Shown here piece by piece: positions 1 through 64,000 of a stretch of 64,000 bases of DNA. Source of the DNA: Paucibacter sp. KBW04. Its GTDB lineage: Bacteria > Pseudomonadota > Gammaproteobacteria > Burkholderiales > Burkholderiaceae_C. The stretch lies in the NCBI RefSeq assembly GCF_003852425.1, contig NZ_QAJN01000002.1, positions 352,787 to 416,786 of the forward strand, given 5' to 3'. The notes under the pieces were generated by a model. That model saw only the letters and a program-made list of their open reading frames with translations. It was not told the DNA's origin and made no database searches. The stretch's first letter is position 1; each line of letters starts with the position of its first letter. The translations under genes and the position numbers were made by a program.

Positions 1-259
1 AGTCCTTCAGCTGTTCCAGATGCTCTTCGTAATTTGCTTGGCTAATCAGGGCCGCATCGGCCACATCACCCAGGGGTGCGGGTTTGAGCTTCTTCAGGCC
101 ATCAATCGCCTTGGCGACGATGCCATTCTTGGGGCCTTCCTTGGCCGGCAGGTCGAACAGCACCACGGGCACTTTGACGTTGACCAGATGCGCAGCGATC
201 TGCGCGCCCATCACGCCAGCGCCGAGCACGGCGACTTTGCGAACTTGGAATCGACTCAC
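1..259 (-). CDS. 3-hydroxyacyl-CoA dehydrogenase, N-terminal part, cut by window edge
   Basis: Only the first 86 codons lie in the window; the frame runs off the left edge. The protein opens with a Rossmann NAD-binding fold whose glycine-rich loop GAGVMG is at residues 13-18, followed by AAHLVN and an acidic residue at the end of the second strand (LFD). This is the dehydrogenase domain of beta-oxidation enzymes that oxidise 3-hydroxyacyl-CoA. A dehydrogenase domain at the very N-terminus suggests the FadN-like fusion order (dehydrogenase before enoyl-CoA hydratase), but the rest cannot be seen. The start is a GTG at 259, preceded by GGGAGAAG at good spacing. It is the last visible gene of a minus-strand unit with an acyl-CoA dehydrogenase and a TetR regulator, which supports a fatty-acid role. 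Confidence 0.85.
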   Translation of the reverse strand, partial: MSRFQVRKVAVLGAGVMGAQIAAHLVNVKVPVVLFDLPAKEGPKNGIVAKAIDGLKKLKPAPLGDVADAALISQANYEEHLEQLKD

Positions 260-290
260 GAACTTCTCCCAAAAAACACTGCTTGAGAGC

Positions 291-319
291 AAAGCCCGCA
301 GCATGCTGCGGCGGGCTTT
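291..319 (-). terminator. Hairpin after the DUF2147 gene
   Basis: AAAGCCCGC (291-299) pairs perfectly with GCGGGCTTT (311-319). It lies between the DUF2147 stop and the next start. On the minus strand it is followed by mixed sequence, not a T-run, so it may only attenuate readthrough into the 3-hydroxyacyl-CoA dehydrogenase gene. Confidence 0.5.
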
Positions 320-331
320 GCCATAAAAGAA

Positions 332-772
332 TTACTCGGCACGCACCCAGGTCTGGGTCCGACCGAACATGGGCGCGCCGACATAGCCACGCATTTCCAG
401 TTTCTTGCCACCTTCGATGGGCTTCAGGCGCGCCTTGTAGGTCTTGCCGTTATTGGGGTCGAGGATCTCGCCGCCACCCCACAAGCCCTTGTCATCGCTG
501 TCTTGCTTGATGCCCTTGAGGATGGTCATGCCCACGACGGGCTTGTCCTTGCGCTCGTCTGTGCATTTATCGCATTTGGCGTCTTGTTTGCTGGCGTCGA
601 AGATTTTCTCGATCACACCCGTGAGGACGCCGCCGTTGTCGCTGATGCGAACCAGGGACTTCTCGGTCTTGCCATCGTCGTCAATGGTCTTCCACAGGCC
701 CACCGGCGTGGCTTGCGCCATGGCGAGATTAGCGACCAGGGTCAGAGCGGCAGCGGCAAAAATTGTCTTCAT
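332..772 (-). CDS. DUF2147 family secreted protein
   Basis: A 146-residue protein with a Sec signal peptide (K2, hydrophobic 4-17, likely cleavage after AMA at 17-19). The mature part shows the DUF2147 pattern: VGLWKTIDDDGK near the start, a lysine-rich middle with a CDKC pair, GLWGGGEILDPNNGKTYKARL, and a C-terminal RGYVGAPMFGRTQTW strand. The fold of the family is a small beta-barrel and its function is not established. Length is normal. It sits between an acyl-CoA dehydrogenase gene (86 bp away) and a 3-hydroxyacyl-CoA dehydrogenase gene (72 bp away) on the same strand, so co-transcription with beta-oxidation genes is possible. Any lipid role is inference from position only. Confidence 0.85.
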   Translation of the reverse strand: MKTIFAAAALTLVANLAMAQATPVGLWKTIDDDGKTEKSLVRISDNGGVLTGVIEKIFDASKQDAKCDKCTDERKDKPVVGMTILKGIKQDSDDKGLWGGGEILDPNNGKTYKARLKPIEGGKKLEMRGYVGAPMFGRTQTWVRAE

Positions 773-857
773 GGGTGTCTCCGATATAGGTTTGGTTTGA
801 ATCCCGAGCGATGAGCACCGAAGTGCTCATCTCAACAACAAGAAATCCGACGCGAGC

Positions 858-2648
858 TTAGAACAGGGCTTCGTCCATTTCCATCAAAGGCTGCAGGCCG
901 GCACGTGCGGTGCGGATCAGCGATGCAGTCTCGGGCAGGAGCTTCGCAAAATAGAAGCGTGCCGTCGAGAGCTTGGCGGTGTAGAACTTGTCGCCGCTGG
1001 CTTGCTTCTCCAGCGCCACCTTGGCCATGCGGGCCCAGAAGTAGGCGAAGGTCAGGTGACCGACGACACGCAGGTAGTCGACCGCTGCAGCGCCAACTTC
1101 ATCGGGGTTCTGGAAGGCCTTCATGCCGATCTCGGTGGTCAGCTTGGTGACCTTATCGCCCAGATCTGCCAGCGGGTTGATGAACTCCTGCATGGCTTCA
1201 TTGGTACCCTCTTCTTCGACGAAGGCGGCGATCTTTTTGCCGAACTTCTTCAGCTTGGCGCCGTTGTCCATCAGCACCTTGCGGCCCAGCAGGTCCAGGG
1301 ACTGGATGGTGTTGGTGCCTTCGTAGATCATGTTGATGCGGGCGTCACGGACGAACTGCTCCATGCCCCACTCGTGGATGAAGCCGTGGCCGCCGAAGAC
1401 CTGCATGCAGTGCGAGGTGGCGATCCAGCCGTTGTCGGTGATGAAGGCCTTGATGATGGGCGTCAGCAGCGCGACTTCGTCGTCGGCCTCTTTGCGCTCG
1501 TCTTCATCGTCCGAGCTCAGGGCGCGGTCCAGGGTGACGGCCACATAGGTCGACAGGGCGCGGCCGCCTTCGGCGTAAGCGCGCGCGGTCAGCAGCATCT
1601 TGCGCACATCGGGGTGCACGATGATGGGGTCGGCGGCCTTCTCTGGCGCCTTGGGGCCGGACAGGGCACGCATCTGGATGCGGTCCTTGGCGTAGGCGGC
1701 GGCGTTCTGATACGCCACTTCGGTCAGGCCCAGGGACTGGTTGCCCACGCCCAGGCGAGCGGCGTTCATCATCACGAACATGGCGGCCAAGCCCTTGTTG
1801 GGCTGCCCCACCAGGGTGCCGACGGCGTCTTCCAGCACCATCTGGCAGGTGGAGTTGGCGTGAATGCCCATCTTGTGCTCCAGGCCAGCGCAGAAGATGC
1901 CATTGCGCTGCCCCAAGCTGCCATCCGCATTCACCAGAAACTTGGGCACGACGAAGAGCGAGATGCCCTTGGAGCCTTCGGGCGCGTCCGGCAGGCGGGC
2001 CAGCACCAGATGGACGATGTTGGACACCATGTCATGCTCGCCGGCGGAGATGAAGATCTTGGCGCCGTTGATCTTGTAAGTGCCGTCACCCACAGGCTCG
2101 GCCTTGCTGCGCAGCAGGCCCAGATCGGTGCCGCAATGGGGTTCGGTCAGGCACATGGTGCCGGTCCACTCGCCGCTGGTCAGCTTGGGCAGATAGGTGG
2201 CTTTTTGCTCGGGTGTGCCGTGGGCATGCAGGGCCTCGTAGGCGCCGTGGCTCAGGCCGGGGTACATGGTCCAGGCTTGGTTGGCCGAATTGAGCATCTC
2301 GTAGAAGCTCTGGTTCACCACCAGGGGCAGGCCTTGGCCGCCGAACTCGGGGTCGCAACCCAGCGAGGGCCAGCCTCCTTCCACATACTTGGCATAGGCT
2401 TCCTTGAAGCCCTTGGGCGGACGCACTTCATGCGTGGCCTTGTCCAGGGTGCAGCCTTCGGCATCGCCGCTCAGGTTCAAGGGCGCCACCACCTCAGCCG
2501 CAAACTTGCCGCCTTCTTCCAGCACGGCATTGATGGTGTCGGCATCGATGTCGGCATGCGGGGGCAAAGCCTTCAGCTGATCCACCACATTGAGCACTTC
2601 GTGCATCACAAACTGCATGTCGCGCAGCGGTGGGTTGTATTGGGGCAT
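858..2648 (-). CDS. Acyl-CoA dehydrogenase (about 600-residue class with C-terminal extension)
   Basis: A 596-residue flavoprotein that should introduce the 2,3-double bond into acyl-CoA in beta-oxidation. It has the N-terminal helical domain, the middle beta-domain (GTMCLTEPHCGTDLG, then KIFISAGEHD), and the C-terminal helical domain ending in YEGTNTIQ. Glu443 of that motif is in the usual place for the catalytic base. About 120 residues follow it, as in the long class that includes FadE-like and DmdC-like (3-methylmercaptopropionyl-CoA) dehydrogenases; sequence alone does not separate these. The ATG at 2648 has GGAGTAAG in front. The gene lies 54 bp downstream of a TetR regulator gene on the same strand. 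Substrate chain length is not predictable here. Confidence 0.92.
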   Translation of the reverse strand: MPQYNPPLRDMQFVMHEVLNVVDQLKALPPHADIDADTINAVLEEGGKFAAEVVAPLNLSGDAEGCTLDKATHEVRPPKGFKEAYAKYVEGGWPSLGCDPEFGGQGLPLVVNQSFYEMLNSANQAWTMYPGLSHGAYEALHAHGTPEQKATYLPKLTSGEWTGTMCLTEPHCGTDLGLLRSKAEPVGDGTYKINGAKIFISAGEHDMVSNIVHLVLARLPDAPEGSKGISLFVVPKFLVNADGSLGQRNGIFCAGLEHKMGIHANSTCQMVLEDAVGTLVGQPNKGLAAMFVMMNAARLGVGNQSLGLTEVAYQNAAAYAKDRIQMRALSGPKAPEKAADPIIVHPDVRKMLLTARAYAEGGRALSTYVAVTLDRALSSDDEDERKEADDEVALLTPIIKAFITDNGWIATSHCMQVFGGHGFIHEWGMEQFVRDARINMIYEGTNTIQSLDLLGRKVLMDNGAKLKKFGKKIAAFVEEEGTNEAMQEFINPLADLGDKVTKLTTEIGMKAFQNPDEVGAAAVDYLRVVGHLTFAYFWARMAKVALEKQASGDKFYTAKLSTARFYFAKLLPETASLIRTARAGLQPLMEMDEALF

Positions 2649-2702
2649 GTCTTACTCCGAGTGGTTTGATGGTGACAAAAATGGGGATGGCACAAGCGTG
2701 GC

Positions 2703-3431
2703 TCAGCGCCGCTTCTTGGCCGTGGCGTTTTGCCGTGCCTGGGCGTCCGCCACCAAGCCTTCCGGCGTGGCATAGGACTGCACGGCGCGCTCGAAACCCA
2801 GGCCCGCACGGGCCAGGGCGCCAGGATTGCGCAGAAAACGAGCGTCATGGTGCAGAGACAGGATCAGCCCGTGCAGCTCAAAAAGAATCTGTTCGACATC
2901 GGCGTCGGCATGCAGATGGCCGGCCTTTTGCGCCAGCACAATCGCCTTGTGCAGGGCGGCATGCCAGGCGCGCACCATGGCCACGAGCGCGTCGCGCACC
3001 GGGCCCGTGCGGTCATCAAATTCGACCGCGCCACTGATGTAAATGCAGCCGGAGTCCAACTCCAGCGAGACGCGCCGCACCCAGCGCTCATACAAGGCCC
3101 GCAAACGTGGCAGGCCGCGCGGCTCGCGGATGGCGTTGAAGAACACCTCTTCCTCGAACTTGGCGTGGTACTCCATCACCACCGCGATCTGCAATTCCTC
3201 ACGCGAGCCAAAATGGGCGAACACGCCGGACTTGCTCATCTTGGTCACATCGGCCAAGGCGCCGATGGATAGACCCTCCAGGCCCATATGCGAGGCCAGA
3301 CCCAGGGCAGCTTCCAGAATCACCGCCCGGGTGTGCTGGCCTTTTTGCAAGGACCGCACGCTGCGCGCCGGCTTGGCCGTCGCCGCAGGGGCTGTGTTCA
3401 CAGAGGTTTTGGGAGGCAAGGTCGCTGACAC
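2703..3431 (-). CDS. TetR/AcrR family regulator, probably of the beta-oxidation unit
   Basis: A TetR repressor with an N-terminal helix-turn-helix (GLEGLSIGALADVTKMSKSG, then VFAHFGSREEL) and a C-terminal ligand and dimer domain. The frame is open up to 3539, but the first 36 codons of that version are atypical and run across a perfect 12-bp palindrome that looks like the operator. I therefore prefer the in-frame GTG at 3431, giving 242 residues; its ribosome site is weak and the start is uncertain. The gene is the first of a minus-strand series leading into acyl-CoA dehydrogenase and 3-hydroxyacyl-CoA dehydrogenase genes. The likely ligand is therefore an acyl-CoA or fatty acid, which is inference. 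Confidence 0.88.
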   Translation of the reverse strand: MSATLPPKTSVNTAPAATAKPARSVRSLQKGQHTRAVILEAALGLASHMGLEGLSIGALADVTKMSKSGVFAHFGSREELQIAVVMEYHAKFEEEVFFNAIREPRGLPRLRALYERWVRRVSLELDSGCIYISGAVEFDDRTGPVRDALVAMVRAWHAALHKAIVLAQKAGHLHADADVEQILFELHGLILSLHHDARFLRNPGALARAGLGFERAVQSYATPEGLVADAQARQNATAKKRR

Positions 3432-3505
3432 AGAGTTGATCCGGGGCTGGCTGGCAAAGGGCTGGGAATTGAAGCGAATGAATTCGAGGTGGCGAATAAT
3501 AAAAC

Positions 3506-3517
3506 GAACGATCGTTC
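3506..3517. promoter_or_regulatory. Palindromic operator, likely for the adjacent TetR regulator
   Basis: GAACGATCGTTC is a perfect 12-bp palindrome, of the AACGATCGTT kind often bound by TetR-family dimers. On the minus strand it lies 4 bp upstream of a -10-like TATTAT (3501 to 3496). Repressor bound there would overlap the promoter of the regulator and the downstream beta-oxidation genes. Confidence 0.6.
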
Positions 3518-3813
3518 TATTTTGCAGAAACTTTGCCAACTTTGTCGAGCCCGCGTGCGATTTGCGGGCTTTCTAGAGGCGCCAGCCTAGGAGGCTGTCG
3601 CCGTGCGCACCGCCTAGCCTCGGCGTCAGTGCCGAACCGAGCGCAAGACCTTTCAGTTTCGGCAGCCAAGATGACAAGTGCTTGACCGCCTCCCTGCCCC
3701 GCGCGCCGCGTGGCGGCCATGGCACAGCGGGCAAGGGAGTGACGCGTGGCTTGCAGCAAAACTTGAGTCAGTGCGCACTATTGCAGTACGCTCCCACTTG
3801 GAGGTCACAAGCT
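3518..3813. other. Gene-free divergent region between TetR and HNH genes
   Basis: About 300 bp between the operator and the HNH gene. Apart from GGAGGT at 3800-3805, the ribosome site of the HNH gene, I see no clear promoter, repeat or RNA gene. Short open frames here lack convincing starts and composition. Confidence 0.5.
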
Positions 3814-4371
3814 GTGGACGTGCTTCAACTGGATGTCTCTGGTCGACCGCAGGCCTGGATCACGACCCGCGAAGCGGCCGTCATCTACGCCAGCGACGGC
3901 ATCGCCTGGACCCTGGGCGAGCCCTGTCAGGTGCTGCGTGGCGGCATGCAGCGTCGCACCGGCGCGCAGTCGCGCATCGAAGTCCACCCCATCGTGGCCG
4001 TGCGCGGTTCGGTCCCCAGCCGGGCTTGGCGCCAGTCCCCCGCGCTCACCAATCCCAAGCTGTTTGCCCGCGATCGCTACGTCTGCGCCTATTGCGGCCA
4101 CTGCTTCCACGCCGACAACCTCACCCGCGAGCACATCCACCCCAGCTCACGCGGCGGGCGCGACAACTGGATGAACTGCATCACCGCCTGCCGCGGCTGC
4201 AATGGCCGCAAGGGCAATCGCATGCCCGAAGAGGCAAATATGAGCTTGCTCTACCTGCCCTATGTGCCCAATTTGCACGAGGACATGATTCTGCGCGGCC
4301 GCCGCATCCTGGCCGACCAGATGGAGTTTTTGCTCGCCAGCGTGCCGCGCTCCAGCCGCTTGTACACCTGA
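3814..4371 (+). CDS. HNH endonuclease family protein
   Basis: Counting from the GTG at 3814 the protein has 185 residues. That start has a strong GGAGGT eight bases upstream; an earlier ATG at 3682 in the same frame has no such site and adds an atypical leader. The C-terminal half is a beta-beta-alpha-metal HNH module with zinc-type pairs at C91/C94 (CAYCG) and C126/C129 (CRGCN). The catalytic strand EHIHP has H107 and H109, and Asn118 follows. The N-terminal 85 residues (VLQLDVSGRPQAWIT) match a family common in Proteobacteria whose cellular role is not settled. No toxin, phage or restriction partner is adjacent, so I do not assign a defence role. Confidence 0.85.
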   Translation: MDVLQLDVSGRPQAWITTREAAVIYASDGIAWTLGEPCQVLRGGMQRRTGAQSRIEVHPIVAVRGSVPSRAWRQSPALTNPKLFARDRYVCAYCGHCFHADNLTREHIHPSSRGGRDNWMNCITACRGCNGRKGNRMPEEANMSLLYLPYVPNLHEDMILRGRRILADQMEFLLASVPRSSRLYT

Positions 4372-4476
4372 CCCGACTTCAGGCTGGTTTGCGTAAGCGC
4401 TTGTAAAGAAGCGTCGCCCGGTCAACCTCGGCACAATGACAATCGTTGGGCAGCGGTCTGCCCAAGGAGAAATCGA

Positions 4477-4986
4477 ATGCCCATCTTGATGAAAAAACTC
4501 GTTCTCAGCAGCTGTGTGGTCGCGCTCGCGGCCCTGAGCGCCTGCTCAACCAGCAGCCCCGATGTGATCAAGCGTGAAGACGCGCAGCGCATGTCGCAAA
4601 TCCAGGACGCGACCGTGCTGTCCGTTCGGCCGGTGACGGTGGACGGCAGCCAAAGCGGCATCGGTGCGGTGGCCGGTGGCGTGGTGGGCGCGGTGGCCGG
4701 CTCCTCGGTGGGCGGGCGCCGTGAAGGCCAGATCGCTGGCGTGCTTGGCGCCGTGGCCGGTGCCGTGGTCGGCAATGCGGTGGAACGCAACACCACCCGC
4801 GAGGAAGCCGTCGAGGTCATCGTGCAGCTGCGCAATGGCGAACGCCGCTCGGTGGTTCAGGCCAAGGGCAATGAGAACCTCAACCCAGGCGAGGCCGTCA
4901 TCCTGGTGACCACGGGCGGCAAGACCCGGGTCAGCCGTGCCCCCGCCATCACCGCCCCCAGCAGCGCTGCCTCGGCCAATAACTGA
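4477..4986 (+). CDS. Glycine-zipper (2TM) outer-membrane lipoprotein, SlyB/Pcp-like
   Basis: A 169-residue lipoprotein. Signal peptide with KK at 6-7, a hydrophobic stretch and lipobox LSAC, with Cys23 as the lipidated residue. Residues about 60-100 form two glycine-zipper segments (AVAGGVVGAVAGSSVGG and VLGAVAGAVVGNAVE), the mark of the 17-kDa antigen/SlyB family of envelope-stabilising lipoproteins. The C-terminal part is a small beta-rich domain (VQLRNGERRSVVQ) and a Ser/Ala tail. AAGGAG precedes the ATG at 4477; Met5 is an alternative start. It stands alone, ahead of the gene-free stretch before the chemotaxis operon. Confidence 0.87.
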   Translation: MPILMKKLVLSSCVVALAALSACSTSSPDVIKREDAQRMSQIQDATVLSVRPVTVDGSQSGIGAVAGGVVGAVAGSSVGGRREGQIAGVLGAVAGAVVGNAVERNTTREEAVEVIVQLRNGERRSVVQAKGNENLNPGEAVILVTTGGKTRVSRAPAITAPSSAASANN

Positions 4987-4995
4987 GTTTGACCA

Positions 4996-5018
4996 CGGGC
5001 TGGCGCAATGCCAGCCCG
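4996..5018 (+). terminator. Hairpin just after the lipoprotein gene
   Basis: CGGGCTGGC (4996-5004) pairs with GCCAGCCCG (5010-5018) around the 5-base loop GCAAT, ten bases past the lipoprotein stop. No T-run follows, so termination would be imperfect or Rho-assisted. Confidence 0.5.
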
Positions 5019-5041
5019 ACGGGCGCCGTGCAATGCGGCCG

Positions 5042-5073
5042 CCCTGCTGAGCTCAAGCTCAGTCTTAGCAGGG
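5042..5073 (+). repeat. Second, bulged hairpin
   Basis: CTGAGC (5047-5052) pairs with GCTCAG (5057-5062) around TCAA. An outer stem CCCTG (5042-5046) pairs with CAGGG (5069-5073), leaving a 6-base bulge. It could be a second terminator element or part of a leader RNA. Confidence 0.4.
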
Positions 5074-5104
5074 ATTGCACCTGCGGCCTTTTCCAAGCGC
5101 CTAC

Positions 5105-5121
5105 TTTGTCAAGATGACAAA
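5105..5121. promoter_or_regulatory. 17-bp operator-like palindrome
   Basis: TTTGTCA (5105-5111), AGA, TGACAAA (5115-5121): two perfect 7-bp arms around 3 bp. The size and AT-rich arms suit a dimeric regulator. No regulator gene is next to it and the target is unknown. Confidence 0.35.
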
Positions 5122-5624
5122 AGCCGGAGTCTCGCCTCCTGGTGGCCAAATGCAAATCTTGCCAAAGCGCTATCGCCTACAAACAACAATGCACTAACGC
5201 CCGACTCATACTGAGCCAAAGCGTTAAGTCTTGGGCGTTGAAATTCCACCAATGTCGGCGTTAGCTTGCTAAATTAGGCCCTTATCCAAGCATCACTGAC
5301 TGTGCGGTTAGTGAAACTGGTGTTCTCAAGTCCTGATACCCATGCCGACCGGCTGATTGCGGTCGTGCCTGTCTTAGAAAGGCAGTGGATGAGTCGCCAA
5401 ACGGGAGGAGCCTTTGGGCATTGCAGTCAGTCCAACGCGTTCGATCAAGCGGAGCGTCAGCCCTCGCGCCGAGCAGTTTTTGACCTTCATCAAGAGGCAA
5501 GGCGGCTTGAGCAAGCGCAGTACCGCGCTCGGCCTTCGGCGGAGCCAGGGCGGGGGGGCTATTGCCTCGACAAGGGTGCCCGCCCTCGCGGCCTCCCTCG
5601 GACACTTCTAGCCAGCCCACAGCC
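5122..5624. other. Gene-free region ahead of the chemotaxis operon
   Basis: About 500 bp without a credible gene. Several short frames cross it on both strands, but none has a good start, ribosome site or recognisable product. It should hold the che operon promoter. The best candidate I see is the FliA-like site at 5326-5350, which would leave a leader of about 265 bases. Confidence 0.5.
5326..5350 (+). promoter_or_regulatory. Weak FliA (sigma-28)-like promoter candidate for the che operon
   Basis: TCAAG (5326-5330), 13 bases, GCCGACC (5344-5350). This resembles the sigma-28 pattern TAAAG/TCAAG - about 14 - GCCGATAA, with the spacer one base short and the last -10 bases off. Its position before a chemotaxis operon is what makes it worth listing. 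Confidence 0.3.
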
Positions 5625-6173
5625 ATGAGCTCGCAAGCCCGCCCCCCCAAAACCACGGCCCCTGTCGCTACAGCTGCGGCTACGACAGGCGTGGCGACCA
5701 CGGCGGACGTTCCGCCCACAGGTGTCGGTGTCATGACCGAGGCCGTGGTCCCCGTCTGGACCCGACAGTTGGCGGCTATTCAGCACACGGTGCAAGGCGG
5801 TACCGTGGAATTGCTCACCAGCGTGGCCAGCATCCTGGGCTTGCAAGATCAACTCAGTGCCGAGCTCAAGAACTTGCCGCCCGATGCGCCGTTTGCCCAG
5901 GCCTTGAAGCAACTCAACGACGAATTCCAACAGCAATGCGAACACGCTTTGATGGCCCTGCAGTTTGGCGACCGGGTCGTGCAGATGGTCGACATCCTCT
6001 ACCAGGACACCGAACGATTTGCGCTCGAACTGCCTGGCATGCAAGACGCCAGCCCGGCCGAGGCCGAGGCTTGGCTGAATGCCCTGGAATCCCGCTACAC
6101 CACCGACGAACAGCGCCAGTTCCATCGCGGCGAGGAAGCCAAGCCGCCGCAGGACAACGTCGAATTTTTCTAG
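5625..6173 (+). CDS. Uncharacterised helical protein at the head of the che operon
   Basis: I take the ATG at 5625 (182 residues); an in-frame upstream ATG at 5562 adds an unlikely leader. Residues 1-40 are low-complexity Pro/Thr/Ala. The rest is predicted helical, with SVASILGLQDQLSAELKNL, a segment LQFGDRVVQMVDILYQD, and a short tail ending DNVEFF. The LQF-DRV-Q pattern on a long helix recalls helical regions of chemotaxis proteins, and no CheZ is otherwise visible in this cluster, so a CheY-P phosphatase or CheY-binding role is possible. I cannot see the full CheZ catalytic pattern and do not assign that name. It is 42 bp upstream of cheY and probably co-transcribed. Confidence 0.7.
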   Translation: MSSQARPPKTTAPVATAAATTGVATTADVPPTGVGVMTEAVVPVWTRQLAAIQHTVQGGTVELLTSVASILGLQDQLSAELKNLPPDAPFAQALKQLNDEFQQQCEHALMALQFGDRVVQMVDILYQDTERFALELPGMQDASPAEAEAWLNALESRYTTDEQRQFHRGEEAKPPQDNVEFF

Positions 6174-6215
6174 ATCCAGCCCTATCTCTGACCCTTAGAA
6201 CAGCAAGAGGACACC

Positions 6216-6581
6216 ATGAGCAAAACCATTCTGGTCATCGATGACTCCGGGAGCTTCCGCACCGTGGTCAAACTGGCGCTGCAAAAGGCCGGCTACACCG
6301 TCATCGAAGCCGTCGATGGCCAGGACGCTGTAGGCAAGCTGACCGGAGCCAAGATCAATCTGATCGTGTGCGATGTCAATATGCCCAATATGGACGGCCT
6401 GACTTTTCTGCGCCATGTGAAGACGGTGGCGGCCTACAAGTTCACGCCGGTGATCATGCTGACCACCGAGTCGCAAGAAGCCAAGAAGGCCGAGGGCCGA
6501 GCGGCTGGCGCCAAGGCCTGGATCACCAAACCCTTCCAGCCATCGCAGCTGGTAGACGCGGTCAATCGACTCTGCGTCTGA
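6216..6581 (+). CDS. cheY: Chemotaxis response regulator CheY
   Basis: A single receiver domain of 121 residues with no output domain. The acidic pair D9/D10, phospho-acceptor D53 (VCDVNMPNMDG), the T83/T84 switch position (MLTTES) and K105 (ITKPF) are all present. CheA phosphorylates D53, and CheY-P then binds the flagellar switch. AGAGGA precedes the ATG. It lies between the unknown helical protein and the STAS gene, in the same orientation as cheA. Confidence 0.93.
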   Translation: MSKTILVIDDSGSFRTVVKLALQKAGYTVIEAVDGQDAVGKLTGAKINLIVCDVNMPNMDGLTFLRHVKTVAAYKFTPVIMLTTESQEAKKAEGRAAGAKAWITKPFQPSQLVDAVNRLCV

Positions 6582-6679
6582 AGGCAGGTCGGGCCTGAAC
6601 ACACAGGCCCGCCGCCTGAACCCTTCTTTGCAAAGTCGCGCGCCAGCGTCTGGCGCCTAACGTTCTTGGAGGTCTTTAG

Positions 6680-6997
6680 ATGGCCGAAACGAATGCCGAG
6701 TTGTTTTCTCTGACCATGGGGCCGGAGATGACTATTTCGCAAGCCGCCGACATCCACGGTCTGTTGCTGGAAACCGTGGGCCGCCTCAATGGCGGTTTGA
6801 GCCTGGACCTGAGCGCGGTCAGCGACTTTGACAGCACCGGAATCCAACTGCTGCTGGCCACGCACAAAACCATGCAGGAGCGAGCCGCCGAGTTCAGATT
6901 GCACGAGCCCAGCAAGGTCGTGCTCTCCGCCCTCCAATGCTATGGCCTGGACGCGAATCTGCAGTCCCTCGGCCAAGCGAGTGCAAGCGAGGACTGA
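6680..6997 (+). CDS. STAS-domain protein of the chemotaxis operon
   Basis: A 105-residue STAS domain, the fold of anti-sigma-factor antagonists. The motif SAVSDFDSTGIQLLL carries Ser52 at the position phosphorylated in SpoIIAA-type proteins, with DSTG instead of the more common DSSG. GGAGGT precedes the ATG. The stop is 4 bp before the cheA start, so the two are translationally linked. Small STAS proteins encoded just before cheA recur in other bacteria, but their signalling role is poorly defined; a scaffold or phospho-switch acting on the array is inference. No anti-sigma kinase gene is nearby. Confidence 0.85.
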   Translation: MAETNAELFSLTMGPEMTISQAADIHGLLLETVGRLNGGLSLDLSAVSDFDSTGIQLLLATHKTMQERAAEFRLHEPSKVVLSALQCYGLDANLQSLGQASASED

Positions 6998-7001
6998 ATC
7001 C

Positions 7002-9260
7002 ATGTCAATGAATGACGAAGATGCAGAAATCCTAGCGGTCGCCCGGGCCGGCTTCTTGGACGAGGCGCAGGAGATGCTGCGCCAGTTCGAGCAAGGACTG
7101 CTGGTCCTGGAAGAAGACCCCAGCGATTCGGAAAGCCTCAACTCCGCCTTCCGCGCCGCTCACACCATCAAGGGTACGGCCGGCATGTTTGGCTGCGAGG
7201 CGGTGGTGACCTTCACCCACGAAGCCGAAACCCTGCTGGAAGCTTTGCGCTCGGGCACTCGCCAGCTCGATGAAGATGTGGTGGCTGCCCTGCTAGAAAG
7301 CCGCGACCAAATCGAACTGCTGTTGGGCGAGGTGCAAAGCGGTGAGGAAGACCCGGGCGTCAAGGCCAGCAGCGAAGCCCTGGCGGCCCGCTTGCGCGCC
7401 CTCCTGGGCGCAGAAGAGGCGGCCAGCGCTCCGGCGGCGGCCGCGGCCAGCAAAGCCCCTGTGCAGAGCGCCCAGGCCGAGCCAGAAGACAGCGGCGGCG
7501 ATGCCTGCTGGCATCTGTCCTTGCGCTTCGGTCACGACGCCTTGCGCAACGGCCTGGACCCTTTGGCTTTTCTGCGCTACCTGGCCACCCTGGGCGAGAT
7601 CAAGGCCTTGCGCAGCCAAGTCCAGGCCATACCCAATCTGGACGAGCTGGACGCCGAGGCCTGCTATCTGGGCTTTGAGCTGCGCTTCGATTCCAAGGCC
7701 AAGCGTGAAGACATCGAGCGCGTGTTCGAGTTCGCGCTCGAAGACAGCGATGTGCAGATCTTCGAGCCCGGCACCGCGCCCGCTGCTTTTGAAGAACTCG
7801 CCACCCGCCGCTGCGGTGACGATGCCGAGGCTCGCGCCGCCCTCTTCCAATGCTGGCACGAGATGGGCATGCGCTTCAAGGTGCGGCTTGAGGTCGCGGC
7901 CGTCCCCGAGGCCGAAGCACCCCAAGTCATTCCGCATATCGAGCGCCGGGTGGGCCCGGCCGAAGAAGGCAAGACCCAAAAGCGCAATGACCGCCGCAGC
8001 GGCGAGGGCGAGCGCCGCGAAGGTGGGCGCGACCGCCGGGCCGGTGACGAAACCCGCTTTGTACGGGTGCGCGCCGACAAGCTGGACAAGCTGATCGACC
8101 TGATCGGCGAGCTGGTGATCGCCGGCTCGGGCGCCCAGATGATTGCCCATCAGGAAGGCTCGGCTGTACTGGTCGAAGCCACCCAGCGGGTGATGGATCT
8201 GGTGCAGGAAACCCGTGACGGCACGCTGGCCCTGCGCATGGTGCCGATTGGCGAGACCTTTGGCCGCTTCCAGCGCGTGGTCCGCGATGTCTCCAAACAG
8301 CTGGGCAAGGAAGTCGATCTGGTGGTTACCGGCGGTGACACCGAGCTGGACAAGTCCATGGTGGACTCCATCGCCGATCCGCTGATGCATCTGGTTCGCA
8401 ACAGCATGGACCATGGCCTGGAAACCCAGGAAGGCCGCATCGCAGCCGGCAAACCGCCGATGGGCCGCCTGGCACTGAACGCCTATCACGATGCCGGTGC
8501 GGTGGTGATCGAGGTCAGCGACGACGGCCGCGGCCTGGCGCGCGAACGCATTCTGGCCAAGGCGGTGGAGCGCGGCCTGATTGCCGAGGGTCAGGTCTTG
8601 CCCGACCACGAGGTCTGGCAGCTGATCTTCCATGCCGGCTTCTCCACCGCCGAGCAGGTCACCGACCTTTCCGGCCGAGGCGTGGGCATGGACGTGGTCA
8701 AACGCAATATCGAGGCCTTGCGCGGCACCATCGCGCTGACCAGCGAGGTCGGCAAAGGCACGCTGACCCAGATCCGCCTGCCGCTGACCCTGGCCATGAT
8801 CGATGGCTTCCTGACCATGGTGGGTGGCGTCAACTATGTGTTGCCCTTGTCGGCGGTGGCCGAGTGCATCGATGTGCCGGCCGAGTGCGCAACGCAGGGC
8901 GAACGGGTCAGCGGCACTTTCGATCTGCGCGGCGAGGTGCTGCCCTGGCTGGATCTGGCCCGTTTTTACGGCATCACGCCAGACACCTCGCGCAGACGCA
9001 GCGTGGTGGTGGTGCGCGACGGCCAAACCCGAGTGGGTCTGATCGTGGATCGCCTGCTGGGCGAGCACCAGACGGTGATCAAACCACTCTCAGCCATCTT
9101 CCAGCATCTGAAAGCCTTGGCGGGTTCCACCATCCTTGGCTCCGGTGACGTGGCCCTGCTGCTCGACGTCTCCGGCCTGCTGAACGCTGCGGTCCGCAAT
9201 GGCCAGCAGGTTCGCCAGATCGGCACGGCCGCCTTCGCTCACGCCGCCCTCAAATCCTGA
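7002..9260 (+). CDS. cheA: Chemotaxis histidine kinase CheA
   Basis: A 752-residue kinase from the ATG at 7002 (GAGGA upstream); an open frame continues back through the STAS gene but is not used. The N-terminal Hpt domain has phospho-histidine H54 in [13 protein letters not shown]. In place of a recognisable CheY-binding P2 domain, residues about 165-260 form a domain of the [20 protein letters not shown] type found in a subset of CheA proteins. A charged linker (about 320-350) leads to the dimerisation helix ([18 protein letters not shown]), the ATPase domain (N box [11 protein letters not shown], then SDDGRGL and [14 protein letters not shown]) and the CheW-like domain ([17 protein letters not shown]). 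It autophosphorylates at receptor arrays and phosphorylates CheY and CheB. Confidence 0.95.
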
Positions 9261-9289
9261 ACGCAAAAAACTTCACAGGGTCAAACGTT

Positions 9290-12145
9290 ATGAACAGTCT
9301 TCTTCGCAACATCAAACTCTGGCAAAAATTTGTACTCATCGGTTTGGTGGGCTTTGTATTGGCCATCATCCCTGCCTCCCAGCTATTGCGAGGCTTGTTG
9401 GGCGATTTGAGCTTTGTGAAGACCGAGCTGACGGGCTTGCAGCCCATCAAGGAGGTACAAAAGTTGGCTCGCGCCCTGCAAGCGCATCGCAGCTACGCCA
9501 CGCTGAGCCTGTCGGGCCAGCAAGGCAGCGAGGCGGAGCGGGTCCGAGCGCGCGATCTGGTGCGCACCGAGCTGGGCAAGGTGAGCGAGCTGCTGGCCAA
9601 CCCACAGTTCAGCAAGGCGGCCGGCCGACTCAAGGACACGGCCAACGGCTTTGAACAAGTGGTCAAGGCCTTGGAGTCCGGCCAACTGCCCTTGAAGGAC
9701 CTCTTGCAGCGCCATGCGCTGCTGCTGCAAAACACTTTGGAGGCGACGCTGGACATCGCCGACGCCTCCGGCCTGATCTTTGAGCCTGACGCCTCCACCT
9801 ACTATCTGGTGACGGTGGGTTCAGACTTCATGCCCACCACGCTGGAGAACCTCTCGCTGGCCCAGGCCCAGGGCGCGGCCCTGCTCGGCAACAAGGACGG
9901 TGCCAGCGAGGCCCGGATGTTGATTGCCGCCTCACTGAACAGCGCCGCCCAGCAGCTCGGTCGCACCTCGACCCAGCTGGAAAATGCCATCAATCTGGAG
10001 CCCGCGCTGAAAGACAGCTTGGCCGCCCCGCTCAAGGCCGGCTTGGACAGCCTTGCCGCCTTTGACAAGCTGGCCCGCAATGAGCTGGTGCTCAACGACA
10101 AGCCCAGCCTGAATGTGGCCGAATTCCAGAATCGGGCCAATAGCACCATCGAGGCTCAGTACAAGCTGATGGACCAGACCCAGGATGCGCTGGCTCAGGC
10201 CCTGGAGCAAAGAGCGGCCTCGGTGCAACGCAAGGTCTGGACCGAGGCCGGCTTGTTCCTCTTGCTGATCGCTGTAGCGGTAGGTCTGATGATTGCTATC
10301 GTGCGCTCGGTCACCCGCCCACTGAGCAGCGCGATATCTGCCGCTGAAGCAGTGACCCAGGGTGACCTGAACTACCGCATCGAAGACAAGGGCCAGGACG
10401 AGGCCGCCCTGCTGCTGCAAAAGCTCGCCGCCATGCAAGGGAATCTGCGCGACCGTGCAGCCAGCGATGCCGCTGCATTGGCGGAATCCAGCCGGGTCAA
10501 ACAGGCCTTGGACCGCTGCTCAACCAATGTGATGATTGCCGGCGCCGACGCCCATATCGTCTATATGAACAGCTCGGTGCTGAGCATGATGCAGCGCAAT
10601 GAAGACGAGCTGCGCAAGGTCTTGCCGCAGTTCGATTCGAAGCGGCTGATCGGCCAGAACATCGATATCTTCCATAAGAACCCCTCGCACCAACGAAATC
10701 TGTTGGCGGGGCTCAACGGCGAGTACAAAACTCAGATCAAGGTGGGTTCCCTCACCTTCTCGCTGATCGCGAACCCCATCATTGACGCACAGAACCAGCG
10801 TCTGGGTACCGTGGTCGAATGGCGCGACGTGACTCAAGAACTGGCCGCCCGCGAACGCGAACTGCAACTGACCGCAGAAACCTCGCGGGTCAAGCAAGCG
10901 CTGGACATTTGCTCGACCAACGTCATGATTGCCGATCCTGACGGCAACATCATTTACAACAACGGCTCGGTGGCGCAGATGATGCAGCGCAACGAGGCCG
11001 AACTGCGCAAGGTCTTGCCGCAATTCGACGCGCGCCGCATCGTCGGCTCCAACTTCGACCAGTTCCACCGTAACCCCGGTCATCAACGCAATCTGCTGGG
11101 CGGCCTGAAGAGCGAGTACAGGACCGAGATCAAGGTCAGCAACCTCACCTTCTCTCTGATCGCCAACCCGATCTTCGACGCACAGCAACAACGTTTGGGC
11201 ACGGTCGTGGAGTGGAAGGATCGCAGCGCAGAAGTGGCGGCTGAACAAGAGGTCAGCACCATGGTGGACGGCGCCACCCAAGGTGACTTCGCCAACCGCA
11301 TCGCGCTTGAAGGCAAGGAACCCTTCTTCCGCATGTTGGGCGAGAAGTTCAATGCCTTGGTTGAAACCGTCAGCGGCACCATCCGCGAGGTGCGCGCGGC
11401 AGCCGATCAACTGAGCAGCGCCTCGGATCAGGTCTCGCAGACCTCGCAATCGCTCTCGCATTCGGCCTCGCAACAAGCCGCCAGCGTTGAGCAGACCACC
11501 GCTTCTCTGCAAGAAATGGCCTCCTCGGTGAAACAAAACGCCGACAGCGCCAATGTCACCGACGGCATGGCCACCAAGGCAGCCAAGGAAGCCATGGATG
11601 GCGGCGCGGCCGTGGGCACCACGGTCAATGCCATGAAGTCCATCGCGACCAAGATCTCCATCATCGACGACATCGCCTACCAGACCAATCTGCTCGCCCT
11701 CAACGCCGCCATCGAAGCCGCTCGTGCCGGAGAGCACGGCAAGGGCTTTGCGGTGGTCGCTGCCGAGGTTCGCAAACTGGCCGAACGCAGCCAGGTGGCG
11801 GCGCAAGAAATCGGCACCCTGGCCGGCTCCAGCGTGCAGATGGCCGAGAAGGCCGGCCAGCTTCTCAACAATATGGTGCCCTCCATCCAGAAGACCTCCG
11901 AGTTGGTGCAGGAGATTTCGGCCGCCTCAGGCGAACAGTCCGAGGGCGTGTCGCAGATCACCGCGGCCATGAACCATCTGTCCACCGCGACCCAGCAGAC
12001 CGCCTCGGCCTCCGAACAGCTGTCGGCCACGGCCGAGGAGTTGTCGGCCCAAGCCTCGCAGCTGCAAGAGCAAATGGCCTTCTTCCGCTTGGCCGATGAC
12101 CATGACTCGGGCGGCTCTCGAGCTCGCCCCGGCAAGCATCGCTAA
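9290..12145 (+). CDS. Methyl-accepting chemotaxis protein with two PAS repeats (receptor 1)
   Basis: A 951-residue transmembrane receptor. TM1 at about 13-33, then a helical periplasmic domain of about 280 residues, TM2 at about 318-340, HAMP, and two tandem PAS-like repeats beginning near residues 400 and 533. The repeats are close copies ([20 protein letters not shown] versus [20 protein letters not shown], and each has LPQFD). Residues about 680-930 are the methyl-accepting signalling domain with the hairpin tip [20 protein letters not shown] and [18 protein letters not shown]. The protein ends in RARPGKHR and lacks a CheR-tethering pentapeptide. The signalling half is nearly the same as in the next gene, at DNA level too. 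The ligand is unknown. Confidence 0.92.
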
Positions 12146-12189
12146 ACCCTCAGAAAAGCCCCCAAGCCTCCCCGATCTGAAAGCCCGCC

Positions 12190-14877
12190 ATGCGCACTAA
12201 TTTGCCCGTCACCCAACAGGAATTCCTGCTCAGGGAGGGCATGACCATCGTGTCACGCACCGACCTGAAAGGCCGCATCACCTATATCAACGACGACTTT
12301 CTTGAGGCCAGCGGCTTCGCGGAAGCCGAGCTGATCGGTCAGCCTCACAACATCGTCCGCCACCCGGACATGCCCGAGGAGGCTTATGCGGATATGTGGT
12401 CGGTGCTCAAGGGCGGGCGCCCCTGGACGGGCATCGTCAAGAACCGTTGCAAGAACGGCGACCACTACTGGGTGGTGGCCAATGCCACGCCGGTCAAGGA
12501 AGGTGATTCGGTGGTGGGCTATATGTCGGTGCGCACCCGGCCGACCCGCGATCAGGTGGCCGCGGCCGAAGGCCTGTACCGCCGCTTCAAAGAAGGCAAG
12601 GCCGCCGGCTGGATCATCCGGGACGGCCAAGGCATCAAGACCGGCTTGCTGGACAGCCTGAGGCAGTTCTCCGCCAGCCTGGGCCTGGCCAGCAAGTCCG
12701 GCATGGCCGCGCTATTGCTGGCCGCGGGCGCCCTGCTGCTTGGCTATGCCCTGCCGGCGTCCAACTGGCAGTTGGCGGGCCCGGGCCTGCTGGCGGCTTT
12801 GCTCGGCGCCTGGGGCCTGTTCGCCATCAACAAGCGCCTGCGCAACACCCTCGAGGTGGCCGGTGCCCAGTTTGAAATGTTTGGCCAGGGCCGCTTCGAC
12901 GGCGTGGTGAAGACCGAGGGCCGGGACGAGCTGGCGCGCATGATGCTCGCCCTCAAGCGGGTGCAGACGCGATTGGGCTTCGAGTTTGCCGACACCCGCA
13001 AGCGTGCAGAAGAAGCCGAACGCATACGCCAAGCCCTGGATGTGGCCGCCACCAACATCATGGTGGCCGATGTGGGCTACAACATCATTTACGGCAATGC
13101 CTCGCTCAAGGCAATGTTGAGCAATGCGGAGGAAGACATCCGCAAGGATCTGCCGCGCTTCAGCGCCGCCACCGTCATCGGCAGCAATGTGGACGTGTTC
13201 CACAAAAATCCCGCGCACCAGCGCACCATGCTGGATCGCCTGAGCAGCGCCCACACCACCCGCCTGACACTGGGCGGCCGCCGCTTCGACCTGATCGTCA
13301 ACCCGGTGCTGGTCGAGGGCAAGCGCCTGGGCACGGTAGTGGAATGGAAGGATATGACGGCCGAGCTGGCCGCGGCCGAACGCGAGCAAATGCTCGCAGC
13401 CGATAACGCGCGCATCCGCAGCGCGCTCGATGTGGCGGCCATGCCTGTGCGTATCTCCGACGATCGCGGCCTGATCGTCTACGCCAACGAAGCCTTGCTG
13501 AACATCTTGCGCCGCGACGAGGCCGCTTTCCGGGCCGAGTTGCCCACCTTCGATGCCCGCCAGGTGATAGGCGGCTCCATCGGCATGTTCTACAAAGATG
13601 CAGCGGCGGCGGTGCAACGCATGTTGAATCTGCAGGAGACCACCAATGCCTCCATGGTCCTGGGCGGCCGTAACTACGACGTCACCACCTCTCCCATTCG
13701 GGATGCCGCGGGCCGCCTGATCGGCACCGTCGGTCAGTGGCAGGACCGCACCGAGCAACTGGCCGCCGAGCAAGAGTTCGACGCCCTGGCCACGGCCGCC
13801 AGCGGTGGCGATCTGAGCCAGCGCATCCCCACGGCGGACAAGACCGGCTTCTTCAAACAGATTGGCGACAAGTTCAACGAGCTGATCGAAACCGTCAGCG
13901 GCACCATCCGCGAGGTGCGGGCTGCGGCCGAGCAATTGAGCAGTGCCTCGGACCAGGTCTCGCAGACCTCGCAGTCGCTCTCGCACTCGGCCTCGCAACA
14001 GGCCGCCAGCGTGGAGCAGACGACGGCCTCCCTGCAAGAAATGGCCTCATCGGTCAGACAAAACGCCGACAGCGCCAACATCACCGACGGCATGGCCACC
14101 AAGGCCGCCAATGAGGCCCAGGAGGGTGGCGAGGCGGTCAGCCAGACGGCCGACGCGATGAAATCCATCGCCACCAAGATTTCCATCATCGACGACATCG
14201 CCTACCAGACCAATCTGCTGGCCCTCAATGCCGCCATCGAAGCGGCGCGCGCGGGCGAGCATGGCAAGGGCTTTGCCGTGGTGGCCGCCGAGGTGCGCAA
14301 GCTGGCCGAGCGTAGCCAGGTGGCGGCCCAGGAAATTGGCGCCCTGGCCGGCTCCAGCGTGCAGATGGCCGAGAAGGCGGGCGCCTTGCTGGGCAATATG
14401 GTGCCCTCCATCCAGAAGACCTCGGAGCTGGTGCAGGAGATCTCCGCTGCCTCAGGTGAGCAGTCGCAAGGCGTGAGCCAGATCACCACGGCGATGAACC
14501 ATCTCTCCACCACCACGCAACAAACCGCCTCCGCCTCCGAACAGCTCTCGGCCACGGCCGAGGAGCTGTCGGCCCAAGCCGCGCAATTGCAAGAGCAGAT
14601 GGCCTTCTTCCAATTGGCCGATGACAAACCCTCTGGCGGCGCGCGCAGCAGCGGCGCCACCCTGCATGGCCAGGCCCGCTCGCATGCCGCCCCCAGAAGC
14701 TCGGGCGCAAGCAGCGGCAGCGGTGGCAGCGTCAACGCGACCCGGGCCAATTACGAGGCCAATCAGCAGCGCAGCGCCGCGGCCCCGCAGTTCAAGCCAC
14801 CCGCCGCGAGCAGCAAGCCGCGTGGCGGCGGCAGCGTGGCCGGCGAGATCGACGAGTCCTATTTCAAACGCTTTTAA
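12190..14877 (+). CDS. Aer-like methyl-accepting chemotaxis protein with three PAS domains (receptor 2)
   Basis: An 895-residue receptor with a cytoplasmic N-terminal PAS domain of the Aer type ([13 protein letters not shown], then [18 protein letters not shown] and [14 protein letters not shown]), which in Aer binds FAD and senses redox or energy state. A short hydrophobic membrane hairpin follows at about 172-212, then a HAMP-like stretch, two further PAS domains (about 277 and 406 onward) and the signalling domain at about 558-807. The last 85 residues are a flexible Ala/Ser/Gly-rich linker ending YFKRF. That ending fits x-[HFYW]-x-x-[HFYW], the pattern of CheR/CheB-tethering pentapeptides. 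FAD binding is inferred from the family. The gene starts 44 bp after receptor 1. Confidence 0.93.
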
Positions 14878-14886
14878 GGAGCAGCC

Positions 14887-15432
14887 ATGAGCACAGGACA
14901 TGGCGCCCCAGCGGACATCCTGCTCAGCGCAATCGCCGAGCACGCCAAGGACGGCCCGATGCAGCAGCTGTTGCGACTGGCCGTGGGCCGCGAGACCCTG
15001 GTCATCCCCATCGAGGTGGTGCGGGAGATTTTGGAAGTTGGCCGCATGACGCCGCTGCCGCAAACCCCGCCCTTTGTGCGCGGGGTGATGAATCTGCGTG
15101 GCGCAGTCGTGCCGGTGGTCGACCTGGGCGCACGCTTCGGCCTGGGGATCACCGAGCTCGGTCGGCGCACCGCCATCATCGTGGTGGAGGCCAAGGGCGA
15201 TGACGACTACGACCGCCTGATCGCAGGCGTGCTGGTCGACGCCGTCTACGAGGTGCTGGAGGTGGACAGCAAGCGCATCGAACCGGCGCCCAGTCTGGGC
15301 GTGGCCATCTCGCCGGAGTTCCTGGCCGGCATGGTCAATGTGCGGGGCAGCTACGCAGCCTTGCTGAATCTGGACCAGGTGCTTTCACCGGCCGCCCTGT
15401 CGGCGCTAATGGCCGCACCTCAACCCGCCTGA
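14887..15432 (+). CDS. cheW: Chemotaxis adaptor CheW
   Basis: A 181-residue single CheW domain that couples receptors to CheA. After a short N-terminal extension (about 25 residues) come QLLRLAVGRETLVIPIEVVREIL and PFVRGVMNLRGAVVPVVDLGARFG, the hallmark strand with the Asn-Leu-Arg-Gly turn. A second half (AGVLVDAVYEVLEVDSKRI, then GMVNVRGSYAALLNLDQVL) follows. AAGGAG precedes the ATG, ten bases after receptor 2 stops, so the genes are tightly linked. Confidence 0.93.
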   Translation: MSTGHGAPADILLSAIAEHAKDGPMQQLLRLAVGRETLVIPIEVVREILEVGRMTPLPQTPPFVRGVMNLRGAVVPVVDLGARFGLGITELGRRTAIIVVEAKGDDDYDRLIAGVLVDAVYEVLEVDSKRIEPAPSLGVAISPEFLAGMVNVRGSYAALLNLDQVLSPAALSALMAAPQPA

Positions 15433-15454
15433 GCCCAGTCCATCGCCACACACC

Positions 15455-16255
15455 ATGAGCAATCTCTCACCCCAGTCATTCACAGCAATTACCGATTTAT
15501 TTCATCGGATCTCAGGCATCCGCCTCACCGAAGCCAAGCATGCCCTGGTGCAAAGCCGGCTGCAAAAGCTGGCGACCGACTCCGGCGAGCCCGATCTGAA
15601 CGTCTTTGTGCAGAAGATGGTGCGCGGCCAGATGCCCGAGGACATGCTGGTCAGCGTGGTGGACAAACTCACCACCAACGAGACCTACTTCTTCCGCGAG
15701 CCGGCCCACTTCGAGGACCTGGCCCGACGTGCCGGCGCGCATCGCGGCGGGGGCGAGTTCCTGGTCTGGAGCGGCGCCTCCTCCTCCGGCGAGGAGGCCT
15801 ACAGCATCGCCATGGTGCTGGCCGACAAACTCGGCACAGCGCCCTGGACCATTCACGGCACCGATCTGTCCACCACGGTGGTGGAGAGCGCACGCCAAGG
15901 CCTCTACCCCATGGAGCGAGCGCGCAATACCAGCAAGGACTATCTGCGCCGCTTCTGCCTGCGCGGCGAAGGCCCTTATGAGGGTCAACTTCTCATCATG
16001 AAAGAGCTGCGCTCAAGGGTGAAGTTCCAGTGCGCCAACCTGATGCAACCGCTGCCAGCTCTGCCCATGTTTGACGTTATTTTTCTGCGCAATGTGCTGA
16101 TCTACTTTGACGCACCGGCCAAACGTGCCATCGTGGAGCGCGTGATCGAGCGGCTCAAGCCCGAGGGCGTGCTCTATCCCGGCCATGCCGAATCGCTGGC
16201 TGCCTTGGACCTTCCACTCAAGGCCATCGCCCCGGCGATTTACCAACACGCTTGA
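15455..16255 (+). CDS. cheR: Chemotaxis methyltransferase CheR
   Basis: A 266-residue S-adenosylmethionine-dependent enzyme that methylates receptor glutamates. The N-terminal helical domain (FHRISGIRLTEAKHALVQSR) is followed by TNETYFFREPAHF, the SAM-binding region (VWSGASSSGEEAYSIAM), IHGTDLS and VIFLRNVLIYFD. The segment RGEGPYEG (about 171-178) followed by a Leu-rich strand resembles the beta-subdomain of enteric CheR that docks receptor pentapeptides. That fits the YFKRF end of receptor 2. The ribosome site is weak. The gene lies 22 bp after cheW. Confidence 0.93.
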   Translation: MSNLSPQSFTAITDLFHRISGIRLTEAKHALVQSRLQKLATDSGEPDLNVFVQKMVRGQMPEDMLVSVVDKLTTNETYFFREPAHFEDLARRAGAHRGGGEFLVWSGASSSGEEAYSIAMVLADKLGTAPWTIHGTDLSTTVVESARQGLYPMERARNTSKDYLRRFCLRGEGPYEGQLLIMKELRSRVKFQCANLMQPLPALPMFDVIFLRNVLIYFDAPAKRAIVERVIERLKPEGVLYPGHAESLAALDLPLKAIAPAIYQHA

Positions 16256-16274
16256 AGAACCCAGGGTGAAGCCC

Positions 16275-16796
16275 ATGAACAGGCCTTTCAGCAATCTACC
16301 GCCACCACGCCTCCCGCCATTGAGCGAGGTGCAGAAGACCATGAACCTGATGCCCGGCCAATGGCATTTTGGCCAGGGCGCGATGCTGCGCACCTTGCTG
16401 GGCTCCTGCGTTGCCATCACGCTCTGGCATCCGGCCAAGAAATGGGGCGGCATGTGCCATTTCCTCCTGCCCTCGCGCAGCAATCGCGGCGGTGCCGCAC
16501 TCGATGGCCGTTATGGCGATGAGGCCATTGAGATGCTGGTGCAGTCCATCAAACGCACCGGCACCAAGCCCGGCGACTATCTGGCTCATCTCTACGGCGG
16601 CGCCGACACCATGCCCGACGGCATGAACGTCAAGTTCAATGTCGGCCAGCGCAATATCGAACAGGGCTGGGCCTTGATCGACCAGCATGGTTTCCAGCTG
16701 CAAGACGTTGATGTGGGCGACAACGTGCCACGCACCGTGTCCCTGGATCTGCCTAGCGGCAAGGTCGAGGTCAAACGCGGCAAGGCCAATAAGTGA
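16275..16796 (+). CDS. cheD: Chemoreceptor glutamine deamidase CheD
   Basis: 173 residues from the ATG at 16275, with an in-frame GTG nine bases earlier as the alternative start. CheD deamidates receptor glutamines to glutamate, creating methylation sites. The catalytic Cys is in MLRTLLGSCVAITLW and the catalytic His in GGMCHFLLPSR; both motifs are intact. HLYGGADTM and VGQRNIEQGWALID are further family landmarks. The gene sits between cheR and cheB, completing the adaptation set, 19 bp after cheR. Confidence 0.92.
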   Translation: MNRPFSNLPPPRLPPLSEVQKTMNLMPGQWHFGQGAMLRTLLGSCVAITLWHPAKKWGGMCHFLLPSRSNRGGAALDGRYGDEAIEMLVQSIKRTGTKPGDYLAHLYGGADTMPDGMNVKFNVGQRNIEQGWALIDQHGFQLQDVDVGDNVPRTVSLDLPSGKVEVKRGKANK

Positions 16797-16834
16797 TCTG
16801 AAGCAAAACCTAGCAAAAATTCGGGAGCGAGCCC

Positions 16835-17929
16835 ATGAGTGAAGCCCTTCGTGTTGCCGTGATCGACGACTCTGCCGTTGTCCGCAAACACCTGACCGGT
16901 CTGCTAGAAGCCGCCGGTATCAAGGTCATCATGACCGCCAGCGATCCGCTGTTCGCCTGGCCCAAGCTGGAGTCCAACTGGCCCGATGTCATCGTGCTCG
17001 ATGTAGAAATGCCGCGCATGGACGGCATCAGCTTTCTGCGCCAGCTGATGCGTGACCACCCCATGCCGGTGGTGATGTGCTCCACCCTCACCGAAGCCGG
17101 TTGCGAAACCACCATGCAGGCCTTGGCGGCCGGTGCCGTAGGCTTTGTCACCAAGCCCAAGATCGGTCTGCGCGACTTTCTGGAAGACCCCGGCAATGGC
17201 CTGGTAGGCATGGTGCGAGCTGCCGCCAAGTCCAATGTGCGGGCCTTGCCCATCGCCTCGAGCGAACCCGGTCAGGCCGGCCAGCCGGGCAGCCGGCCCA
17301 AGGCGCCTTTCAACCCGGCCGCCTTCGCCAGCAATCTGGCCATGGCGGAAACCACCGATCGCGTCATCGCTTTCGGTAGTTCAACCGGCGGCGTGCAGAC
17401 GATTGAAGCGGTGCTCAAGCAATTGCCCCGCACCATGCCCGGCATCGTGCTGGTGCAACACATGCCGGAAAAATTCACCCAGTCTTTTGCCGCCCGCTTG
17501 AATTCCATGACCGATCTGGAGGTGATGGAGGCCAAGGACGGCGACCGGGTCATCAACGGCCGCGTGCTGGTGGCGCCCGGCGGCAAGCATATGCAGCTCA
17601 AACGCAGCGGCGCCCAATACGTGGTGGAAGTAAGGGACGGCCCCTTGGTCAACCACCACAAGCCCTCGGTGGATGTGCTGTTCAAATCGGTGGCGCAATG
17701 CGCGGGCCGCAACGCCATCGGCGCCATCTTCACCGGCATGGGAGATGACGGGGCGCGTGGTCTGCTGGAAATGCGCAAGGCTGGTGCCACCACCCTGGCC
17801 CAAGATGAGGCCAGCTGCGTGGTTTACGGCATGCCCAAGGCGGCGGCGGAATTGGGCGCGGCACAGCACATCGTCTCATTGACGGCCGCACCTGCAGCCC
17901 TCATCAAGCTCAGCGGCGTGGCGGGCTGA
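16835..17929 (+). CDS. cheB: Chemotaxis methylesterase/deamidase CheB
   Basis: 364 residues: a receiver domain with phospho-acceptor D56 ([11 protein letters not shown]) and TKP switch lysine, a linker of about 40 residues, and the methylesterase domain. The Ser-His-Asp triad is visible in FGSSTGG (near residue 181), [10 protein letters not shown] (near 208) and [11 protein letters not shown] (near 304). Phosphorylation by CheA relieves inhibition and lets it remove receptor methyl groups. GGGAGCGAGCCC precedes the ATG. It appears to be the last gene of the operon. Confidence 0.95.
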
Positions 17930-18010
17930 TTGGCGCGCTTTTCAGATTTCCCGGACGCATAAAGGCGTATTCGGGCCTAGCGCCGGGCCGCTCCCAAGCC
18001 GGCCCGCCTT

Positions 18011-18029
18011 GGCAACGCCAAGCGTTGCC
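18011..18029. terminator. Hairpin between convergent cheB and the orphan regulator
   Basis: GGCAACGC (18011-18018), CAA, GCGTTGCC (18022-18029): a perfect 8-bp stem with a 3-base loop. It lies in the 172-bp gap between convergent genes and could serve both strands, but no T-run flanks it. Confidence 0.45.
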
Positions 18030-18101
18030 GGCTCCTAGGGGGACCGGCTGGGCTTGCCCGCGTTCAGCGCGGCAAAACCGGACGAGGGGCTCACATTCGC
18101 T

Positions 18102-18467
18102 TTAGCGAATCACCTTGCCAATCACCTTCATCAACTCCAGCGGGCTGAAGGGTTTGATCAGGTATTCATCGGCACCGGCCTTCAAGCCGGCTTGGCGGTC
18201 GCTATCTTGACCGCGCGCGGTCAGCAAGATCACCTTGGTGCGCTTGAGGCCGGGGTCAGACTTCACCCGCTGGCAAACCTGCAAACCATTGAGGCCGCCG
18301 GGCATCATCACGTCGAGCAAGATCAGATCGGGCCGGAAGCTACCGGCCTTGCGCAAACCCTCGTCGCCATTGGGCGACTCTTCGATCTCGTAGTCATCGA
18401 ACTCCAGCGTTACGCGGATGAGTTCTCGAATTTCCTCTTGGTCTTCAACGATAAGAATTTTCTTCAC
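18102..18467 (-). CDS. Orphan CheY-like response regulator
   Basis: A stand-alone receiver of 121 residues from the GTG at 18467, chosen because AGGGG lies 8 bases upstream; an ATG at 18488 in the same frame has no such site. E8/D9, phospho-acceptor D52 (LILLDVMMPGG), the LLTARG switch and the LIKPFSPLEL lysine are all present. It differs strongly from the operon CheY, with an extra glycine pair after the acceptor site and a DRQAGLKAGADEY segment. It is convergent to cheB and divergent from the third receptor. Its cognate kinase is unknown; CheA or a hybrid kinase elsewhere could serve. Confidence 0.9.
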   Translation of the reverse strand: MKKILIVEDQEEIRELIRVTLEFDDYEIEESPNGDEGLRKAGSFRPDLILLDVMMPGGLNGLQVCQRVKSDPGLKRTKVILLTARGQDSDRQAGLKAGADEYLIKPFSPLELMKVIGKVIR

Positions 18468-18600
18468 GATGGCTACCCCTGAAGGCATTTAGTAACGCTA
18501 CGCCATGATGCCTCAGCCCAGGCGCGCGGTGTACAAATTTGCATCAGGAAAACGCGTCCTATGCACGCAAAAACAGACGGAATTGCCTAGCGTTTATGCG

Positions 18601-18627
18601 TCAAGAACGCGATGATTGAGCCGAAGT
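18601..18627 (+). promoter_or_regulatory. FliA (sigma-28)-like promoter for the third receptor
   Basis: TCAAG (18601-18605), 14 bases, GCCGAAGT (18620-18627). Spacing equals that of the enteric sigma-28 consensus (TAAAG, 14, GCCGATAA), and the -10 keeps GCCGA. It lies about 120 bp before the receptor start, in the divergent region 18468-18747, which otherwise shows nothing clear. Confidence 0.55.
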
Positions 18628-18747
18628 AACGATGTGAGCCCCCGGCATAGGCCGGAGCGCCACTCCAAGCCATAACGTCGATTTGCATCGACCCAAGCAC
18701 AGAGTGCCGACGATGACTTTCGCTGAACCTAGAGGATGCTCCGTTGC

Positions 18748-20295
18748 ATGAATACTCATCCCGCTCTTCTCAACAGCAACAAGAGTCAGGACATCACCAT
18801 CTTGCTGGTGGTACTGGTCAACGCAGTTCTTGCGATCGGCCTGGGCTATTACAACCAGGCGCTGCCCCTGGCGCTCAAGGTCGCATTGCCCGGTCTTTTG
18901 CTGGCCGGGCTTAGCTATCGCTACGCGGGCGGGCGCATCACCAGCCGTCTGGTTTTGGCAACGGTCTTGGTCGCCCTGGTCGCGTTGCAACTGCAGCTCA
19001 CCCAAGGTGCCACCAATATCCACGCCAATGTCTATGTGAGCCTGTGCCTGATGCTGTTCTACGGCGATTGGATGGTGATTGCCTATATGGGTGGCTTGCT
19101 GGGTCTGCATCATCTGGGCTTTCAAGCGCTCAGCTCCGCGCAAATGCCTTTGTATGTGCATGCCGCGACCGGGCGCTGGGGCCAGTTGGCCGATCTGGGT
19201 TTTCTGGTCGTGCTGAGCGCCTTCCTGATCCAAGGCGCACGCCAGATGCAGGTGCGGGCGAATGAACGCTTCGAGCTGGAGTTTCTGGTCAATGCCATGG
19301 GCAAGGACGGCCCCATCCGCCTGAACTTGGATTCGATCCGTACCAGCTCCAAGGTCGGTGGCCGCCTGAAGGACGTGCAAAGCCGCATGTCCTCCGCCCT
19401 GCGACTGGTGCGCGAGGCCACCTTCAGCGTGCACGGGGCGGCCGAGGAAGTTGGCGCCACCAGTACCGAGCTGCTCTCACGCACCGACAAGACCGCCAAC
19501 GGCCTGAAAGACGCGGCCATGAGCCTGGAGCAGATCACCATGATCGTGCAGGCCAGCGCTCGCGCTTCCAAAGAGGCGCTGGACATGTCCCACGCCTCCT
19601 CGGCCATGGCCATCAAAGGCGGTGATGTGGTGTCGCAGATGGTGGCCGCCATGCAGGAGATCGATCAGTCCTCCCGCCGCATCACCGACATCATCTCGGT
19701 GATCGACATGATTGCCTTCCAGACCAATATCCTGGCCCTGAACGCGGCGGTGGAAGCGGCCCGTGCCGGTGAGCAAGGCCGCGGTTTTGCGGTGGTGGCC
19801 GGCGAGGTCCGCCGCCTGGCGGGTCGTTCGGCCGAGGCCGCCAAAGAGATCAAGACCTTGATCGCGGCCTCGCTGGAAACGGTGGAGCGGGGCGCCAAGC
19901 TTGCCGATGTGGCGGGCGACACCATGGTCGATCTGGTCAGCTCGGTCAAACGGGTGGGTGAGGTCTTCAACAATCTGACGGCCGACAACTCCGAGCACGC
20001 GCAAGGCCTGGAAGTGGTGGCCGCCTCGGTCAAGGAGTTGGACGAGGTGACGAGGCAGAACGTCCATGTGGCGGAGCGTTCCGGCGAGATTGCCCATGAG
20101 CTGCTGGGTCAGTCGGTGGCCCTGGCCGAGGTGCTCAGCACCTTCCGCCTGGGCGACGACTCAGCCGTCACCGAGTTCCTCAAATCGGCCCGCGCCGCCG
20201 TCGAAGCCGCTGCCAATGTACGCAACGATATGGCCTCCCGCGCCAGCTCGGCCAGCGCCGAATCCAGCAGCGGCTCCAATATCGACTTCTTCTAA
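18748..20295 (+). CDS. Methyl-accepting chemotaxis protein with multi-spanning membrane sensor (receptor 3)
   Basis: 515 residues from the ATG at 18748 (AGAGG upstream). The first 160 residues hold about six hydrophobic segments with almost no periplasmic domain, so sensing must occur in the membrane. Conserved-looking histidines lie in ATNIHANVYV, GLHHLGFQAL and PLYVHAA, a pattern I associate with an unnamed membrane sensor family. No HAMP is obvious. The signalling domain centres on VIDMIAFQTNILALNAAVEAA and GRGFAVVAGEVRRLAGRS. The C-terminus is a Ser-rich tail ending NIDFF, which does not fit the aromatic CheR pentapeptide at its second position. It is expressed apart from the che operon, probably from the FliA-like site. 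Confidence 0.9.
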   Translation: MNTHPALLNSNKSQDITILLVVLVNAVLAIGLGYYNQALPLALKVALPGLLLAGLSYRYAGGRITSRLVLATVLVALVALQLQLTQGATNIHANVYVSLCLMLFYGDWMVIAYMGGLLGLHHLGFQALSSAQMPLYVHAATGRWGQLADLGFLVVLSAFLIQGARQMQVRANERFELEFLVNAMGKDGPIRLNLDSIRTSSKVGGRLKDVQSRMSSALRLVREATFSVHGAAEEVGATSTELLSRTDKTANGLKDAAMSLEQITMIVQASARASKEALDMSHASSAMAIKGGDVVSQMVAAMQEIDQSSRRITDIISVIDMIAFQTNILALNAAVEAARAGEQGRGFAVVAGEVRRLAGRSAEAAKEIKTLIAASLETVERGAKLADVAGDTMVDLVSSVKRVGEVFNNLTADNSEHAQGLEVVAASVKELDEVTRQNVHVAERSGEIAHELLGQSVALAEVLSTFRLGDDSAVTEFLKSARAAVEAAANVRNDMASRASSASAESSSGSNIDFF

Positions 20296-20571
20296 AACGG
20301 CGTCATGCGCCCCTGGAACACTTTTTTACACACTGTGTCGCGACCGCGACGAAGTGCGTTTGGCGCGAAAAAGCAGGGACTTCACCGAGTAACAGAGGGA
20401 AATAAAGTTCGGCTCTCGGTTTAAAGTGCCGGGCTGAGGCTCGGCATGACCGGGCGCTTTGTGCACTATCCATTCAATTCGGAATCTTGTTGCCCGCGAT
20501 GATTTGAGATTGGTGCCGGGGCGCCCGTCCGCTGGAGCCGCCCTCAAACCATCGCAAGCCCGAGAGACCCC

Positions 20572-22293
20572 GTGGAACCCACCTTGGCCGAGCCACCTCA
20601 GTCCGCCCTGTCCGGCGTCGCCCGCATGCTTGTCCATGCGGGCAAGATGCAGCACAAGCAGGCCGAGGACCTGATGCGCCAGGCGCGCGAGAAAAAGCTC
20701 AGCTTCGTGAACGCCGTCATCAGCGCCGGCGTGGTGAGTTCTTCTGATCTGGCCCACACCTTGTCTGCCGCCCTGGCCGTGCCCCTGCTGGACCTGGCCG
20801 CCATGGATGCCCAGCGCATGCCGCGCGACATCGTTGACGCCAAGCTGGCCAATCAATATCAAATCGTGGTCTTGGGGCGCCGCGGCAGCCGCCTCTTCAT
20901 CGGCGGTGCCGACCCCACCGATCAAGACGTGGTGGAGCGCATCAAGTTCGCCACCCAGCTGACGCCGGAATGGGTGATCGTCGAGCATGACAAGCTGACC
21001 CGCATGCTGCAAGGCTCGGCGGCCAGTGCGGCCGAGGCGCTGGAGTCCATGTCGGGCGGCGACTTCGACTTCGACATCGCCGAGGAAGACGCCGCCCCGC
21101 AGCAAGAAGCGGCCGAGTTGGCCGATGTGGAAGACGCACCGGTCGTGCGCTTCCTGCAAAAAATGTTGGTGGACGCCATCAATATGCGCGCCTCCGACCT
21201 GCATTTCGAGCCCTATGAATACCACTACCGAGTGCGCTTTCGGGTCGATGGTGAGCTGCGCGAGATCACCCAACCCCCCATCGCCATCAAGGACAAACTG
21301 GCCTCGCGCATCAAGGTCTTGTCCCGCCTGGACATCGCCGAGCGTCGGGTACCGCAAGACGGGCGCATGAAGCTCAAGTTCGGGGCCAAGGCCATCGACT
21401 TCCGCATCAGCACCTTGCCCACCTTGTTCGGCGAGAAGATCGTGATCCGTATTCTTGACCCCTCCTCGGCCAAGCTGGGCATCGACGCCCTGGGTTACGA
21501 GAAGATAGAGAAAGAGCGCCTGCTGGCCGCCATCTCCCGGCCCTACGGCATGGTGCTGGTGACAGGCCCCACCGGATCGGGCAAGACGGTGTCGCTCTAC
21601 ACCTGCTTGAACATCCTCAACCAGCCGGGCGTCAATATCTCCACCGTCGAGGACCCGGCCGAAATCAACCTGCCCGGCATCAACCAGGTCAATGTCAATG
21701 ACAAGGCGGGCCTTAGTTTCTCGGCCGCCCTGAAGTCTTTCCTGCGTCAGGATCCCGACATCATCATGGTCGGTGAGATCCGTGACCTGGAAACGGCCGA
21801 CATCGCCATCAAGGCGGCCCAGACCGGCCATATGGTGATGTCCACCCTGCACACCAATGACGCCCCCAAGACGCTCAGCCGCCTCTTGAATATGGGTGTG
21901 GCGCCTTTCAATATCGCCTCCAGCGTCTTGCTCATCACGGCCCAGCGCCTGGTGCGCCGCCTGTGCGAGAACTGCAAGGCGCCAGCCGACTACCCCCGCG
22001 AGGCTTTACTTCGCGCCGGTTTTGTCGAAGAAGAGCTGGATGGGAGCTGGAAACAGTACCGCGCCGTGGGCTGCTCCAACTGCAATAACGGCTACCGCGG
22101 CCGCGTCGGGCTCTACCAAGTCATGCCGATTACCGAAGCCATACAACGCATCATCCTGGCCGAAGGTTCGGCCATGGATATCGCGGTGCAGGCCAAGCTT
22201 GATGGCGTGCGCGACTTGCGCCAGTTTGGCCTGGTCAAGGTCAAGCTTGGGGTGACGACGCTGGAAGAAGTCCTGGCCGCAACCAATGAATAG
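20572..22293 (+). CDS. pilB: Type IV pilus extension ATPase PilB
   Basis: A 573-residue GspE/PulE-family hexameric ATPase that powers pilus assembly from the cytoplasm. The N-terminal MshEN-like region (about 1-160) is followed by an acidic linker and the motor: ASDLHFEPYEYHYRVRFRVDG, Walker A GPTGSGKT at 332-339, the Asp box VEDPAEINL, Walker B DIIMVGEIRD and the His box GHMVMSTLHTNDA. Two CxxC pairs (CENC near 465, CSNC near 502) form the zinc site typical of PilB and absent from PilT. The start is GTG at 20572. It begins the pilBCD cluster, with pilC 38 bp downstream. Confidence 0.96.
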   Translation: MEPTLAEPPQSALSGVARMLVHAGKMQHKQAEDLMRQAREKKLSFVNAVISAGVVSSSDLAHTLSAALAVPLLDLAAMDAQRMPRDIVDAKLANQYQIVVLGRRGSRLFIGGADPTDQDVVERIKFATQLTPEWVIVEHDKLTRMLQGSAASAAEALESMSGGDFDFDIAEEDAAPQQEAAELADVEDAPVVRFLQKMLVDAINMRASDLHFEPYEYHYRVRFRVDGELREITQPPIAIKDKLASRIKVLSRLDIAERRVPQDGRMKLKFGAKAIDFRISTLPTLFGEKIVIRILDPSSAKLGIDALGYEKIEKERLLAAISRPYGMVLVTGPTGSGKTVSLYTCLNILNQPGVNISTVEDPAEINLPGINQVNVNDKAGLSFSAALKSFLRQDPDIIMVGEIRDLETADIAIKAAQTGHMVMSTLHTNDAPKTLSRLLNMGVAPFNIASSVLLITAQRLVRRLCENCKAPADYPREALLRAGFVEEELDGSWKQYRAVGCSNCNNGYRGRVGLYQVMPITEAIQRIILAEGSAMDIAVQAKLDGVRDLRQFGLVKVKLGVTTLEEVLAATNE

Positions 22294-22331
22294 TTCGGGC
22301 CGCACCCTGATGTGCGCCCCTTGGAGGTGAT

Positions 22332-23555
22332 ATGGCGACGACAAGCGCAACGGCCAAGCGCGTGAATGAATTCACGTACGAATGGGAGGGCAAGGACCGC
22401 AATGGCAAGCTGGTACGAGGAGAAATCCGCGCCGGCGGCGAAGCCATGGTCAGCGCCACCCTGCGCCGTCAAGGCATTCTGGTTAACAAGGTCAAGAAGC
22501 GCCGCATCAGCGGCGGCAAGTCCATCACGCAAAAAGACATCGCCGTCTTCACCCGCCAATTGGCCACCATGATGCGGGCCGGCGTGCCCTTGCTGCAGTC
22601 TTTTGAGATCGTCGGCCGCGGCAGCACCAACCCGCGCCTCACCCGCTTGCTGAACGACATCCGCCAGGACGTGGAGACCGGCACCAGCTTGTCCACCTCG
22701 CTGCGCAAGCACCCCATGTATTTCGACGCGCTCTACTGCAATCTGGTCGAAGCGGGCGAGGCTGCCGGTATTCTGGAGTCGCTGCTGGATCGCTTGGCCA
22801 TCTACCAGGAGAAGACGGTTGCCATCAAGAACAAGATCAAGTCCGCCCTTACCTACCCGGTGGGCGTGCTGGTCGTGGCCTTTGTGGTGGTGGCGGTGAT
22901 CATGATTTTTGTGGTGCCCGCCTTCGAGGACGTGTTCAAGTCCTTCGGCGCCGAACTGCCCGCGCCCACCTTGATGGTGATCGCCATGTCCAAGTTCTTT
23001 GTGGGTTACTGGTTCATCATCTTCCCCAGCATCTTCTTGTCCATCTACTTCTTCTTCCAGAGCTGGAAGCGCTCGGTCAAGATGCAGCACACCATGGACC
23101 GCCTCTTGCTGAAGGTGCCCATCTTTGGCGATCTGCTCTACAAGTCGGCCGTGGCACGCTGGACCCGCACCCTGTCCACCATGTTTGCGGCCGGTGTGCC
23201 CCTGGTCGAAGCCCTGGACTCGGTGGGCGGCGCCTCCGGCAATGCGGTGTTCGCCGAGGCGACCGAAAAGATCCAGCGCGATGTGTCCACCGGCACGGCC
23301 CTGACCACCTCCATGACCTCAACCGGCATCTTCCCCACCATGGTCTTGCAGATGGCTGCCATCGGTGAGGAGTCGGGCTCCCTGGACCATATGCTGTCCA
23401 AGTCCGCCGAGTTCTACGAGGACGAGGTCGACGAGGCCGTCAAGGCCTTGTCCAGCCTGATGGAGCCTTTCATCATCGTCATTCTGGGCACCATCATCGG
23501 CGGCATCGTGGTCGCCATGTATCTGCCCATCTTCAAGCTGGGCCAAGTGGTTTAA
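22332..23555 (+). CDS. pilC: Type IV pilus inner-membrane platform protein PilC
   Basis: A 407-residue GspF-family protein with two homologous cytoplasmic helical halves (TRQLATMMRAGVPLLQSFEIV and WTRTLSTMFAAGVPLVEALDSV) and three hydrophobic spans: about 175-200, 212-242 and the C-terminal IIVILGTIIGGIVVAMYLPIF. It anchors PilB to the inner membrane and guides pilin insertion. GGAGGT lies just before the ATG. Confidence 0.96.
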   Translation: MATTSATAKRVNEFTYEWEGKDRNGKLVRGEIRAGGEAMVSATLRRQGILVNKVKKRRISGGKSITQKDIAVFTRQLATMMRAGVPLLQSFEIVGRGSTNPRLTRLLNDIRQDVETGTSLSTSLRKHPMYFDALYCNLVEAGEAAGILESLLDRLAIYQEKTVAIKNKIKSALTYPVGVLVVAFVVVAVIMIFVVPAFEDVFKSFGAELPAPTLMVIAMSKFFVGYWFIIFPSIFLSIYFFFQSWKRSVKMQHTMDRLLLKVPIFGDLLYKSAVARWTRTLSTMFAAGVPLVEALDSVGGASGNAVFAEATEKIQRDVSTGTALTTSMTSTGIFPTMVLQMAAIGEESGSLDHMLSKSAEFYEDEVDEAVKALSSLMEPFIIVILGTIIGGIVVAMYLPIFKLGQVV

Positions 23556-23568
23556 GCCACGAGAATTT

Positions 23569-24501
23569 ATGTCTTCTGCGGAATTTGAGTTTCTTCTCTC
23601 GCCCTATGTGCTGGGCGTCTTGGGCCTGTGCGTGGGCAGCTTTCTGAATGTGGTGGTGCACCGCCTACCCCTGATGATGGAACGCCAGTGGCTGCAGGAT
23701 GCGGCCCACACCTTGGGTGACGGCGAGGCCTTGGGCCGCGTGGCCCAAGTCCCCAAGGCCGAGGCCGACAAGCTCGCGGCTTCGGCCACCGGCTTGGCGG
23801 ACAAGCTGGAAAAGCTGCCAAAGCTGGGCATCGCCCTGCCCCGCTCGCGCTGCCCGTCCTGCGGCCATGTGCTGGCTTGGCATGAGAACCTGCCCCTGCT
23901 GGGCTGGCTGCGCCTGGGCGGCAAATGCGCCGCCTGCAAGGCCCCTATTTCCAAGCGCTACCCGCTGATTGAGTTGGCCACCGGCCTGATGTTTGCGGCC
24001 CTGTCTTGGCATTTCGGCCCACAGCCCACAACCTTGCTCTGGTGTGGCTTTGCCGCCGCCTTGCTGGCCCTGGCCGCCATCGACTGGGACACCACCCTCT
24101 TGCCCGACGCCATCAACCAGCCCTTGCTCTGGGCCGGCCTCGCCGCCTCCTTGCTGGGCTTCACCCTGCCGCTAACGGCTTCGCTCACCGGCGCACTAGT
24201 GGGCTATCTCTCGCTCTGGAGCATTTACTGGCTGTTCAAGCTCGTGACCGGCAAAGAGGGCATGGGCTATGGCGACTTCAAGCTGCTGGCCGCCCTGGGC
24301 GCCTGGCTGGGTTGGCAGATGATTTTGCCCATCGTGCTGGGCGCCTCCCTGATAGGCGCCATCGTGGGCATCGCCATGAAGATGAACTCCCAGCTGCGCG
24401 AAGGCCGTTACGTGCCCTTCGGCCCCTTTCTGGCGGGTGGTGGCTTCGTCGTGCTCTTCGCCGGGCCTGAGCGGGTGCTGGGCTGGCTGGGCTGGGCCTA
24501 A
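23569..24501 (+). CDS. pilD: Prepilin peptidase and N-methyltransferase PilD
   Basis: A 310-residue polytopic membrane aspartyl protease that cleaves type IV prepilins after the leader glycine and methylates the new N-terminus. The N-terminal GSFLNVVVHRLP motif is present, as are two CxxC pairs (CPSC and CAAC) of the cytoplasmic zinc-binding methyltransferase domain. The catalytic aspartates are D172 (AAIDWDTTLLPD) and D236 (GMGYGDFKLL). It is 13 bp after pilC. Its substrates include the pilins encoded at 40.3-43.6 kb. Confidence 0.96.
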   Translation: MSSAEFEFLLSPYVLGVLGLCVGSFLNVVVHRLPLMMERQWLQDAAHTLGDGEALGRVAQVPKAEADKLAASATGLADKLEKLPKLGIALPRSRCPSCGHVLAWHENLPLLGWLRLGGKCAACKAPISKRYPLIELATGLMFAALSWHFGPQPTTLLWCGFAAALLALAAIDWDTTLLPDAINQPLLWAGLAASLLGFTLPLTASLTGALVGYLSLWSIYWLFKLVTGKEGMGYGDFKLLAALGAWLGWQMILPIVLGASLIGAIVGIAMKMNSQLREGRYVPFGPFLAGGGFVVLFAGPERVLGWLGWA

Positions 24502-24510
24502 GCCGCAAGC

Positions 24511-25104
24511 ATGACTGTCTTGAAAATCGGCCTGACCGGCGGCATTGGCAGCGGCAAAAGCACGGTGGGCCGCTGCTGGGCCGAATTGGGTGCAACCCTG
24601 ATCGACACCGATGCGATCGCCCGCAGCCTGACCTTGCCCCAGGGTGCGGCCATGCCGGCCATCGTGCAAGAGTTCGGCCCACTGGCAGTGGACGAGCAGG
24701 GGGCACTGAATCGCGCCTGGATGCGCGAACAGGCCTTTGCCGACCCCGCAGTCAAACGGCGGCTGGAAGCCATACTCCACCCCCTGATTGGCGCGCTGAC
24801 GCAAGAGCAAGCTGCCGCGTCCAGCGCCGATGTGATCGTCTTCGACGTGCCGCTGTTGGTCGAATCAGGACGCTGGCGCCAGCGGGTCGACAAGGTGCTG
24901 GTGGTGGACTGCGAGGAGCAAACCCAGATCGAGCGCGTCATCGCCCGCAATGGCTGGAGCCGTGAGACCGTGCTTGCCGTGCTGGGCCAGCAGGCCACAC
25001 GCAGCCAGCGCCGCGCCTGCGCCGACGCGCTGCTTTACAACGAGGCCATCACACCCGAGGAGTTGAAAAGGCAAGTCCTGACCCTCGCCCGGCATTGGAC
25101 TTGA
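24511..25104 (+). CDS. coaE: Dephospho-CoA kinase
   Basis: A 197-residue P-loop kinase for the last step of coenzyme A synthesis, phosphorylating the 3-prime hydroxyl of dephospho-CoA. The P-loop GGIGSGKST is at residues 10-18, preceded by LKIGLT. DTDAIAR and FDVPLLVESGRW are the substrate and lid landmarks. It follows pilD by 9 bp, the usual neighbour in Beta- and Gammaproteobacteria, and is probably co-transcribed with pilBCD. Confidence 0.95.
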   Translation: MTVLKIGLTGGIGSGKSTVGRCWAELGATLIDTDAIARSLTLPQGAAMPAIVQEFGPLAVDEQGALNRAWMREQAFADPAVKRRLEAILHPLIGALTQEQAAASSADVIVFDVPLLVESGRWRQRVDKVLVVDCEEQTQIERVIARNGWSRETVLAVLGQQATRSQRRACADALLYNEAITPEELKRQVLTLARHWT

Positions 25105-25243
25105 AGGATTTCGCTGCAAATCTAGCCGCCATTGAAGCGAGCAGGCGCTCTGGCTGTGAAACAATCAGGCCACATCGCGCAGCGCCCCGGCAGACAGCAG
25201 GCCCTCAGGACGCAGCGCTTGGCCTCAATGCTGACCGACAGGA

Positions 25244-26008
25244 ATGACCGCCTTGGTCCTATACGAATATCCCTTCAACGAGAGCATCCGCACGATGCTG
25301 CGACTGGAGCATCTGTTCGACCGACTGGGTCAGCTGATGGAGCGCGAGACGCCGCTCGACCACCACTTCGCCTTGGTGACGATTTTCGAGATCATGGATG
25401 TGGCCTCGCGCGCCGATCTGAAGTCCGACCTGCTCAAGGAGCTGGAGCGGCACAAGACTCAGCTCGGTAGCTACCGTGGCAAGCCGGGTGTCTCGGACGA
25501 AGCGCTGGACGAAGTCATCCATCGCATCGACCATGCCTTTGACGGCCTCAACAAGCTCTCGGGCAAGGCCGGCCACGCCCTCACCGCCAATGAGTGGCTG
25601 ATGAGCATACGCAGCCGCATCAGCATCCCCGGCGGCACCTGCGAGTTCGATCTGCCGGCCTACTACACCTGGCAGCAATTCCTGCCGGTGCGCCGCCGCA
25701 AAGACCTGATGCAATGGACCGAGAGCCTGATGCCGCTGGCCGAGGCCTTGCAAGTGCTTTTGGGCCTGCTGCGTGACTCCGGTGCGCCGCACAAGGTGGC
25801 CGCGACGAACGGCCAGTTCCAACAAAGCCTGCCGGCCGGCCGGGTCTTCCAACTCCTGCGCATGCGCATCGACCCCAGCCTGGGGCTGATCCCCGAGATC
25901 AGCGGCCACCGCCTGATGGTGTCCATACGCCTGATGCGGCAGGACGAAGACGGGCGGCTCAAGCCGGCCCAGCAAGACGCCGGCTTCGAGCTGACGCTCT
26001 GCGCCTAA
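25244..26008 (+). CDS. zapD: Cell division protein ZapD
   Basis: A 254-residue DUF1342 protein that crosslinks FtsZ filaments at the Z-ring. Family landmarks are [22 protein letters not shown] near the N-terminus, [22 protein letters not shown] and the C-terminal beta-domain with [11 protein letters not shown] and MVSIRLM. Length is normal. The 139-bp gap after coaE shows no strong signal. The usual neighbours coaE and yacG flank it. Confidence 0.94.
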
Positions 26009-26033
26009 TCAATCAAAGCCTTTCCAGACCCCG

Positions 26034-26237
26034 ATGAGCACAAGCCGTATCGTGCGCTGCCCCACCTGCGGTGGTGACAGCATCTTCGCCCCCAGCAATC
26101 AGTGGCGGCCGTTCTGCAGCCAGCGCTGCCGCCAGATCGATCTGGGCGCCTGGGCCAGCGAGAGCTTTCGCGTCGAGACCACGCCACCGCTGGAAGACCT
26201 GGACCCCGACGCCTTGCCGCCAGACCTGCGGCAGTAA
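26034..26237 (+). CDS. yacG: DNA gyrase inhibitor YacG (zinc protein)
   Basis: A 67-residue zinc-binding protein with C9 and C12 (CPTCG) and C28 and C32 (FCSQRC) as ligands, followed by [13 protein letters not shown]. YacG of Escherichia coli binds GyrB and inhibits gyrase. It starts 25 bp after zapD. Its stop codon abuts the stop codon of the convergent phosphatase gene with no base between, leaving no room for a separate terminator. Confidence 0.93.
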
Positions 26238-26855
26238 TCAGCCCAAGATAGTGGCCAGCTGACGCCGCGCCTCAGCGGCATCACTGAACAAAATCGCCTG
26301 CCAGCCCAAGGCCTTGGCGGCCTCGATATTGGCCGGGTGATCGTCCAAGAAAACACAGCTCTGCGGCGTGACGCCGAACTGCGCAGTGGCCAGTTCAAAC
26401 ACCGCCGCCGAGGGCTTGGACTGCTTGACCCGGCCCGAGAACACGCCGTCCTCGAACCATTCGCGCAAGGGGAAACTCTGCTCCAGATGCTCGGCATAGG
26501 GCTCGGGCATATTCGACAAGAAAAAGAGTCGGTGCCCCGCTTGCTTGAGTTCCTGGATCAGGGCCACCGTCTCAGGCAAAACCTGCAACTCATCCGGCAC
26601 TGCCGCCACCACCTGGGCCACTTCTTCAAGCGGCCAGCCGGTACGTTGGGCAATGCGGGCCGTCACCGTGGGCGCATCGATCAAGCCTTGATCAAACGCG
26701 CCCCAGTCGCCGCCATAGGCTGTGAAGAACTCAGCCGCCACGGCCGCGCCCTCGGCCGCATCGCGCACCCGATGCGGCCAGACACGGGCGAGGAAGCTGG
26801 GCGGATGCCAGCGAAACAGCACGCCGCCAAAGTCAAAAACAATGCTCTTTTTCAT
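26238..26855 (-). CDS. HAD-superfamily phosphatase, YihX-like
   Basis: 205 residues from the ATG at 26855. The nucleophile D8 is in VFDFGGVLF; a glycine replaces the usual second Asp, as in the YihX branch. FLSNMPEP supplies motif II, KQSKPSAAVF the motif III lysine and FLDDHPAN the acidic motif IV. YihX dephosphorylates alpha-glucose-1-phosphate. The gene follows pgi with a 4-bp overlap (ATGA), so a sugar-phosphate substrate fits the operon tal - pgi - HAD; the exact substrate is inference. Confidence 0.87.
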   Translation of the reverse strand: MKKSIVFDFGGVLFRWHPPSFLARVWPHRVRDAAEGAAVAAEFFTAYGGDWGAFDQGLIDAPTVTARIAQRTGWPLEEVAQVVAAVPDELQVLPETVALIQELKQAGHRLFFLSNMPEPYAEHLEQSFPLREWFEDGVFSGRVKQSKPSAAVFELATAQFGVTPQSCVFLDDHPANIEAAKALGWQAILFSDAAEARRQLATILG

Positions 26856-28480
26856 TGGATTTTTTGAAGCAAGCCGGCGGTCGAGCCGTCCAGCCCGCCG
26901 GCATCGCCATTGCTCAGGCGCGGCAGCAGCTTGTTGCACAAGGCCTTGCCCAGCTCCACACCCCATTGGTCAAAGCTGTTGATGCCCCAGAGCGCACCGC
27001 TGACAAACACACGATGCTCGTAAAGCGCGATCAAGGCGCCCAGGGAGCGTGGGCTCAACTCGTCCAGCAAGAGGGTCGTGCTGGGGCGATTGCCAGGGAA
27101 GCTGCGATGACGGGCCAGCACCTCGGACGCCAAGGTCTTGGAGGCCGTCGGTGCCTGCTCGCCCAGGGCTTCCTCATAGGACTTGCCCTGCATCAGGGCC
27201 TGGGACTGCGCCAGGCAGTTGGCCAGCAATTTCAAATGCTGATCGGCCAGGCTGCGGGCCAGATCGCCCTGCACATGGGCCCCGAAATTGGGCTTCTTGA
27301 CGGCGATGAATTCCACCGGGATCACATCCGTGCCCTGGTGCAACATCTGGAAGTAAGCATGCTGGCCGTTGGTACCCGCCTCACCCCATACCACAGGGCT
27401 GGTGGCATAGGGCAAGACCTGACCCTGCAGGTCAACACCCTTGCCATTGCTCTCCATCTCCAGTTGCTGCAGATAGGCCGGCAGGCGCTTCAGCCCTTGG
27501 TGATACGGCGCCACGCTGCGGCTGCTGAAGCCGTGGAAATTGCGATACCAAATATCCAGCAAGCCCAGCAGCACCGGTGCATTGCGCTCCAGCGGCGTGT
27601 GAGCGAAATGCTCGTCCATGGCATGGGCCCCGGCCAACAGGCTGCGGAAGTTGTCGGCCCCAATGGCAATAGCAATCGGCAGGCCGATCACCGACCACAG
27701 CGAGTAGCGCCCGCCCACCCAGTCCCAAAAGCCAAACGTGGTCTGGATGCCGAAGGCCGCCGCCGCCGCGGTATTGCTGCTGGTGGCGACAAAGTGACGC
27801 GCCACATCGGCTTCAGACTTTCCTGCGGCCAGGAACCAGGCCTTGGCCGACTGCGCATTGGCCAGGGTTTCTTGCGTGGTGAAGGTCTTGGAGGCAATCA
27901 CGAACAGCGTCGTGGACGCCTTCAAATCCCGCAGCACACCGGCCAAATCATGGCCGTCCACATTGGAGACAAAGTGCAGCTTCAGCCCCGGCTGGGTGTA
28001 GGACTGCAAAGCCCCCACCACCATGGCCGGGCCCAGATCGCTGCCGCCAATGCCGATGTGGACCACATCGGTGATCCCGCTGCGGGCCGTGTCGCGCACG
28101 CTTTCGGCATAAGCCAGCATGGCGGCCAGCGAGGCTTGCACCTCCGCGCTGAACAGGCCCGCGCCCGCCGGGGCGCGCAAGGCCGTGTGCAGCACGGCGC
28201 GATCCTCGGTCAGATTGACCGGCGCGCCGGCCAGCAAGGCCTCGCGTTGTGATTCCAGCCCGCAGTCACGGGCCAGTTGCAAGAGCAAGTCCAGCGTGGC
28301 GGTGTCGATGCGGTTTTTGGACAAGTCCACAAACAGCTCCGGCGCAGCGATGCTCCAGTGGCCGAAGCGATCGGCCTCCGCTGCGAAGGCCTGCCGCACA
28401 TCAAAGTCGCGGCCGCTGGCATTGAAATGCGCTTGCAACAGTGCCCAAGCTGGGCTTTGATCACAACGCGAAATCCCCAT
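26852..28480 (-). CDS. pgi: Glucose-6-phosphate isomerase
   Basis: A 542-residue cytoplasmic enzyme interconverting glucose-6-phosphate and fructose-6-phosphate. GIGGSDLGPAMVV and the SIS-domain loop SKTFTTQETL bind phosphate. GEAGTNGQHAYFQMLHQG contains the active-site Glu and His, and the C-terminal FDQWGVELGK provides the lysine region. The ATG at 28480 (AAGGA close upstream) lies 5 bp after the transaldolase stop; the frame is open further upstream through tal but that part is not coding for Pgi. Second gene of the tal - pgi - HAD operon. Confidence 0.95.
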   Translation of the reverse strand: MGISRCDQSPAWALLQAHFNASGRDFDVRQAFAAEADRFGHWSIAAPELFVDLSKNRIDTATLDLLLQLARDCGLESQREALLAGAPVNLTEDRAVLHTALRAPAGAGLFSAEVQASLAAMLAYAESVRDTARSGITDVVHIGIGGSDLGPAMVVGALQSYTQPGLKLHFVSNVDGHDLAGVLRDLKASTTLFVIASKTFTTQETLANAQSAKAWFLAAGKSEADVARHFVATSSNTAAAAAFGIQTTFGFWDWVGGRYSLWSVIGLPIAIAIGADNFRSLLAGAHAMDEHFAHTPLERNAPVLLGLLDIWYRNFHGFSSRSVAPYHQGLKRLPAYLQQLEMESNGKGVDLQGQVLPYATSPVVWGEAGTNGQHAYFQMLHQGTDVIPVEFIAVKKPNFGAHVQGDLARSLADQHLKLLANCLAQSQALMQGKSYEEALGEQAPTASKTLASEVLARHRSFPGNRPSTTLLLDELSPRSLGALIALYEHRVFVSGALWGINSFDQWGVELGKALCNKLLPRLSNGDAGGLDGSTAGLLQKIQ

Positions 28481-28485
28481 AGTCC

Positions 28486-29430
28486 TTAACTCGCAATCAT
28501 CTGATCCAGTTTGGCCGAGTCGATGGCAAACAGGCGGATACCTTCGGCCAGCTTTTCGGTGGCCATGGCATCCTGGTTGAGGGCAAAGCGGAAGCCCGCT
28601 TCGTCGAAAGAAACATGCGCAATCTCGGCCTTGGCCGCGGCCTCGGCGTCCAGGGCGCGCGGCAGGGCGGCGTCCAGAGCTTGAAGCTGGCTGAGCAGAT
28701 CGGGGCTGATGGTCAGCAGATCGCAACCCGCCAGGGCTTGAATCTGACCCACATTGCGGAAGCTCGCACCCATGACCTCGGTCTTGATGCCGTGCTTTTT
28801 GTAGTAGTTGTAGATCTGGGTGACCGACTTGACGCCCGGGTCATTGGCACCCGACTGAGCGACCTCATCCCATGCCGAGCCGGCGCTCTTTTTGTACCAG
28901 TCGTAGATACGGCCAACAAAGGGCGAGATCAGCTGGATGCCCGCCTCACCGCAGGCCACGGCCTGGCAGAAGGAGAACAGCAGGGTCAGATTGCAGTGGA
29001 TGCCTTCGCACTCCAGCTCGGCGGCGGCTTGAATGCCTTCCCAGGTGGAAGCGATCTTGATCAGCACCCGCTCGCGGCCCACGCCGGCGGCCTCGTACAA
29101 GGCCATGATGCGGCGGGCGCGCGCCACGGTGGCGGCCTTGTCAAAGCTCAGGCGCGCATCGACCTCGGTGGACACGCGGCCGGGCACGACCTTGAGGATC
29201 TCCAAGCCAAAGCGCACCAGCACTTGATCCACGATCTCATCCAGCGGCTTGGCCTTATGGGCGGCCACCGTGTCCTTCAACAGTGGCGCGTAATCAGGCG
29301 ACTGCACGGCCTTGAGGATCAGCGAGGGGTTGGTGGTGGCATCGCGCGGCGCGAACTGAGCCAGTTGCAGGAAGTTACCGGTGTCGGCGACCACGGTGGT
29401 GAGGGATTTGAGTTGGTCGAGTTGGTTCAT
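28486..29430 (-). CDS. tal: Transaldolase (TalB type)
   Basis: A 314-residue class I transaldolase of the non-oxidative pentose phosphate pathway. The Schiff-base lysine is K125 in [20 protein letters not shown] and the C-terminal [10 protein letters not shown] are further family motifs. Length matches TalB. It heads the minus-strand operon tal - pgi - HAD, divergent from zwf - hexR across 297 bp. Confidence 0.95.
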
Positions 29431-29727
29431 GGCAGGCGCGATGACAAAAGAGAGAAAACGGAGGAAAAGGGCAAACCCGTATTAGAACCGTTTCCCTGCG
29501 CTGGCTTGGCGGCGGTGCAAGCAGAGCCAGACGACGGAGGGGCGGCGGGTTACAGCTCTGCTTGTCAAAAATCTCCCATGAACTTGCGGCGGATGAGGCC
29601 TCGGATTGACCGATTCAAGAAACTCCGGCATCATAATTCCAGAAACTTTGTTACATCGCAAACTCATTTTGCTTCACCCCGTCTGCCGCGGCAGACACCC
29701 GTACACCTTCTATCAAGGCCTAGCTCA
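29431..29727. promoter_or_regulatory. Divergent tal/zwf control region
   Basis: 297 bp between two divergent sugar-metabolism operons, one of which encodes HexR, so shared control is expected. The only dyad I can point to is TTTG - 8 - CAAA at 29647-29662, about 65 bp before zwf. This is short and not a proven HexR site. No convincing -35/-10 pair stands out on either strand. Confidence 0.3.
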
Positions 29728-31173
29728 ATGTCTTTTGATCTCGTTTTCTTCGGCGGCACCGGCGATCTCACCTGGAGAAAGCTGATGCCCGCGCTGTTCC
29801 AGGCCTTCCGCCACGGCAAGTTGCCCGCTGGCGGCCGCATCCTGGCCGTGGCCCGCGACGAGATGACGGACCAGGCCTATCGCGAATGGCTGAAGGCCCG
29901 CTTCCAGGAAGTGGACGGCAGCAAGCGTCCCAATGAGGAAGAGTTTGAGAAGTTCGCCGACCTGCTGCATTACCGCCGCATGGACTTGTCGCAGCCCGAG
30001 CATTACCAGCGTCTGAAGGACTGGCTGGGCGAACGGGCGGCCGATACCGTGGTGCTTTACCTGGCCACCAGCCCGCATCTGTTCACCCAGATCTGCCAGC
30101 AGCTGGGTGCGGCCGGCCTGAACCACGAGCGCATCCGCGTCGTGCTGGAGAAGCCCCTGGGCCATGACCTGGCCAGCGCCCAAGAGATCAACCAAGTCGT
30201 GCGCTCGGTGTTCAAGGAAGAGCAAGCCTTCCGCATCGACCACTATCTGGGCAAGCCTTCGGTACAGAATCTGATGGCCTTGCGCTTTGGCAATGCCTTG
30301 TTCGAACCCCTTTGGCGGCGTGAAAGCATCGCCAATATCCAGATCACCCTGGCCGAGCGCCTGGGCGTGGGCACCCGCGGCGGTTTCTACGACGGCACAG
30401 GCGCCCTGCGCGACATGATTCAGAACCATGCCTTGCAGCTGCTCACCATGATTGCCATGGAGCCGCCCTCCAGCAACGATGCCGACGCCATCCGCGACGA
30501 AAAGCTCAAGGTGCTGCGCTCACTGAAGCCCTTTACCGCCGAGAGCGTGAGCCGCGACGTGGTGCGCGGTCAGTACCGGGCCGGCTCCATCGAAGGCCAG
30601 GCCGTGCCCGGCTATCTGGACGAGGCCAAGGTGCCGGCCGACAGCCATTGCGAAACCTTTGTGGCTCTGCGCACCGAGGTGCAGAACTGGCGCTGGGCGG
30701 GTGTGCCCTTCTATCTGCGCACCGGCAAGCGCCTGGCGGAGCGGGACGCGCAAATCGTCATCAACTTCCGCCCCGTGCCCCACCCCATCTTCCCCGGCAC
30801 CAACCAGGCCAACCGCTTGGTGATCAAGCTGCAACCCGAGGACGGGCTGGAACTGCAATTGCTGGCGGCCAAGGGCGGAGCCCACGGCGAGGCGCTAACG
30901 CCGGTGTCCCTGGACCTGGACTTCGACAAAGCCTTTGCCGCCAACCGCGTCGGTGCTTACGAGCGCCTGCTGCTGGATGCCATCGCCGGCCGCTTGAACC
31001 TCTTTGTGCGTAGCGACGAACAAGAGCAGGCCTGGCGCTGGGTGGAGCCGATTTTGCACGCCTGGGCAGAGGACGACGCAGGCCCACGGCCCTATACCGC
31101 CGGCTCCTGGGGCCCGGCCGCTGCCAGCGCCCTGGTGGCGCGTGATGGCTTTGCCTGGGGTGAAGAGGAGTGA
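29728..31173 (+). CDS. zwf: Glucose-6-phosphate 1-dehydrogenase
   Basis: 481 residues from the ATG at 29728, oxidising glucose-6-phosphate to 6-phosphogluconolactone with NAD(P). The nucleotide-binding loop GGTGDL is at 9-14 and the active-site signature RIDHYLGK at 169-176. EKPLGHD and PFYLRTGKRL are also typical. The frame stays open far upstream through tal DNA, but similarity begins at this ATG. The stop overlaps the hexR start (GTGA). Confidence 0.95.
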   Translation: MSFDLVFFGGTGDLTWRKLMPALFQAFRHGKLPAGGRILAVARDEMTDQAYREWLKARFQEVDGSKRPNEEEFEKFADLLHYRRMDLSQPEHYQRLKDWLGERAADTVVLYLATSPHLFTQICQQLGAAGLNHERIRVVLEKPLGHDLASAQEINQVVRSVFKEEQAFRIDHYLGKPSVQNLMALRFGNALFEPLWRRESIANIQITLAERLGVGTRGGFYDGTGALRDMIQNHALQLLTMIAMEPPSSNDADAIRDEKLKVLRSLKPFTAESVSRDVVRGQYRAGSIEGQAVPGYLDEAKVPADSHCETFVALRTEVQNWRWAGVPFYLRTGKRLAERDAQIVINFRPVPHPIFPGTNQANRLVIKLQPEDGLELQLLAAKGGAHGEALTPVSLDLDFDKAFAANRVGAYERLLLDAIAGRLNLFVRSDEQEQAWRWVEPILHAWAEDDAGPRPYTAGSWGPAAASALVARDGFAWGEEE

Positions 31174-32036
31174 GCATCCTGGAGCGCGTGAAGGCCGCTC
31201 TGCCGGCCCTGCCGCCGGCCGAGCAGCGCGTGGCCAAGCTCTTGCTGAACGATGCGCGCGGCTTCGCCAATCTGCCGGTCAGCGAGCTGGCCGACCGGGC
31301 CCATGTCTCCAAGCCCACGGTGGTGCGCTTTTGCCGCAGCGTGGGCTATGACGGCCTGGCCGACTTCAAGCGCAAGCTGGCCGGCAGCGTCAACGAAGGC
31401 GTGCCCTTTGTGCACCGCGCGGTGGATGAGGATGAGAAGCCGGGCGACCTGATCGTCAAGGTGGTGGACAACGCGGTGGCCGCCCTGCTGCACTACCGCA
31501 ACGACGCCGCCAGCCATGCGTTTGAGCGCGCTATCAACGCCCTGGCCGAGAGCGCGCGCAACAACCGCCGCATCGAGTTTTATGGCGTGGGTAACTCGGG
31601 CATCGTGGCGCAGGACGCGCAGCACAAGTTTTTCCGCCTGGGCATCAACACCGCCGCCTGCAGCGACGGCCATGTGCAATTGATGAGCGCCACCATGTTG
31701 CAGGCGGGCGATTGCGCCGTCGTCATCAGCAACTCCGGTCGCAGCCGCGACCTGCTGGACGCCGCCGAGATCGCACGCAAAAAGGGGGCGACCATCATCA
31801 TCATCACCGCCAGCGGCTCGCCCCTGGCGGCCTTGGGCCAAAGCCAGGGTCAGATCTTGCTGGCGGTGGACCACCCGGAAGACTACGACCGCTACAGCCC
31901 CATGGTCTCGCGGCTTTTGCATCTGATCGCGGTCGATATTTTGACCACGGGCGTGGCCCTGCGTCTGGGGCAGACGCTGAGGCCCATGCTGCAGGAGATC
32001 AAACGCAATCTGCGCAGCAAGCGTTACGCGAACTGA
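31170..32036 (+). CDS. hexR: RpiR-family regulator HexR
   Basis: 288 residues from a GTG that overlaps the zwf stop. The N-terminal HTH_6 domain (VSELADRAHVSKPTVVRFCRS) is followed by a SIS sugar-phosphate-binding domain (about 110-250: FYGVGNSGIVAQDAQHKF, VISNSGRSRDLLDAAE). HexR represses central sugar genes such as zwf and is relieved by 2-keto-3-deoxy-6-phosphogluconate in the proteobacteria where it was studied. Its coupling to zwf fits that role. No edd or eda gene is in the window. Confidence 0.92.
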   Translation: MSILERVKAALPALPPAEQRVAKLLLNDARGFANLPVSELADRAHVSKPTVVRFCRSVGYDGLADFKRKLAGSVNEGVPFVHRAVDEDEKPGDLIVKVVDNAVAALLHYRNDAASHAFERAINALAESARNNRRIEFYGVGNSGIVAQDAQHKFFRLGINTAACSDGHVQLMSATMLQAGDCAVVISNSGRSRDLLDAAEIARKKGATIIIITASGSPLAALGQSQGQILLAVDHPEDYDRYSPMVSRLLHLIAVDILTTGVALRLGQTLRPMLQEIKRNLRSKRYAN

Positions 32037-32042
32037 TCGTGT

Positions 32043-32064
32043 CGGGCGGCTTGCAGGCCGCCCG
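32043..32064. terminator. Hairpin between convergent hexR and mlaB
   Basis: CGGGCGGC (32043-32050), TTGCAG, GCCGCCCG (32057-32064): a GC-only 8-bp stem in the 34-bp gap between convergent stops. Without T-runs, but well placed to end both transcripts. Confidence 0.55.
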
Positions 32065-32070
32065 CAGGGT

Positions 32071-32379
32071 TCAGGCCGGCAGCAACTCCGGCCACAGCAA
32101 CTCGGCCACGCCGTAGACCCGGGCCAGCTCTTGCAGCTTGGCCGGCACCTCGTGCAGCTGCAGCTGCACGCCCTCCTGGGCGCATAGACGGGCCGCGCTG
32201 ATCAAAAGCGTCAGCACGCCGGAATCAAAGTCTTGCAGATCCGCCGCGCTGATGCGCAGCTGCGCACCGGCGGCGCTGCGCACCTGCGCGGCCTCGGCCC
32301 GCAGACTGGCTTGCAGGGCCGTCCACAGCGTGGGCAGCTGCTCTAAGCGAACGGAGGCAGGCAGTTTGAGCATGGGCAT
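32071..32379 (-). CDS. mlaB: STAS-domain protein MlaB
   Basis: 102 residues, a STAS domain with LQDFDSGVLTLLISAARL at the conserved phospho-acceptor position (Ser in DSG). MlaB binds MlaF in the MlaFEDB inner-membrane complex and is needed for its stability and activity. It is the last gene of the mlaFEDACB operon, 11 bp after mlaC. Confidence 0.88.
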   Translation of the reverse strand: MPMLKLPASVRLEQLPTLWTALQASLRAEAAQVRSAAGAQLRISAADLQDFDSGVLTLLISAARLCAQEGVQLQLHEVPAKLQELARVYGVAELLWPELLPA

Positions 32380-32390
32380 GCAGCGCTGGC

Positions 32391-33068
32391 TCAGGCCTTG
32401 CCGTTACCGGCTGCGGCCTTCTGATTCTTGTCGGCCAAGGTCTTGATCAGGCCGTCGATGCCATTGGCACCGATCTCTTGCGCAAAGCTGTTGCGGTACT
32501 GATCGGCCAGCCAGATGCCCAGCACATTGACGTCATAAATCTTCCACAGGCCGGAAGACTTTTCCAGGCGGTAGTCCAGCTGGATCGGGTCACCCTTGCC
32601 GCGGATCTCTGTCTTCACCACCACCTCGGTGTCATCTGCGCTGGCACGCAGGGGCTTGAGCGCGATGGTCTGATCCTTCACCTGGGTCAGCGCGCCGGCA
32701 TAGGTACGCACCAGCAAGGTCTTGAACTCTTCCTGCAGGCGCTGCTGCTGGGCGGGCGTGGCCTGGCGCCAGAAGCGGCCCACGGCCGAGGAGGTCATGC
32801 GCTGGAAGTTCACATGGGGCATGACCTTGGTGTCGACCAGGTTGATGATTTTTTGAATATCACCGGCCTGAATGGCTTTGTCGGACTTGACCGCATCCAG
32901 GGTCTCCAGCGAGAGCTGGCGGATCAGTTGATCCGGTGCGGCATTGGCGTCCGCCGCCTGTGCCGGCAGGGCCGCAGCCCAGATCAGGCCAGCGGCCAGG
33001 GTGGCGGAGAAGAATCCGCGCTTCAACAGGTCTCGTTTGCTTGCATTCATTGCTGTCTGCTCTTTCAT
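32391..33068 (-). CDS. mlaC: Periplasmic phospholipid carrier MlaC
   Basis: 225 residues with a Sec signal peptide (likely cleavage after PAQA); Met7 at 33050 is an equally plausible start. The mature protein shows the Ttg2D/MlaC pattern: IQKIINLVDTKVMPHVNFQRMT, RFWRQATPAQQQRLQEEFKTLL, and LWKIYDVNVLGIWLADQYRNSF near the C-terminus. MlaC shuttles phospholipid between MlaA at the outer membrane and MlaD at the inner membrane. A 77-bp gap separates it from mlaA. Confidence 0.93.
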   Translation of the reverse strand: MKEQTAMNASKRDLLKRGFFSATLAAGLIWAAALPAQAADANAAPDQLIRQLSLETLDAVKSDKAIQAGDIQKIINLVDTKVMPHVNFQRMTSSAVGRFWRQATPAQQQRLQEEFKTLLVRTYAGALTQVKDQTIALKPLRASADDTEVVVKTEIRGKGDPIQLDYRLEKSSGLWKIYDVNVLGIWLADQYRNSFAQEIGANGIDGLIKTLADKNQKAAAGNGKA

Positions 33069-33145
33069 TCTTCAATCGTTCGGTCGGAAGGCCTTAGCTA
33101 GAACGCCGCAGGCCTTGCTTGGGTTCACAAGAATTCGCTCAGAAC

Positions 33146-33907
33146 TCAGGGACCGGCTTGGGGATTCTCTGCAGGCGGCTTCTCCGGCGTCAGCACTTCG
33201 TACTCGTCGTCATCGCTGAAGCTGCCGCGACGCTGCAGATAGGCATCGCGGTAGAAGGTGTATTTGTCCAGAGCAATGCCTTCCAGCATCTGGCTGGCAC
33301 GCAGGAAGTTGGAGCGCGCATTGATGGTTTGCAAGCTGTAAATCGCCACCTTGGCCGAGCCCTCCTTGAACACCAGCGAGGGCGAAGCGGCATAGTCCCA
33401 GGGCAAGGCCAGGCTGTCTCGCACCGAGGAGGGGCCGAAGATCGGCCAGACGATGTAGGCGCCGGTACCCAGGCCCCAGCGGCCAAAGGTCTTGCCCAGG
33501 TCTTCACTCTTCTTCTCGAGACCCACCTCGGTGGAGACATCGATCAGGCCGCCAAAACCCAACACGGTATTGACCGCAAAGCGCATGCCCTGTTCCACCC
33601 CTGCCTTCAAGCGCCCTTGCAAGAACAGATTGACGGTGGACCAAGCATCGTTGACGTTGCCAAAAAAGTTGTCGATGGACAGACGGACGGGCGCGGGCAC
33701 GATGTCTCGATAAGCCGTGGCCACCGGCACCAGCACATGCTCGTCAATCGCATCGTTGAAGCTGAAGACCTTGCGGTTCCAAGACTCCCAAGGGTCCAAT
33801 TTCTGGCCCGGCGCGCCGGGGCCACGCAGATTGGCGCAAGCACTGAGCATCAAGGCCATGCACAGCAGCACGAAGGCGCGTAGGACAGGGGCGAGGCCTG
33901 CCCTCAT
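33146..33907 (-). CDS. mlaA: Outer-membrane lipoprotein MlaA (VacJ)
   Basis: A 253-residue lipoprotein with lipobox LSAC (Cys24). Family landmarks are DPWESWNRKVFSFNDAIDE, VRLSIDNFFGNVND, RFAVNTVLGFGGLIDVS and YIVWPIFGPSSVRDS. MlaA removes mislocalised phospholipid from the outer leaflet of the outer membrane. It lies inside the mla operon here, overlapping mlaD by 4 bp, whereas in Escherichia coli it is encoded elsewhere. The C-terminal tail is Pro/Glu-rich. Confidence 0.94.
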   Translation of the reverse strand: MRAGLAPVLRAFVLLCMALMLSACANLRGPGAPGQKLDPWESWNRKVFSFNDAIDEHVLVPVATAYRDIVPAPVRLSIDNFFGNVNDAWSTVNLFLQGRLKAGVEQGMRFAVNTVLGFGGLIDVSTEVGLEKKSEDLGKTFGRWGLGTGAYIVWPIFGPSSVRDSLALPWDYAASPSLVFKEGSAKVAIYSLQTINARSNFLRASQMLEGIALDKYTFYRDAYLQRRGSFSDDDEYEVLTPEKPPAENPQAGP

Positions 33908-34389
33908 GGCTTGGCTCCGCCAGCTGACGACCCGCTATCGGCCGCCTTGTTGTAGAGGAACTGGCCGATCAGGTTCTCCAGCACCACGGCGGACTGGGTC
34001 TGCTTGATGCTGTCGCCGGCCACCAGATTCTTCTCGTCGGCACCGGGCTCCAGGCCAATGTACTGCTCGCCCAGTAGGCCGGCCGTCAGGATCTTGGCCG
34101 AGCTGTCCTTGGGGAAGGCCATCTTCTTCTGCAGGTTCAGCGTGACCTTGGCCTGAAAGCTTTTGTCATCGAAATTGATGGACTCCACCCGGCCGATGAC
34201 CACACCCGCGCTCTTCACCGCGGCATTGGCCTTGAGACCGCCGATATTGTCGAACTTGGCCGTCACCTGGTAGGTTTCGTCAAAGTTCAGGCTCAGCAGA
34301 TTGCCGGCCTTGAGGGCCAGGAACAGCAAGGCGGCGCCGCCCAAGAGGACAAAAAAACCGACCGCCGCATCATGTCGAGAGGCTTGCAT
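33904..34389 (-). CDS. mlaD: Lipid-binding MCE protein MlaD
   Basis: 161 residues from the ATG at 34389, which has GGAGT upstream; the frame can be extended four codons to a TTG. One N-terminal membrane span (about 8-26) and one MCE domain (YQVTAKFDNIGGLKANAAVKSAGVVIGRV, then GLLGEQYIGLEPGA). MlaD forms a hexameric periplasmic ring on MlaFEB. It overlaps mlaA by 4 bp. Confidence 0.93.
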   Translation of the reverse strand: MQASRHDAAVGFFVLLGGAALLFLALKAGNLLSLNFDETYQVTAKFDNIGGLKANAAVKSAGVVIGRVESINFDDKSFQAKVTLNLQKKMAFPKDSSAKILTAGLLGEQYIGLEPGADEKNLVAGDSIKQTQSAVVLENLIGQFLYNKAADSGSSAGGAKP

Positions 34390-34424
34390 GCCGTACTCCA
34401 AAAACTAGCTAATTCAAAAAATTC

Positions 34425-35213
34425 TCAGATGGAGAACATCATGGCCGTCAGCACAAAGTCCAGTGCCAACACCGCCAAGGATGAAACCACCACGGTCCGC
34501 GTCGTGGCCTGAGCCACGCCTTCGGGCGTGGGCTTGCAGGCATAGCCTTGCAACAAGGCCACAAAGGTCACGGTCACGCCAAACACAAGGCTCTTGACCA
34601 CGCCATTGCCAACGTCGGCGAACACATCCACCCCGCCCTGCATCTGCGACCAGAAGGCACCGGCGTCGATGCCGATCAGCACGACTGCCACCAGCCAACC
34701 GCCGATCACGCCGATGGCCGAGAACAAGGCCGCCAGCAAGGGCATGGCAATCACCCCGCCCCAGAATCGTGGCGCCAGCACCCGGGTCAGCGGGTCCACG
34801 GCCATCATCTCCATGGCGGTCAATTGCTCGCCGGCCTTCATCAAACCGATCTCGGCCGTTAACGAAGTACCGGCCCGGCCAGCAAACAGCAAGGCGGCCA
34901 CCACGGGCCCCAGCTCGCGCACCAGACTCAAGGCTACCAACAGGCCCACGGCCTCGGCCGAACCATAACGTTGCAAGGTGTAATAACCCTGCAGCGCCAG
35001 CACAAAGCCAACGAACAGGCCCGACACGCCGATGATGGACAGCGAGCGGTTGCCCAAAAAATAGACCTGGTCGCGCACCAGGCCAAAACGCAGCAAAGCC
35101 TGGGGTGAACGCGCCAGGATCTGCGTCAGCAAGCGCGCACCAGCGCCCACGCTGGCCAGCTGCTCGCGCGTGGCCAGGCCCAGCCTGGCCAGAAAATTGG
35201 GCCGGCCGCTCAT
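34425..35213 (-). CDS. mlaE: Permease MlaE
   Basis: A 262-residue polytopic permease of the MlaE/YrbE family, with the conserved core GFVLALQGYYTLQRYGSAEAVG, LVRELGPVVAALLFAGRAG and the EIGLMKAGEQLTAMEMMAVDP coupling helix. It overlaps mlaF by 4 bp (ATGA). Confidence 0.95.
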   Translation of the reverse strand: MSGRPNFLARLGLATREQLASVGAGARLLTQILARSPQALLRFGLVRDQVYFLGNRSLSIIGVSGLFVGFVLALQGYYTLQRYGSAEAVGLLVALSLVRELGPVVAALLFAGRAGTSLTAEIGLMKAGEQLTAMEMMAVDPLTRVLAPRFWGGVIAMPLLAALFSAIGVIGGWLVAVVLIGIDAGAFWSQMQGGVDVFADVGNGVVKSLVFGVTVTFVALLQGYACKPTPEGVAQATTRTVVVSSLAVLALDFVLTAMMFSI

Positions 35214-36049
35214 ACGTCCTGCTCCAGGCCAAAGTCCTGCGCGACCGGCGTGGCGGGCTGATGAAAGCGCACCGGGCCATCGGCGTGGGCGCCCACAAAC
35301 TGCTTGACCAAGGGATCCGCGCTATGCCGCAGCTCATCCGGCGTGCCTTGGGCCACCACACGGCCGTTGGCAATCATGGCCACCTCGTCGGCGATGGCAA
35401 AGGTTTCATGCAAATCATGGGAAACAATGATGCTGGTCAGGCCAAGCGCATCATTCAAATCTCGAATCAGCCGCGCCGCCACACCCAGGGAAATCGGGTC
35501 CAGGCCGGCGAAAGGCTCGTCGTACAAAACCAGGTCCGGGTCCAGGGCGATGGCCCGCGCCAAGGCTACCCGGCGCGCCATGCCACCCGACACCTCAGAC
35601 GGCATCAAGTCGCGCACACCGCGCAGGCCCACCGCATTGAGCTTCATCAGCACCAGATCGCGGATCATGGCCTCGGGCAGCTTGGTGTGCTCGCGCAAGG
35701 GGAAGGCCACGTTCTCGAACACCGAGAGATCGGTGAACAAGGCGCCGAATTGGAACAGCATGCCCATACGGCGACGCACGGCGTAGAGTTGATCGCCACC
35801 CAGCTGCGCCAGATCTTGACCATCGAACAAGACCTGACCCTTGAAGGGCCGAATCTGCCGCCCCAAGAGCCGCAAGACCGTGGTCTTGCCGCCACCCGAA
35901 GTGCCGATCAAGGCCAGCACCTTGCCACGCCGCACCTTCAGATTGACCGACTCCAGAATCACCCGGTCGCCATAGCCGCAGCTGACATCGCGCAACTCGA
36001 TCAGAGCGGTTTCTTCTTCAGTGGAATTCAAGTAGGTGGTAGACGCCAT
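35210..36049 (-). CDS. mlaF: ABC ATPase MlaF
   Basis: A 279-residue ABC ATPase with Walker A GTSGGGKT at 49-56, signature VSGGMARRVALARAIA and Walker B LVLYDEPFAGLDP, followed by the H-loop VSHDL. It energises the MlaFEDB lipid transporter. It is the first gene of the operon; the 82-bp gap upstream to the TonB-like gene holds no clear terminator, so its promoter may lie there. Confidence 0.95.
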   Translation of the reverse strand: MASTTYLNSTEEETALIELRDVSCGYGDRVILESVNLKVRRGKVLALIGTSGGGKTTVLRLLGRQIRPFKGQVLFDGQDLAQLGGDQLYAVRRRMGMLFQFGALFTDLSVFENVAFPLREHTKLPEAMIRDLVLMKLNAVGLRGVRDLMPSEVSGGMARRVALARAIALDPDLVLYDEPFAGLDPISLGVAARLIRDLNDALGLTSIIVSHDLHETFAIADEVAMIANGRVVAQGTPDELRHSADPLVKQFVGAHADGPVRFHQPATPVAQDFGLEQDV

Positions 36050-36131
36050 GAGCCTCGGGCAGTCGGACCCCAGGCCCGATGGACGAAAGCGACATCATAG
36101 GGGAAACACCCGAGGGCTGCTGAGGGCGGGC

Positions 36132-36800
36132 CTAGGACCCCATCGGAGTGGACGAAATTCCCGGCTCGGCGTCGAATCGGACCTCAACACGCATCCATGA
36201 CTTGACCTGCTGACCATTCAACTCCCCGGGTCGAAACCGCAGCGAGAGAAAGGCGCGCTTCGCCGCCAAAGCCAGGGGCTCTGGCAATGGGGGGTCGTCC
36301 ATTTGGACACTTTGCACCGCCCCCGCCTCATCAATGAAGAGCCTCAGAACCCCAATATAGCTACCGATCAAGGCGCTAGCCTCCTTGGGCCACTCCAGCT
36401 CTGGCGCCTGTTGAGCTGTGGGCGCTTGCGTCAGAAGTGGACGAGGCCAGTAGTCCAGTTCATCCGCCACTGGTGCAACTTCCCCCTGGACCTCAAGCAT
36501 GGCCCGCTCAGACAAGCCTTCAGCCGGCGCCAGGGGTTCAAGCCTGAAGTCCGTGGATGCTAAGGACGCTATCTCAGGCTTGCTTTGCGGAACCTGTCCG
36601 GCGCCGCCACTGACGAGGCCCTGCGACAGACGAATCGCGACAGGCTTTGGAGAAGCTTGAGAGGGTGGAGACCCAAACTCAAGCACTGTGGCAAACGTCA
36701 GGTGGATGGCGAGGACCAAGGCGAGCAAGCCCCCAAGCACCCAGCGACGCGAGGGGGAAGGAGCCCATGGCCTCTGGATCAATTCATCAACTCTCGCCAC
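36132..36800 (-). CDS. TonB-like C-terminal domain protein overlapping pilY1
   Basis: A 222-residue protein with a short cytoplasmic N-terminus, one membrane span (WVLGGLLALVLAIHLTFATVL, about 20-40), a Pro/Ser/Glu-rich periplasmic stretch and a C-terminal domain resembling the TonB C-terminus (FIDEAGAVQSVQM, then AFLSLRFRPGELNGQQVKSW and RVEVRF). No ExbB or ExbD gene is near. Its start lies inside pilY1, with the two genes overlapping by 22 bp in different frames, so translation is probably coupled. It may be an energy transducer or, given its place, a pilus-associated envelope protein. The function is not established. Confidence 0.75.
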   Translation of the reverse strand: MARVDELIQRPWAPSPSRRWVLGGLLALVLAIHLTFATVLEFGSPPSQASPKPVAIRLSQGLVSGGAGQVPQSKPEIASLASTDFRLEPLAPAEGLSERAMLEVQGEVAPVADELDYWPRPLLTQAPTAQQAPELEWPKEASALIGSYIGVLRLFIDEAGAVQSVQMDDPPLPEPLALAAKRAFLSLRFRPGELNGQQVKSWMRVEVRFDAEPGISSTPMGS

Positions 36801-39800
36801 GATGTTCTACGCATACTTCCCATGGTCGGCGGTGTCACTTCCGCACCGTTGCGCGCCACGTTTTTGCCATCCACACCTTGAATCAAGGTGATCAGTTTGC
36901 CCGTCGAGCCAACAATAGACGTGATACCCGCCACCAAAGTCGTGCCTGAGTAAGCCAGCAAGGGCGTGCCGCTACCGACATCCAGGTAGTACAGCCATGA
37001 GGTACCTCCCGGCGAGCAAACCGTAGGCGTGGGAATATTGCTGGCGACGATCAGCTGATTGAGTTGCTGATCGAAGTCGACGTTAACCCGCTCACCGGTC
37101 GTCAGATTCAAGTCCACATACCAACCCAGCTGAGTCGCCCAGTTCACGGTCGACGGGTTCAAAAGGCCACTACGGTCTGCCTTAAGGGTTTGCTTCACCA
37201 TGCCAGCATTGCTGCGCAGTGCGCCCAGGCCTGTCGTGGCGAGTTGATCCTTGAAGGTGTAGATCGACTGAGTCGCCGTATCTCCCACGTCCGTGGTGCC
37301 GAGGTAGCGACCCGTGGCCACCGAGATCACGGGGTATTTGTACTGCCCGGACACAATCTCGCTCAGCACGGGCTTGGTCGTGATCGGTTGGTTTGACCCC
37401 GTCTTACCCACCAGGACTGCCTCGCGGCCCGTGGGGGCGTAATTGTCATCAAAGTCAAAGCGCCACACATTGCCCAACATATCCCCGCCATAAATACGGG
37501 AGGCAATATTGAGCTTGTCATCATCCACCCAGGCATTGATCTTGCCGAGATTGCTAGGCGTTCCGGTGTCGCCCGCGCCTGTACCCACCTTGCTGATCAA
37601 AGTGCCTGCGACGGCGTCAAGAACGTAGAGGTAGCCCTTGCCATCCCCTGGACTGACATTGTTGTAACCCGAACTGAAAGCGACCACCCACGTGCCCGCC
37701 TTGTTCTTGGTGATGATGGGATTGCCAAAGGTGTAGCCAAGATCGGTATCGGTGTACTCCCAAAGCGAAACGGGAGCATTGGGGTCCGTCACATCAAGCG
37801 CGTAGTAACCGCGCCCCCCTTTGCCCAAGCCGCCGATCAAAATGGTCCGCCACTTGCTGCCGTCGTAAACGTCGGAGACCACGGGCGCGCCATCTACATA
37901 AAAGCGATGCAAAGTCTCGTACCTGGCGTCCGCCAAGACATACATGTCTGAAATCACCATGGAAGGCACATAAGCCCACAACTCGGTGCCTCCGGTGCTG
38001 TCTTCGCTGACCTTCAATGCATGCAGCATGCCATCGTTGGCAGCGACATACAGGACACCTTGGCGGTTCATCTGATCATGGGCATAGGTGGCATAGCCGT
38101 CGGCATAACTCAGGGGCGGCTTTTTCACATAGACCGGAGCACCGTTGACGATGTCACCCATCGGGCTGCTACGAATGCGGAACAACTGGTCATCCAAGGC
38201 AGCGGCCGATTGCTCGTAGCTGCTATTACCTCGCAGAAAGTCGACCACATTGGTGGCTGTGACCTTTGCCTGTGCTGCGGAACTCAGAGACGCGCATTGC
38301 GAAAGTCTGAAACTACCGCTGGCACACAAACTATCAAAAGCACTTGCGAAACCTGCTGAACGAAGATTGGGCTCGGTGAACTCGGCAAGGCCGCTCGCGG
38401 CTGAACCTCCTCGGAACAGAATACTGCGGGTCCCCTGGCCCTTGATACGCGAAGCCGCCGACCAAACAGGGGTGCTGGGATTGATAACCTCACCGCTTGC
38501 CGTATTGATCTTGTGTGCGTTAACCGTGCCGTCCCAGGTCTTGGTGGTGTAAACAGGAATGAACAGCCAGTCGTCGCCAGCCGAAGGTGTCAGCGAGCTG
38601 GTCGCAGCGGCCGCCGAACTGCCGGTCGTCGCGTCAATTTTGGTCAAGGCATCTACCAGGCTTGCCGCCATATCAGCCGAATTCTTGGCGCTGTAATAGA
38701 CACCGCGCCCATTCACAGCTGCGTGCCAGAGGTCATCGATACGCTCTTCATTGACGTTGTTGATCGGATCAGGCCAATTTTTATTGCCTTGCTTCAGGTC
38801 AAAAAAATCACCGCTGGACTGGGTTTCATAGTTTTTGTCATAACGCAAAGTTCCATTCAAACCCAGGCCCATGGTAAAGGTCGTCATGTGCTGGGCCGAG
38901 TTTGTATCCTTTTTTCCGTCACTTGGCACATTGTTATCACATACTGTCTGCCCTGAGACCGCACCATTGCAATTACCCAGAGCAGGTGTACGCAGATCGG
39001 TCATGTAGTAATACATGGCCACATCGGCCAAGGTTTCGCCAATGCTCAACTGGTCACGCATGGGACGATCCACAGACGAATCGCCGTCCAGATTTCCAAC
39101 GCCACTTCCCCCTGAAACATTCAAGGGAGCGGCGGAATCCTGATTCCAATAGCCGTCGGTGGAAAGAATTGTGTAGTTTCGCTGGCAGGAATACTGCATC
39201 GGATCGGATTGCCCAGACAAGCGGTTGGCAAAGTATCGTCCTGCCCGAGCCAAGGCCGGCCGCAAGGGTGTGTTACTTGTACCGGACGTGCCGTAGAGCC
39301 GGGTGAAGAAATCAACCTTTTGAGTACCGCTGTCGTAATCTCGAATATTCAAGAATCCGGTACTATCCGAGCCGCCATTGGCATAATCGCTGATTCTCGA
39401 GAAGCCGACACGAAAACGCGTAGCGTCAATAAGCGCAAAGGCCCGACCTGCACCTGCACGAATGGCCAGCATGCGAGTTCTGTAGTAAGAATACCAATTT
39501 GCGTAATTGGTTTTCTGCGCAGCCGTGAGCGAGGAACTGGCTCGCACGATATCAAAATCATTGTCCAAACAACTCCCTGCCGGCGCGCTGGCCTTGCGCG
39601 TCGCCCAAAGAAATGGACCGGCCTGGCCAGCATTCGTCACCTGGGTGGTTGTCGTTTTCAAAGCGCAACTATTGCTAGTTGAGCTATTGCAAGTCTTACC
39701 TGGCGCGTTGACACGCTCAACCAGGACCGTCGTAGTGATAGTGTTGGTGCCGTCCCAGTAACTAGAAGTCCTTGGATTGGGGCGCGGCAAGGCGCAACTG

Positions 39801-40273
39801 CTGGATGTCGATTTACCACAGGGAGATGCCGTGGATGAGCTCGTATTCGTATCAATAATGGGGCCTAAGACATCGGGAGTCTCAGGATTGTTATTGCTTA
39901 GATTCGTATTACTGCCCGAACTGGTGTTATACCCATCATTCCAAGCCGAGGTGAACGAGGCATTTGCCATCAGTGTACCGTCGGATTTCAAGGGGGGATC
40001 GTAAGTTCGGGTGGGGTCGTAAAATACAAGATTGTCGGAAACGGCCCCAAAACAAACGTTATTGCGTTGAGCATCATCGGGCAGAAAATTCCAGGACATG
40101 GAGCCGGAATTATCCAAGACAAACATCAGATTGCTACGCACCAAAGTGCCGTTGGACATGGTGCCAAGCGGCTTGTCCGAGATGTCAGCCGTACCGGCAA
40201 AACAGTTTTGCCAAGACAGGGCCAAGAGCAAAAGACTGCAGGCCAGGGCATGGGGAATTTTGAATAGATTCAT
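36779..40273 (-). CDS. pilY1: Type IV pilus tip adhesin and assembly factor PilY1
   Basis: 1164 residues from the ATG at 40273 (GGGAG upstream; the frame is open 40 codons further without a good site). Signal peptide, then a von Willebrand A-like region starting NLMFVLDNSGSMSW, a DxSxS metal-site motif. The C-terminal half is the PilC/PilY1 beta-propeller (about 700-1050: SPMGDIVNGAPVYVKKPP, VYVAANDGMLHAL, LIGGLGKGGRGYYALDVTDP). PilY1 sits with minor pilins at the pilus tip and aids assembly, adhesion and surface sensing. A DGDSSVD segment in the first half could bind calcium, which is inference. Confidence 0.94.
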   Translation of the reverse strand: MNLFKIPHALACSLLLLALSWQNCFAGTADISDKPLGTMSNGTLVRSNLMFVLDNSGSMSWNFLPDDAQRNNVCFGAVSDNLVFYDPTRTYDPPLKSDGTLMANASFTSAWNDGYNTSSGSNTNLSNNNPETPDVLGPIIDTNTSSSTASPCGKSTSSSCALPRPNPRTSSYWDGTNTITTTVLVERVNAPGKTCNSSTSNSCALKTTTTQVTNAGQAGPFLWATRKASAPAGSCLDNDFDIVRASSSLTAAQKTNYANWYSYYRTRMLAIRAGAGRAFALIDATRFRVGFSRISDYANGGSDSTGFLNIRDYDSGTQKVDFFTRLYGTSGTSNTPLRPALARAGRYFANRLSGQSDPMQYSCQRNYTILSTDGYWNQDSAAPLNVSGGSGVGNLDGDSSVDRPMRDQLSIGETLADVAMYYYMTDLRTPALGNCNGAVSGQTVCDNNVPSDGKKDTNSAQHMTTFTMGLGLNGTLRYDKNYETQSSGDFFDLKQGNKNWPDPINNVNEERIDDLWHAAVNGRGVYYSAKNSADMAASLVDALTKIDATTGSSAAAATSSLTPSAGDDWLFIPVYTTKTWDGTVNAHKINTASGEVINPSTPVWSAASRIKGQGTRSILFRGGSAASGLAEFTEPNLRSAGFASAFDSLCASGSFRLSQCASLSSAAQAKVTATNVVDFLRGNSSYEQSAAALDDQLFRIRSSPMGDIVNGAPVYVKKPPLSYADGYATYAHDQMNRQGVLYVAANDGMLHALKVSEDSTGGTELWAYVPSMVISDMYVLADARYETLHRFYVDGAPVVSDVYDGSKWRTILIGGLGKGGRGYYALDVTDPNAPVSLWEYTDTDLGYTFGNPIITKNKAGTWVVAFSSGYNNVSPGDGKGYLYVLDAVAGTLISKVGTGAGDTGTPSNLGKINAWVDDDKLNIASRIYGGDMLGNVWRFDFDDNYAPTGREAVLVGKTGSNQPITTKPVLSEIVSGQYKYPVISVATGRYLGTTDVGDTATQSIYTFKDQLATTGLGALRSNAGMVKQTLKADRSGLLNPSTVNWATQLGWYVDLNLTTGERVNVDFDQQLNQLIVASNIPTPTVCSPGGTSWLYYLDVGSGTPLLAYSGTTLVAGITSIVGSTGKLITLIQGVDGKNVARNGAEVTPPTMGSMRRTSWRELMN

Positions 40274-40298
40274 GCTGATACTCCCGAAGTCCGAAGAC

Positions 40299-40961
40299 TT
40301 ACATCTGGACAATGGTTTCAGTAAACGCGACAGTTCCGCGCGGCCCTTGGGCACGCACAACGATGCGGTAATACTGCAGATTGTTGACGGCAATAACGGC
40401 CTTGCCTTGCTTGTAGTCGACCGATCCCTTGTTTCCGCCTGAAGTCATTGCCGCGCCTAGAGGGAACGCACAGTCAATCGCCGCAGGATTTCCCTCGACG
40501 GCGCACAAACGAGTGATGACGTAGCGCGCTCGGTTGTTACCGCCATTGAGGACGATTTCTGGCGACGCAGCCACACAAGTCCCAAAGCTGCCGGCTGGAT
40601 ACAGGGAACAACCATCGCCTGTCCAATCAACGACAGCCCGATTTGAGGCTGTACTCATATGCCCTGTTACATCCAAAGAATCACGGCTGGATGCGTAATA
40701 GCCAGCCGCCGCCACATCGCCTCGCAATGTTTGCCCTGCATTGGTGTTCAGCCATGTCAGCGCTTGCTCAGCGGCTTGGCCGGCCGCCGAAGTCGCATCT
40801 TGCTTAAAGCCCAGATTGCCAATGACCAAGGACCCCGTATCTACCGAGCGAACCAAGGCCACTGCGGCAAGAGTCAAGACCACCAAGGCCATCAAGGCAA
40901 ACAGCAAGGACAGCCCATGCTGTCGACCGTGAAGTTTGAATCTCGTCTGACGGTTTTTCAT
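40299..40961 (-). CDS. pilX: Minor pilin PilX
   Basis: 220 residues from the ATG at 40961 with AAGG upstream. A basic leader ending HG is followed by LSLLFALMALVVLTLAAVALVRS, a pilin N-terminal helix without the usual Glu5, as in other PilX proteins. The rest is a globular C-terminal domain with four cysteines or more. It lies between pilW (8-bp gap) and pilY1, the standard order of this operon. Confidence 0.88.
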   Translation of the reverse strand: MKNRQTRFKLHGRQHGLSLLFALMALVVLTLAAVALVRSVDTGSLVIGNLGFKQDATSAAGQAAEQALTWLNTNAGQTLRGDVAAAGYYASSRDSLDVTGHMSTASNRAVVDWTGDGCSLYPAGSFGTCVAASPEIVLNGGNNRARYVITRLCAVEGNPAAIDCAFPLGAAMTSGGNKGSVDYKQGKAVIAVNNLQYYRIVVRAQGPRGTVAFTETIVQM

Positions 40962-40969
40962 AGCAGCCT

Positions 40970-42073
40970 TCACCACAACATATTGCGCAAGGGCACAACC
41001 ACGTCGTAGACCCTGTAGCGGTAGTGTTTCCAGTCAGGAACACCCTCCACCTTCATATTGATACACCTGCTGCCATTGCAGTCCACCGCACCTGCGACAT
41101 TGACGGCAGAGCCAACATCCCATTGCGGCGCGTTCAGGCTGACCTCTTCTTTTTGATAGCTGACACTGCGCGCCACCAAGGCAATGCGCACGGACAGCAC
41201 TTGACGCCAACCCGCATTGGTCGTCGGAGTCCCGTTGTCATAAGCATCCACAACACCGTCGCCATCGGTATCTTTGCCATACATGGCCTGCAAATTGACG
41301 ATTTGCGGAAACAAGTCCTCGGTGCTCGCCGCACCCGAGGCCAGACCCAAAGTTTGCTGACGCAAAACATAGTCAGCCGAAACACTGAAAGTCCGACTGA
41401 CCAACTGCCCTGTATTGAGCAACTGGGTTCCAGCCAAATAGCCGTTTGCCGGAAACACAGTCGCCAGGCTCTCATTCCAAACGCCACCCGTATGCTGCAA
41501 TTGGTTGGTATTGAGAATGGCCGAAACATTGAAGGCACTGCACCAATTTGAGGCCGCATCGTAGGCAGACGGCAGTGCGATCAACATATCACCTACATTG
41601 ACGCCAACGGCTGAGCGAACCACGAATCGATCCGCGGCGGCCAAGTGATCGACCGTCACCTGCAAGGGAACAGAGAAGTTTCGACTGGCCGACATCACGG
41701 TGATGGTGTCTGGCGCGCCATTGGCTCCGTCTTGAATCAAGGCGGGCACAAGATTCCACACAAAATTGCCCGTGGTTGAGTGATTGGCGTGAATGGGACA
41801 ACCTAGTCCGGCCTTGTCATTCGTCAGGCCGTACCCCGCCATCTGAATTTCGCGCTGCAAACTGTACAAAGCCAGAGCACCATTGACCTGCGCATCTGAA
41901 CCGCTGGTGCTGGTGCGTTTTTGCCCCTCAGCGAAAGACAACACCTGCGCCACAACCAACACCACGACCAAGCCCAACAGCATGCCCACCATCAACTCGA
42001 TCAGCGACACACCCTTTGCGGTCTTGCGTCGACCCGAAAGAGGGGCGTGAAGAGCTAGAGAATTGAATTTCAT
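40970..42073 (-). CDS. pilW: Minor pilin PilW
   Basis: A 367-residue class III prepilin: leader ending KG, then VSLIELMVGMLLGLVVVLVV with Glu5 of the mature protein. A large C-terminal domain follows with DAQVNGALALYSLQREIQMAG, typical of PilW. A DTDGDGVVD motif (DNA about 41245-41273) looks like an EF-hand-type calcium loop. Part of the tip complex with PilV, PilX, PilE, FimT and PilY1. It starts 9 bp after pilV. Confidence 0.92.
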   Translation of the reverse strand: MKFNSLALHAPLSGRRKTAKGVSLIELMVGMLLGLVVVLVVAQVLSFAEGQKRTSTSGSDAQVNGALALYSLQREIQMAGYGLTNDKAGLGCPIHANHSTTGNFVWNLVPALIQDGANGAPDTITVMSASRNFSVPLQVTVDHLAAADRFVVRSAVGVNVGDMLIALPSAYDAASNWCSAFNVSAILNTNQLQHTGGVWNESLATVFPANGYLAGTQLLNTGQLVSRTFSVSADYVLRQQTLGLASGAASTEDLFPQIVNLQAMYGKDTDGDGVVDAYDNGTPTTNAGWRQVLSVRIALVARSVSYQKEEVSLNAPQWDVGSAVNVAGAVDCNGSRCINMKVEGVPDWKHYRYRVYDVVVPLRNMLW

Positions 42074-42082
42074 GGCATCACA

Positions 42083-42487
42083 TCAGGTAATGGAAGTGGC
42101 CGTGGAGAACTGATTGGTCGATTCACCCGGTTGCGTCCAACGAATTACGATGGTGACAACACCGGCAGCGCTAACAGTCACGGTAGACGTTCCGCTCGGC
42201 AAGCGCGCGGCCAAACGGTCCTGCCAGGCGGTACAAGCTGCACCGCAGGTTGTGCTGTCGTACTGGGCCAGATTGGCGCGGTCTGACCACATTTCCCCTA
42301 TCAAGGACTGCGCAAGAAACGAGGCCTCAGCACGAAAAGTCGCCGAGGTTTGCGCACGAGTCATTGAAGCTTGCAAGCCGACAACACCCAACACGCCCAT
42401 GGCGCAAATCAATAGGGCAATCAAAGCTTCGAACATGGCAAAGCCATGCTGATGATTGCGCTGGAAGGACTGTGCTTTGACTTTCAA
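42083..42487 (-). CDS. pilV: Minor pilin PilV
   Basis: I place the start at a TTG (42487) because AGGAG ends 6 bases upstream (42494-42498). No ATG or GTG lies nearer, and longer versions run into fimT without a ribosome site. This gives 134 residues with a prepilin leader ending QHG, then FAMFEALIALLICAMGVLGVVGLQ, with the Glu in its usual place. The C-terminal domain is short, with CGAAC and IRWTQPGE. The start overlaps nothing; fimT ends 29 bp earlier. Confidence 0.87.
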   Translation of the reverse strand: MKVKAQSFQRNHQHGFAMFEALIALLICAMGVLGVVGLQASMTRAQTSATFRAEASFLAQSLIGEMWSDRANLAQYDSTTCGAACTAWQDRLAARLPSGTSTVTVSAAGVVTIVIRWTQPGESTNQFSTATSIT

Positions 42488-42516
42488 TTTCAACTCCTGA
42501 GCGTCCGCCGCCACCG

Positions 42517-43128
42517 TCAGCAAATTCGCGGATCTGAGGCTGCCGTGACCTTGGGCTCGCAAAGCCGCGTGGTTCCGCCGGAGCCAATGACTATCCTTAA
42601 GGCGCGGTAGTCGTCGCCTGGGCTTTCGTTGTCAACCGAGATCACAGCAATGCTGTTGAGCCCAACGGGCCGCCCAAACCCATCAAACTGCAAGAGGGAT
42701 GCATCGCCGGCTGCAGCATTGAGTCCCGCCACAGAAACTTTTTCGGCCGAAGCTCCGCCGGCCTGCTTGTCCAAGATACGAGGGCTTACCGTTTCAGAAA
42801 CCGGCTCAGCACACTTACCCTCCGGGCTATCAAGACTGACCACCCAAGATGCCCCCGACTGAGACACCGCGCAGCTGTTGTCCATCACCGCCACATTGCT
42901 CAGACTGACCAAGGAGAACTGCACCGGCTCATTGCGACGAATGGCCTCGGCGCGCGCGCGCTGCACGCCAGCAAGAAGCGATGTTGCAACATTGCGGATC
43001 TGTGTATTGCGGATCCAGACCGCCGCGGAGGGAACCGCCATTGCCAACAGCACCGAGACAATCGTCACCGTGACGATCAACTCGATCAGGGTCAGCCCAC
43101 GGCTAGCCTGTGTGCGCATGATCAGCAT
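42517..43128 (-). CDS. fimT: Minor pilin FimT/GspH type
   Basis: A 203-residue pseudopilin with leader MLIMRTQASRG and mature N-terminus LTLIELIVTVTIVSVLLAMAVPS (Glu5 present), then RNVATSLLAGVQRARAEAIRRNEPV, the FimT/GspH helix. The C-terminal domain contains paired cysteines near the end (RLCEPKV and RIC). The ATG at 43128 overlaps the end of pilE; Met4 is the alternative. FimT-type pilins have been linked to DNA binding in some species, but I cannot judge that here. Confidence 0.9.
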   Translation of the reverse strand: MLIMRTQASRGLTLIELIVTVTIVSVLLAMAVPSAAVWIRNTQIRNVATSLLAGVQRARAEAIRRNEPVQFSLVSLSNVAVMDNSCAVSQSGASWVVSLDSPEGKCAEPVSETVSPRILDKQAGGASAEKVSVAGLNAAAGDASLLQFDGFGRPVGLNSIAVISVDNESPGDDYRALRIVIGSGGTTRLCEPKVTAASDPRIC

Positions 43129-43595
43129 TCACTGCCACGAGACAACCAGCAACTCTTGTTGGTGGCGTCACCCTTGAACAAGGTGGTGGTCTGTGCGTTG
43201 GAATGATTGATGGTGAAGACATGGCCCAGAGCCGCAGTGCCGCTCTTACCCGTGGCAGTCACGGTATAGCCTTGCCCACCGTTCGAAGTAACGCAGGCAT
43301 ACGAAAAATTGCGGGCACTGCTAGGAGCGAAATTTGCCCAGGCCGGAGCACCGGCTGCATCCGCACAAGCGGCGCCACCGTAATTGCGGTTGTCCTGGTA
43401 ATACTGTTCCAGCTTGATCCGGTAATCCGCCAATTGTGAGAAGGCCTCGGGCAAGGTGCCACGACGGATGTAGTCCTTGTAAGACGGCAAGGCCACGGCC
43501 GCCAAGATGCCCACAATGGCCACCACAATCATCAACTCCACCAGGGTGAAGCCGCGCGGGGCGCAAGAGGGAATGCGGGGTTGGATGGGATGCAT
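43122..43595 (-). CDS. pilE: Type IV pilin PilE (minor pilin type)
   Basis: 157 residues: leader ending PRG, mature FTLVELMIVVAIVGILAAVALPSYKDYIRRG with Glu5, then EAFSQLADYRIKLEQYYQDNRNYG. Two cysteines near the C-terminus (SYAC and KSCWL) and the last residue Cys could make the pilin disulfide loop. It heads the operon pilE - fimT - pilV - pilW - pilX - pilY1 - TonB-like, overlapping fimT by 7 bp. Its place with minor pilins argues for a minor rather than the major subunit. Confidence 0.9.
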   Translation of the reverse strand: MHPIQPRIPSCAPRGFTLVELMIVVAIVGILAAVALPSYKDYIRRGTLPEAFSQLADYRIKLEQYYQDNRNYGGAACADAAGAPAWANFAPSSARNFSYACVTSNGGQGYTVTATGKSGTAALGHVFTINHSNAQTTTLFKGDATNKSCWLSRGSEC

Positions 43596-43838
43596 GTGGA
43601 ACCTTTTGTCTGCTCATTCGGGACGGAAAATCGTCTTCAAATCGGACCGGCGAGCGTGTCTGTTAGAAGGATTGTCGGCAGCTTGGACCCCGAAGACTGT
43701 GCAATATTGCTCACTTCAAAGCCATGACGCGACAGGCGCGGGGGCACTTGCGACGAACGGTCAAAACCGCCCAGGCTTGCAACCTGAACGCAACACCACC
43801 GGGCGATCTTGCCCAGTTCGCCAAGTCTTGGCGCCAAG
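43596..43838. other. Upstream region of the pilE operon
   Basis: 243 bp between the gltD terminator and pilE. It should hold the pilin operon promoter, but I see no clear sigma-70 or sigma-54 site. Two overlapping dyads stand at its far end: CGCCAAG-T-CTTGGCG (43819-43833) and CTTGGCGCCAAG (43827-43838). A 10-bp palindrome GCAATATTGC is at 43701-43710. Confidence 0.45.
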
Positions 43839-43866
43839 AAAAAAGCCACCCAAGGGTGGCTTTTCA
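43839..43866 (-). terminator. Rho-independent terminator of gltBD
   Basis: On the minus strand GCCACC pairs with GGTGGC (core 43845-43860) and is followed directly by a run of six T. It lies 40 bp past the gltD stop and separates gltBD from the pilE operon. The plus-strand reading also ends in TTTT. Confidence 0.85.
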
Positions 43867-43906
43867 ATGGCTTTTCAGTGCGGAGGAGCTTCCCCCCTGG
43901 GCTTGC

Positions 43907-45382
43907 TCAGCGCGGCAAGTCGCTCACGCCCATCAAGAACTCATCCACCGCTCGCGCCGCTTGGCGGCCTTCGCGGATGGCCCAGACGACCAGGCTTTGG
44001 CCACGCCGCATATCGCCAGCGGCGAACACCTTGGGCACATTGGTCTGGTAGCCACCGATGAAGTCCACCGAGGCCTTGGCATTGCCGCGCGCATCTTTGT
44101 TGACGCCAAAGGCCTCCAGCACCGTGGCCACCGGAGCCACAAAACCCATGGCCAGGAAGACCAAGTCGGCCTTCAAGATCTGCTCGGAGCCGGGTACCTC
44201 GACCATCTTGCCGCTCTGCCATTCGACCCGCACCGTCTTGACGCCGGTCAGCTTGCCCTTCTCGCCAATGAATTCCTTGGTGGAGATGGCGAACTCGCGC
44301 TCGCAGCCTTCTTCGTGGCTGCTGGAGGTGCGCAGCTTGAGCGGCCAGTATGGCCAGGTCAGCGGGCGGTCTTCCACCTCGGGCGGCTGGGGCATCACCT
44401 CGAACTGGGTCACGCTCTTGGCGCCATGGCGGTTGCTGGTGCCCACGCAATCGCTGCCGGTGTCGCCACCGCCGATGACGATCACATGCTTGCCGTCGGC
44501 GCGGATCTGGCCCTTGAGCTTGTCACCGGCATTGACCTTGTTCTGCTGGGGCAGGAACTCCATCGCGAAATGGATGCCTGAGAGTTCGCGGCCCGGGGCT
44601 GGCAGATCGCGCGAGCCCTCGCTGCCGCCGCTGAGCAGCACGGCGTCGAACTGACTCTTCAGTTCATCAGCGCTGATGCTGTCCTTGGCCCAGTTGGTGA
44701 CCTTGGAGCCCTCGGGCAGCGCGCCCACCAGCACGCCAGTGCGGAAGACCACGCCCTCGGCCTCCATCTGCGCGACGCGGCGGTCGATATGGCTCTTCTC
44801 CATCTTGAAGTCGGGGATGCCGTAACGCAGCAGGCCACCGACGCGGTCGTTCTTCTCGAACACAGTGACGCTGTGGCCGGCGCGGGCCAATTGCTGAGCC
44901 GCGGCCAGACCAGCGGGGCCGGAGCCGACGACGGCGACCGTCTTGCCGGTCTTGCGCTTGGGCGGCTGGGGCTTGACCCAGCCTTCGGCCCAGGCCCGGT
45001 CGATGATGGCGTGCTCGATGGACTTGATGCCAACGGCGTCGTCATTCACGTTCAGCGTGCAGGCCGCCTCGCAGGGCGCGGGGCAGATGCGGCCGGTGAA
45101 CTCGGGGAAGTTATTGGTGCTGTGCAGAATGGTGATGGCATTGGCCCAGTCTTCGCTACGGCCGCGGTACACGAGGTCGTTGAAGTCCGGGATGATGTTG
45201 TTCACCGGGCAGCCGTTATTGCAAAACGGCGTGCCGCAGTCCATGCAGCGCGCGCCCTGCTGCTTGGCTTGATCGGCGTTCAGACCGATGACGAATTCCT
45301 TGTAGTTCTTCAGGCGTGCGGGGACGGGCTCATAGCCCTCGTCCAAACGCTCGTACTCCATGAAGCCGGTGACTTTTCCCAT
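43907..45382 (-). CDS. gltD: Glutamate synthase small (beta) subunit
   Basis: 491 residues from the ATG at 45382 (AAGGA upstream). The N-terminal domain has the cysteine clusters [14 protein letters not shown] and [12 protein letters not shown] for two 4Fe-4S clusters. Then come an FAD fold ([18 protein letters not shown]) and an NADPH fold ([17 protein letters not shown]), ending with [14 protein letters not shown]. It transfers electrons from NADPH to GltB for glutamate synthesis from glutamine and 2-oxoglutarate. It lies 47 bp after gltB. Confidence 0.95.
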
Positions 45383-45429
45383 GATCTTGGTCCTTCGATT
45401 CTTTTGATTCACCGCGTCGGCGGCGGGGC

Positions 45430-50175
<4,746 letters not shown>

Positions 50176-50238
50176 GGCGCACTCCAGTTCATTCATCGGT
50201 GAACGGAGATTACTGCGCCGCAGCAAATGCATCAAGCC

Positions 50239-50269
50239 GAAATAAATGGGGTCAGAGTCAATTTATTTC
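50239..50269. repeat. REP-like repeat copy 1 with its own inverted flanks
   Basis: GAAATAAAT (50239-50247) and ATTTATTTC (50261-50269) are perfect 9-bp inverted arms around GGGGTCAGAGTCA. The core recurs 50 bp to the right and, inverted, beyond the transposase gene. Confidence 0.85.
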
Positions 50270-50291
50270 CAGAGCAACGCAGGCGTACCAA

Positions 50292-51014
50292 TTAAATGGG
50301 GTCAGAGTCAATTTTCTTGGGTGTTTTGACCGAACCCAAGGGGCGCCCTCTGGGCCTAGCAAGCAAGGGGCGCGCCGTTTGCTCGCTCAGCTGTTTGAGA
50401 AATTCGGGGCGGCAAAGTGGCACTCCTTTGAAAACCGCCTCGGTCAGCTGCCGCCGCTCAGCCTCAGCCACACCTTGGTCCAGCAGTTCTCGATAGGCCA
50501 ACTCCCGCTCAAACGGCGTGTTGCCCAAAGACCAGAACAAGGCATGGTCATTGACCAGAGGATCGCCCCGCCGCCCCAGGTGATGGGCGCAGCTGGACCA
50601 GGGGAAGTCAGAGGCCTCGGCGCACATGCCGGCCCGCACCGGATTGAGCTCGATATAGCGCATGCACGCCATGAAATGGTGCTCTCCTTCGATCAAGGCC
50701 GCACGGAATCGCCCCTCCCACAGCGTGCCGCTGCGCTGGTACTTGAAGTTGTACCAAGCCACATAGCGCCGGCCGAGGGATTGCATCATTCGGCTCAGGC
50801 CCTGCTCTTCTGCGGGAGTCGCAAGCAGATGAATGTGGTTGTCCATCAAAACATAGGCATGAATGGCGACCTTGTGGGTGGTGGCGCAGTCACGCAAGAT
50901 GTCCAGGAACTGCTGGCGATCCGCGTCGCCCTGAACAATCAGCTGACGGTTGTTGCCGCGCTGGATCAGGTGATGCGCTTGCTCAGGGAGAACGAGTCGA
51001 GGGGGTCTGGCCAT
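50292..51014 (-). CDS. REP-associated tyrosine transposase (RAYT, IS200-like)
   Basis: A 240-residue single-strand DNA transposase of the Y1_Tnp family. The HUH motif is H60-I-H62 in VLMDNHIHLLATP. The likely catalytic tyrosine is Y84 or Y88 in GRRYVAWYNF, followed by the family mark RSGTLWEGRFRAALIE and then MRYIELNPVRAGM. RAYTs act on palindromic REP sequences and are usually single-copy, host-domesticated genes. The reading frame is intact. It lies between dgt and gltB, flanked by GGGGTCAGAGT repeats at both ends, and the final codons lie inside one repeat. Confidence 0.92.
   Translation of the reverse strand: MARPPRLVLPEQAHHLIQRGNNRQLIVQGDADRQQFLDILRDCATTHKVAIHAYVLMDNHIHLLATPAEEQGLSRMMQSLGRRYVAWYNFKYQRSGTLWEGRFRAALIEGEHHFMACMRYIELNPVRAGMCAEASDFPWSSCAHHLGRRGDPLVNDHALFWSLGNTPFERELAYRELLDQGVAEAERRQLTEAVFKGVPLCRPEFLKQLSEQTARPLLARPRGRPLGSVKTPKKIDSDPI
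50293..50314. repeat. REP-like repeat copy 2, overlapping the transposase stop
   Basis: TAAATGGGGTCAGAGTCAAT plus two bases, identical to 50243-50264. Read on the minus strand it encodes the last residues KIDSDPI and the stop of the transposase. Confidence 0.85.
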
Positions 51015-51030
51015 GATTCTTCAATGACAG

Positions 51031-51052
51031 TTTGGGCATGAGATGGCCCAAA
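51031..51052. repeat. Hairpin upstream of the transposase start
   Basis: TTTGGGC (51031-51037), 8 bases, GCCCAAA (51046-51052), 17 bp ahead of the transposase ATG. It may be a transposase recognition hairpin or a control element. Confidence 0.55.
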
Positions 51053-51061
51053 TTATCAAAG

Positions 51062-51083
51062 AAAATTCACTCTGACCCCATTA
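51062..51083. repeat. REP-like repeat copy 3, inverted
   Basis: The reverse complement reads AATGGGGTCAGAGTGAAT and continues into TTT. It differs from copies 1 and 2 by one base in the core (G for C). It ends 7 bp before the dgt stop codon and marks the right end of the transposase unit. Confidence 0.8.
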
Positions 51084-51090
51084 TTTCGAA

Positions 51091-52218
51091 TCAGAACAGG
51101 GTTTTGCCGGTCAGGCGCTGATGCTCGCGCAGGGCGAAGCGGTCGGTCATGCCGGCGATGTAGTCGGCACAGGCGCGAGGTGCGTCGGCGGCGCCGGAAA
51201 AATCTTCGGGCAGTTGCCGGGGATCGGCGGTGTAGAGCTCGAACAAGTCGCGCAAGACTTGTTCAGCGCGCAGGCGAGTTTCCTGCACCTGGGGGTGGCG
51301 ATAGAGCTTGGCGAACAAAAAACGCTTGAGCTCGGTGCTGGCGGCGCGCATCTCGGGGCTGAAGCGGATCAAGGGCGGCGCGGCACGCACGGCCTCGGCA
51401 TCGGCGGGTGCCACCTCTTTCAGCGCCGCACCACTGGCGTCAATCAAGTCATAAACCTGGGCCGAGAGCATGCGGCGTATGGTCTCGAACAACAGGCGCT
51501 TGCCCTGCAAAGCAGGATACTCAGCCAAAGCCTCGCGCAGATAGCGCCGCACCAAAGCCACCTCTTCCAACTGCTCCAGCTCCAGCAAGCCGGAACGTAC
51601 ACCGTCGTCGATGTCGTGCGCGTTGTAGGCCACTTCGTCGGCCAGATTGCAGAGTTGCGCTTCCAAACTTGGCTGCCCGCCCTGTAAAAACCTCGCCGCC
51701 ACCCCGCCGGGCTCGGCCGCCTCCAGCAGCAAGGCATTGCGTTTTGCGCAGTGTTTGAGAATGCCCTCCCGCGCCTCAAAGCTCAGATTGAGCCCGTCAA
51801 AAGCCGGGTAGCGCTGCTCCAACTTGTCCACCACCCGCAGGGATTGAAGATTGTGCTCGAAACCGCCATGGGCCCGCATGCAATCGTCCAGCACATCCTG
51901 ACCTGCGTGGCCGAAGGGCGTGTGGCCCAGGTCGTGAGCCAGGGCGATGGCCTCGACCAGGTCTTCATCCAAACGCAGACTGCGCCCTACCGAACGGCCC
52001 AGTTGCGCCACTTCCAGCGAGTGGGTCAATCGGGTGCGAAACAAGTCCCCTTCATGGTTCAAGAAGACCTGGGTCTTGTAGACCAGGCGGCGAAAGGCCG
52101 TGCTGTGAATGATGCGGTCGCGATCACGTTGGAACTCGCTGCGTGTCGGGGCAGGAGGCTCAGGAAAGCGGCGCCCCCGGCTTCGATGGGAGTGACTGGC
52201 GTAAACCGCGAGAACCAT
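51091..52218 (-). CDS. dgt: dGTPase-like deoxyguanosinetriphosphate triphosphohydrolase
   Basis: A 375-residue HD-domain enzyme. Metal ligands are H66 (RLTHSLEVAQ), H95-D96 (LAHDLGH) and the distal Asp; H99 and H104 (GHTPFGHAG) are also conserved. The family hydrolyses dNTPs to nucleoside and triphosphate; this short type is the dGTPase-like class common in Proteobacteria. The N-terminus has RDRDRIIHSTAFRRL. The gene is downstream of aroB by 87 bp, the usual betaproteobacterial order. Confidence 0.93.
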   Translation of the reverse strand: MVLAVYASHSHRSRGRRFPEPPAPTRSEFQRDRDRIIHSTAFRRLVYKTQVFLNHEGDLFRTRLTHSLEVAQLGRSVGRSLRLDEDLVEAIALAHDLGHTPFGHAGQDVLDDCMRAHGGFEHNLQSLRVVDKLEQRYPAFDGLNLSFEAREGILKHCAKRNALLLEAAEPGGVAARFLQGGQPSLEAQLCNLADEVAYNAHDIDDGVRSGLLELEQLEEVALVRRYLREALAEYPALQGKRLLFETIRRMLSAQVYDLIDASGAALKEVAPADAEAVRAAPPLIRFSPEMRAASTELKRFLFAKLYRHPQVQETRLRAEQVLRDLFELYTADPRQLPEDFSGAADAPRACADYIAGMTDRFALREHQRLTGKTLF

Positions 52219-52305
52219 AAATGCTGCACCTTCTCTTTGTCGTCATGCGATGAGCGTCAACGTCGAAACAGGGCCTGGGTGGATCAGCAGCTTCAGCCCG
52301 CACAC

Positions 52306-53451
52306 TCAGCGGCAGTGACTCTGCAAGACCTCGGCAACCAGTGAATCCGGCGCCGAACGCATGGTCGCCCGCCCCAAGCCCTCGATCAGCACGAAGCGGA
52401 TCTCTCCAGCCTCGGCTTTTTTGTCTACCCTCATCAATTCCAGATAACGCTCGATCCCCAGCGCCGGCCCCACGACAGGCAGGCCCGCCCGCTCAATCAA
52501 ACGGTGCATACGAGGCAAGAATTCGGCCGGCATCAGGCCAAGCCTGACGGACAAGTCAGAAGCCATCAACATGCCACAGCCCACGGCCTCGCCATGCAGC
52601 CACTCGCCGTAGCCCAGGCCGGTTTCGATGGCGTGGCCAAAGGTATGGCCGAAATTGAGGATGGCACGCAGGCCTTGCTCGCGCTCGTCCTGCCCCACCA
52701 CCCAGGCCTTGATCTCGCAGCAGCGCTTGACGGCGTAGGCCAAGGCCGCCTTGTCGCGCGCCAGCAAAGCGTCGAGATTGCCTTCGATCCAAGTCAGGAA
52801 CTCCGCGTCTGCGATCGGGCCGTACTTGATTACCTCGGCCAGGCCGGCGGACAGTTCCCGCTGCGGCAAGGTGTCCAGGCTGTCCAGATCGGCGATGACG
52901 CGTTCAGGCTGGTAGAAGGCGCCGATCATGTTCTTGCCCAGCGGGTGATTGATGGCGGTTTTGCCGCCCACCGAGGAGTCCACCTGCGCCAGCAGAGTCG
53001 TCGGCACCTGCACAAAAGGCACACCCCGCATATAGACCGAGGCCGCGAAGCCCGTCATATCGCCAATCACGCCACCGCCCAGAGCAAAAAGAACCGTCTT
53101 GCGGTCGCAGGCCTGAGCCAGCAAATGATCAAAGATCTTGTTGAGCGAGTCCCAGTCCTTGTAGGCCTCGCCATCGGGCAAGACCACGGCTTCGACTCGC
53201 TTGTAATGCACGCGCAACTGGCGGCTGAGTCGCTCCAGATAAAGCGGCGCCACCGTTTCATTGCTCACGACGACAGCGACCTGAGCCTTGGGCAAGCCAA
53301 GCCAAGTGGCGGGATCGTCCAACAGGCCTGGTCCGATCAAGATGTCGTAGCCGCGTTGATCCAGGGCGATGGATACCTTGTGGCTGCTGCCGAGCTGCGG
53401 CGAAGAAGAAGGGGGATGCGTGGCGTTGGGGGCGTGTGCGGGGGCAGTCAT
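52306..53451 (-). CDS. aroB: 3-dehydroquinate synthase
   Basis: A 381-residue NAD- and metal-dependent enzyme of the shikimate pathway, converting DAHP to 3-dehydroquinate. Landmarks: [57 protein letters not shown] and the metal-binding GHTFGHAIE and WLHGEAV. The first 25 residues are a Pro/Ser-rich extension, and the ribosome site is weak, so the start could be later. It is 88 bp after aroK. Confidence 0.95.
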
Positions 53452-53539
53452 GCGCCTAAGTGTACGGGGCCGTATGACTGCCGCGCCTTAGGGATGGCTT
53501 TGGCCGTGGCGCCCATGCGCCAAGCTTGGCCTCGCGGAG

Positions 53540-54103
53540 TCAAGAAGTTTTCTCGGCTCCGACTGTTGCGGCCACTCGCGTCGGATCCAGAATGCCCGCC
53601 AACTCCAGCTGCATCAAGGCCATATTGACCAGACCGTGGACCGAAGGTCGCCCCGTCTCCAACACAAAATGGGCGCAACGCCGATACAGCGGATTGCGCG
53701 CGGCATAGAGCTCGCGCAGCTTCTGCAGCGGGTCTCGCACCTGCAGCAGCGGCCGCTGGGTGTCATGGCGCAAACGCCGGAACAACTCCTCGGGCGTGGA
53801 GCGAAGGTAAAGCACGGTGGAATGCTTGTGCAGGAGCTGCCGGTTCGACTCACGCAAAATCGCCCCGCCGCCGGTGGCTAGGACGAACTCAGCATCGCGC
53901 TGCAAGATCTCGTCGATCACCGCGCTCTCAATATCGCGAAACTCAGCCTCTCCCACGCGCTCAAAAAAGTCGCGAATAGGTTCACCGAGACGGATTTCAA
54001 TTTCGCTATCCGAATCGACAAATGGCACGCCCATCTGGCGCGCCATTTGCCGCCCGACCGTGGATTTACCACTGCCGGGCATTCCGATGAGGGAGATGAT
54101 CAA
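53540..54103 (-). CDS. aroK: Shikimate kinase
   Basis: A 187-residue P-loop kinase that phosphorylates shikimate. GMPGSGKST is at residues 7-15, followed by VPFVDSDSEIE (substrate Asp), EFRDIE, ATGGGAIL and the lid RPLLQVRDP. The start is TTG at 54103: an in-frame TAG lies five codons upstream and no ATG or GTG lies before the P-loop. AGGA is about 10 bases ahead. It begins 19 bp after the stop of the Ig-repeat lipoprotein gene, so the two are probably co-transcribed. Confidence 0.94.
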   Translation of the reverse strand: MIISLIGMPGSGKSTVGRQMARQMGVPFVDSDSEIEIRLGEPIRDFFERVGEAEFRDIESAVIDEILQRDAEFVLATGGGAILRESNRQLLHKHSTVLYLRSTPEELFRRLRHDTQRPLLQVRDPLQKLRELYAARNPLYRRCAHFVLETGRPSVHGLVNMALMQLELAGILDPTRVAATVGAEKTS

Positions 54104-54122
54104 ACTGAAGTTTTCCTAGTTC

Positions 54123-56582
54123 TCAAGGATTGGCGAGACACCCTGCCTTCAATGTTGCGGAAGGATCAGTCGACCCAGGATAGCCCGTGGTTGTCGTGCC
54201 GTAGGGGCTAGTCACAAAAGCCGGTGTACCTTCGTTTTTGATGGCGTCGAGCAAGGCCGGCAGCCAGCGCTCTTCATAGCGCCCATACCAAGCAGGTGGA
54301 CTCAACACACCAGGAGCACTGACTTTCAGCATATACCGGACCCATGAAGCAGCGCTCTTCGGATACTCAATCCGCAAAGTCGCCAGGCCGTTCGCATCCG
54401 TTGTCGTTGCACCCACCATGCTGACGGACACATCCGACTTGCGAGGGTCCAATTGACCATTGCCGTTGACGTCTTCGCCGGCCTCTATTGTTCCGTTGCG
54501 CGTTCCGTCAGGCTCCAGCCGGTCCTCATTCGGGCAGCGCAAGAAGATCGCCTGGTCATCGGAGGTATCAGCGGGCGTCCCCTTGTTGTCAATGGGGATG
54601 TACCACTTCTTCGCCGCCGCATCCCATGAATACTGACCCTTGGCATACCCAAGCAGATCAATCATGGGAGAAATTTGGACGCCAGATTTTGGGTTGCCTG
54701 CCGCATCGACCACCAGTACCGTGAACTTGGCGATGTAGGTCAGACCCGTATCTCCTACCGAGATCACATCATCACTGCCGATGGAGATCGAAATCGGTGA
54801 CTCAACAATGGTGAGCGAAACCGGATTGATGGCGAAACCATTGGCGCAGGGCGTAGCATCCGAAGTGCGGCCGAGATTGTCAGTCCTTCCATAGCAAGCA
54901 TAGATCTTGACCTGATCGGTCGGGCTGCTACGTTGACCAGGGATGAAGCTCAAGGTCACCACGCCATTCTTGTCAGACAGCAAGGGCGCATCATCTTCAC
55001 TCACACTCAGACGACCGTCGGTCGAACTGTTGTTGGGGCCCAAACCGACCTTCACACGTACGTTTTCAATAGGTGCGTTCTTTTCTCCACGGAACAGCAA
55101 TCGAATTTCTGCTCGATTGACGTCGCTCCCCACTTGATTGACCTTCACCACGATGGGATCCATGGTCATGGTGGCAGACAAAATCTTGGTGGAGTCAGGC
55201 AAAGGACCCGGCACGGCGGCAACATTGACGAAGGACTCGATAGGCGTATCACCCGCGCCGCCGATGGCCTTGATAGACATCCGACCCGAGCCTTCTGCCG
55301 TATAGCTATAGGTCCAACGGCCCTGCGCCGAAGTGGTCCCGCGTCCACTGGCCGAACCTGGCCCCGTGGCGACGATGGTCACATCAGGGATAGGGCTGCC
55401 ATTGACATCCACCAAGGTGTAGTCGACCGTACCTGTTTCACCCACCAAACGATTGGGTTGATTCACTGTTGCAACCAATTTGGCACCGGTCACTGACAGA
55501 GGGCGCACGACCTTCAAGACTCCTGTTGCGCCTACGCTTTGCGCAGAAACAAGAATGGTGCGCACGGTTCGATTGGAGCCAATCTCCACCTTGCCCTTGG
55601 CTTCTCCTCGTGCGTCAGTCTTGGTATTGACGGGAATGAACACTCCGTCGTTGTCAACCACAAAGGTCACATCGATACCGGCCAAGGCATTTCGATTCGC
55701 ATCCACGGCCTTGGCGACGACATCCACCGATTCGCTGCCCGAGTCATTGATGCTGGCCTTGCTCAAAGTCATCGTCAAATCGTTGGCAACCAGCACCGTT
55801 CCAGCCGGCGGATCCACAACATCGACTGTGATGGTCCGCGACACCGTCCCACTGGTGGCCTTGATCGCAATCGTGCGCTTGGTCTTGTTATTTTGCAGAC
55901 TCAAACGACGCGTCAATTGCCCCGTTGCCGGATCCGTCGTTGTCTTGCCCGGATCCAACAAAACGGCATCGCCCACATCAACCACCTGCAAGGTCACGAG
56001 CGCGCCACCAATGGCCGAACGGGAAGCATCAAGCGATGTCACGGTAATGCTGGCCTGCTCAGCACCGGTATTCGGAATGGTGGGCTTGTCCACCACAACC
56101 GACAGATCCGCAACCGAACTGCCGGTCACGCTATCAACCACGGTGAAACTCAGCGTCTTGGCAATAGCCCCACTCTTGGCCGTGACCGTCACTGTTCGGC
56201 TGGTCTTGTCGACCAGGGAAACGATGGCCGTCAACTTACCGTCCTTGGTGTCAGTGACTTTGGCAGAAGCCGTCACGATGGCGCCGCTGCTAACCTCGAG
56301 CGAAACTGGCGTCGCGACGCCAATCAAGGCTGCATTGCCGGTGGTCAAGGCAGTGACCGTCAGAGTCACAACCTCGGCGCCGGAATTCGGAATGGACACT
56401 TTGTCCGCAACCACCGCGACATCGGTCAATGCACCGGGATTGGTCGGGTTGCTTGGATCCTTGGGATCAAACACCGAAGTTCCCGCAGAGCCCCCCCCGC
56501 ATGCCGCCATCAGCACGGCGACGGCCGCACCGCACAAGACGCGCGTGATTCCGCGGCCCCATTCGAATCTTTTTTTACTCAT
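54123..56582 (-). CDS. Large Ig-repeat lipoprotein between pilQ and aroK
   Basis: 819 residues from the ATG at 56582 (AGGAG ten bases upstream; a GTG three codons earlier is too close to it). The signal peptide ends in a lipobox-like LMAAC with Cys28, then GGG. At least three related Ig-like (Big/invasin type) repeats follow, starting near residues 45, 145 and 255, each opening with a DKVSIPNSGAE-type strand and a VTVTAL-type strand. A fourth, PDVTIVATGPGSASGRGTT, follows. The C-terminal 350 residues are unique and include DVNGNGQLDP, a possible calcium loop. It is likely a surface-exposed or periplasmic structural protein. Its place in the pil cluster suggests pilus or adhesion work, which is inference. 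Confidence 0.8.
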   Translation of the reverse strand: MSKKRFEWGRGITRVLCGAAVAVLMAACGGGSAGTSVFDPKDPSNPTNPGALTDVAVVADKVSIPNSGAEVVTLTVTALTTGNAALIGVATPVSLEVSSGAIVTASAKVTDTKDGKLTAIVSLVDKTSRTVTVTAKSGAIAKTLSFTVVDSVTGSSVADLSVVVDKPTIPNTGAEQASITVTSLDASRSAIGGALVTLQVVDVGDAVLLDPGKTTTDPATGQLTRRLSLQNNKTKRTIAIKATSGTVSRTITVDVVDPPAGTVLVANDLTMTLSKASINDSGSESVDVVAKAVDANRNALAGIDVTFVVDNDGVFIPVNTKTDARGEAKGKVEIGSNRTVRTILVSAQSVGATGVLKVVRPLSVTGAKLVATVNQPNRLVGETGTVDYTLVDVNGSPIPDVTIVATGPGSASGRGTTSAQGRWTYSYTAEGSGRMSIKAIGGAGDTPIESFVNVAAVPGPLPDSTKILSATMTMDPIVVKVNQVGSDVNRAEIRLLFRGEKNAPIENVRVKVGLGPNNSSTDGRLSVSEDDAPLLSDKNGVVTLSFIPGQRSSPTDQVKIYACYGRTDNLGRTSDATPCANGFAINPVSLTIVESPISISIGSDDVISVGDTGLTYIAKFTVLVVDAAGNPKSGVQISPMIDLLGYAKGQYSWDAAAKKWYIPIDNKGTPADTSDDQAIFLRCPNEDRLEPDGTRNGTIEAGEDVNGNGQLDPRKSDVSVSMVGATTTDANGLATLRIEYPKSAASWVRYMLKVSAPGVLSPPAWYGRYEERWLPALLDAIKNEGTPAFVTSPYGTTTTGYPGSTDPSATLKAGCLANP

Positions 56583-56695
56583 TTCTAGCACTCTCCTGCA
56601 TCACCGACGCTCGCTTACGCGGTCACGCCATCATTTCACCAATACGCCTATCAACTAGGGCATTGAAGCAATTTTTTGAAGCGGCAATCCTTAGA

Positions 56696-58864
56696 TCAGC
56701 GCACCGTCGCCCGCTCACTCACCACCTTGGGCGTGAGGAAGATCAGCAATTCGGTCTTCGACGTGGTGCGGGACTTGTTCTTGAACAAATACCCCAGCCC
56801 AGGAATATCGCCCAGCAAGGGCACCTTGGATTCACTCTCGCCCTCGTCCTGGGTGAAGATGCCGCCGATCACCACCGTGCCGCCGTTCTCCACCAAGACC
56901 TGGGTCTTCACATGCTTGTTATTGATCGCATAGCCCTGAGGGGTCAGCGTGCCGCGGCTGTCCTTGTTGACGTCCACATCCAGGATCACACTGCCTTCGG
57001 GCGTGATTTGCGGGGTCACTTCCAATTTCAAAACCGCCTTCTTGAACTGAATGGAAGTCGCGCCGCTGGAAGTGGCCACCTGATAAGGCAGTTCCTCACC
57101 CTGCTCAATCAAGGCCTTGACCTGGTCGGCCGTGATGACGCGCGGGCTGGACACAATCTTGCCCTTGCCGTCGGCCTCCAACGCGGAGATTTCCAGGTTC
57201 AAGAAGCGATTGGCCGTTGCGCTGAACAGGGACAGCGCAAAAGTGGCGGCATTGGCCGCAGCACCGAAGCTGTCCGAGGTCACATTGGCCGGCAGATTCA
57301 CGAACTGGGTGTTGGCGTAGTTGGCGCCTGGGCCTTGATTGGTTTGGGAACCAACGCCGTTGTAGTTGCCACCCACGGTGACGTAGTTGGACCCGCCGAC
57401 GTTGTAACCAGGGATGCCGCCTTGCTGAGCACGCAGATCGCTGGCGCCCAGCTTGACACCCAAGGAGCGGCCAAATTTATCGTCCGCCTCAACAATCCGC
57501 GCCTCGATCAAGACTTGGCGCACCGGGATGTCGATCTTGGCGATCATGGCGGAGATTTCTTCCAGCTTGGAAGGAATGTCGGTGACGAAGAGCTGGTTGG
57601 TCCGGCTTTCTGAAATCACGCTGCCGCGTGGCGACAAGATGCGCGCCGTCGTACCGCTGCCACCGCCACCCCCGGAGTTTTGACCGGTCAGGCCCTTGGC
57701 CACTTCCTCGGCCTTGGTGTAGTTCAATTGGATGGACTGGGTACGCACCGGCTCCAAATTGGAGATCTGCGCCTTGGACTCCAAATCCAGCTTTTCCTTG
57801 CTGGCCAACTCATCCTTGGGAGCGATCCACAAGACATTGCCGGACTTGCGCAGGCCCAAGCCCTTGGCTTGCATGATGATGTCCAGGGCTTGATCCCAGG
57901 GCACATCCTTCAGGCGCAGAGTGACGTTGCCGGTCACGGTATCGCTGGTCACCACATTGAAGTTGGTGAAGTCAGCGATCACCTGCAGCAAAGCGCGCAC
58001 TTCGATGTTCTGGAAGTTGAGCGACAGCTTGTCACCCGCATAGCCCGGGCCCGCCGTCAGCTTGTTGGGGTCCAGCTTTTGCGGGCGCACCTCCAACACG
58101 AACTGGTTGTCGCTTTGGTAGGCGCTGTGCTCCCAAGCGCCCTTGGGCTCGACCACCATACGAACGCGGTCGCCCACTTGAGTGGTGACGATGCTTTGCA
58201 CCGGACTGCCGAAATCAGTCACATCGAGCCGGCGGCGCAATGATTCGGGGGCATTGGAACGCAAAAACTCCACCACCAGCTTTTGGCCCTGCTGCTGGAT
58301 GTCCACGCCCACCTGGTTGCTGGGCAGATTCACCACCACGCGGCCGGCACCGTCTTGCCCGCGCCGGAAATCGATATCGCGGATCGCTTGCGACTCAGCA
58401 TTCAAGCTTTGCGAAAAATGCAGCGGCTCGTTCGCACTGGCGGGCGCAGCGGCGCCGCCGTCCAGCACCAACAACAAGGCGCTGTCTTGCAACTCGGCAC
58501 GGTAGTTGGAGGCCTGGCGCAGATTGAGCACCACGCGCGTCCGCTCGCCAGCCTGGGCCACATTGGCCGAGCGCAGATTGCCCTGATTGATTTCCACCAA
58601 GGAGCGGCCAATGCCGTTCACCACGCCGGGCAGATCGATGGCGATGCGAGGCGGGGTCTGCACGGTGAAGCCCTTGGGCAACTCGGTCAAAGGTTGCGAC
58701 AACTCGATGCGCACCACCTCCACGCCGGCCTGTTGCAAGCTGTTGATCGAACGAATGGCGGTCTGAGCCCAGGCCGGTGATGCAGCCATCAGACCCAAGG
58801 TTGCGGCCAATGCCAAGGTGCGCCAAAGGCTCGTCATCCTCGAAGTCTCCTGATACTTTTTCAT
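56696..58864 (-). CDS. pilQ: Type IV pilus secretin PilQ
   Basis: A 722-residue outer-membrane secretin. The ATG at 58864 overlaps the pilP stop (ATGA); Met10 is an alternative start that gives a shorter signal peptide ending AWA. Two AMIN domains (about 38-240; VEVVRIELSQPL, then RRLDVTDFGSP) bind peptidoglycan. Secretin N0/N1 domains follow (SLNFQNIEVRALLQVIADF, LRLKDVPWDQALDIIMQAKG), with a Gly-rich loop. The secretin core has VPLLGDIPGLGYLFK near the end. It forms the pore for the pilus. Confidence 0.96.
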   Translation of the reverse strand: MKKYQETSRMTSLWRTLALAATLGLMAASPAWAQTAIRSINSLQQAGVEVVRIELSQPLTELPKGFTVQTPPRIAIDLPGVVNGIGRSLVEINQGNLRSANVAQAGERTRVVLNLRQASNYRAELQDSALLLVLDGGAAAPASANEPLHFSQSLNAESQAIRDIDFRRGQDGAGRVVVNLPSNQVGVDIQQQGQKLVVEFLRSNAPESLRRRLDVTDFGSPVQSIVTTQVGDRVRMVVEPKGAWEHSAYQSDNQFVLEVRPQKLDPNKLTAGPGYAGDKLSLNFQNIEVRALLQVIADFTNFNVVTSDTVTGNVTLRLKDVPWDQALDIIMQAKGLGLRKSGNVLWIAPKDELASKEKLDLESKAQISNLEPVRTQSIQLNYTKAEEVAKGLTGQNSGGGGGSGTTARILSPRGSVISESRTNQLFVTDIPSKLEEISAMIAKIDIPVRQVLIEARIVEADDKFGRSLGVKLGASDLRAQQGGIPGYNVGGSNYVTVGGNYNGVGSQTNQGPGANYANTQFVNLPANVTSDSFGAAANAATFALSLFSATANRFLNLEISALEADGKGKIVSSPRVITADQVKALIEQGEELPYQVATSSGATSIQFKKAVLKLEVTPQITPEGSVILDVDVNKDSRGTLTPQGYAINNKHVKTQVLVENGGTVVIGGIFTQDEGESESKVPLLGDIPGLGYLFKNKSRTTSKTELLIFLTPKVVSERATVR

Positions 58865-59406
58865 CGTCCCTGCTCCTGAAGCTGGAGGGTGCTGCTGCGT
58901 TCAACCCACTCGCCTGCCGCGTCCTGAACCACTTCGCGCAGACTGATATCCGTTTCGCTGATCTTCATGACCCGTCCAAAGTTCAAGCCCAGATAGTCAC
59001 CGCTCTTGACTTGGTAGAGCAGATTGTCGACACGCAACAAGGCATAGCGCGTGTTGTTGCGGGTGATGCTGCCCACCATGGACATGCTGTCCAGCGGGAA
59101 AGACTCCAGCGGCTCGCGCCGCCGATTCATTTCGGCCGTCAAAAGCGAATTCGGCTGCGAGGCCTCTTGCTTGATGGCCACACTGAGCTTTTGGGCGCTG
59201 AAGGGCTCAACCCCGGCGCTGGCTTCATAGGGTTGAGGAATAAATTTTTTGGGCGGAACAAGCGGCTTGATGGTGGCGCGGGCCTCGCGGCGCTGCTGCT
59301 CCATCCATTGGGAAAGCTCATCCATATCGGCCGAACAACCCGCCAAAAATAGCAGGCTCAGGCAAGCAGCGGCCCAGCGCATCGATTCATGCTTTTGCAG
59401 GCTCAC
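58861..59406 (-). CDS. pilP: Pilus alignment lipoprotein PilP
   Basis: A 181-residue inner-membrane lipoprotein with lipobox LAGC (Cys24) in LSLLFLAGCSADMDELSQWM. The periplasmic part has the linker and the beta-domain typical of PilP (LESFPLDSMSMVGSI, LLRVDNLLYQVKSGDYLG, GRVMKISETDISLREVV). The start is GTG at 59406, overlapping the pilO stop, with GGAG at good spacing. It links PilNO to PilQ. Confidence 0.94.
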   Translation of the reverse strand: MSLQKHESMRWAAACLSLLFLAGCSADMDELSQWMEQQRREARATIKPLVPPKKFIPQPYEASAGVEPFSAQKLSVAIKQEASQPNSLLTAEMNRRREPLESFPLDSMSMVGSITRNNTRYALLRVDNLLYQVKSGDYLGLNFGRVMKISETDISLREVVQDAAGEWVERSSTLQLQEQGR

Positions 59407-60101
59407 TTCTTCGCTCCTGTCTTGCTTTTGGCCGCCGTCTTCTTCTGCTCCATCACCTCATTGGCATCCAGATAGCGGTAGGTACGCGCCGTGGCTTCCA
59501 TGCTGAGATTGCTGCTGTTTGCGTCCTTGCCCGTGGGCGCCAGAACGACCAAATTGTGCAGGGTCACGATGCGAGAGAGATTGGAAACATCGGCCGCAAA
59601 CGCCCCGATATCGTGGTATCGCCCCGAGACCCGCAGCGAAATGGGCTGCTCGGCGTAAAAGTCTTTGACCACCACTTGGCCGGGTCGGAACAGTTCAAAC
59701 TGCAAACCGCGACCCAGGCCCGCCTGGTTGATGTCCGACAGGAGCGCGTCCATCTCTGCCTTGCCGGGCAATTGCTTTTCCAGCTGGGTCACATACTCTT
59801 CGACCTGGCTTTTTTGCTTGCGCAGCTCAGGCAGATTGACGGCCTGGGCCAGCTTGTTGCGATAGTCTTCCTTCAGGGTCGGCTCACGCCCACGTTCGCC
59901 GTCCAGCACGCTCTGCGCATCGGCCAGCACCAGAAACCAGCTCATTACACAGACCGCAACGACGGTCACAAAGAAGGCTGCCAGCTTGGGCAGCAGCGGC
60001 CATTGGCCGGGTTCATTGAAATTAAGGCCGCGAAACTGCTCGGCCATGTCCTCAAACGCAGCGTTGAGGTCGAACTTCAGATTGATTGACTTGCTCGCCA
60101 T
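59403..60101 (-). CDS. pilO: Pilus alignment protein PilO
   Basis: 232 residues with one membrane span (about 38-60), a coiled coil (LRKQKSQVEEYVTQLEKQLPGK) and a ferredoxin-like periplasmic domain (LFRPGQVVVKDFYAEQPISLRVSG). It pairs with PilN in the alignment complex. The C-terminus is a Lys-rich tail. It starts 18 bp after pilN and overlaps pilP by 4 bp. Confidence 0.94.
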   Translation of the reverse strand: MASKSINLKFDLNAAFEDMAEQFRGLNFNEPGQWPLLPKLAAFFVTVVAVCVMSWFLVLADAQSVLDGERGREPTLKEDYRNKLAQAVNLPELRKQKSQVEEYVTQLEKQLPGKAEMDALLSDINQAGLGRGLQFELFRPGQVVVKDFYAEQPISLRVSGRYHDIGAFAADVSNLSRIVTLHNLVVLAPTGKDANSSNLSMEATARTYRYLDANEVMEQKKTAAKSKTGAKK

Positions 60102-60119
60102 GATGCTCTGTGCCCCGGC

Positions 60120-60728
60120 TTAGGATTTCTTGGCCGCAGGCGCACTGGCCGCACCAGGGGTTTCGCGCAGGGGCTCTTTGATCGACACCCGCATTGAGAA
60201 ATCGAACAAGCGCTTTTGATCCCGGCTGCTGGTGCTCAAATTGGCCACCTTGACCTCGACCAGCTCCGGCCGATCCAGCCACTCGGAGTTGCGCGAGATG
60301 GCGCGCAGGAACTCGGCCACCCGCTCATTGGTCTGGGCAATGCCGTTGATGGTCACCACCTTGTCGGTTTGCCGAATCGCGGTCAGGTACACACCTTCGG
60401 GCGTGTACTGAGCCAGCGCATTGAGCAATTGCACCGGCGTGTTGCGGTCCGTCTGCAAGTCTTCCACCGCGCGCTGGCGTGAATTCAGCGCGTCTATCTC
60501 CGAGCGCAGATTTGCAATGTCCTTGATCTGGCTGTCCAGCCGCTCAATCTCGGTACTGAGGAATTGGTTACGCCGCTGTTGCTCGGAGGTCAGGTGCTGC
60601 AGCAACACATACATGGCAAACGCCAGGCCCACACCCACCAAAGCAGCCAGGCCCAAACCGGCGAAAAATGCCGTCTTGCGCCGCTTACGCTTTTCTTCGC
60701 GATAGGGCAGCAGATTGATCAGAATCAC
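60120..60728 (-). CDS. pilN: Pilus alignment protein PilN
   Basis: 202 residues from a GTG at 60728 that overlaps the pilM stop. The N-terminus MILINLLPYREEKRKRRK is the conserved cytoplasmic tail that binds PilM. A membrane span at about 22-45, a coiled coil and a periplasmic domain (YTPEGVYLTAIRQTDKVVTI) follow. Partner of PilO. Confidence 0.94.
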   Translation of the reverse strand: MILINLLPYREEKRKRRKTAFFAGLGLAALVGVGLAFAMYVLLQHLTSEQQRRNQFLSTEIERLDSQIKDIANLRSEIDALNSRQRAVEDLQTDRNTPVQLLNALAQYTPEGVYLTAIRQTDKVVTINGIAQTNERVAEFLRAISRNSEWLDRPELVEVKVANLSTSSRDQKRLFDFSMRVSIKEPLRETPGAASAPAAKKS

Positions 60729-61804
60729 TGGAAGAACCTCCGCATCGCCAAGCCGCAGGCCGTCAAATAGGCCGGCGCCTCGCGGCGCAGCTTGGGCTCA
60801 CGCACGGCCGATCCCAGCGCCATGTTTTCAAAAGGATTCACCACCATGCAGGCAAAGCCGGTCAGCTCGGTGACCCGCTCCTTCAGCCCTGCCAGGGTGG
60901 CGGTGCCGCCCGCCAGCATCACGTAATGCACCTTGTGATGGGGCGTGCTGGTAAAGAAGTACTGCAGAGCCCGGCCGATTTCCTGCGAGAGACTGTCCAC
61001 AAACGAATTCAAAACCGCGGTTTCAAAATCCTCGGGCAAATCATTGCTGAGTTTCTTTTGCTCGGCCTCTTCAAAAGAAAAGCCGTACTGACGAGAAATC
61101 AGCTGGGTCAGCTGCGAGCCGCCAAAAGCCTGGTCCCGGTCATACAGCATCTCGTCATCGCGCAGCACTTTGAGGCTGGTGGTGTCGGCGCCAATTTCAA
61201 ACAAGGCGACCAAGGCATCCTTGCCCGCGCCAGGCAAGTTGGCGATCAAGCGCCCCATGGCCATGCGTGAAGCATGCGACTCGATGTCCAGAATCACCGG
61301 CCGTAAACCGGCAGCTTCGGCCAGACCTTGGCGATCTTGCACCCGGTCCTTGCGCGAAGCCGCGATCAACACCTCCACATCCCCGACCGAAGTGGGGCTG
61401 GGGCCGATCACGCAAAAATCCAGGCTGACTTCGTCCAGGGAGAAGGGAATGTACTGATTCGCCTCCGCTTCCACCTGAATTTCCAACTCTTCGTCGCGCA
61501 GACCCGCCGGCAACATGATTTTTTTAGTGATGACGGCCGATTGCGGCATGGCCAGCACGGCATCACGCGTTTTGCAACCGCTGCGGGCCACGACGCGACG
61601 CACGGCATCGGCCACCTCATCGAATTTTTCGATCTGGCCGTCGGTAATCCAGCCCTTTTCAAATGACTCGGAGGCGAAACGCTCCAAGACCATTTCGCCA
61701 TTGGCCGCCTGGCTCAATTCCACCAACTTGACGCTGCTTGAACTGATATCCAAGCCAATCATCGGCGGATGCTTTCGACCCAACAGTACGTCAAGTATTC
61801 CCAC
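60725..61804 (-). CDS. pilM: Actin-like pilus protein PilM
   Basis: A 359-residue cytoplasmic ATP-binding protein of the PilM/FtsA fold. IGLDISSSSVKLVEL is phosphate loop 1, and LFEIGADTTSLKVLRD and VMLAGGTATLAGLKERV are the later nucleotide-binding motifs. It binds the PilN tail. The start is GTG at 61804 and heads the tightly overlapping operon pilMNOPQ. Confidence 0.95.
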   Translation of the reverse strand: MGILDVLLGRKHPPMIGLDISSSSVKLVELSQAANGEMVLERFASESFEKGWITDGQIEKFDEVADAVRRVVARSGCKTRDAVLAMPQSAVITKKIMLPAGLRDEELEIQVEAEANQYIPFSLDEVSLDFCVIGPSPTSVGDVEVLIAASRKDRVQDRQGLAEAAGLRPVILDIESHASRMAMGRLIANLPGAGKDALVALFEIGADTTSLKVLRDDEMLYDRDQAFGGSQLTQLISRQYGFSFEEAEQKKLSNDLPEDFETAVLNSFVDSLSQEIGRALQYFFTSTPHHKVHYVMLAGGTATLAGLKERVTELTGFACMVVNPFENMALGSAVREPKLRREAPAYLTACGLAMRRFFQ

Positions 61805-62113
61805 GCCCTGAATCCCCCAACGTTTTTTGGCTCGGACTATTAATAAGTTACTTGAATGCTAGCAGCAAAGCCCTTGATCCCCCAAGGAAGCCGGGAGCGG
61901 GCAGCCAACACCACGTTGCGAAACATACACGACATGCAACAACTTGAAACCTTGAAATACACAGGAAAAGCGCCCGCTTCGGCGCAAACACCCGGCCCCG
62001 TCGGGAAACACAGCATTCTCACCTCGCGGACGGAGCCAGCGCGTTCAGATGCATGTTGGGGAGACTAGGGTTTTCAGGGCTTTCCTATAATGCCCAGACT
62101 CATTCGGAGGCCC
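61805..62113. promoter_or_regulatory. Divergent pilM / penicillin-binding protein control region
   Basis: 309 bp. For pilM (minus) a candidate promoter has -35 TTGCTG (61868-61863), a 17-base spacer and -10 TATTAA (61845-61840), giving a leader of about 30 bases. For the plus-strand gene a perfect -10 lies at 62086-62091. The middle of the region shows nothing I can name. Confidence 0.45.
62086..62091 (+). promoter_or_regulatory. Sigma-70 -10 element of the penicillin-binding protein gene
   Basis: TATAAT, an exact -10 match, 22 bp before the ATG. At 17-18 bases upstream there is no good -35 (GACTAG or AGACTA), so the promoter may rely on an activator or be weak. Confidence 0.6.
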
Positions 62114-64000
62114 ATGAGCGACAACCAGAAGAAATCCACTCAGAATTCAAACGCTGAGCCCCGCCCTGCCCCTCACCGCAGCGCTTCATCACTGCTGGGA
62201 CGCACGCTTTTGTGGCTGACCGGCCTGGTTCTGGCCGGCGTCTTCAGCATTGCCTTGCTGCTGGCCCTGGCCTTTGCCATGGCCTACCCCAATCTGCCCG
62301 ACATCAGCGGCCTGACCGATTACCGGCCCAAATTGCCGATGCGCATCTTGTCGGCGGACGGTCAATTGCTGGGTGAGTTCGGCGAAGAACGCCGCAACTA
62401 CCTGTCGATCAAAGAAATTCCGCCGGTGATGCAGAACGCCGTGCTGGCGATTGAAGACGCGCGCTTCTATCAACACGGCGGGGTGGACTACCTGGGCATC
62501 GTGCGTGCCGCCATGGCCAATGTGGGTGAAACCCGCAGCCAAGGCGCCTCCACCATCACCATGCAGGTGGCGCGCAACTTCTACCTTTCGACCGAGAAGA
62601 CCTTCACCCGCAAGATCTACGAGATCTTGCTGGCGCTCAAGATCGAGAACGCGCTGAGCAAGGAAAAAATCCTTGAGATCTATATGAATCAGATCTTTCT
62701 GGGTCACCGCGCCTACGGCTTTGCGGCGGCTAGCGAGGTCTATTTCGGCAAGCCACTGAAAGACATCAGCGTGGCCGAAGCCGCCATGCTGGCGGGCCTG
62801 CCCAAGGCGCCTTCAGCCTACAACCCGATCAACAACCCGCGTCGGGCCAATATCCGCCAGCAGTACATCATTGAGCGCATGCTGGAGAACGGCTTCATCA
62901 CCGCAGAGCAGCGCGACGCCGCCAAGGCCGAAACCTTGCGCTATCGCACGGTGAACGAGTCATTGCCGCATGCCGAATTCGTGGCCGAAGCCGCCCGCCA
63001 GTTGATCTTCAGCCAGTACGGCGATGACGCCTACACCCGCGGCCTGAACGTCTACCTGACCTTGCGCGCCGATGAGCAGAACGCGGCCTATCGCGCCCTG
63101 CGACGCGGCATCATGGATTACGAGCGCCGCCAGGTCTATCGTGGCCCCGAGGCCTACGCTGATTTGCCGGCCGACCCCAAGGAGCTGGACACCCGCATCG
63201 CCGAAGCCTTGGCCGACCACCCTGCCAACGACGAATTGCTGGCGGCCGTGGTGCTGGACGCCGACCCCAAAAAGGTGCAGGCCGCGCTGCAAAGCGGCGA
63301 GTTGGTCAACATCAGCGGCGAAGGCCTCAAGCCCGCCACCTCAGGCCTGGCCGAAAAGGGCAACCCCAAGACCCGGATTCGCCGGGGTGCCATCATCCGC
63401 GTGGTCAAGGTCGCGCGGGCGGGCAAGGAGGAATGGACCATCACTCAATTGCCCGAGGTGGAAGGCGCCTTTGTGTCGCTGGACCCTCGCAACGGCAATG
63501 TGCGCGCCCTGGTGGGCGGTTTTGACTACGCCAAGAACAAGTTCAACCACGTCACCCAGGCCTGGCGCCAGCCGGGCTCCAGCTTCAAGCCCTTCATCTA
63601 CTCGGCCGCGCTGGAAAAAGGTTTCACTCCCAGCACCATCGTCAACGACGGTCCCTTGTTCTTTGACGCCACCAGCACTGGCAGCCAGCCCTGGGAGCCC
63701 AAGAACTACGACGGCAAGTTCGAGGGCCCCATGCCGCTGCGCAAGGCCTTGGCCAAGTCCAAGAATATGGTGTCCATCCGGGTGCTGAACTCGATTGGCG
63801 CGCCCTATGCCCAGCAGTGGCTGACCCGCTTCGGCTTTGAGGCCGAAAAGCACCCGGCCTATCTGACCATGGCCCTGGGCGCGGGCTCGGTCACGCCCAT
63901 GCAGATGGCCCAGGGCTTTGCGGTCTTCGCCAACGGGGGCTACCGGGTCGCGCCCCAGTTGATCGCCCGTCTGACCGACAACAACGGCCGCCTGCTTTAT
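62114..64000 (+). CDS. mrcA: Class A penicillin-binding protein 1A, C-terminus beyond the window
   Basis: 629 codons are in the window and the frame is still open at 64000. A cytoplasmic Ser/Asn-rich tail and a membrane span (about 31-58) precede the glycosyltransferase domain with catalytic E114 in AIEDARFYQHGG and the motifs GASTITMQVARNFYL and IYMNQIFLGHRAYGF. An OB-like insert separates the transpeptidase domain, whose nucleophile is S489 in GSSFKPF, followed by SKNMVS (SxN motif). The KTG motif lies outside the window. It polymerises and crosslinks peptidoglycan. GGAGG is close to the ATG at 62114. Divergence from pilMNOPQ is the classic arrangement. Confidence 0.94.
   Translation, partial: MSDNQKKSTQNSNAEPRPAPHRSASSLLGRTLLWLTGLVLAGVFSIALLLALAFAMAYPNLPDISGLTDYRPKLPMRILSADGQLLGEFGEERRNYLSIKEIPPVMQNAVLAIEDARFYQHGGVDYLGIVRAAMANVGETRSQGASTITMQVARNFYLSTEKTFTRKIYEILLALKIENALSKEKILEIYMNQIFLGHRAYGFAAASEVYFGKPLKDISVAEAAMLAGLPKAPSAYNPINNPRRANIRQQYIIERMLENGFITAEQRDAAKAETLRYRTVNESLPHAEFVAEAARQLIFSQYGDDAYTRGLNVYLTLRADEQNAAYRALRRGIMDYERRQVYRGPEAYADLPADPKELDTRIAEALADHPANDELLAAVVLDADPKKVQAALQSGELVNISGEGLKPATSGLAEKGNPKTRIRRGAIIRVVKVARAGKEEWTITQLPEVEGAFVSLDPRNGNVRALVGGFDYAKNKFNHVTQAWRQPGSSFKPFIYSAALEKGFTPSTIVNDGPLFFDATSTGSQPWEPKNYDGKFEGPMPLRKALAKSKNMVSIRVLNSIGAPYAQQWLTRFGFEAEKHPAYLTMALGAGSVTPMQMAQGFAVFANGGYRVAPQLIARLTDNNGRLLY

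Follow-up and report, generated by a model that had tools for sequence, protein, structure and literature searches.

Chemoreceptors that sense within the membrane have been described in a few systems. In class IIIm chemoreceptors, as outlined in passages of PMC8396549, the sensor lies within the membrane and is followed by a HAMP domain. HtrVIII of Halobacterium, which combines six transmembrane (TM) segments with a methyl-accepting chemotaxis protein (MCP) domain and serves in aerotaxis, is said in PMC13401364 to likely bind haem, and for the MHYT domain of CoxC a CO sensing that depends on copper is described in PMC11347149. The signals of most chemoreceptors are nevertheless unknown, and those with a sensor inside the membrane have been understood least.

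Here we describe a receptor of this kind that is encoded in a stretch of 64,000 nucleotides (the window) of the Roseateles-like genome of Paucibacter sp. KBW04. Its open reading frame extends over positions 18736-20295 of the forward strand, and ATG 18748 is taken as the likelier start because it is preceded by AGAGG and aligned with the start of the orthologues; residues are numbered from it unless stated otherwise (Table 1). The protein contains an MCPsignal domain (PF00015, E 8.6e-47), by which it belongs to the methyl-accepting chemotaxis proteins, and its first 180 residues are almost entirely membrane, with six helices and both termini predicted inside. Pfam gives nothing above cut-off for residues 1-180 and lists no PAS, Cache or HAMP domain for the protein at E up to 1, in agreement with the first-pass annotation, which had described a receptor with a membrane-only, six-span N-terminus and neither a periplasmic nor a PAS domain. 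The sensor domain, which is 90% identical to that of R. oligotrophus, had no match above cut-off in Pfam, NCBIfam or PDB sequence searches, and the best hit of a PDB profile search had an E of 0.35.

Table 1. Features of the receptor locus, in coordinates of the window
Feature	Position	Strand	Remarks
cheB, end of che cluster (cheA, two MCPs, cheW, cheR, cheD, cheB)	16835..17929	+	in 6/6 orthologous loci
Divergent single-domain response regulator gene	18102..18488	-	Response_reg, E 1.5e-28
FliA-like box TCAAG-N14-GCCGA(A)	18601..18624	+	exact match, intergenic; 124-147 bases upstream of ATG 18748
Chemoreceptor gene	18748..20295	+	515 codons if started at the likelier ATG, 519 if at ATG 18736
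Six-helix membrane sensor domain	18763..19281	+	residues 6-178
N90-I91-H92, start of TM4	19015..19023	+	family has E/D-x-H here
Y96 to C100 in TM4, on the face of H92 (i+4, i+8)	19033..19047	+	clade-specific
H121-H122, end of TM5	19108..19113	+	canonical 108/110 and 110/110
H138 (PLYVH), loop before TM6, gained	19159..19161	+	clade 7/7, canonical 0/108
D149, start of TM6, in place of an invariant His	19192..19194	+	Asp in 7/7 of clade and in L057
MCP signalling domain	19582..20052	+	PF00015, residues 283-439 counted from ATG 18736
pilB-like ATPase gene, downstream	20572..22293	+	T2SSE, E 1.3e-147

The receptor gene closes a che cluster, and the divergent response regulator gene adjoins it in all six orthologous loci. 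The pilB-like gene is found in at least three of the six (L001, L002, L051). A FliA-like promoter had been proposed upstream of the gene, and the box is indeed there, yet 45 out of 500 shuffled copies of the intergenic region around it yield a score at least as high, and a cruder earlier scoring gave no signal (P 0.305). The orthologues give a mixed picture as well. The best box is matched by 0/500 shuffles in L054 (spacing 14), by 4/500 in L052, where sequence and spacing (13) differ, and by 9/500 in L053 (spacing 15), but by 212/500 in L051, 284/500 in L001 and 483/500 in L002; in L001 the box occupies the position it has in the window and differs by a single change in GCCGA. Genome-wide, the pattern occurs 31 times as compared to 17 times for a reversed control. 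A FliA-like promoter at this place is therefore plausible, though weakly supported.

Searches with the sensor domain of the window as query gave matches in 10/18 genomes at the level of the genus (threshold E 1e-5), in 90/399 at that of the family (threshold E 1e-8) and in 17/200 at that of the order (threshold E 1e-3), and a 16-row profile gave 72 matches, which are spread over 65 of the 398 Pseudomonadota genomes searched (threshold E 1e-5). The window domain matches the family profile with an E of 5.4e-53, being itself a row of that profile (A1); single-sequence matches outside its own clade, at 1e-8 to 1e-23, indicate that it is homologous to the family over all six helices. Judged by motif, most outputs of the family are MCP domains, with GGDEF proteins (L017, L018, L067), a histidine kinase (L022, L058) and a few rows without a matching motif. 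The family extends beyond the Pseudomonadota, as the domain can be aligned over its full length with a plasmid-encoded GGDEF-EAL protein from the acidobacterium Granulicella (hhalign 99.4%). Among its relatives (four scanned in Pfam, two in NCBIfam) no known domain scored above cut-off, no relatives were found in viral contigs, and keyword searches of the open-licence PMC literature returned no description of a six-helix sensor family of this kind.

On the Pseudomonas aeruginosa plasmid p3 (NZ_CP083369.1), which is conjugative, a six-helix domain of the canonical type is annotated as hypothetical (L091:5905-6924); no MCP motif was detected in its frame, and it adjoins DUF6436 and recombinase genes. 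On an Alteromonas plasmid (L165:2319-2884) the domain is split over two frames near a DUF6436 gene and a short annotated MCP, and looks broken.

Most of the family shares a set of five residues, a glutamate or aspartate at position 90 and histidines at positions 92, 121, 122 and 149. From 121 unique rows, 110 canonical ones were tallied after removal of three fragments (L125, L130, L091), the long-branched L057 and the seven members of the window's clade; counts over 108 rows, used for topology, residue 156 and clade-specific residues, also omit L126 and L128. Position 90 is acidic in 109/110 canonical rows (85 E, 24 D; F in L096), H92, H122 and H149 are each found in 110/110, and H121 is missing from two (Y in L099, Q in L123). 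Position 156 is E or Q in 103/108. The five positions are near-invariant across receptors, diguanylate cyclases and a kinase, and they are conserved also at loci where no partner gene (see below) was detected. Since the profile used to collect the rows contained the conserved residues, losses of site residues may be under-sampled in these counts. L126 and L128 are further members with an EGHM motif, each with an SCO-like frame adjoining on the opposite strand. The window genome itself carries, besides the receptor described here, a canonical receptor (L020/L173) and a canonical kinase (L022).

The six helices were called from hydropathy and from a positive-inside count over the 108 canonical relatives, with segment limits set by us. 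The mean number of K+R is 2.15 in the N-terminus, 1.53 in loop 2-3, 1.25 in loop 4-5 and 1.53 in the C-terminus, and 0.07, 0.09 and 0.69 in loops 1-2, 3-4 and 5-6, respectively. An AlphaFold2 model (one run, three sequences) was poor, showing six helices at low confidence with a mean pLDDT of 45.4, and was used for helix limits only. In the predicted topology E/D90, H92, H121, H122 and H149 lie on one side of the membrane, in the periplasmic half of TM4, TM5 and TM6. The three histidine motifs that had been pointed out in the window protein are all present (H92 in ATNIHANVYV, H121/H122 in GLHHLGFQAL and H138 in PLYVHAA). To call these histidines intramembrane, as was done then, is only partly apt, because the predicted topology puts them towards the periplasmic ends of TM4 and TM5 and within loop 5-6.

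Many canonical sensor genes have a partner. Flanks were examined for 60 of the 72 matches in the phylum; the 12 left out are the window receptor, the kinase of its own genome, a second G171 copy, one match located on a short contig, and eight that were weak or came late (G852, G690, G708, the second of G619, G886, G615, G910 and G895). At 38 of the 60 canonical loci a same-strand partner gene directly adjoins the sensor gene. The partner is SCO-like at six loci (two downstream and four upstream of the receptor), DUF6436-like at 12 (nine downstream, three upstream) and, at 20 loci, a small one-TM protein with a conserved cysteine encoded upstream. One of the DUF6436-like cases (L178) was counted by judgement, its Pfam E of 0.14 being below cut-off and the sequence having been in the training set; the profile for the small protein was trained on 10 of the 20 cases and the other 10 were held out. 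Pfam confirms SCO1/SenC at 6/6 SCO places, and in the six genomes, each with two to six SCO genes by PF02630, one per genome stands beside the sensor. Such a pair of SCO and receptor genes occurs, for example, in Marinobacter nanhaiticus pD15-8W (L166). DUF6436 genes (PF20029) occur at 33 places in 32/398 genomes, 11 adjoining a sensor and 22 away from a detected one, and are present in 16/65 sensor genomes as opposed to 16/333 others; none of the nine stand-alone genes retrieved from the 22 adjoins a missed sensor. The small partner was found at 34 places in 32/398 genomes, of which 23 are beside a known sensor and two beside a sensor previously missed, the remaining nine being beside neither. 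All three partner types carry conserved cysteine, as CxxxC, as CxC and as a single residue (10/10 aligned small partners), respectively, and CxxxC together with a histidine is kept in 7/7 aligned SCO-like partners. No homology among the three types was found by hhalign, and the members of the small type that were scanned had no Pfam or NCBIfam match above cut-off. Plasmids of Marinobacter (SCO), Pseudoalteromonas and Alteromonas (DUF6436) and P. aeruginosa p3 (DUF6436) provide examples of sensor and partner together. No partner was detected at 22/60 loci, including those of the canonical receptor of the window genome (L173) and of the other members of its family among the 60, and none of the three kinds was detected in the 64,000 nucleotides of the window. 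Within flanks of about 1.5 kb, the Sphaerotilaceae-type canonical receptors have no common partner among their neighbours, and four of these loci have another MCP alongside.

The small one-TM periplasmic proteins with one conserved cysteine upstream of receptors (L207-L209, L212-L227) likely represent a new family. At L246 a DUF6436 gene stands without an adjoining sensor, and its neighbour resembles a gene found beside the sensor-linked L188, L190 and L192, which looks like the trace of a lost receptor.

SCO proteins load copper. This, together with the position of SCO genes next to sensor genes, leads us to infer that a metal is bound at the canonical site and that copper is the likeliest one, and the SCO-like and other cysteine-bearing periplasmic partner genes beside many members favour a metal site in general. 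We therefore tentatively prefer the reading, to which we assign a probability of roughly 0.45, that these proteins are six-helix sensors with a canonical metal site, most likely for copper, which in the window's clade has been rebuilt with different ligands. In such a sensor E/D90-x-H92, H121-H122 and H149 would meet on the periplasmic half of the helix bundle, with E/Q156 below them, and would hold the metal, often with assistance from the linked SCO-like, DUF6436-like or small one-TM partner. Binding or a redox change at the site could then shift TM6, which leads into the cytoplasmic signalling coiled coil, and so set the activity of CheA. In favour of this reading are the near-invariance of the five positions across different outputs and as far as the Acidobacteriota protein, their placement on one side of the membrane, the partner genes, and the copper-dependent MHYT domain of CoxC as a precedent. 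Several observations count against it. SCO proteins may also work in thiol redox chemistry, the small partner belongs to no recognised family, 22 loci are without a detected partner, and many DUF6436 and some small-partner genes are located away from sensors.

But what has become of the site in the receptor of the window? This receptor forms a clade with six others of the same genus (L001, L002, L051-L054), the seven coming from 7/18 genomes. The clade is supported at 95/81, has a long stem branch, is joined at 100/98 by the long-branched L057 and falls inside a 39-row group (99/98), and this nesting implies that the change of the site is derived. The window protein has H92, H121 and H122 and lacks the full five-residue set, with N90 and D149 at the other two positions. 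In the clade as a whole the acid at position 90 is lost in 7/7 (four S, two N, one T), H92 is kept in 7/7 and the following F93 is replaced by A in 7/7; H121 is kept in 6/7 and H122 in 4/7, the pairs being HH, HQ, YH, HH, HS, HK and HH; and position 156 is L in 7/7. At the same time N25, N94, Y96, C100, H138, D149, L156 and others are new and fixed in the clade and rare in canonical rows, Y96 and C100 each being found in 7/7 and in 0/108 canonical sequences. The first-pass annotation had named conservation of the histidines in homologues as the check on its proposal, and the outcome differs from motif to motif: H92 and the HH pair are near-invariant in the wider family (110, 108 and 110 of 110) and H92 stands also in the close orthologues, in which the HH pair is kept in part, while the YVH histidine is absent from the wider family at that position. 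In these alignments the HH pair is loosening in the window's clade and YVH is clade-specific. L057, also from the window's genus, is very diverged; it keeps H92, has D149 and is without the HH pair, and may represent a further remodelling step or a long-branch artefact.

A rival reading is that the clade has given up its cofactor altogether and now uses a cofactor-free module, with its remaining histidines in a structural role, to sense the state of the membrane, the proton motive force or a lipid-soluble ligand. Such a loss would account for the disappearance of the acid, of H149 and of E/Q156 in all seven receptors, for the retention of H122 in only four, for the long stem branch and for the faster evolution of the sensor domain, for which three pairs gave dN/dS values of 0.11, 0.19 and 0.14 as compared to 0.04, 0.06 and 0.04 in the signalling part. 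Then again, these values of 0.11-0.19 indicate that the sensor domain is under constraint by purifying selection, and in combination with the newly fixed residues they point to remodelling rather than decay. H92, H138 and D149 are fixed in 7/7, and Y96 and C100 arose on the very face of TM4 that carries H92; with 52 of the 173 domain columns invariant among the seven, the chance that any three given positions are fixed is about 3%. We consider loss of the cofactor the less likely reading. We read the site of the clade as rebuilt, the main counterpoint being relaxed constraint on H122, as variation at H121/H122 fits a loosened hold on that part of the site. In the rebuilt site the acid, H149 and E/Q156 would be gone, H92 would stay, as mostly would H121, and Y96, C100, H138 and D149 would be the new, fixed elements. 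We think that the window receptor continues to sense a redox, gas or metal signal in the membrane, with a ligand set that differs from that of its relatives and, probably, a different signal as well.

Other readings concern the canonical site itself. It might be a bis-histidine haem b rather than a copper site, as has been proposed for HtrVIII, and the family would then be one of oxygen sensors. The placement of histidines on three helices at one side of the membrane would suit a haem, and HtrVIII, with its six TM segments, MCP domain, role in aerotaxis and likely haem (PMC13401364), would be a precedent; the invariant acid beside the histidine and the SCO-type partners fit copper better, however, and we regard haem as improbable. 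That the partners are instead thiol-redox proteins which dock on the membrane domain, so that periplasmic redox state is sensed and the histidines and acid serve proton coupling or docking, would explain the conserved cysteine in all three partner types but is very improbable, since a single cysteine, as in the small partner, is poorly suited to dithiol chemistry and to a chelate alike and the five positions are conserved at loci without a detected partner as well.

Taken to its full extent, the preferred reading of a metal site rebuilt in the clade would mean that membrane chemosensors dependent on copper form a widespread class so far uncatalogued, with an acid and four histidines on the periplasmic half of six helices and often with a metallochaperone-like partner (SCO, DUF6436 or the new small family) encoded alongside, of which the window receptor is a version re-engineered around H92, H121, H138, D149, C100 and Y96 for a new signal. 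We consider this wider claim possible at best. Nonetheless, the near-invariant five residues and the linked SCO-like genes turn the metal site into a hypothesis that can be tested, since the residues are named and there is a candidate for the loading protein. In the clade of the window a series of natural mutants is at hand that have two of the five residues exchanged on the same scaffold, and to compare them with the canonical receptor which this genome also encodes (L020/L173) could reveal the function of the site.

How does this receptor compare with the systems described before? It resembles class IIIm receptors, as outlined in PMC8396549, in that its MCP domain stands behind a multi-span membrane sensor and no periplasmic or PAS domain is present, and it differs from them in that a HAMP domain, which goes along with that class and does not define it, follows the sensor there whereas Pfam finds none here; class IIIm is moreover a topology and not a sequence family. 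With HtrVIII it shares six TM segments, an MCP domain and a proposed membrane cofactor, and the cofactor of HtrVIII is itself an inference in PMC13401364. The MHYT sensor of CoxC (PMC11347149) is likewise a multi-span membrane domain with histidines, a likely metal and several types of output. The window genome encodes an MHYT protein of its own. As a relative of the sensor domain MHYT was rejected, with hhalign probabilities of 0.2% and 0.1%; PF03707 is not listed for the window protein, which has no MHYT repeats and a different motif. SCO1/SenC proteins and cytochrome oxidase, finally, offer a parallel in that an SCO-type gene stands beside a membrane protein with a histidine site, but the neighbour of the SCO genes in the present family is a chemoreceptor-type sensor and not an oxidase, and the window receptor has no SCO-type gene beside it. 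The topology (class IIIm) and copper-based sensing in the membrane (MHYT) are thus already known, and the receptor of the window belongs to a sensor family that is without a Pfam or NCBIfam model.
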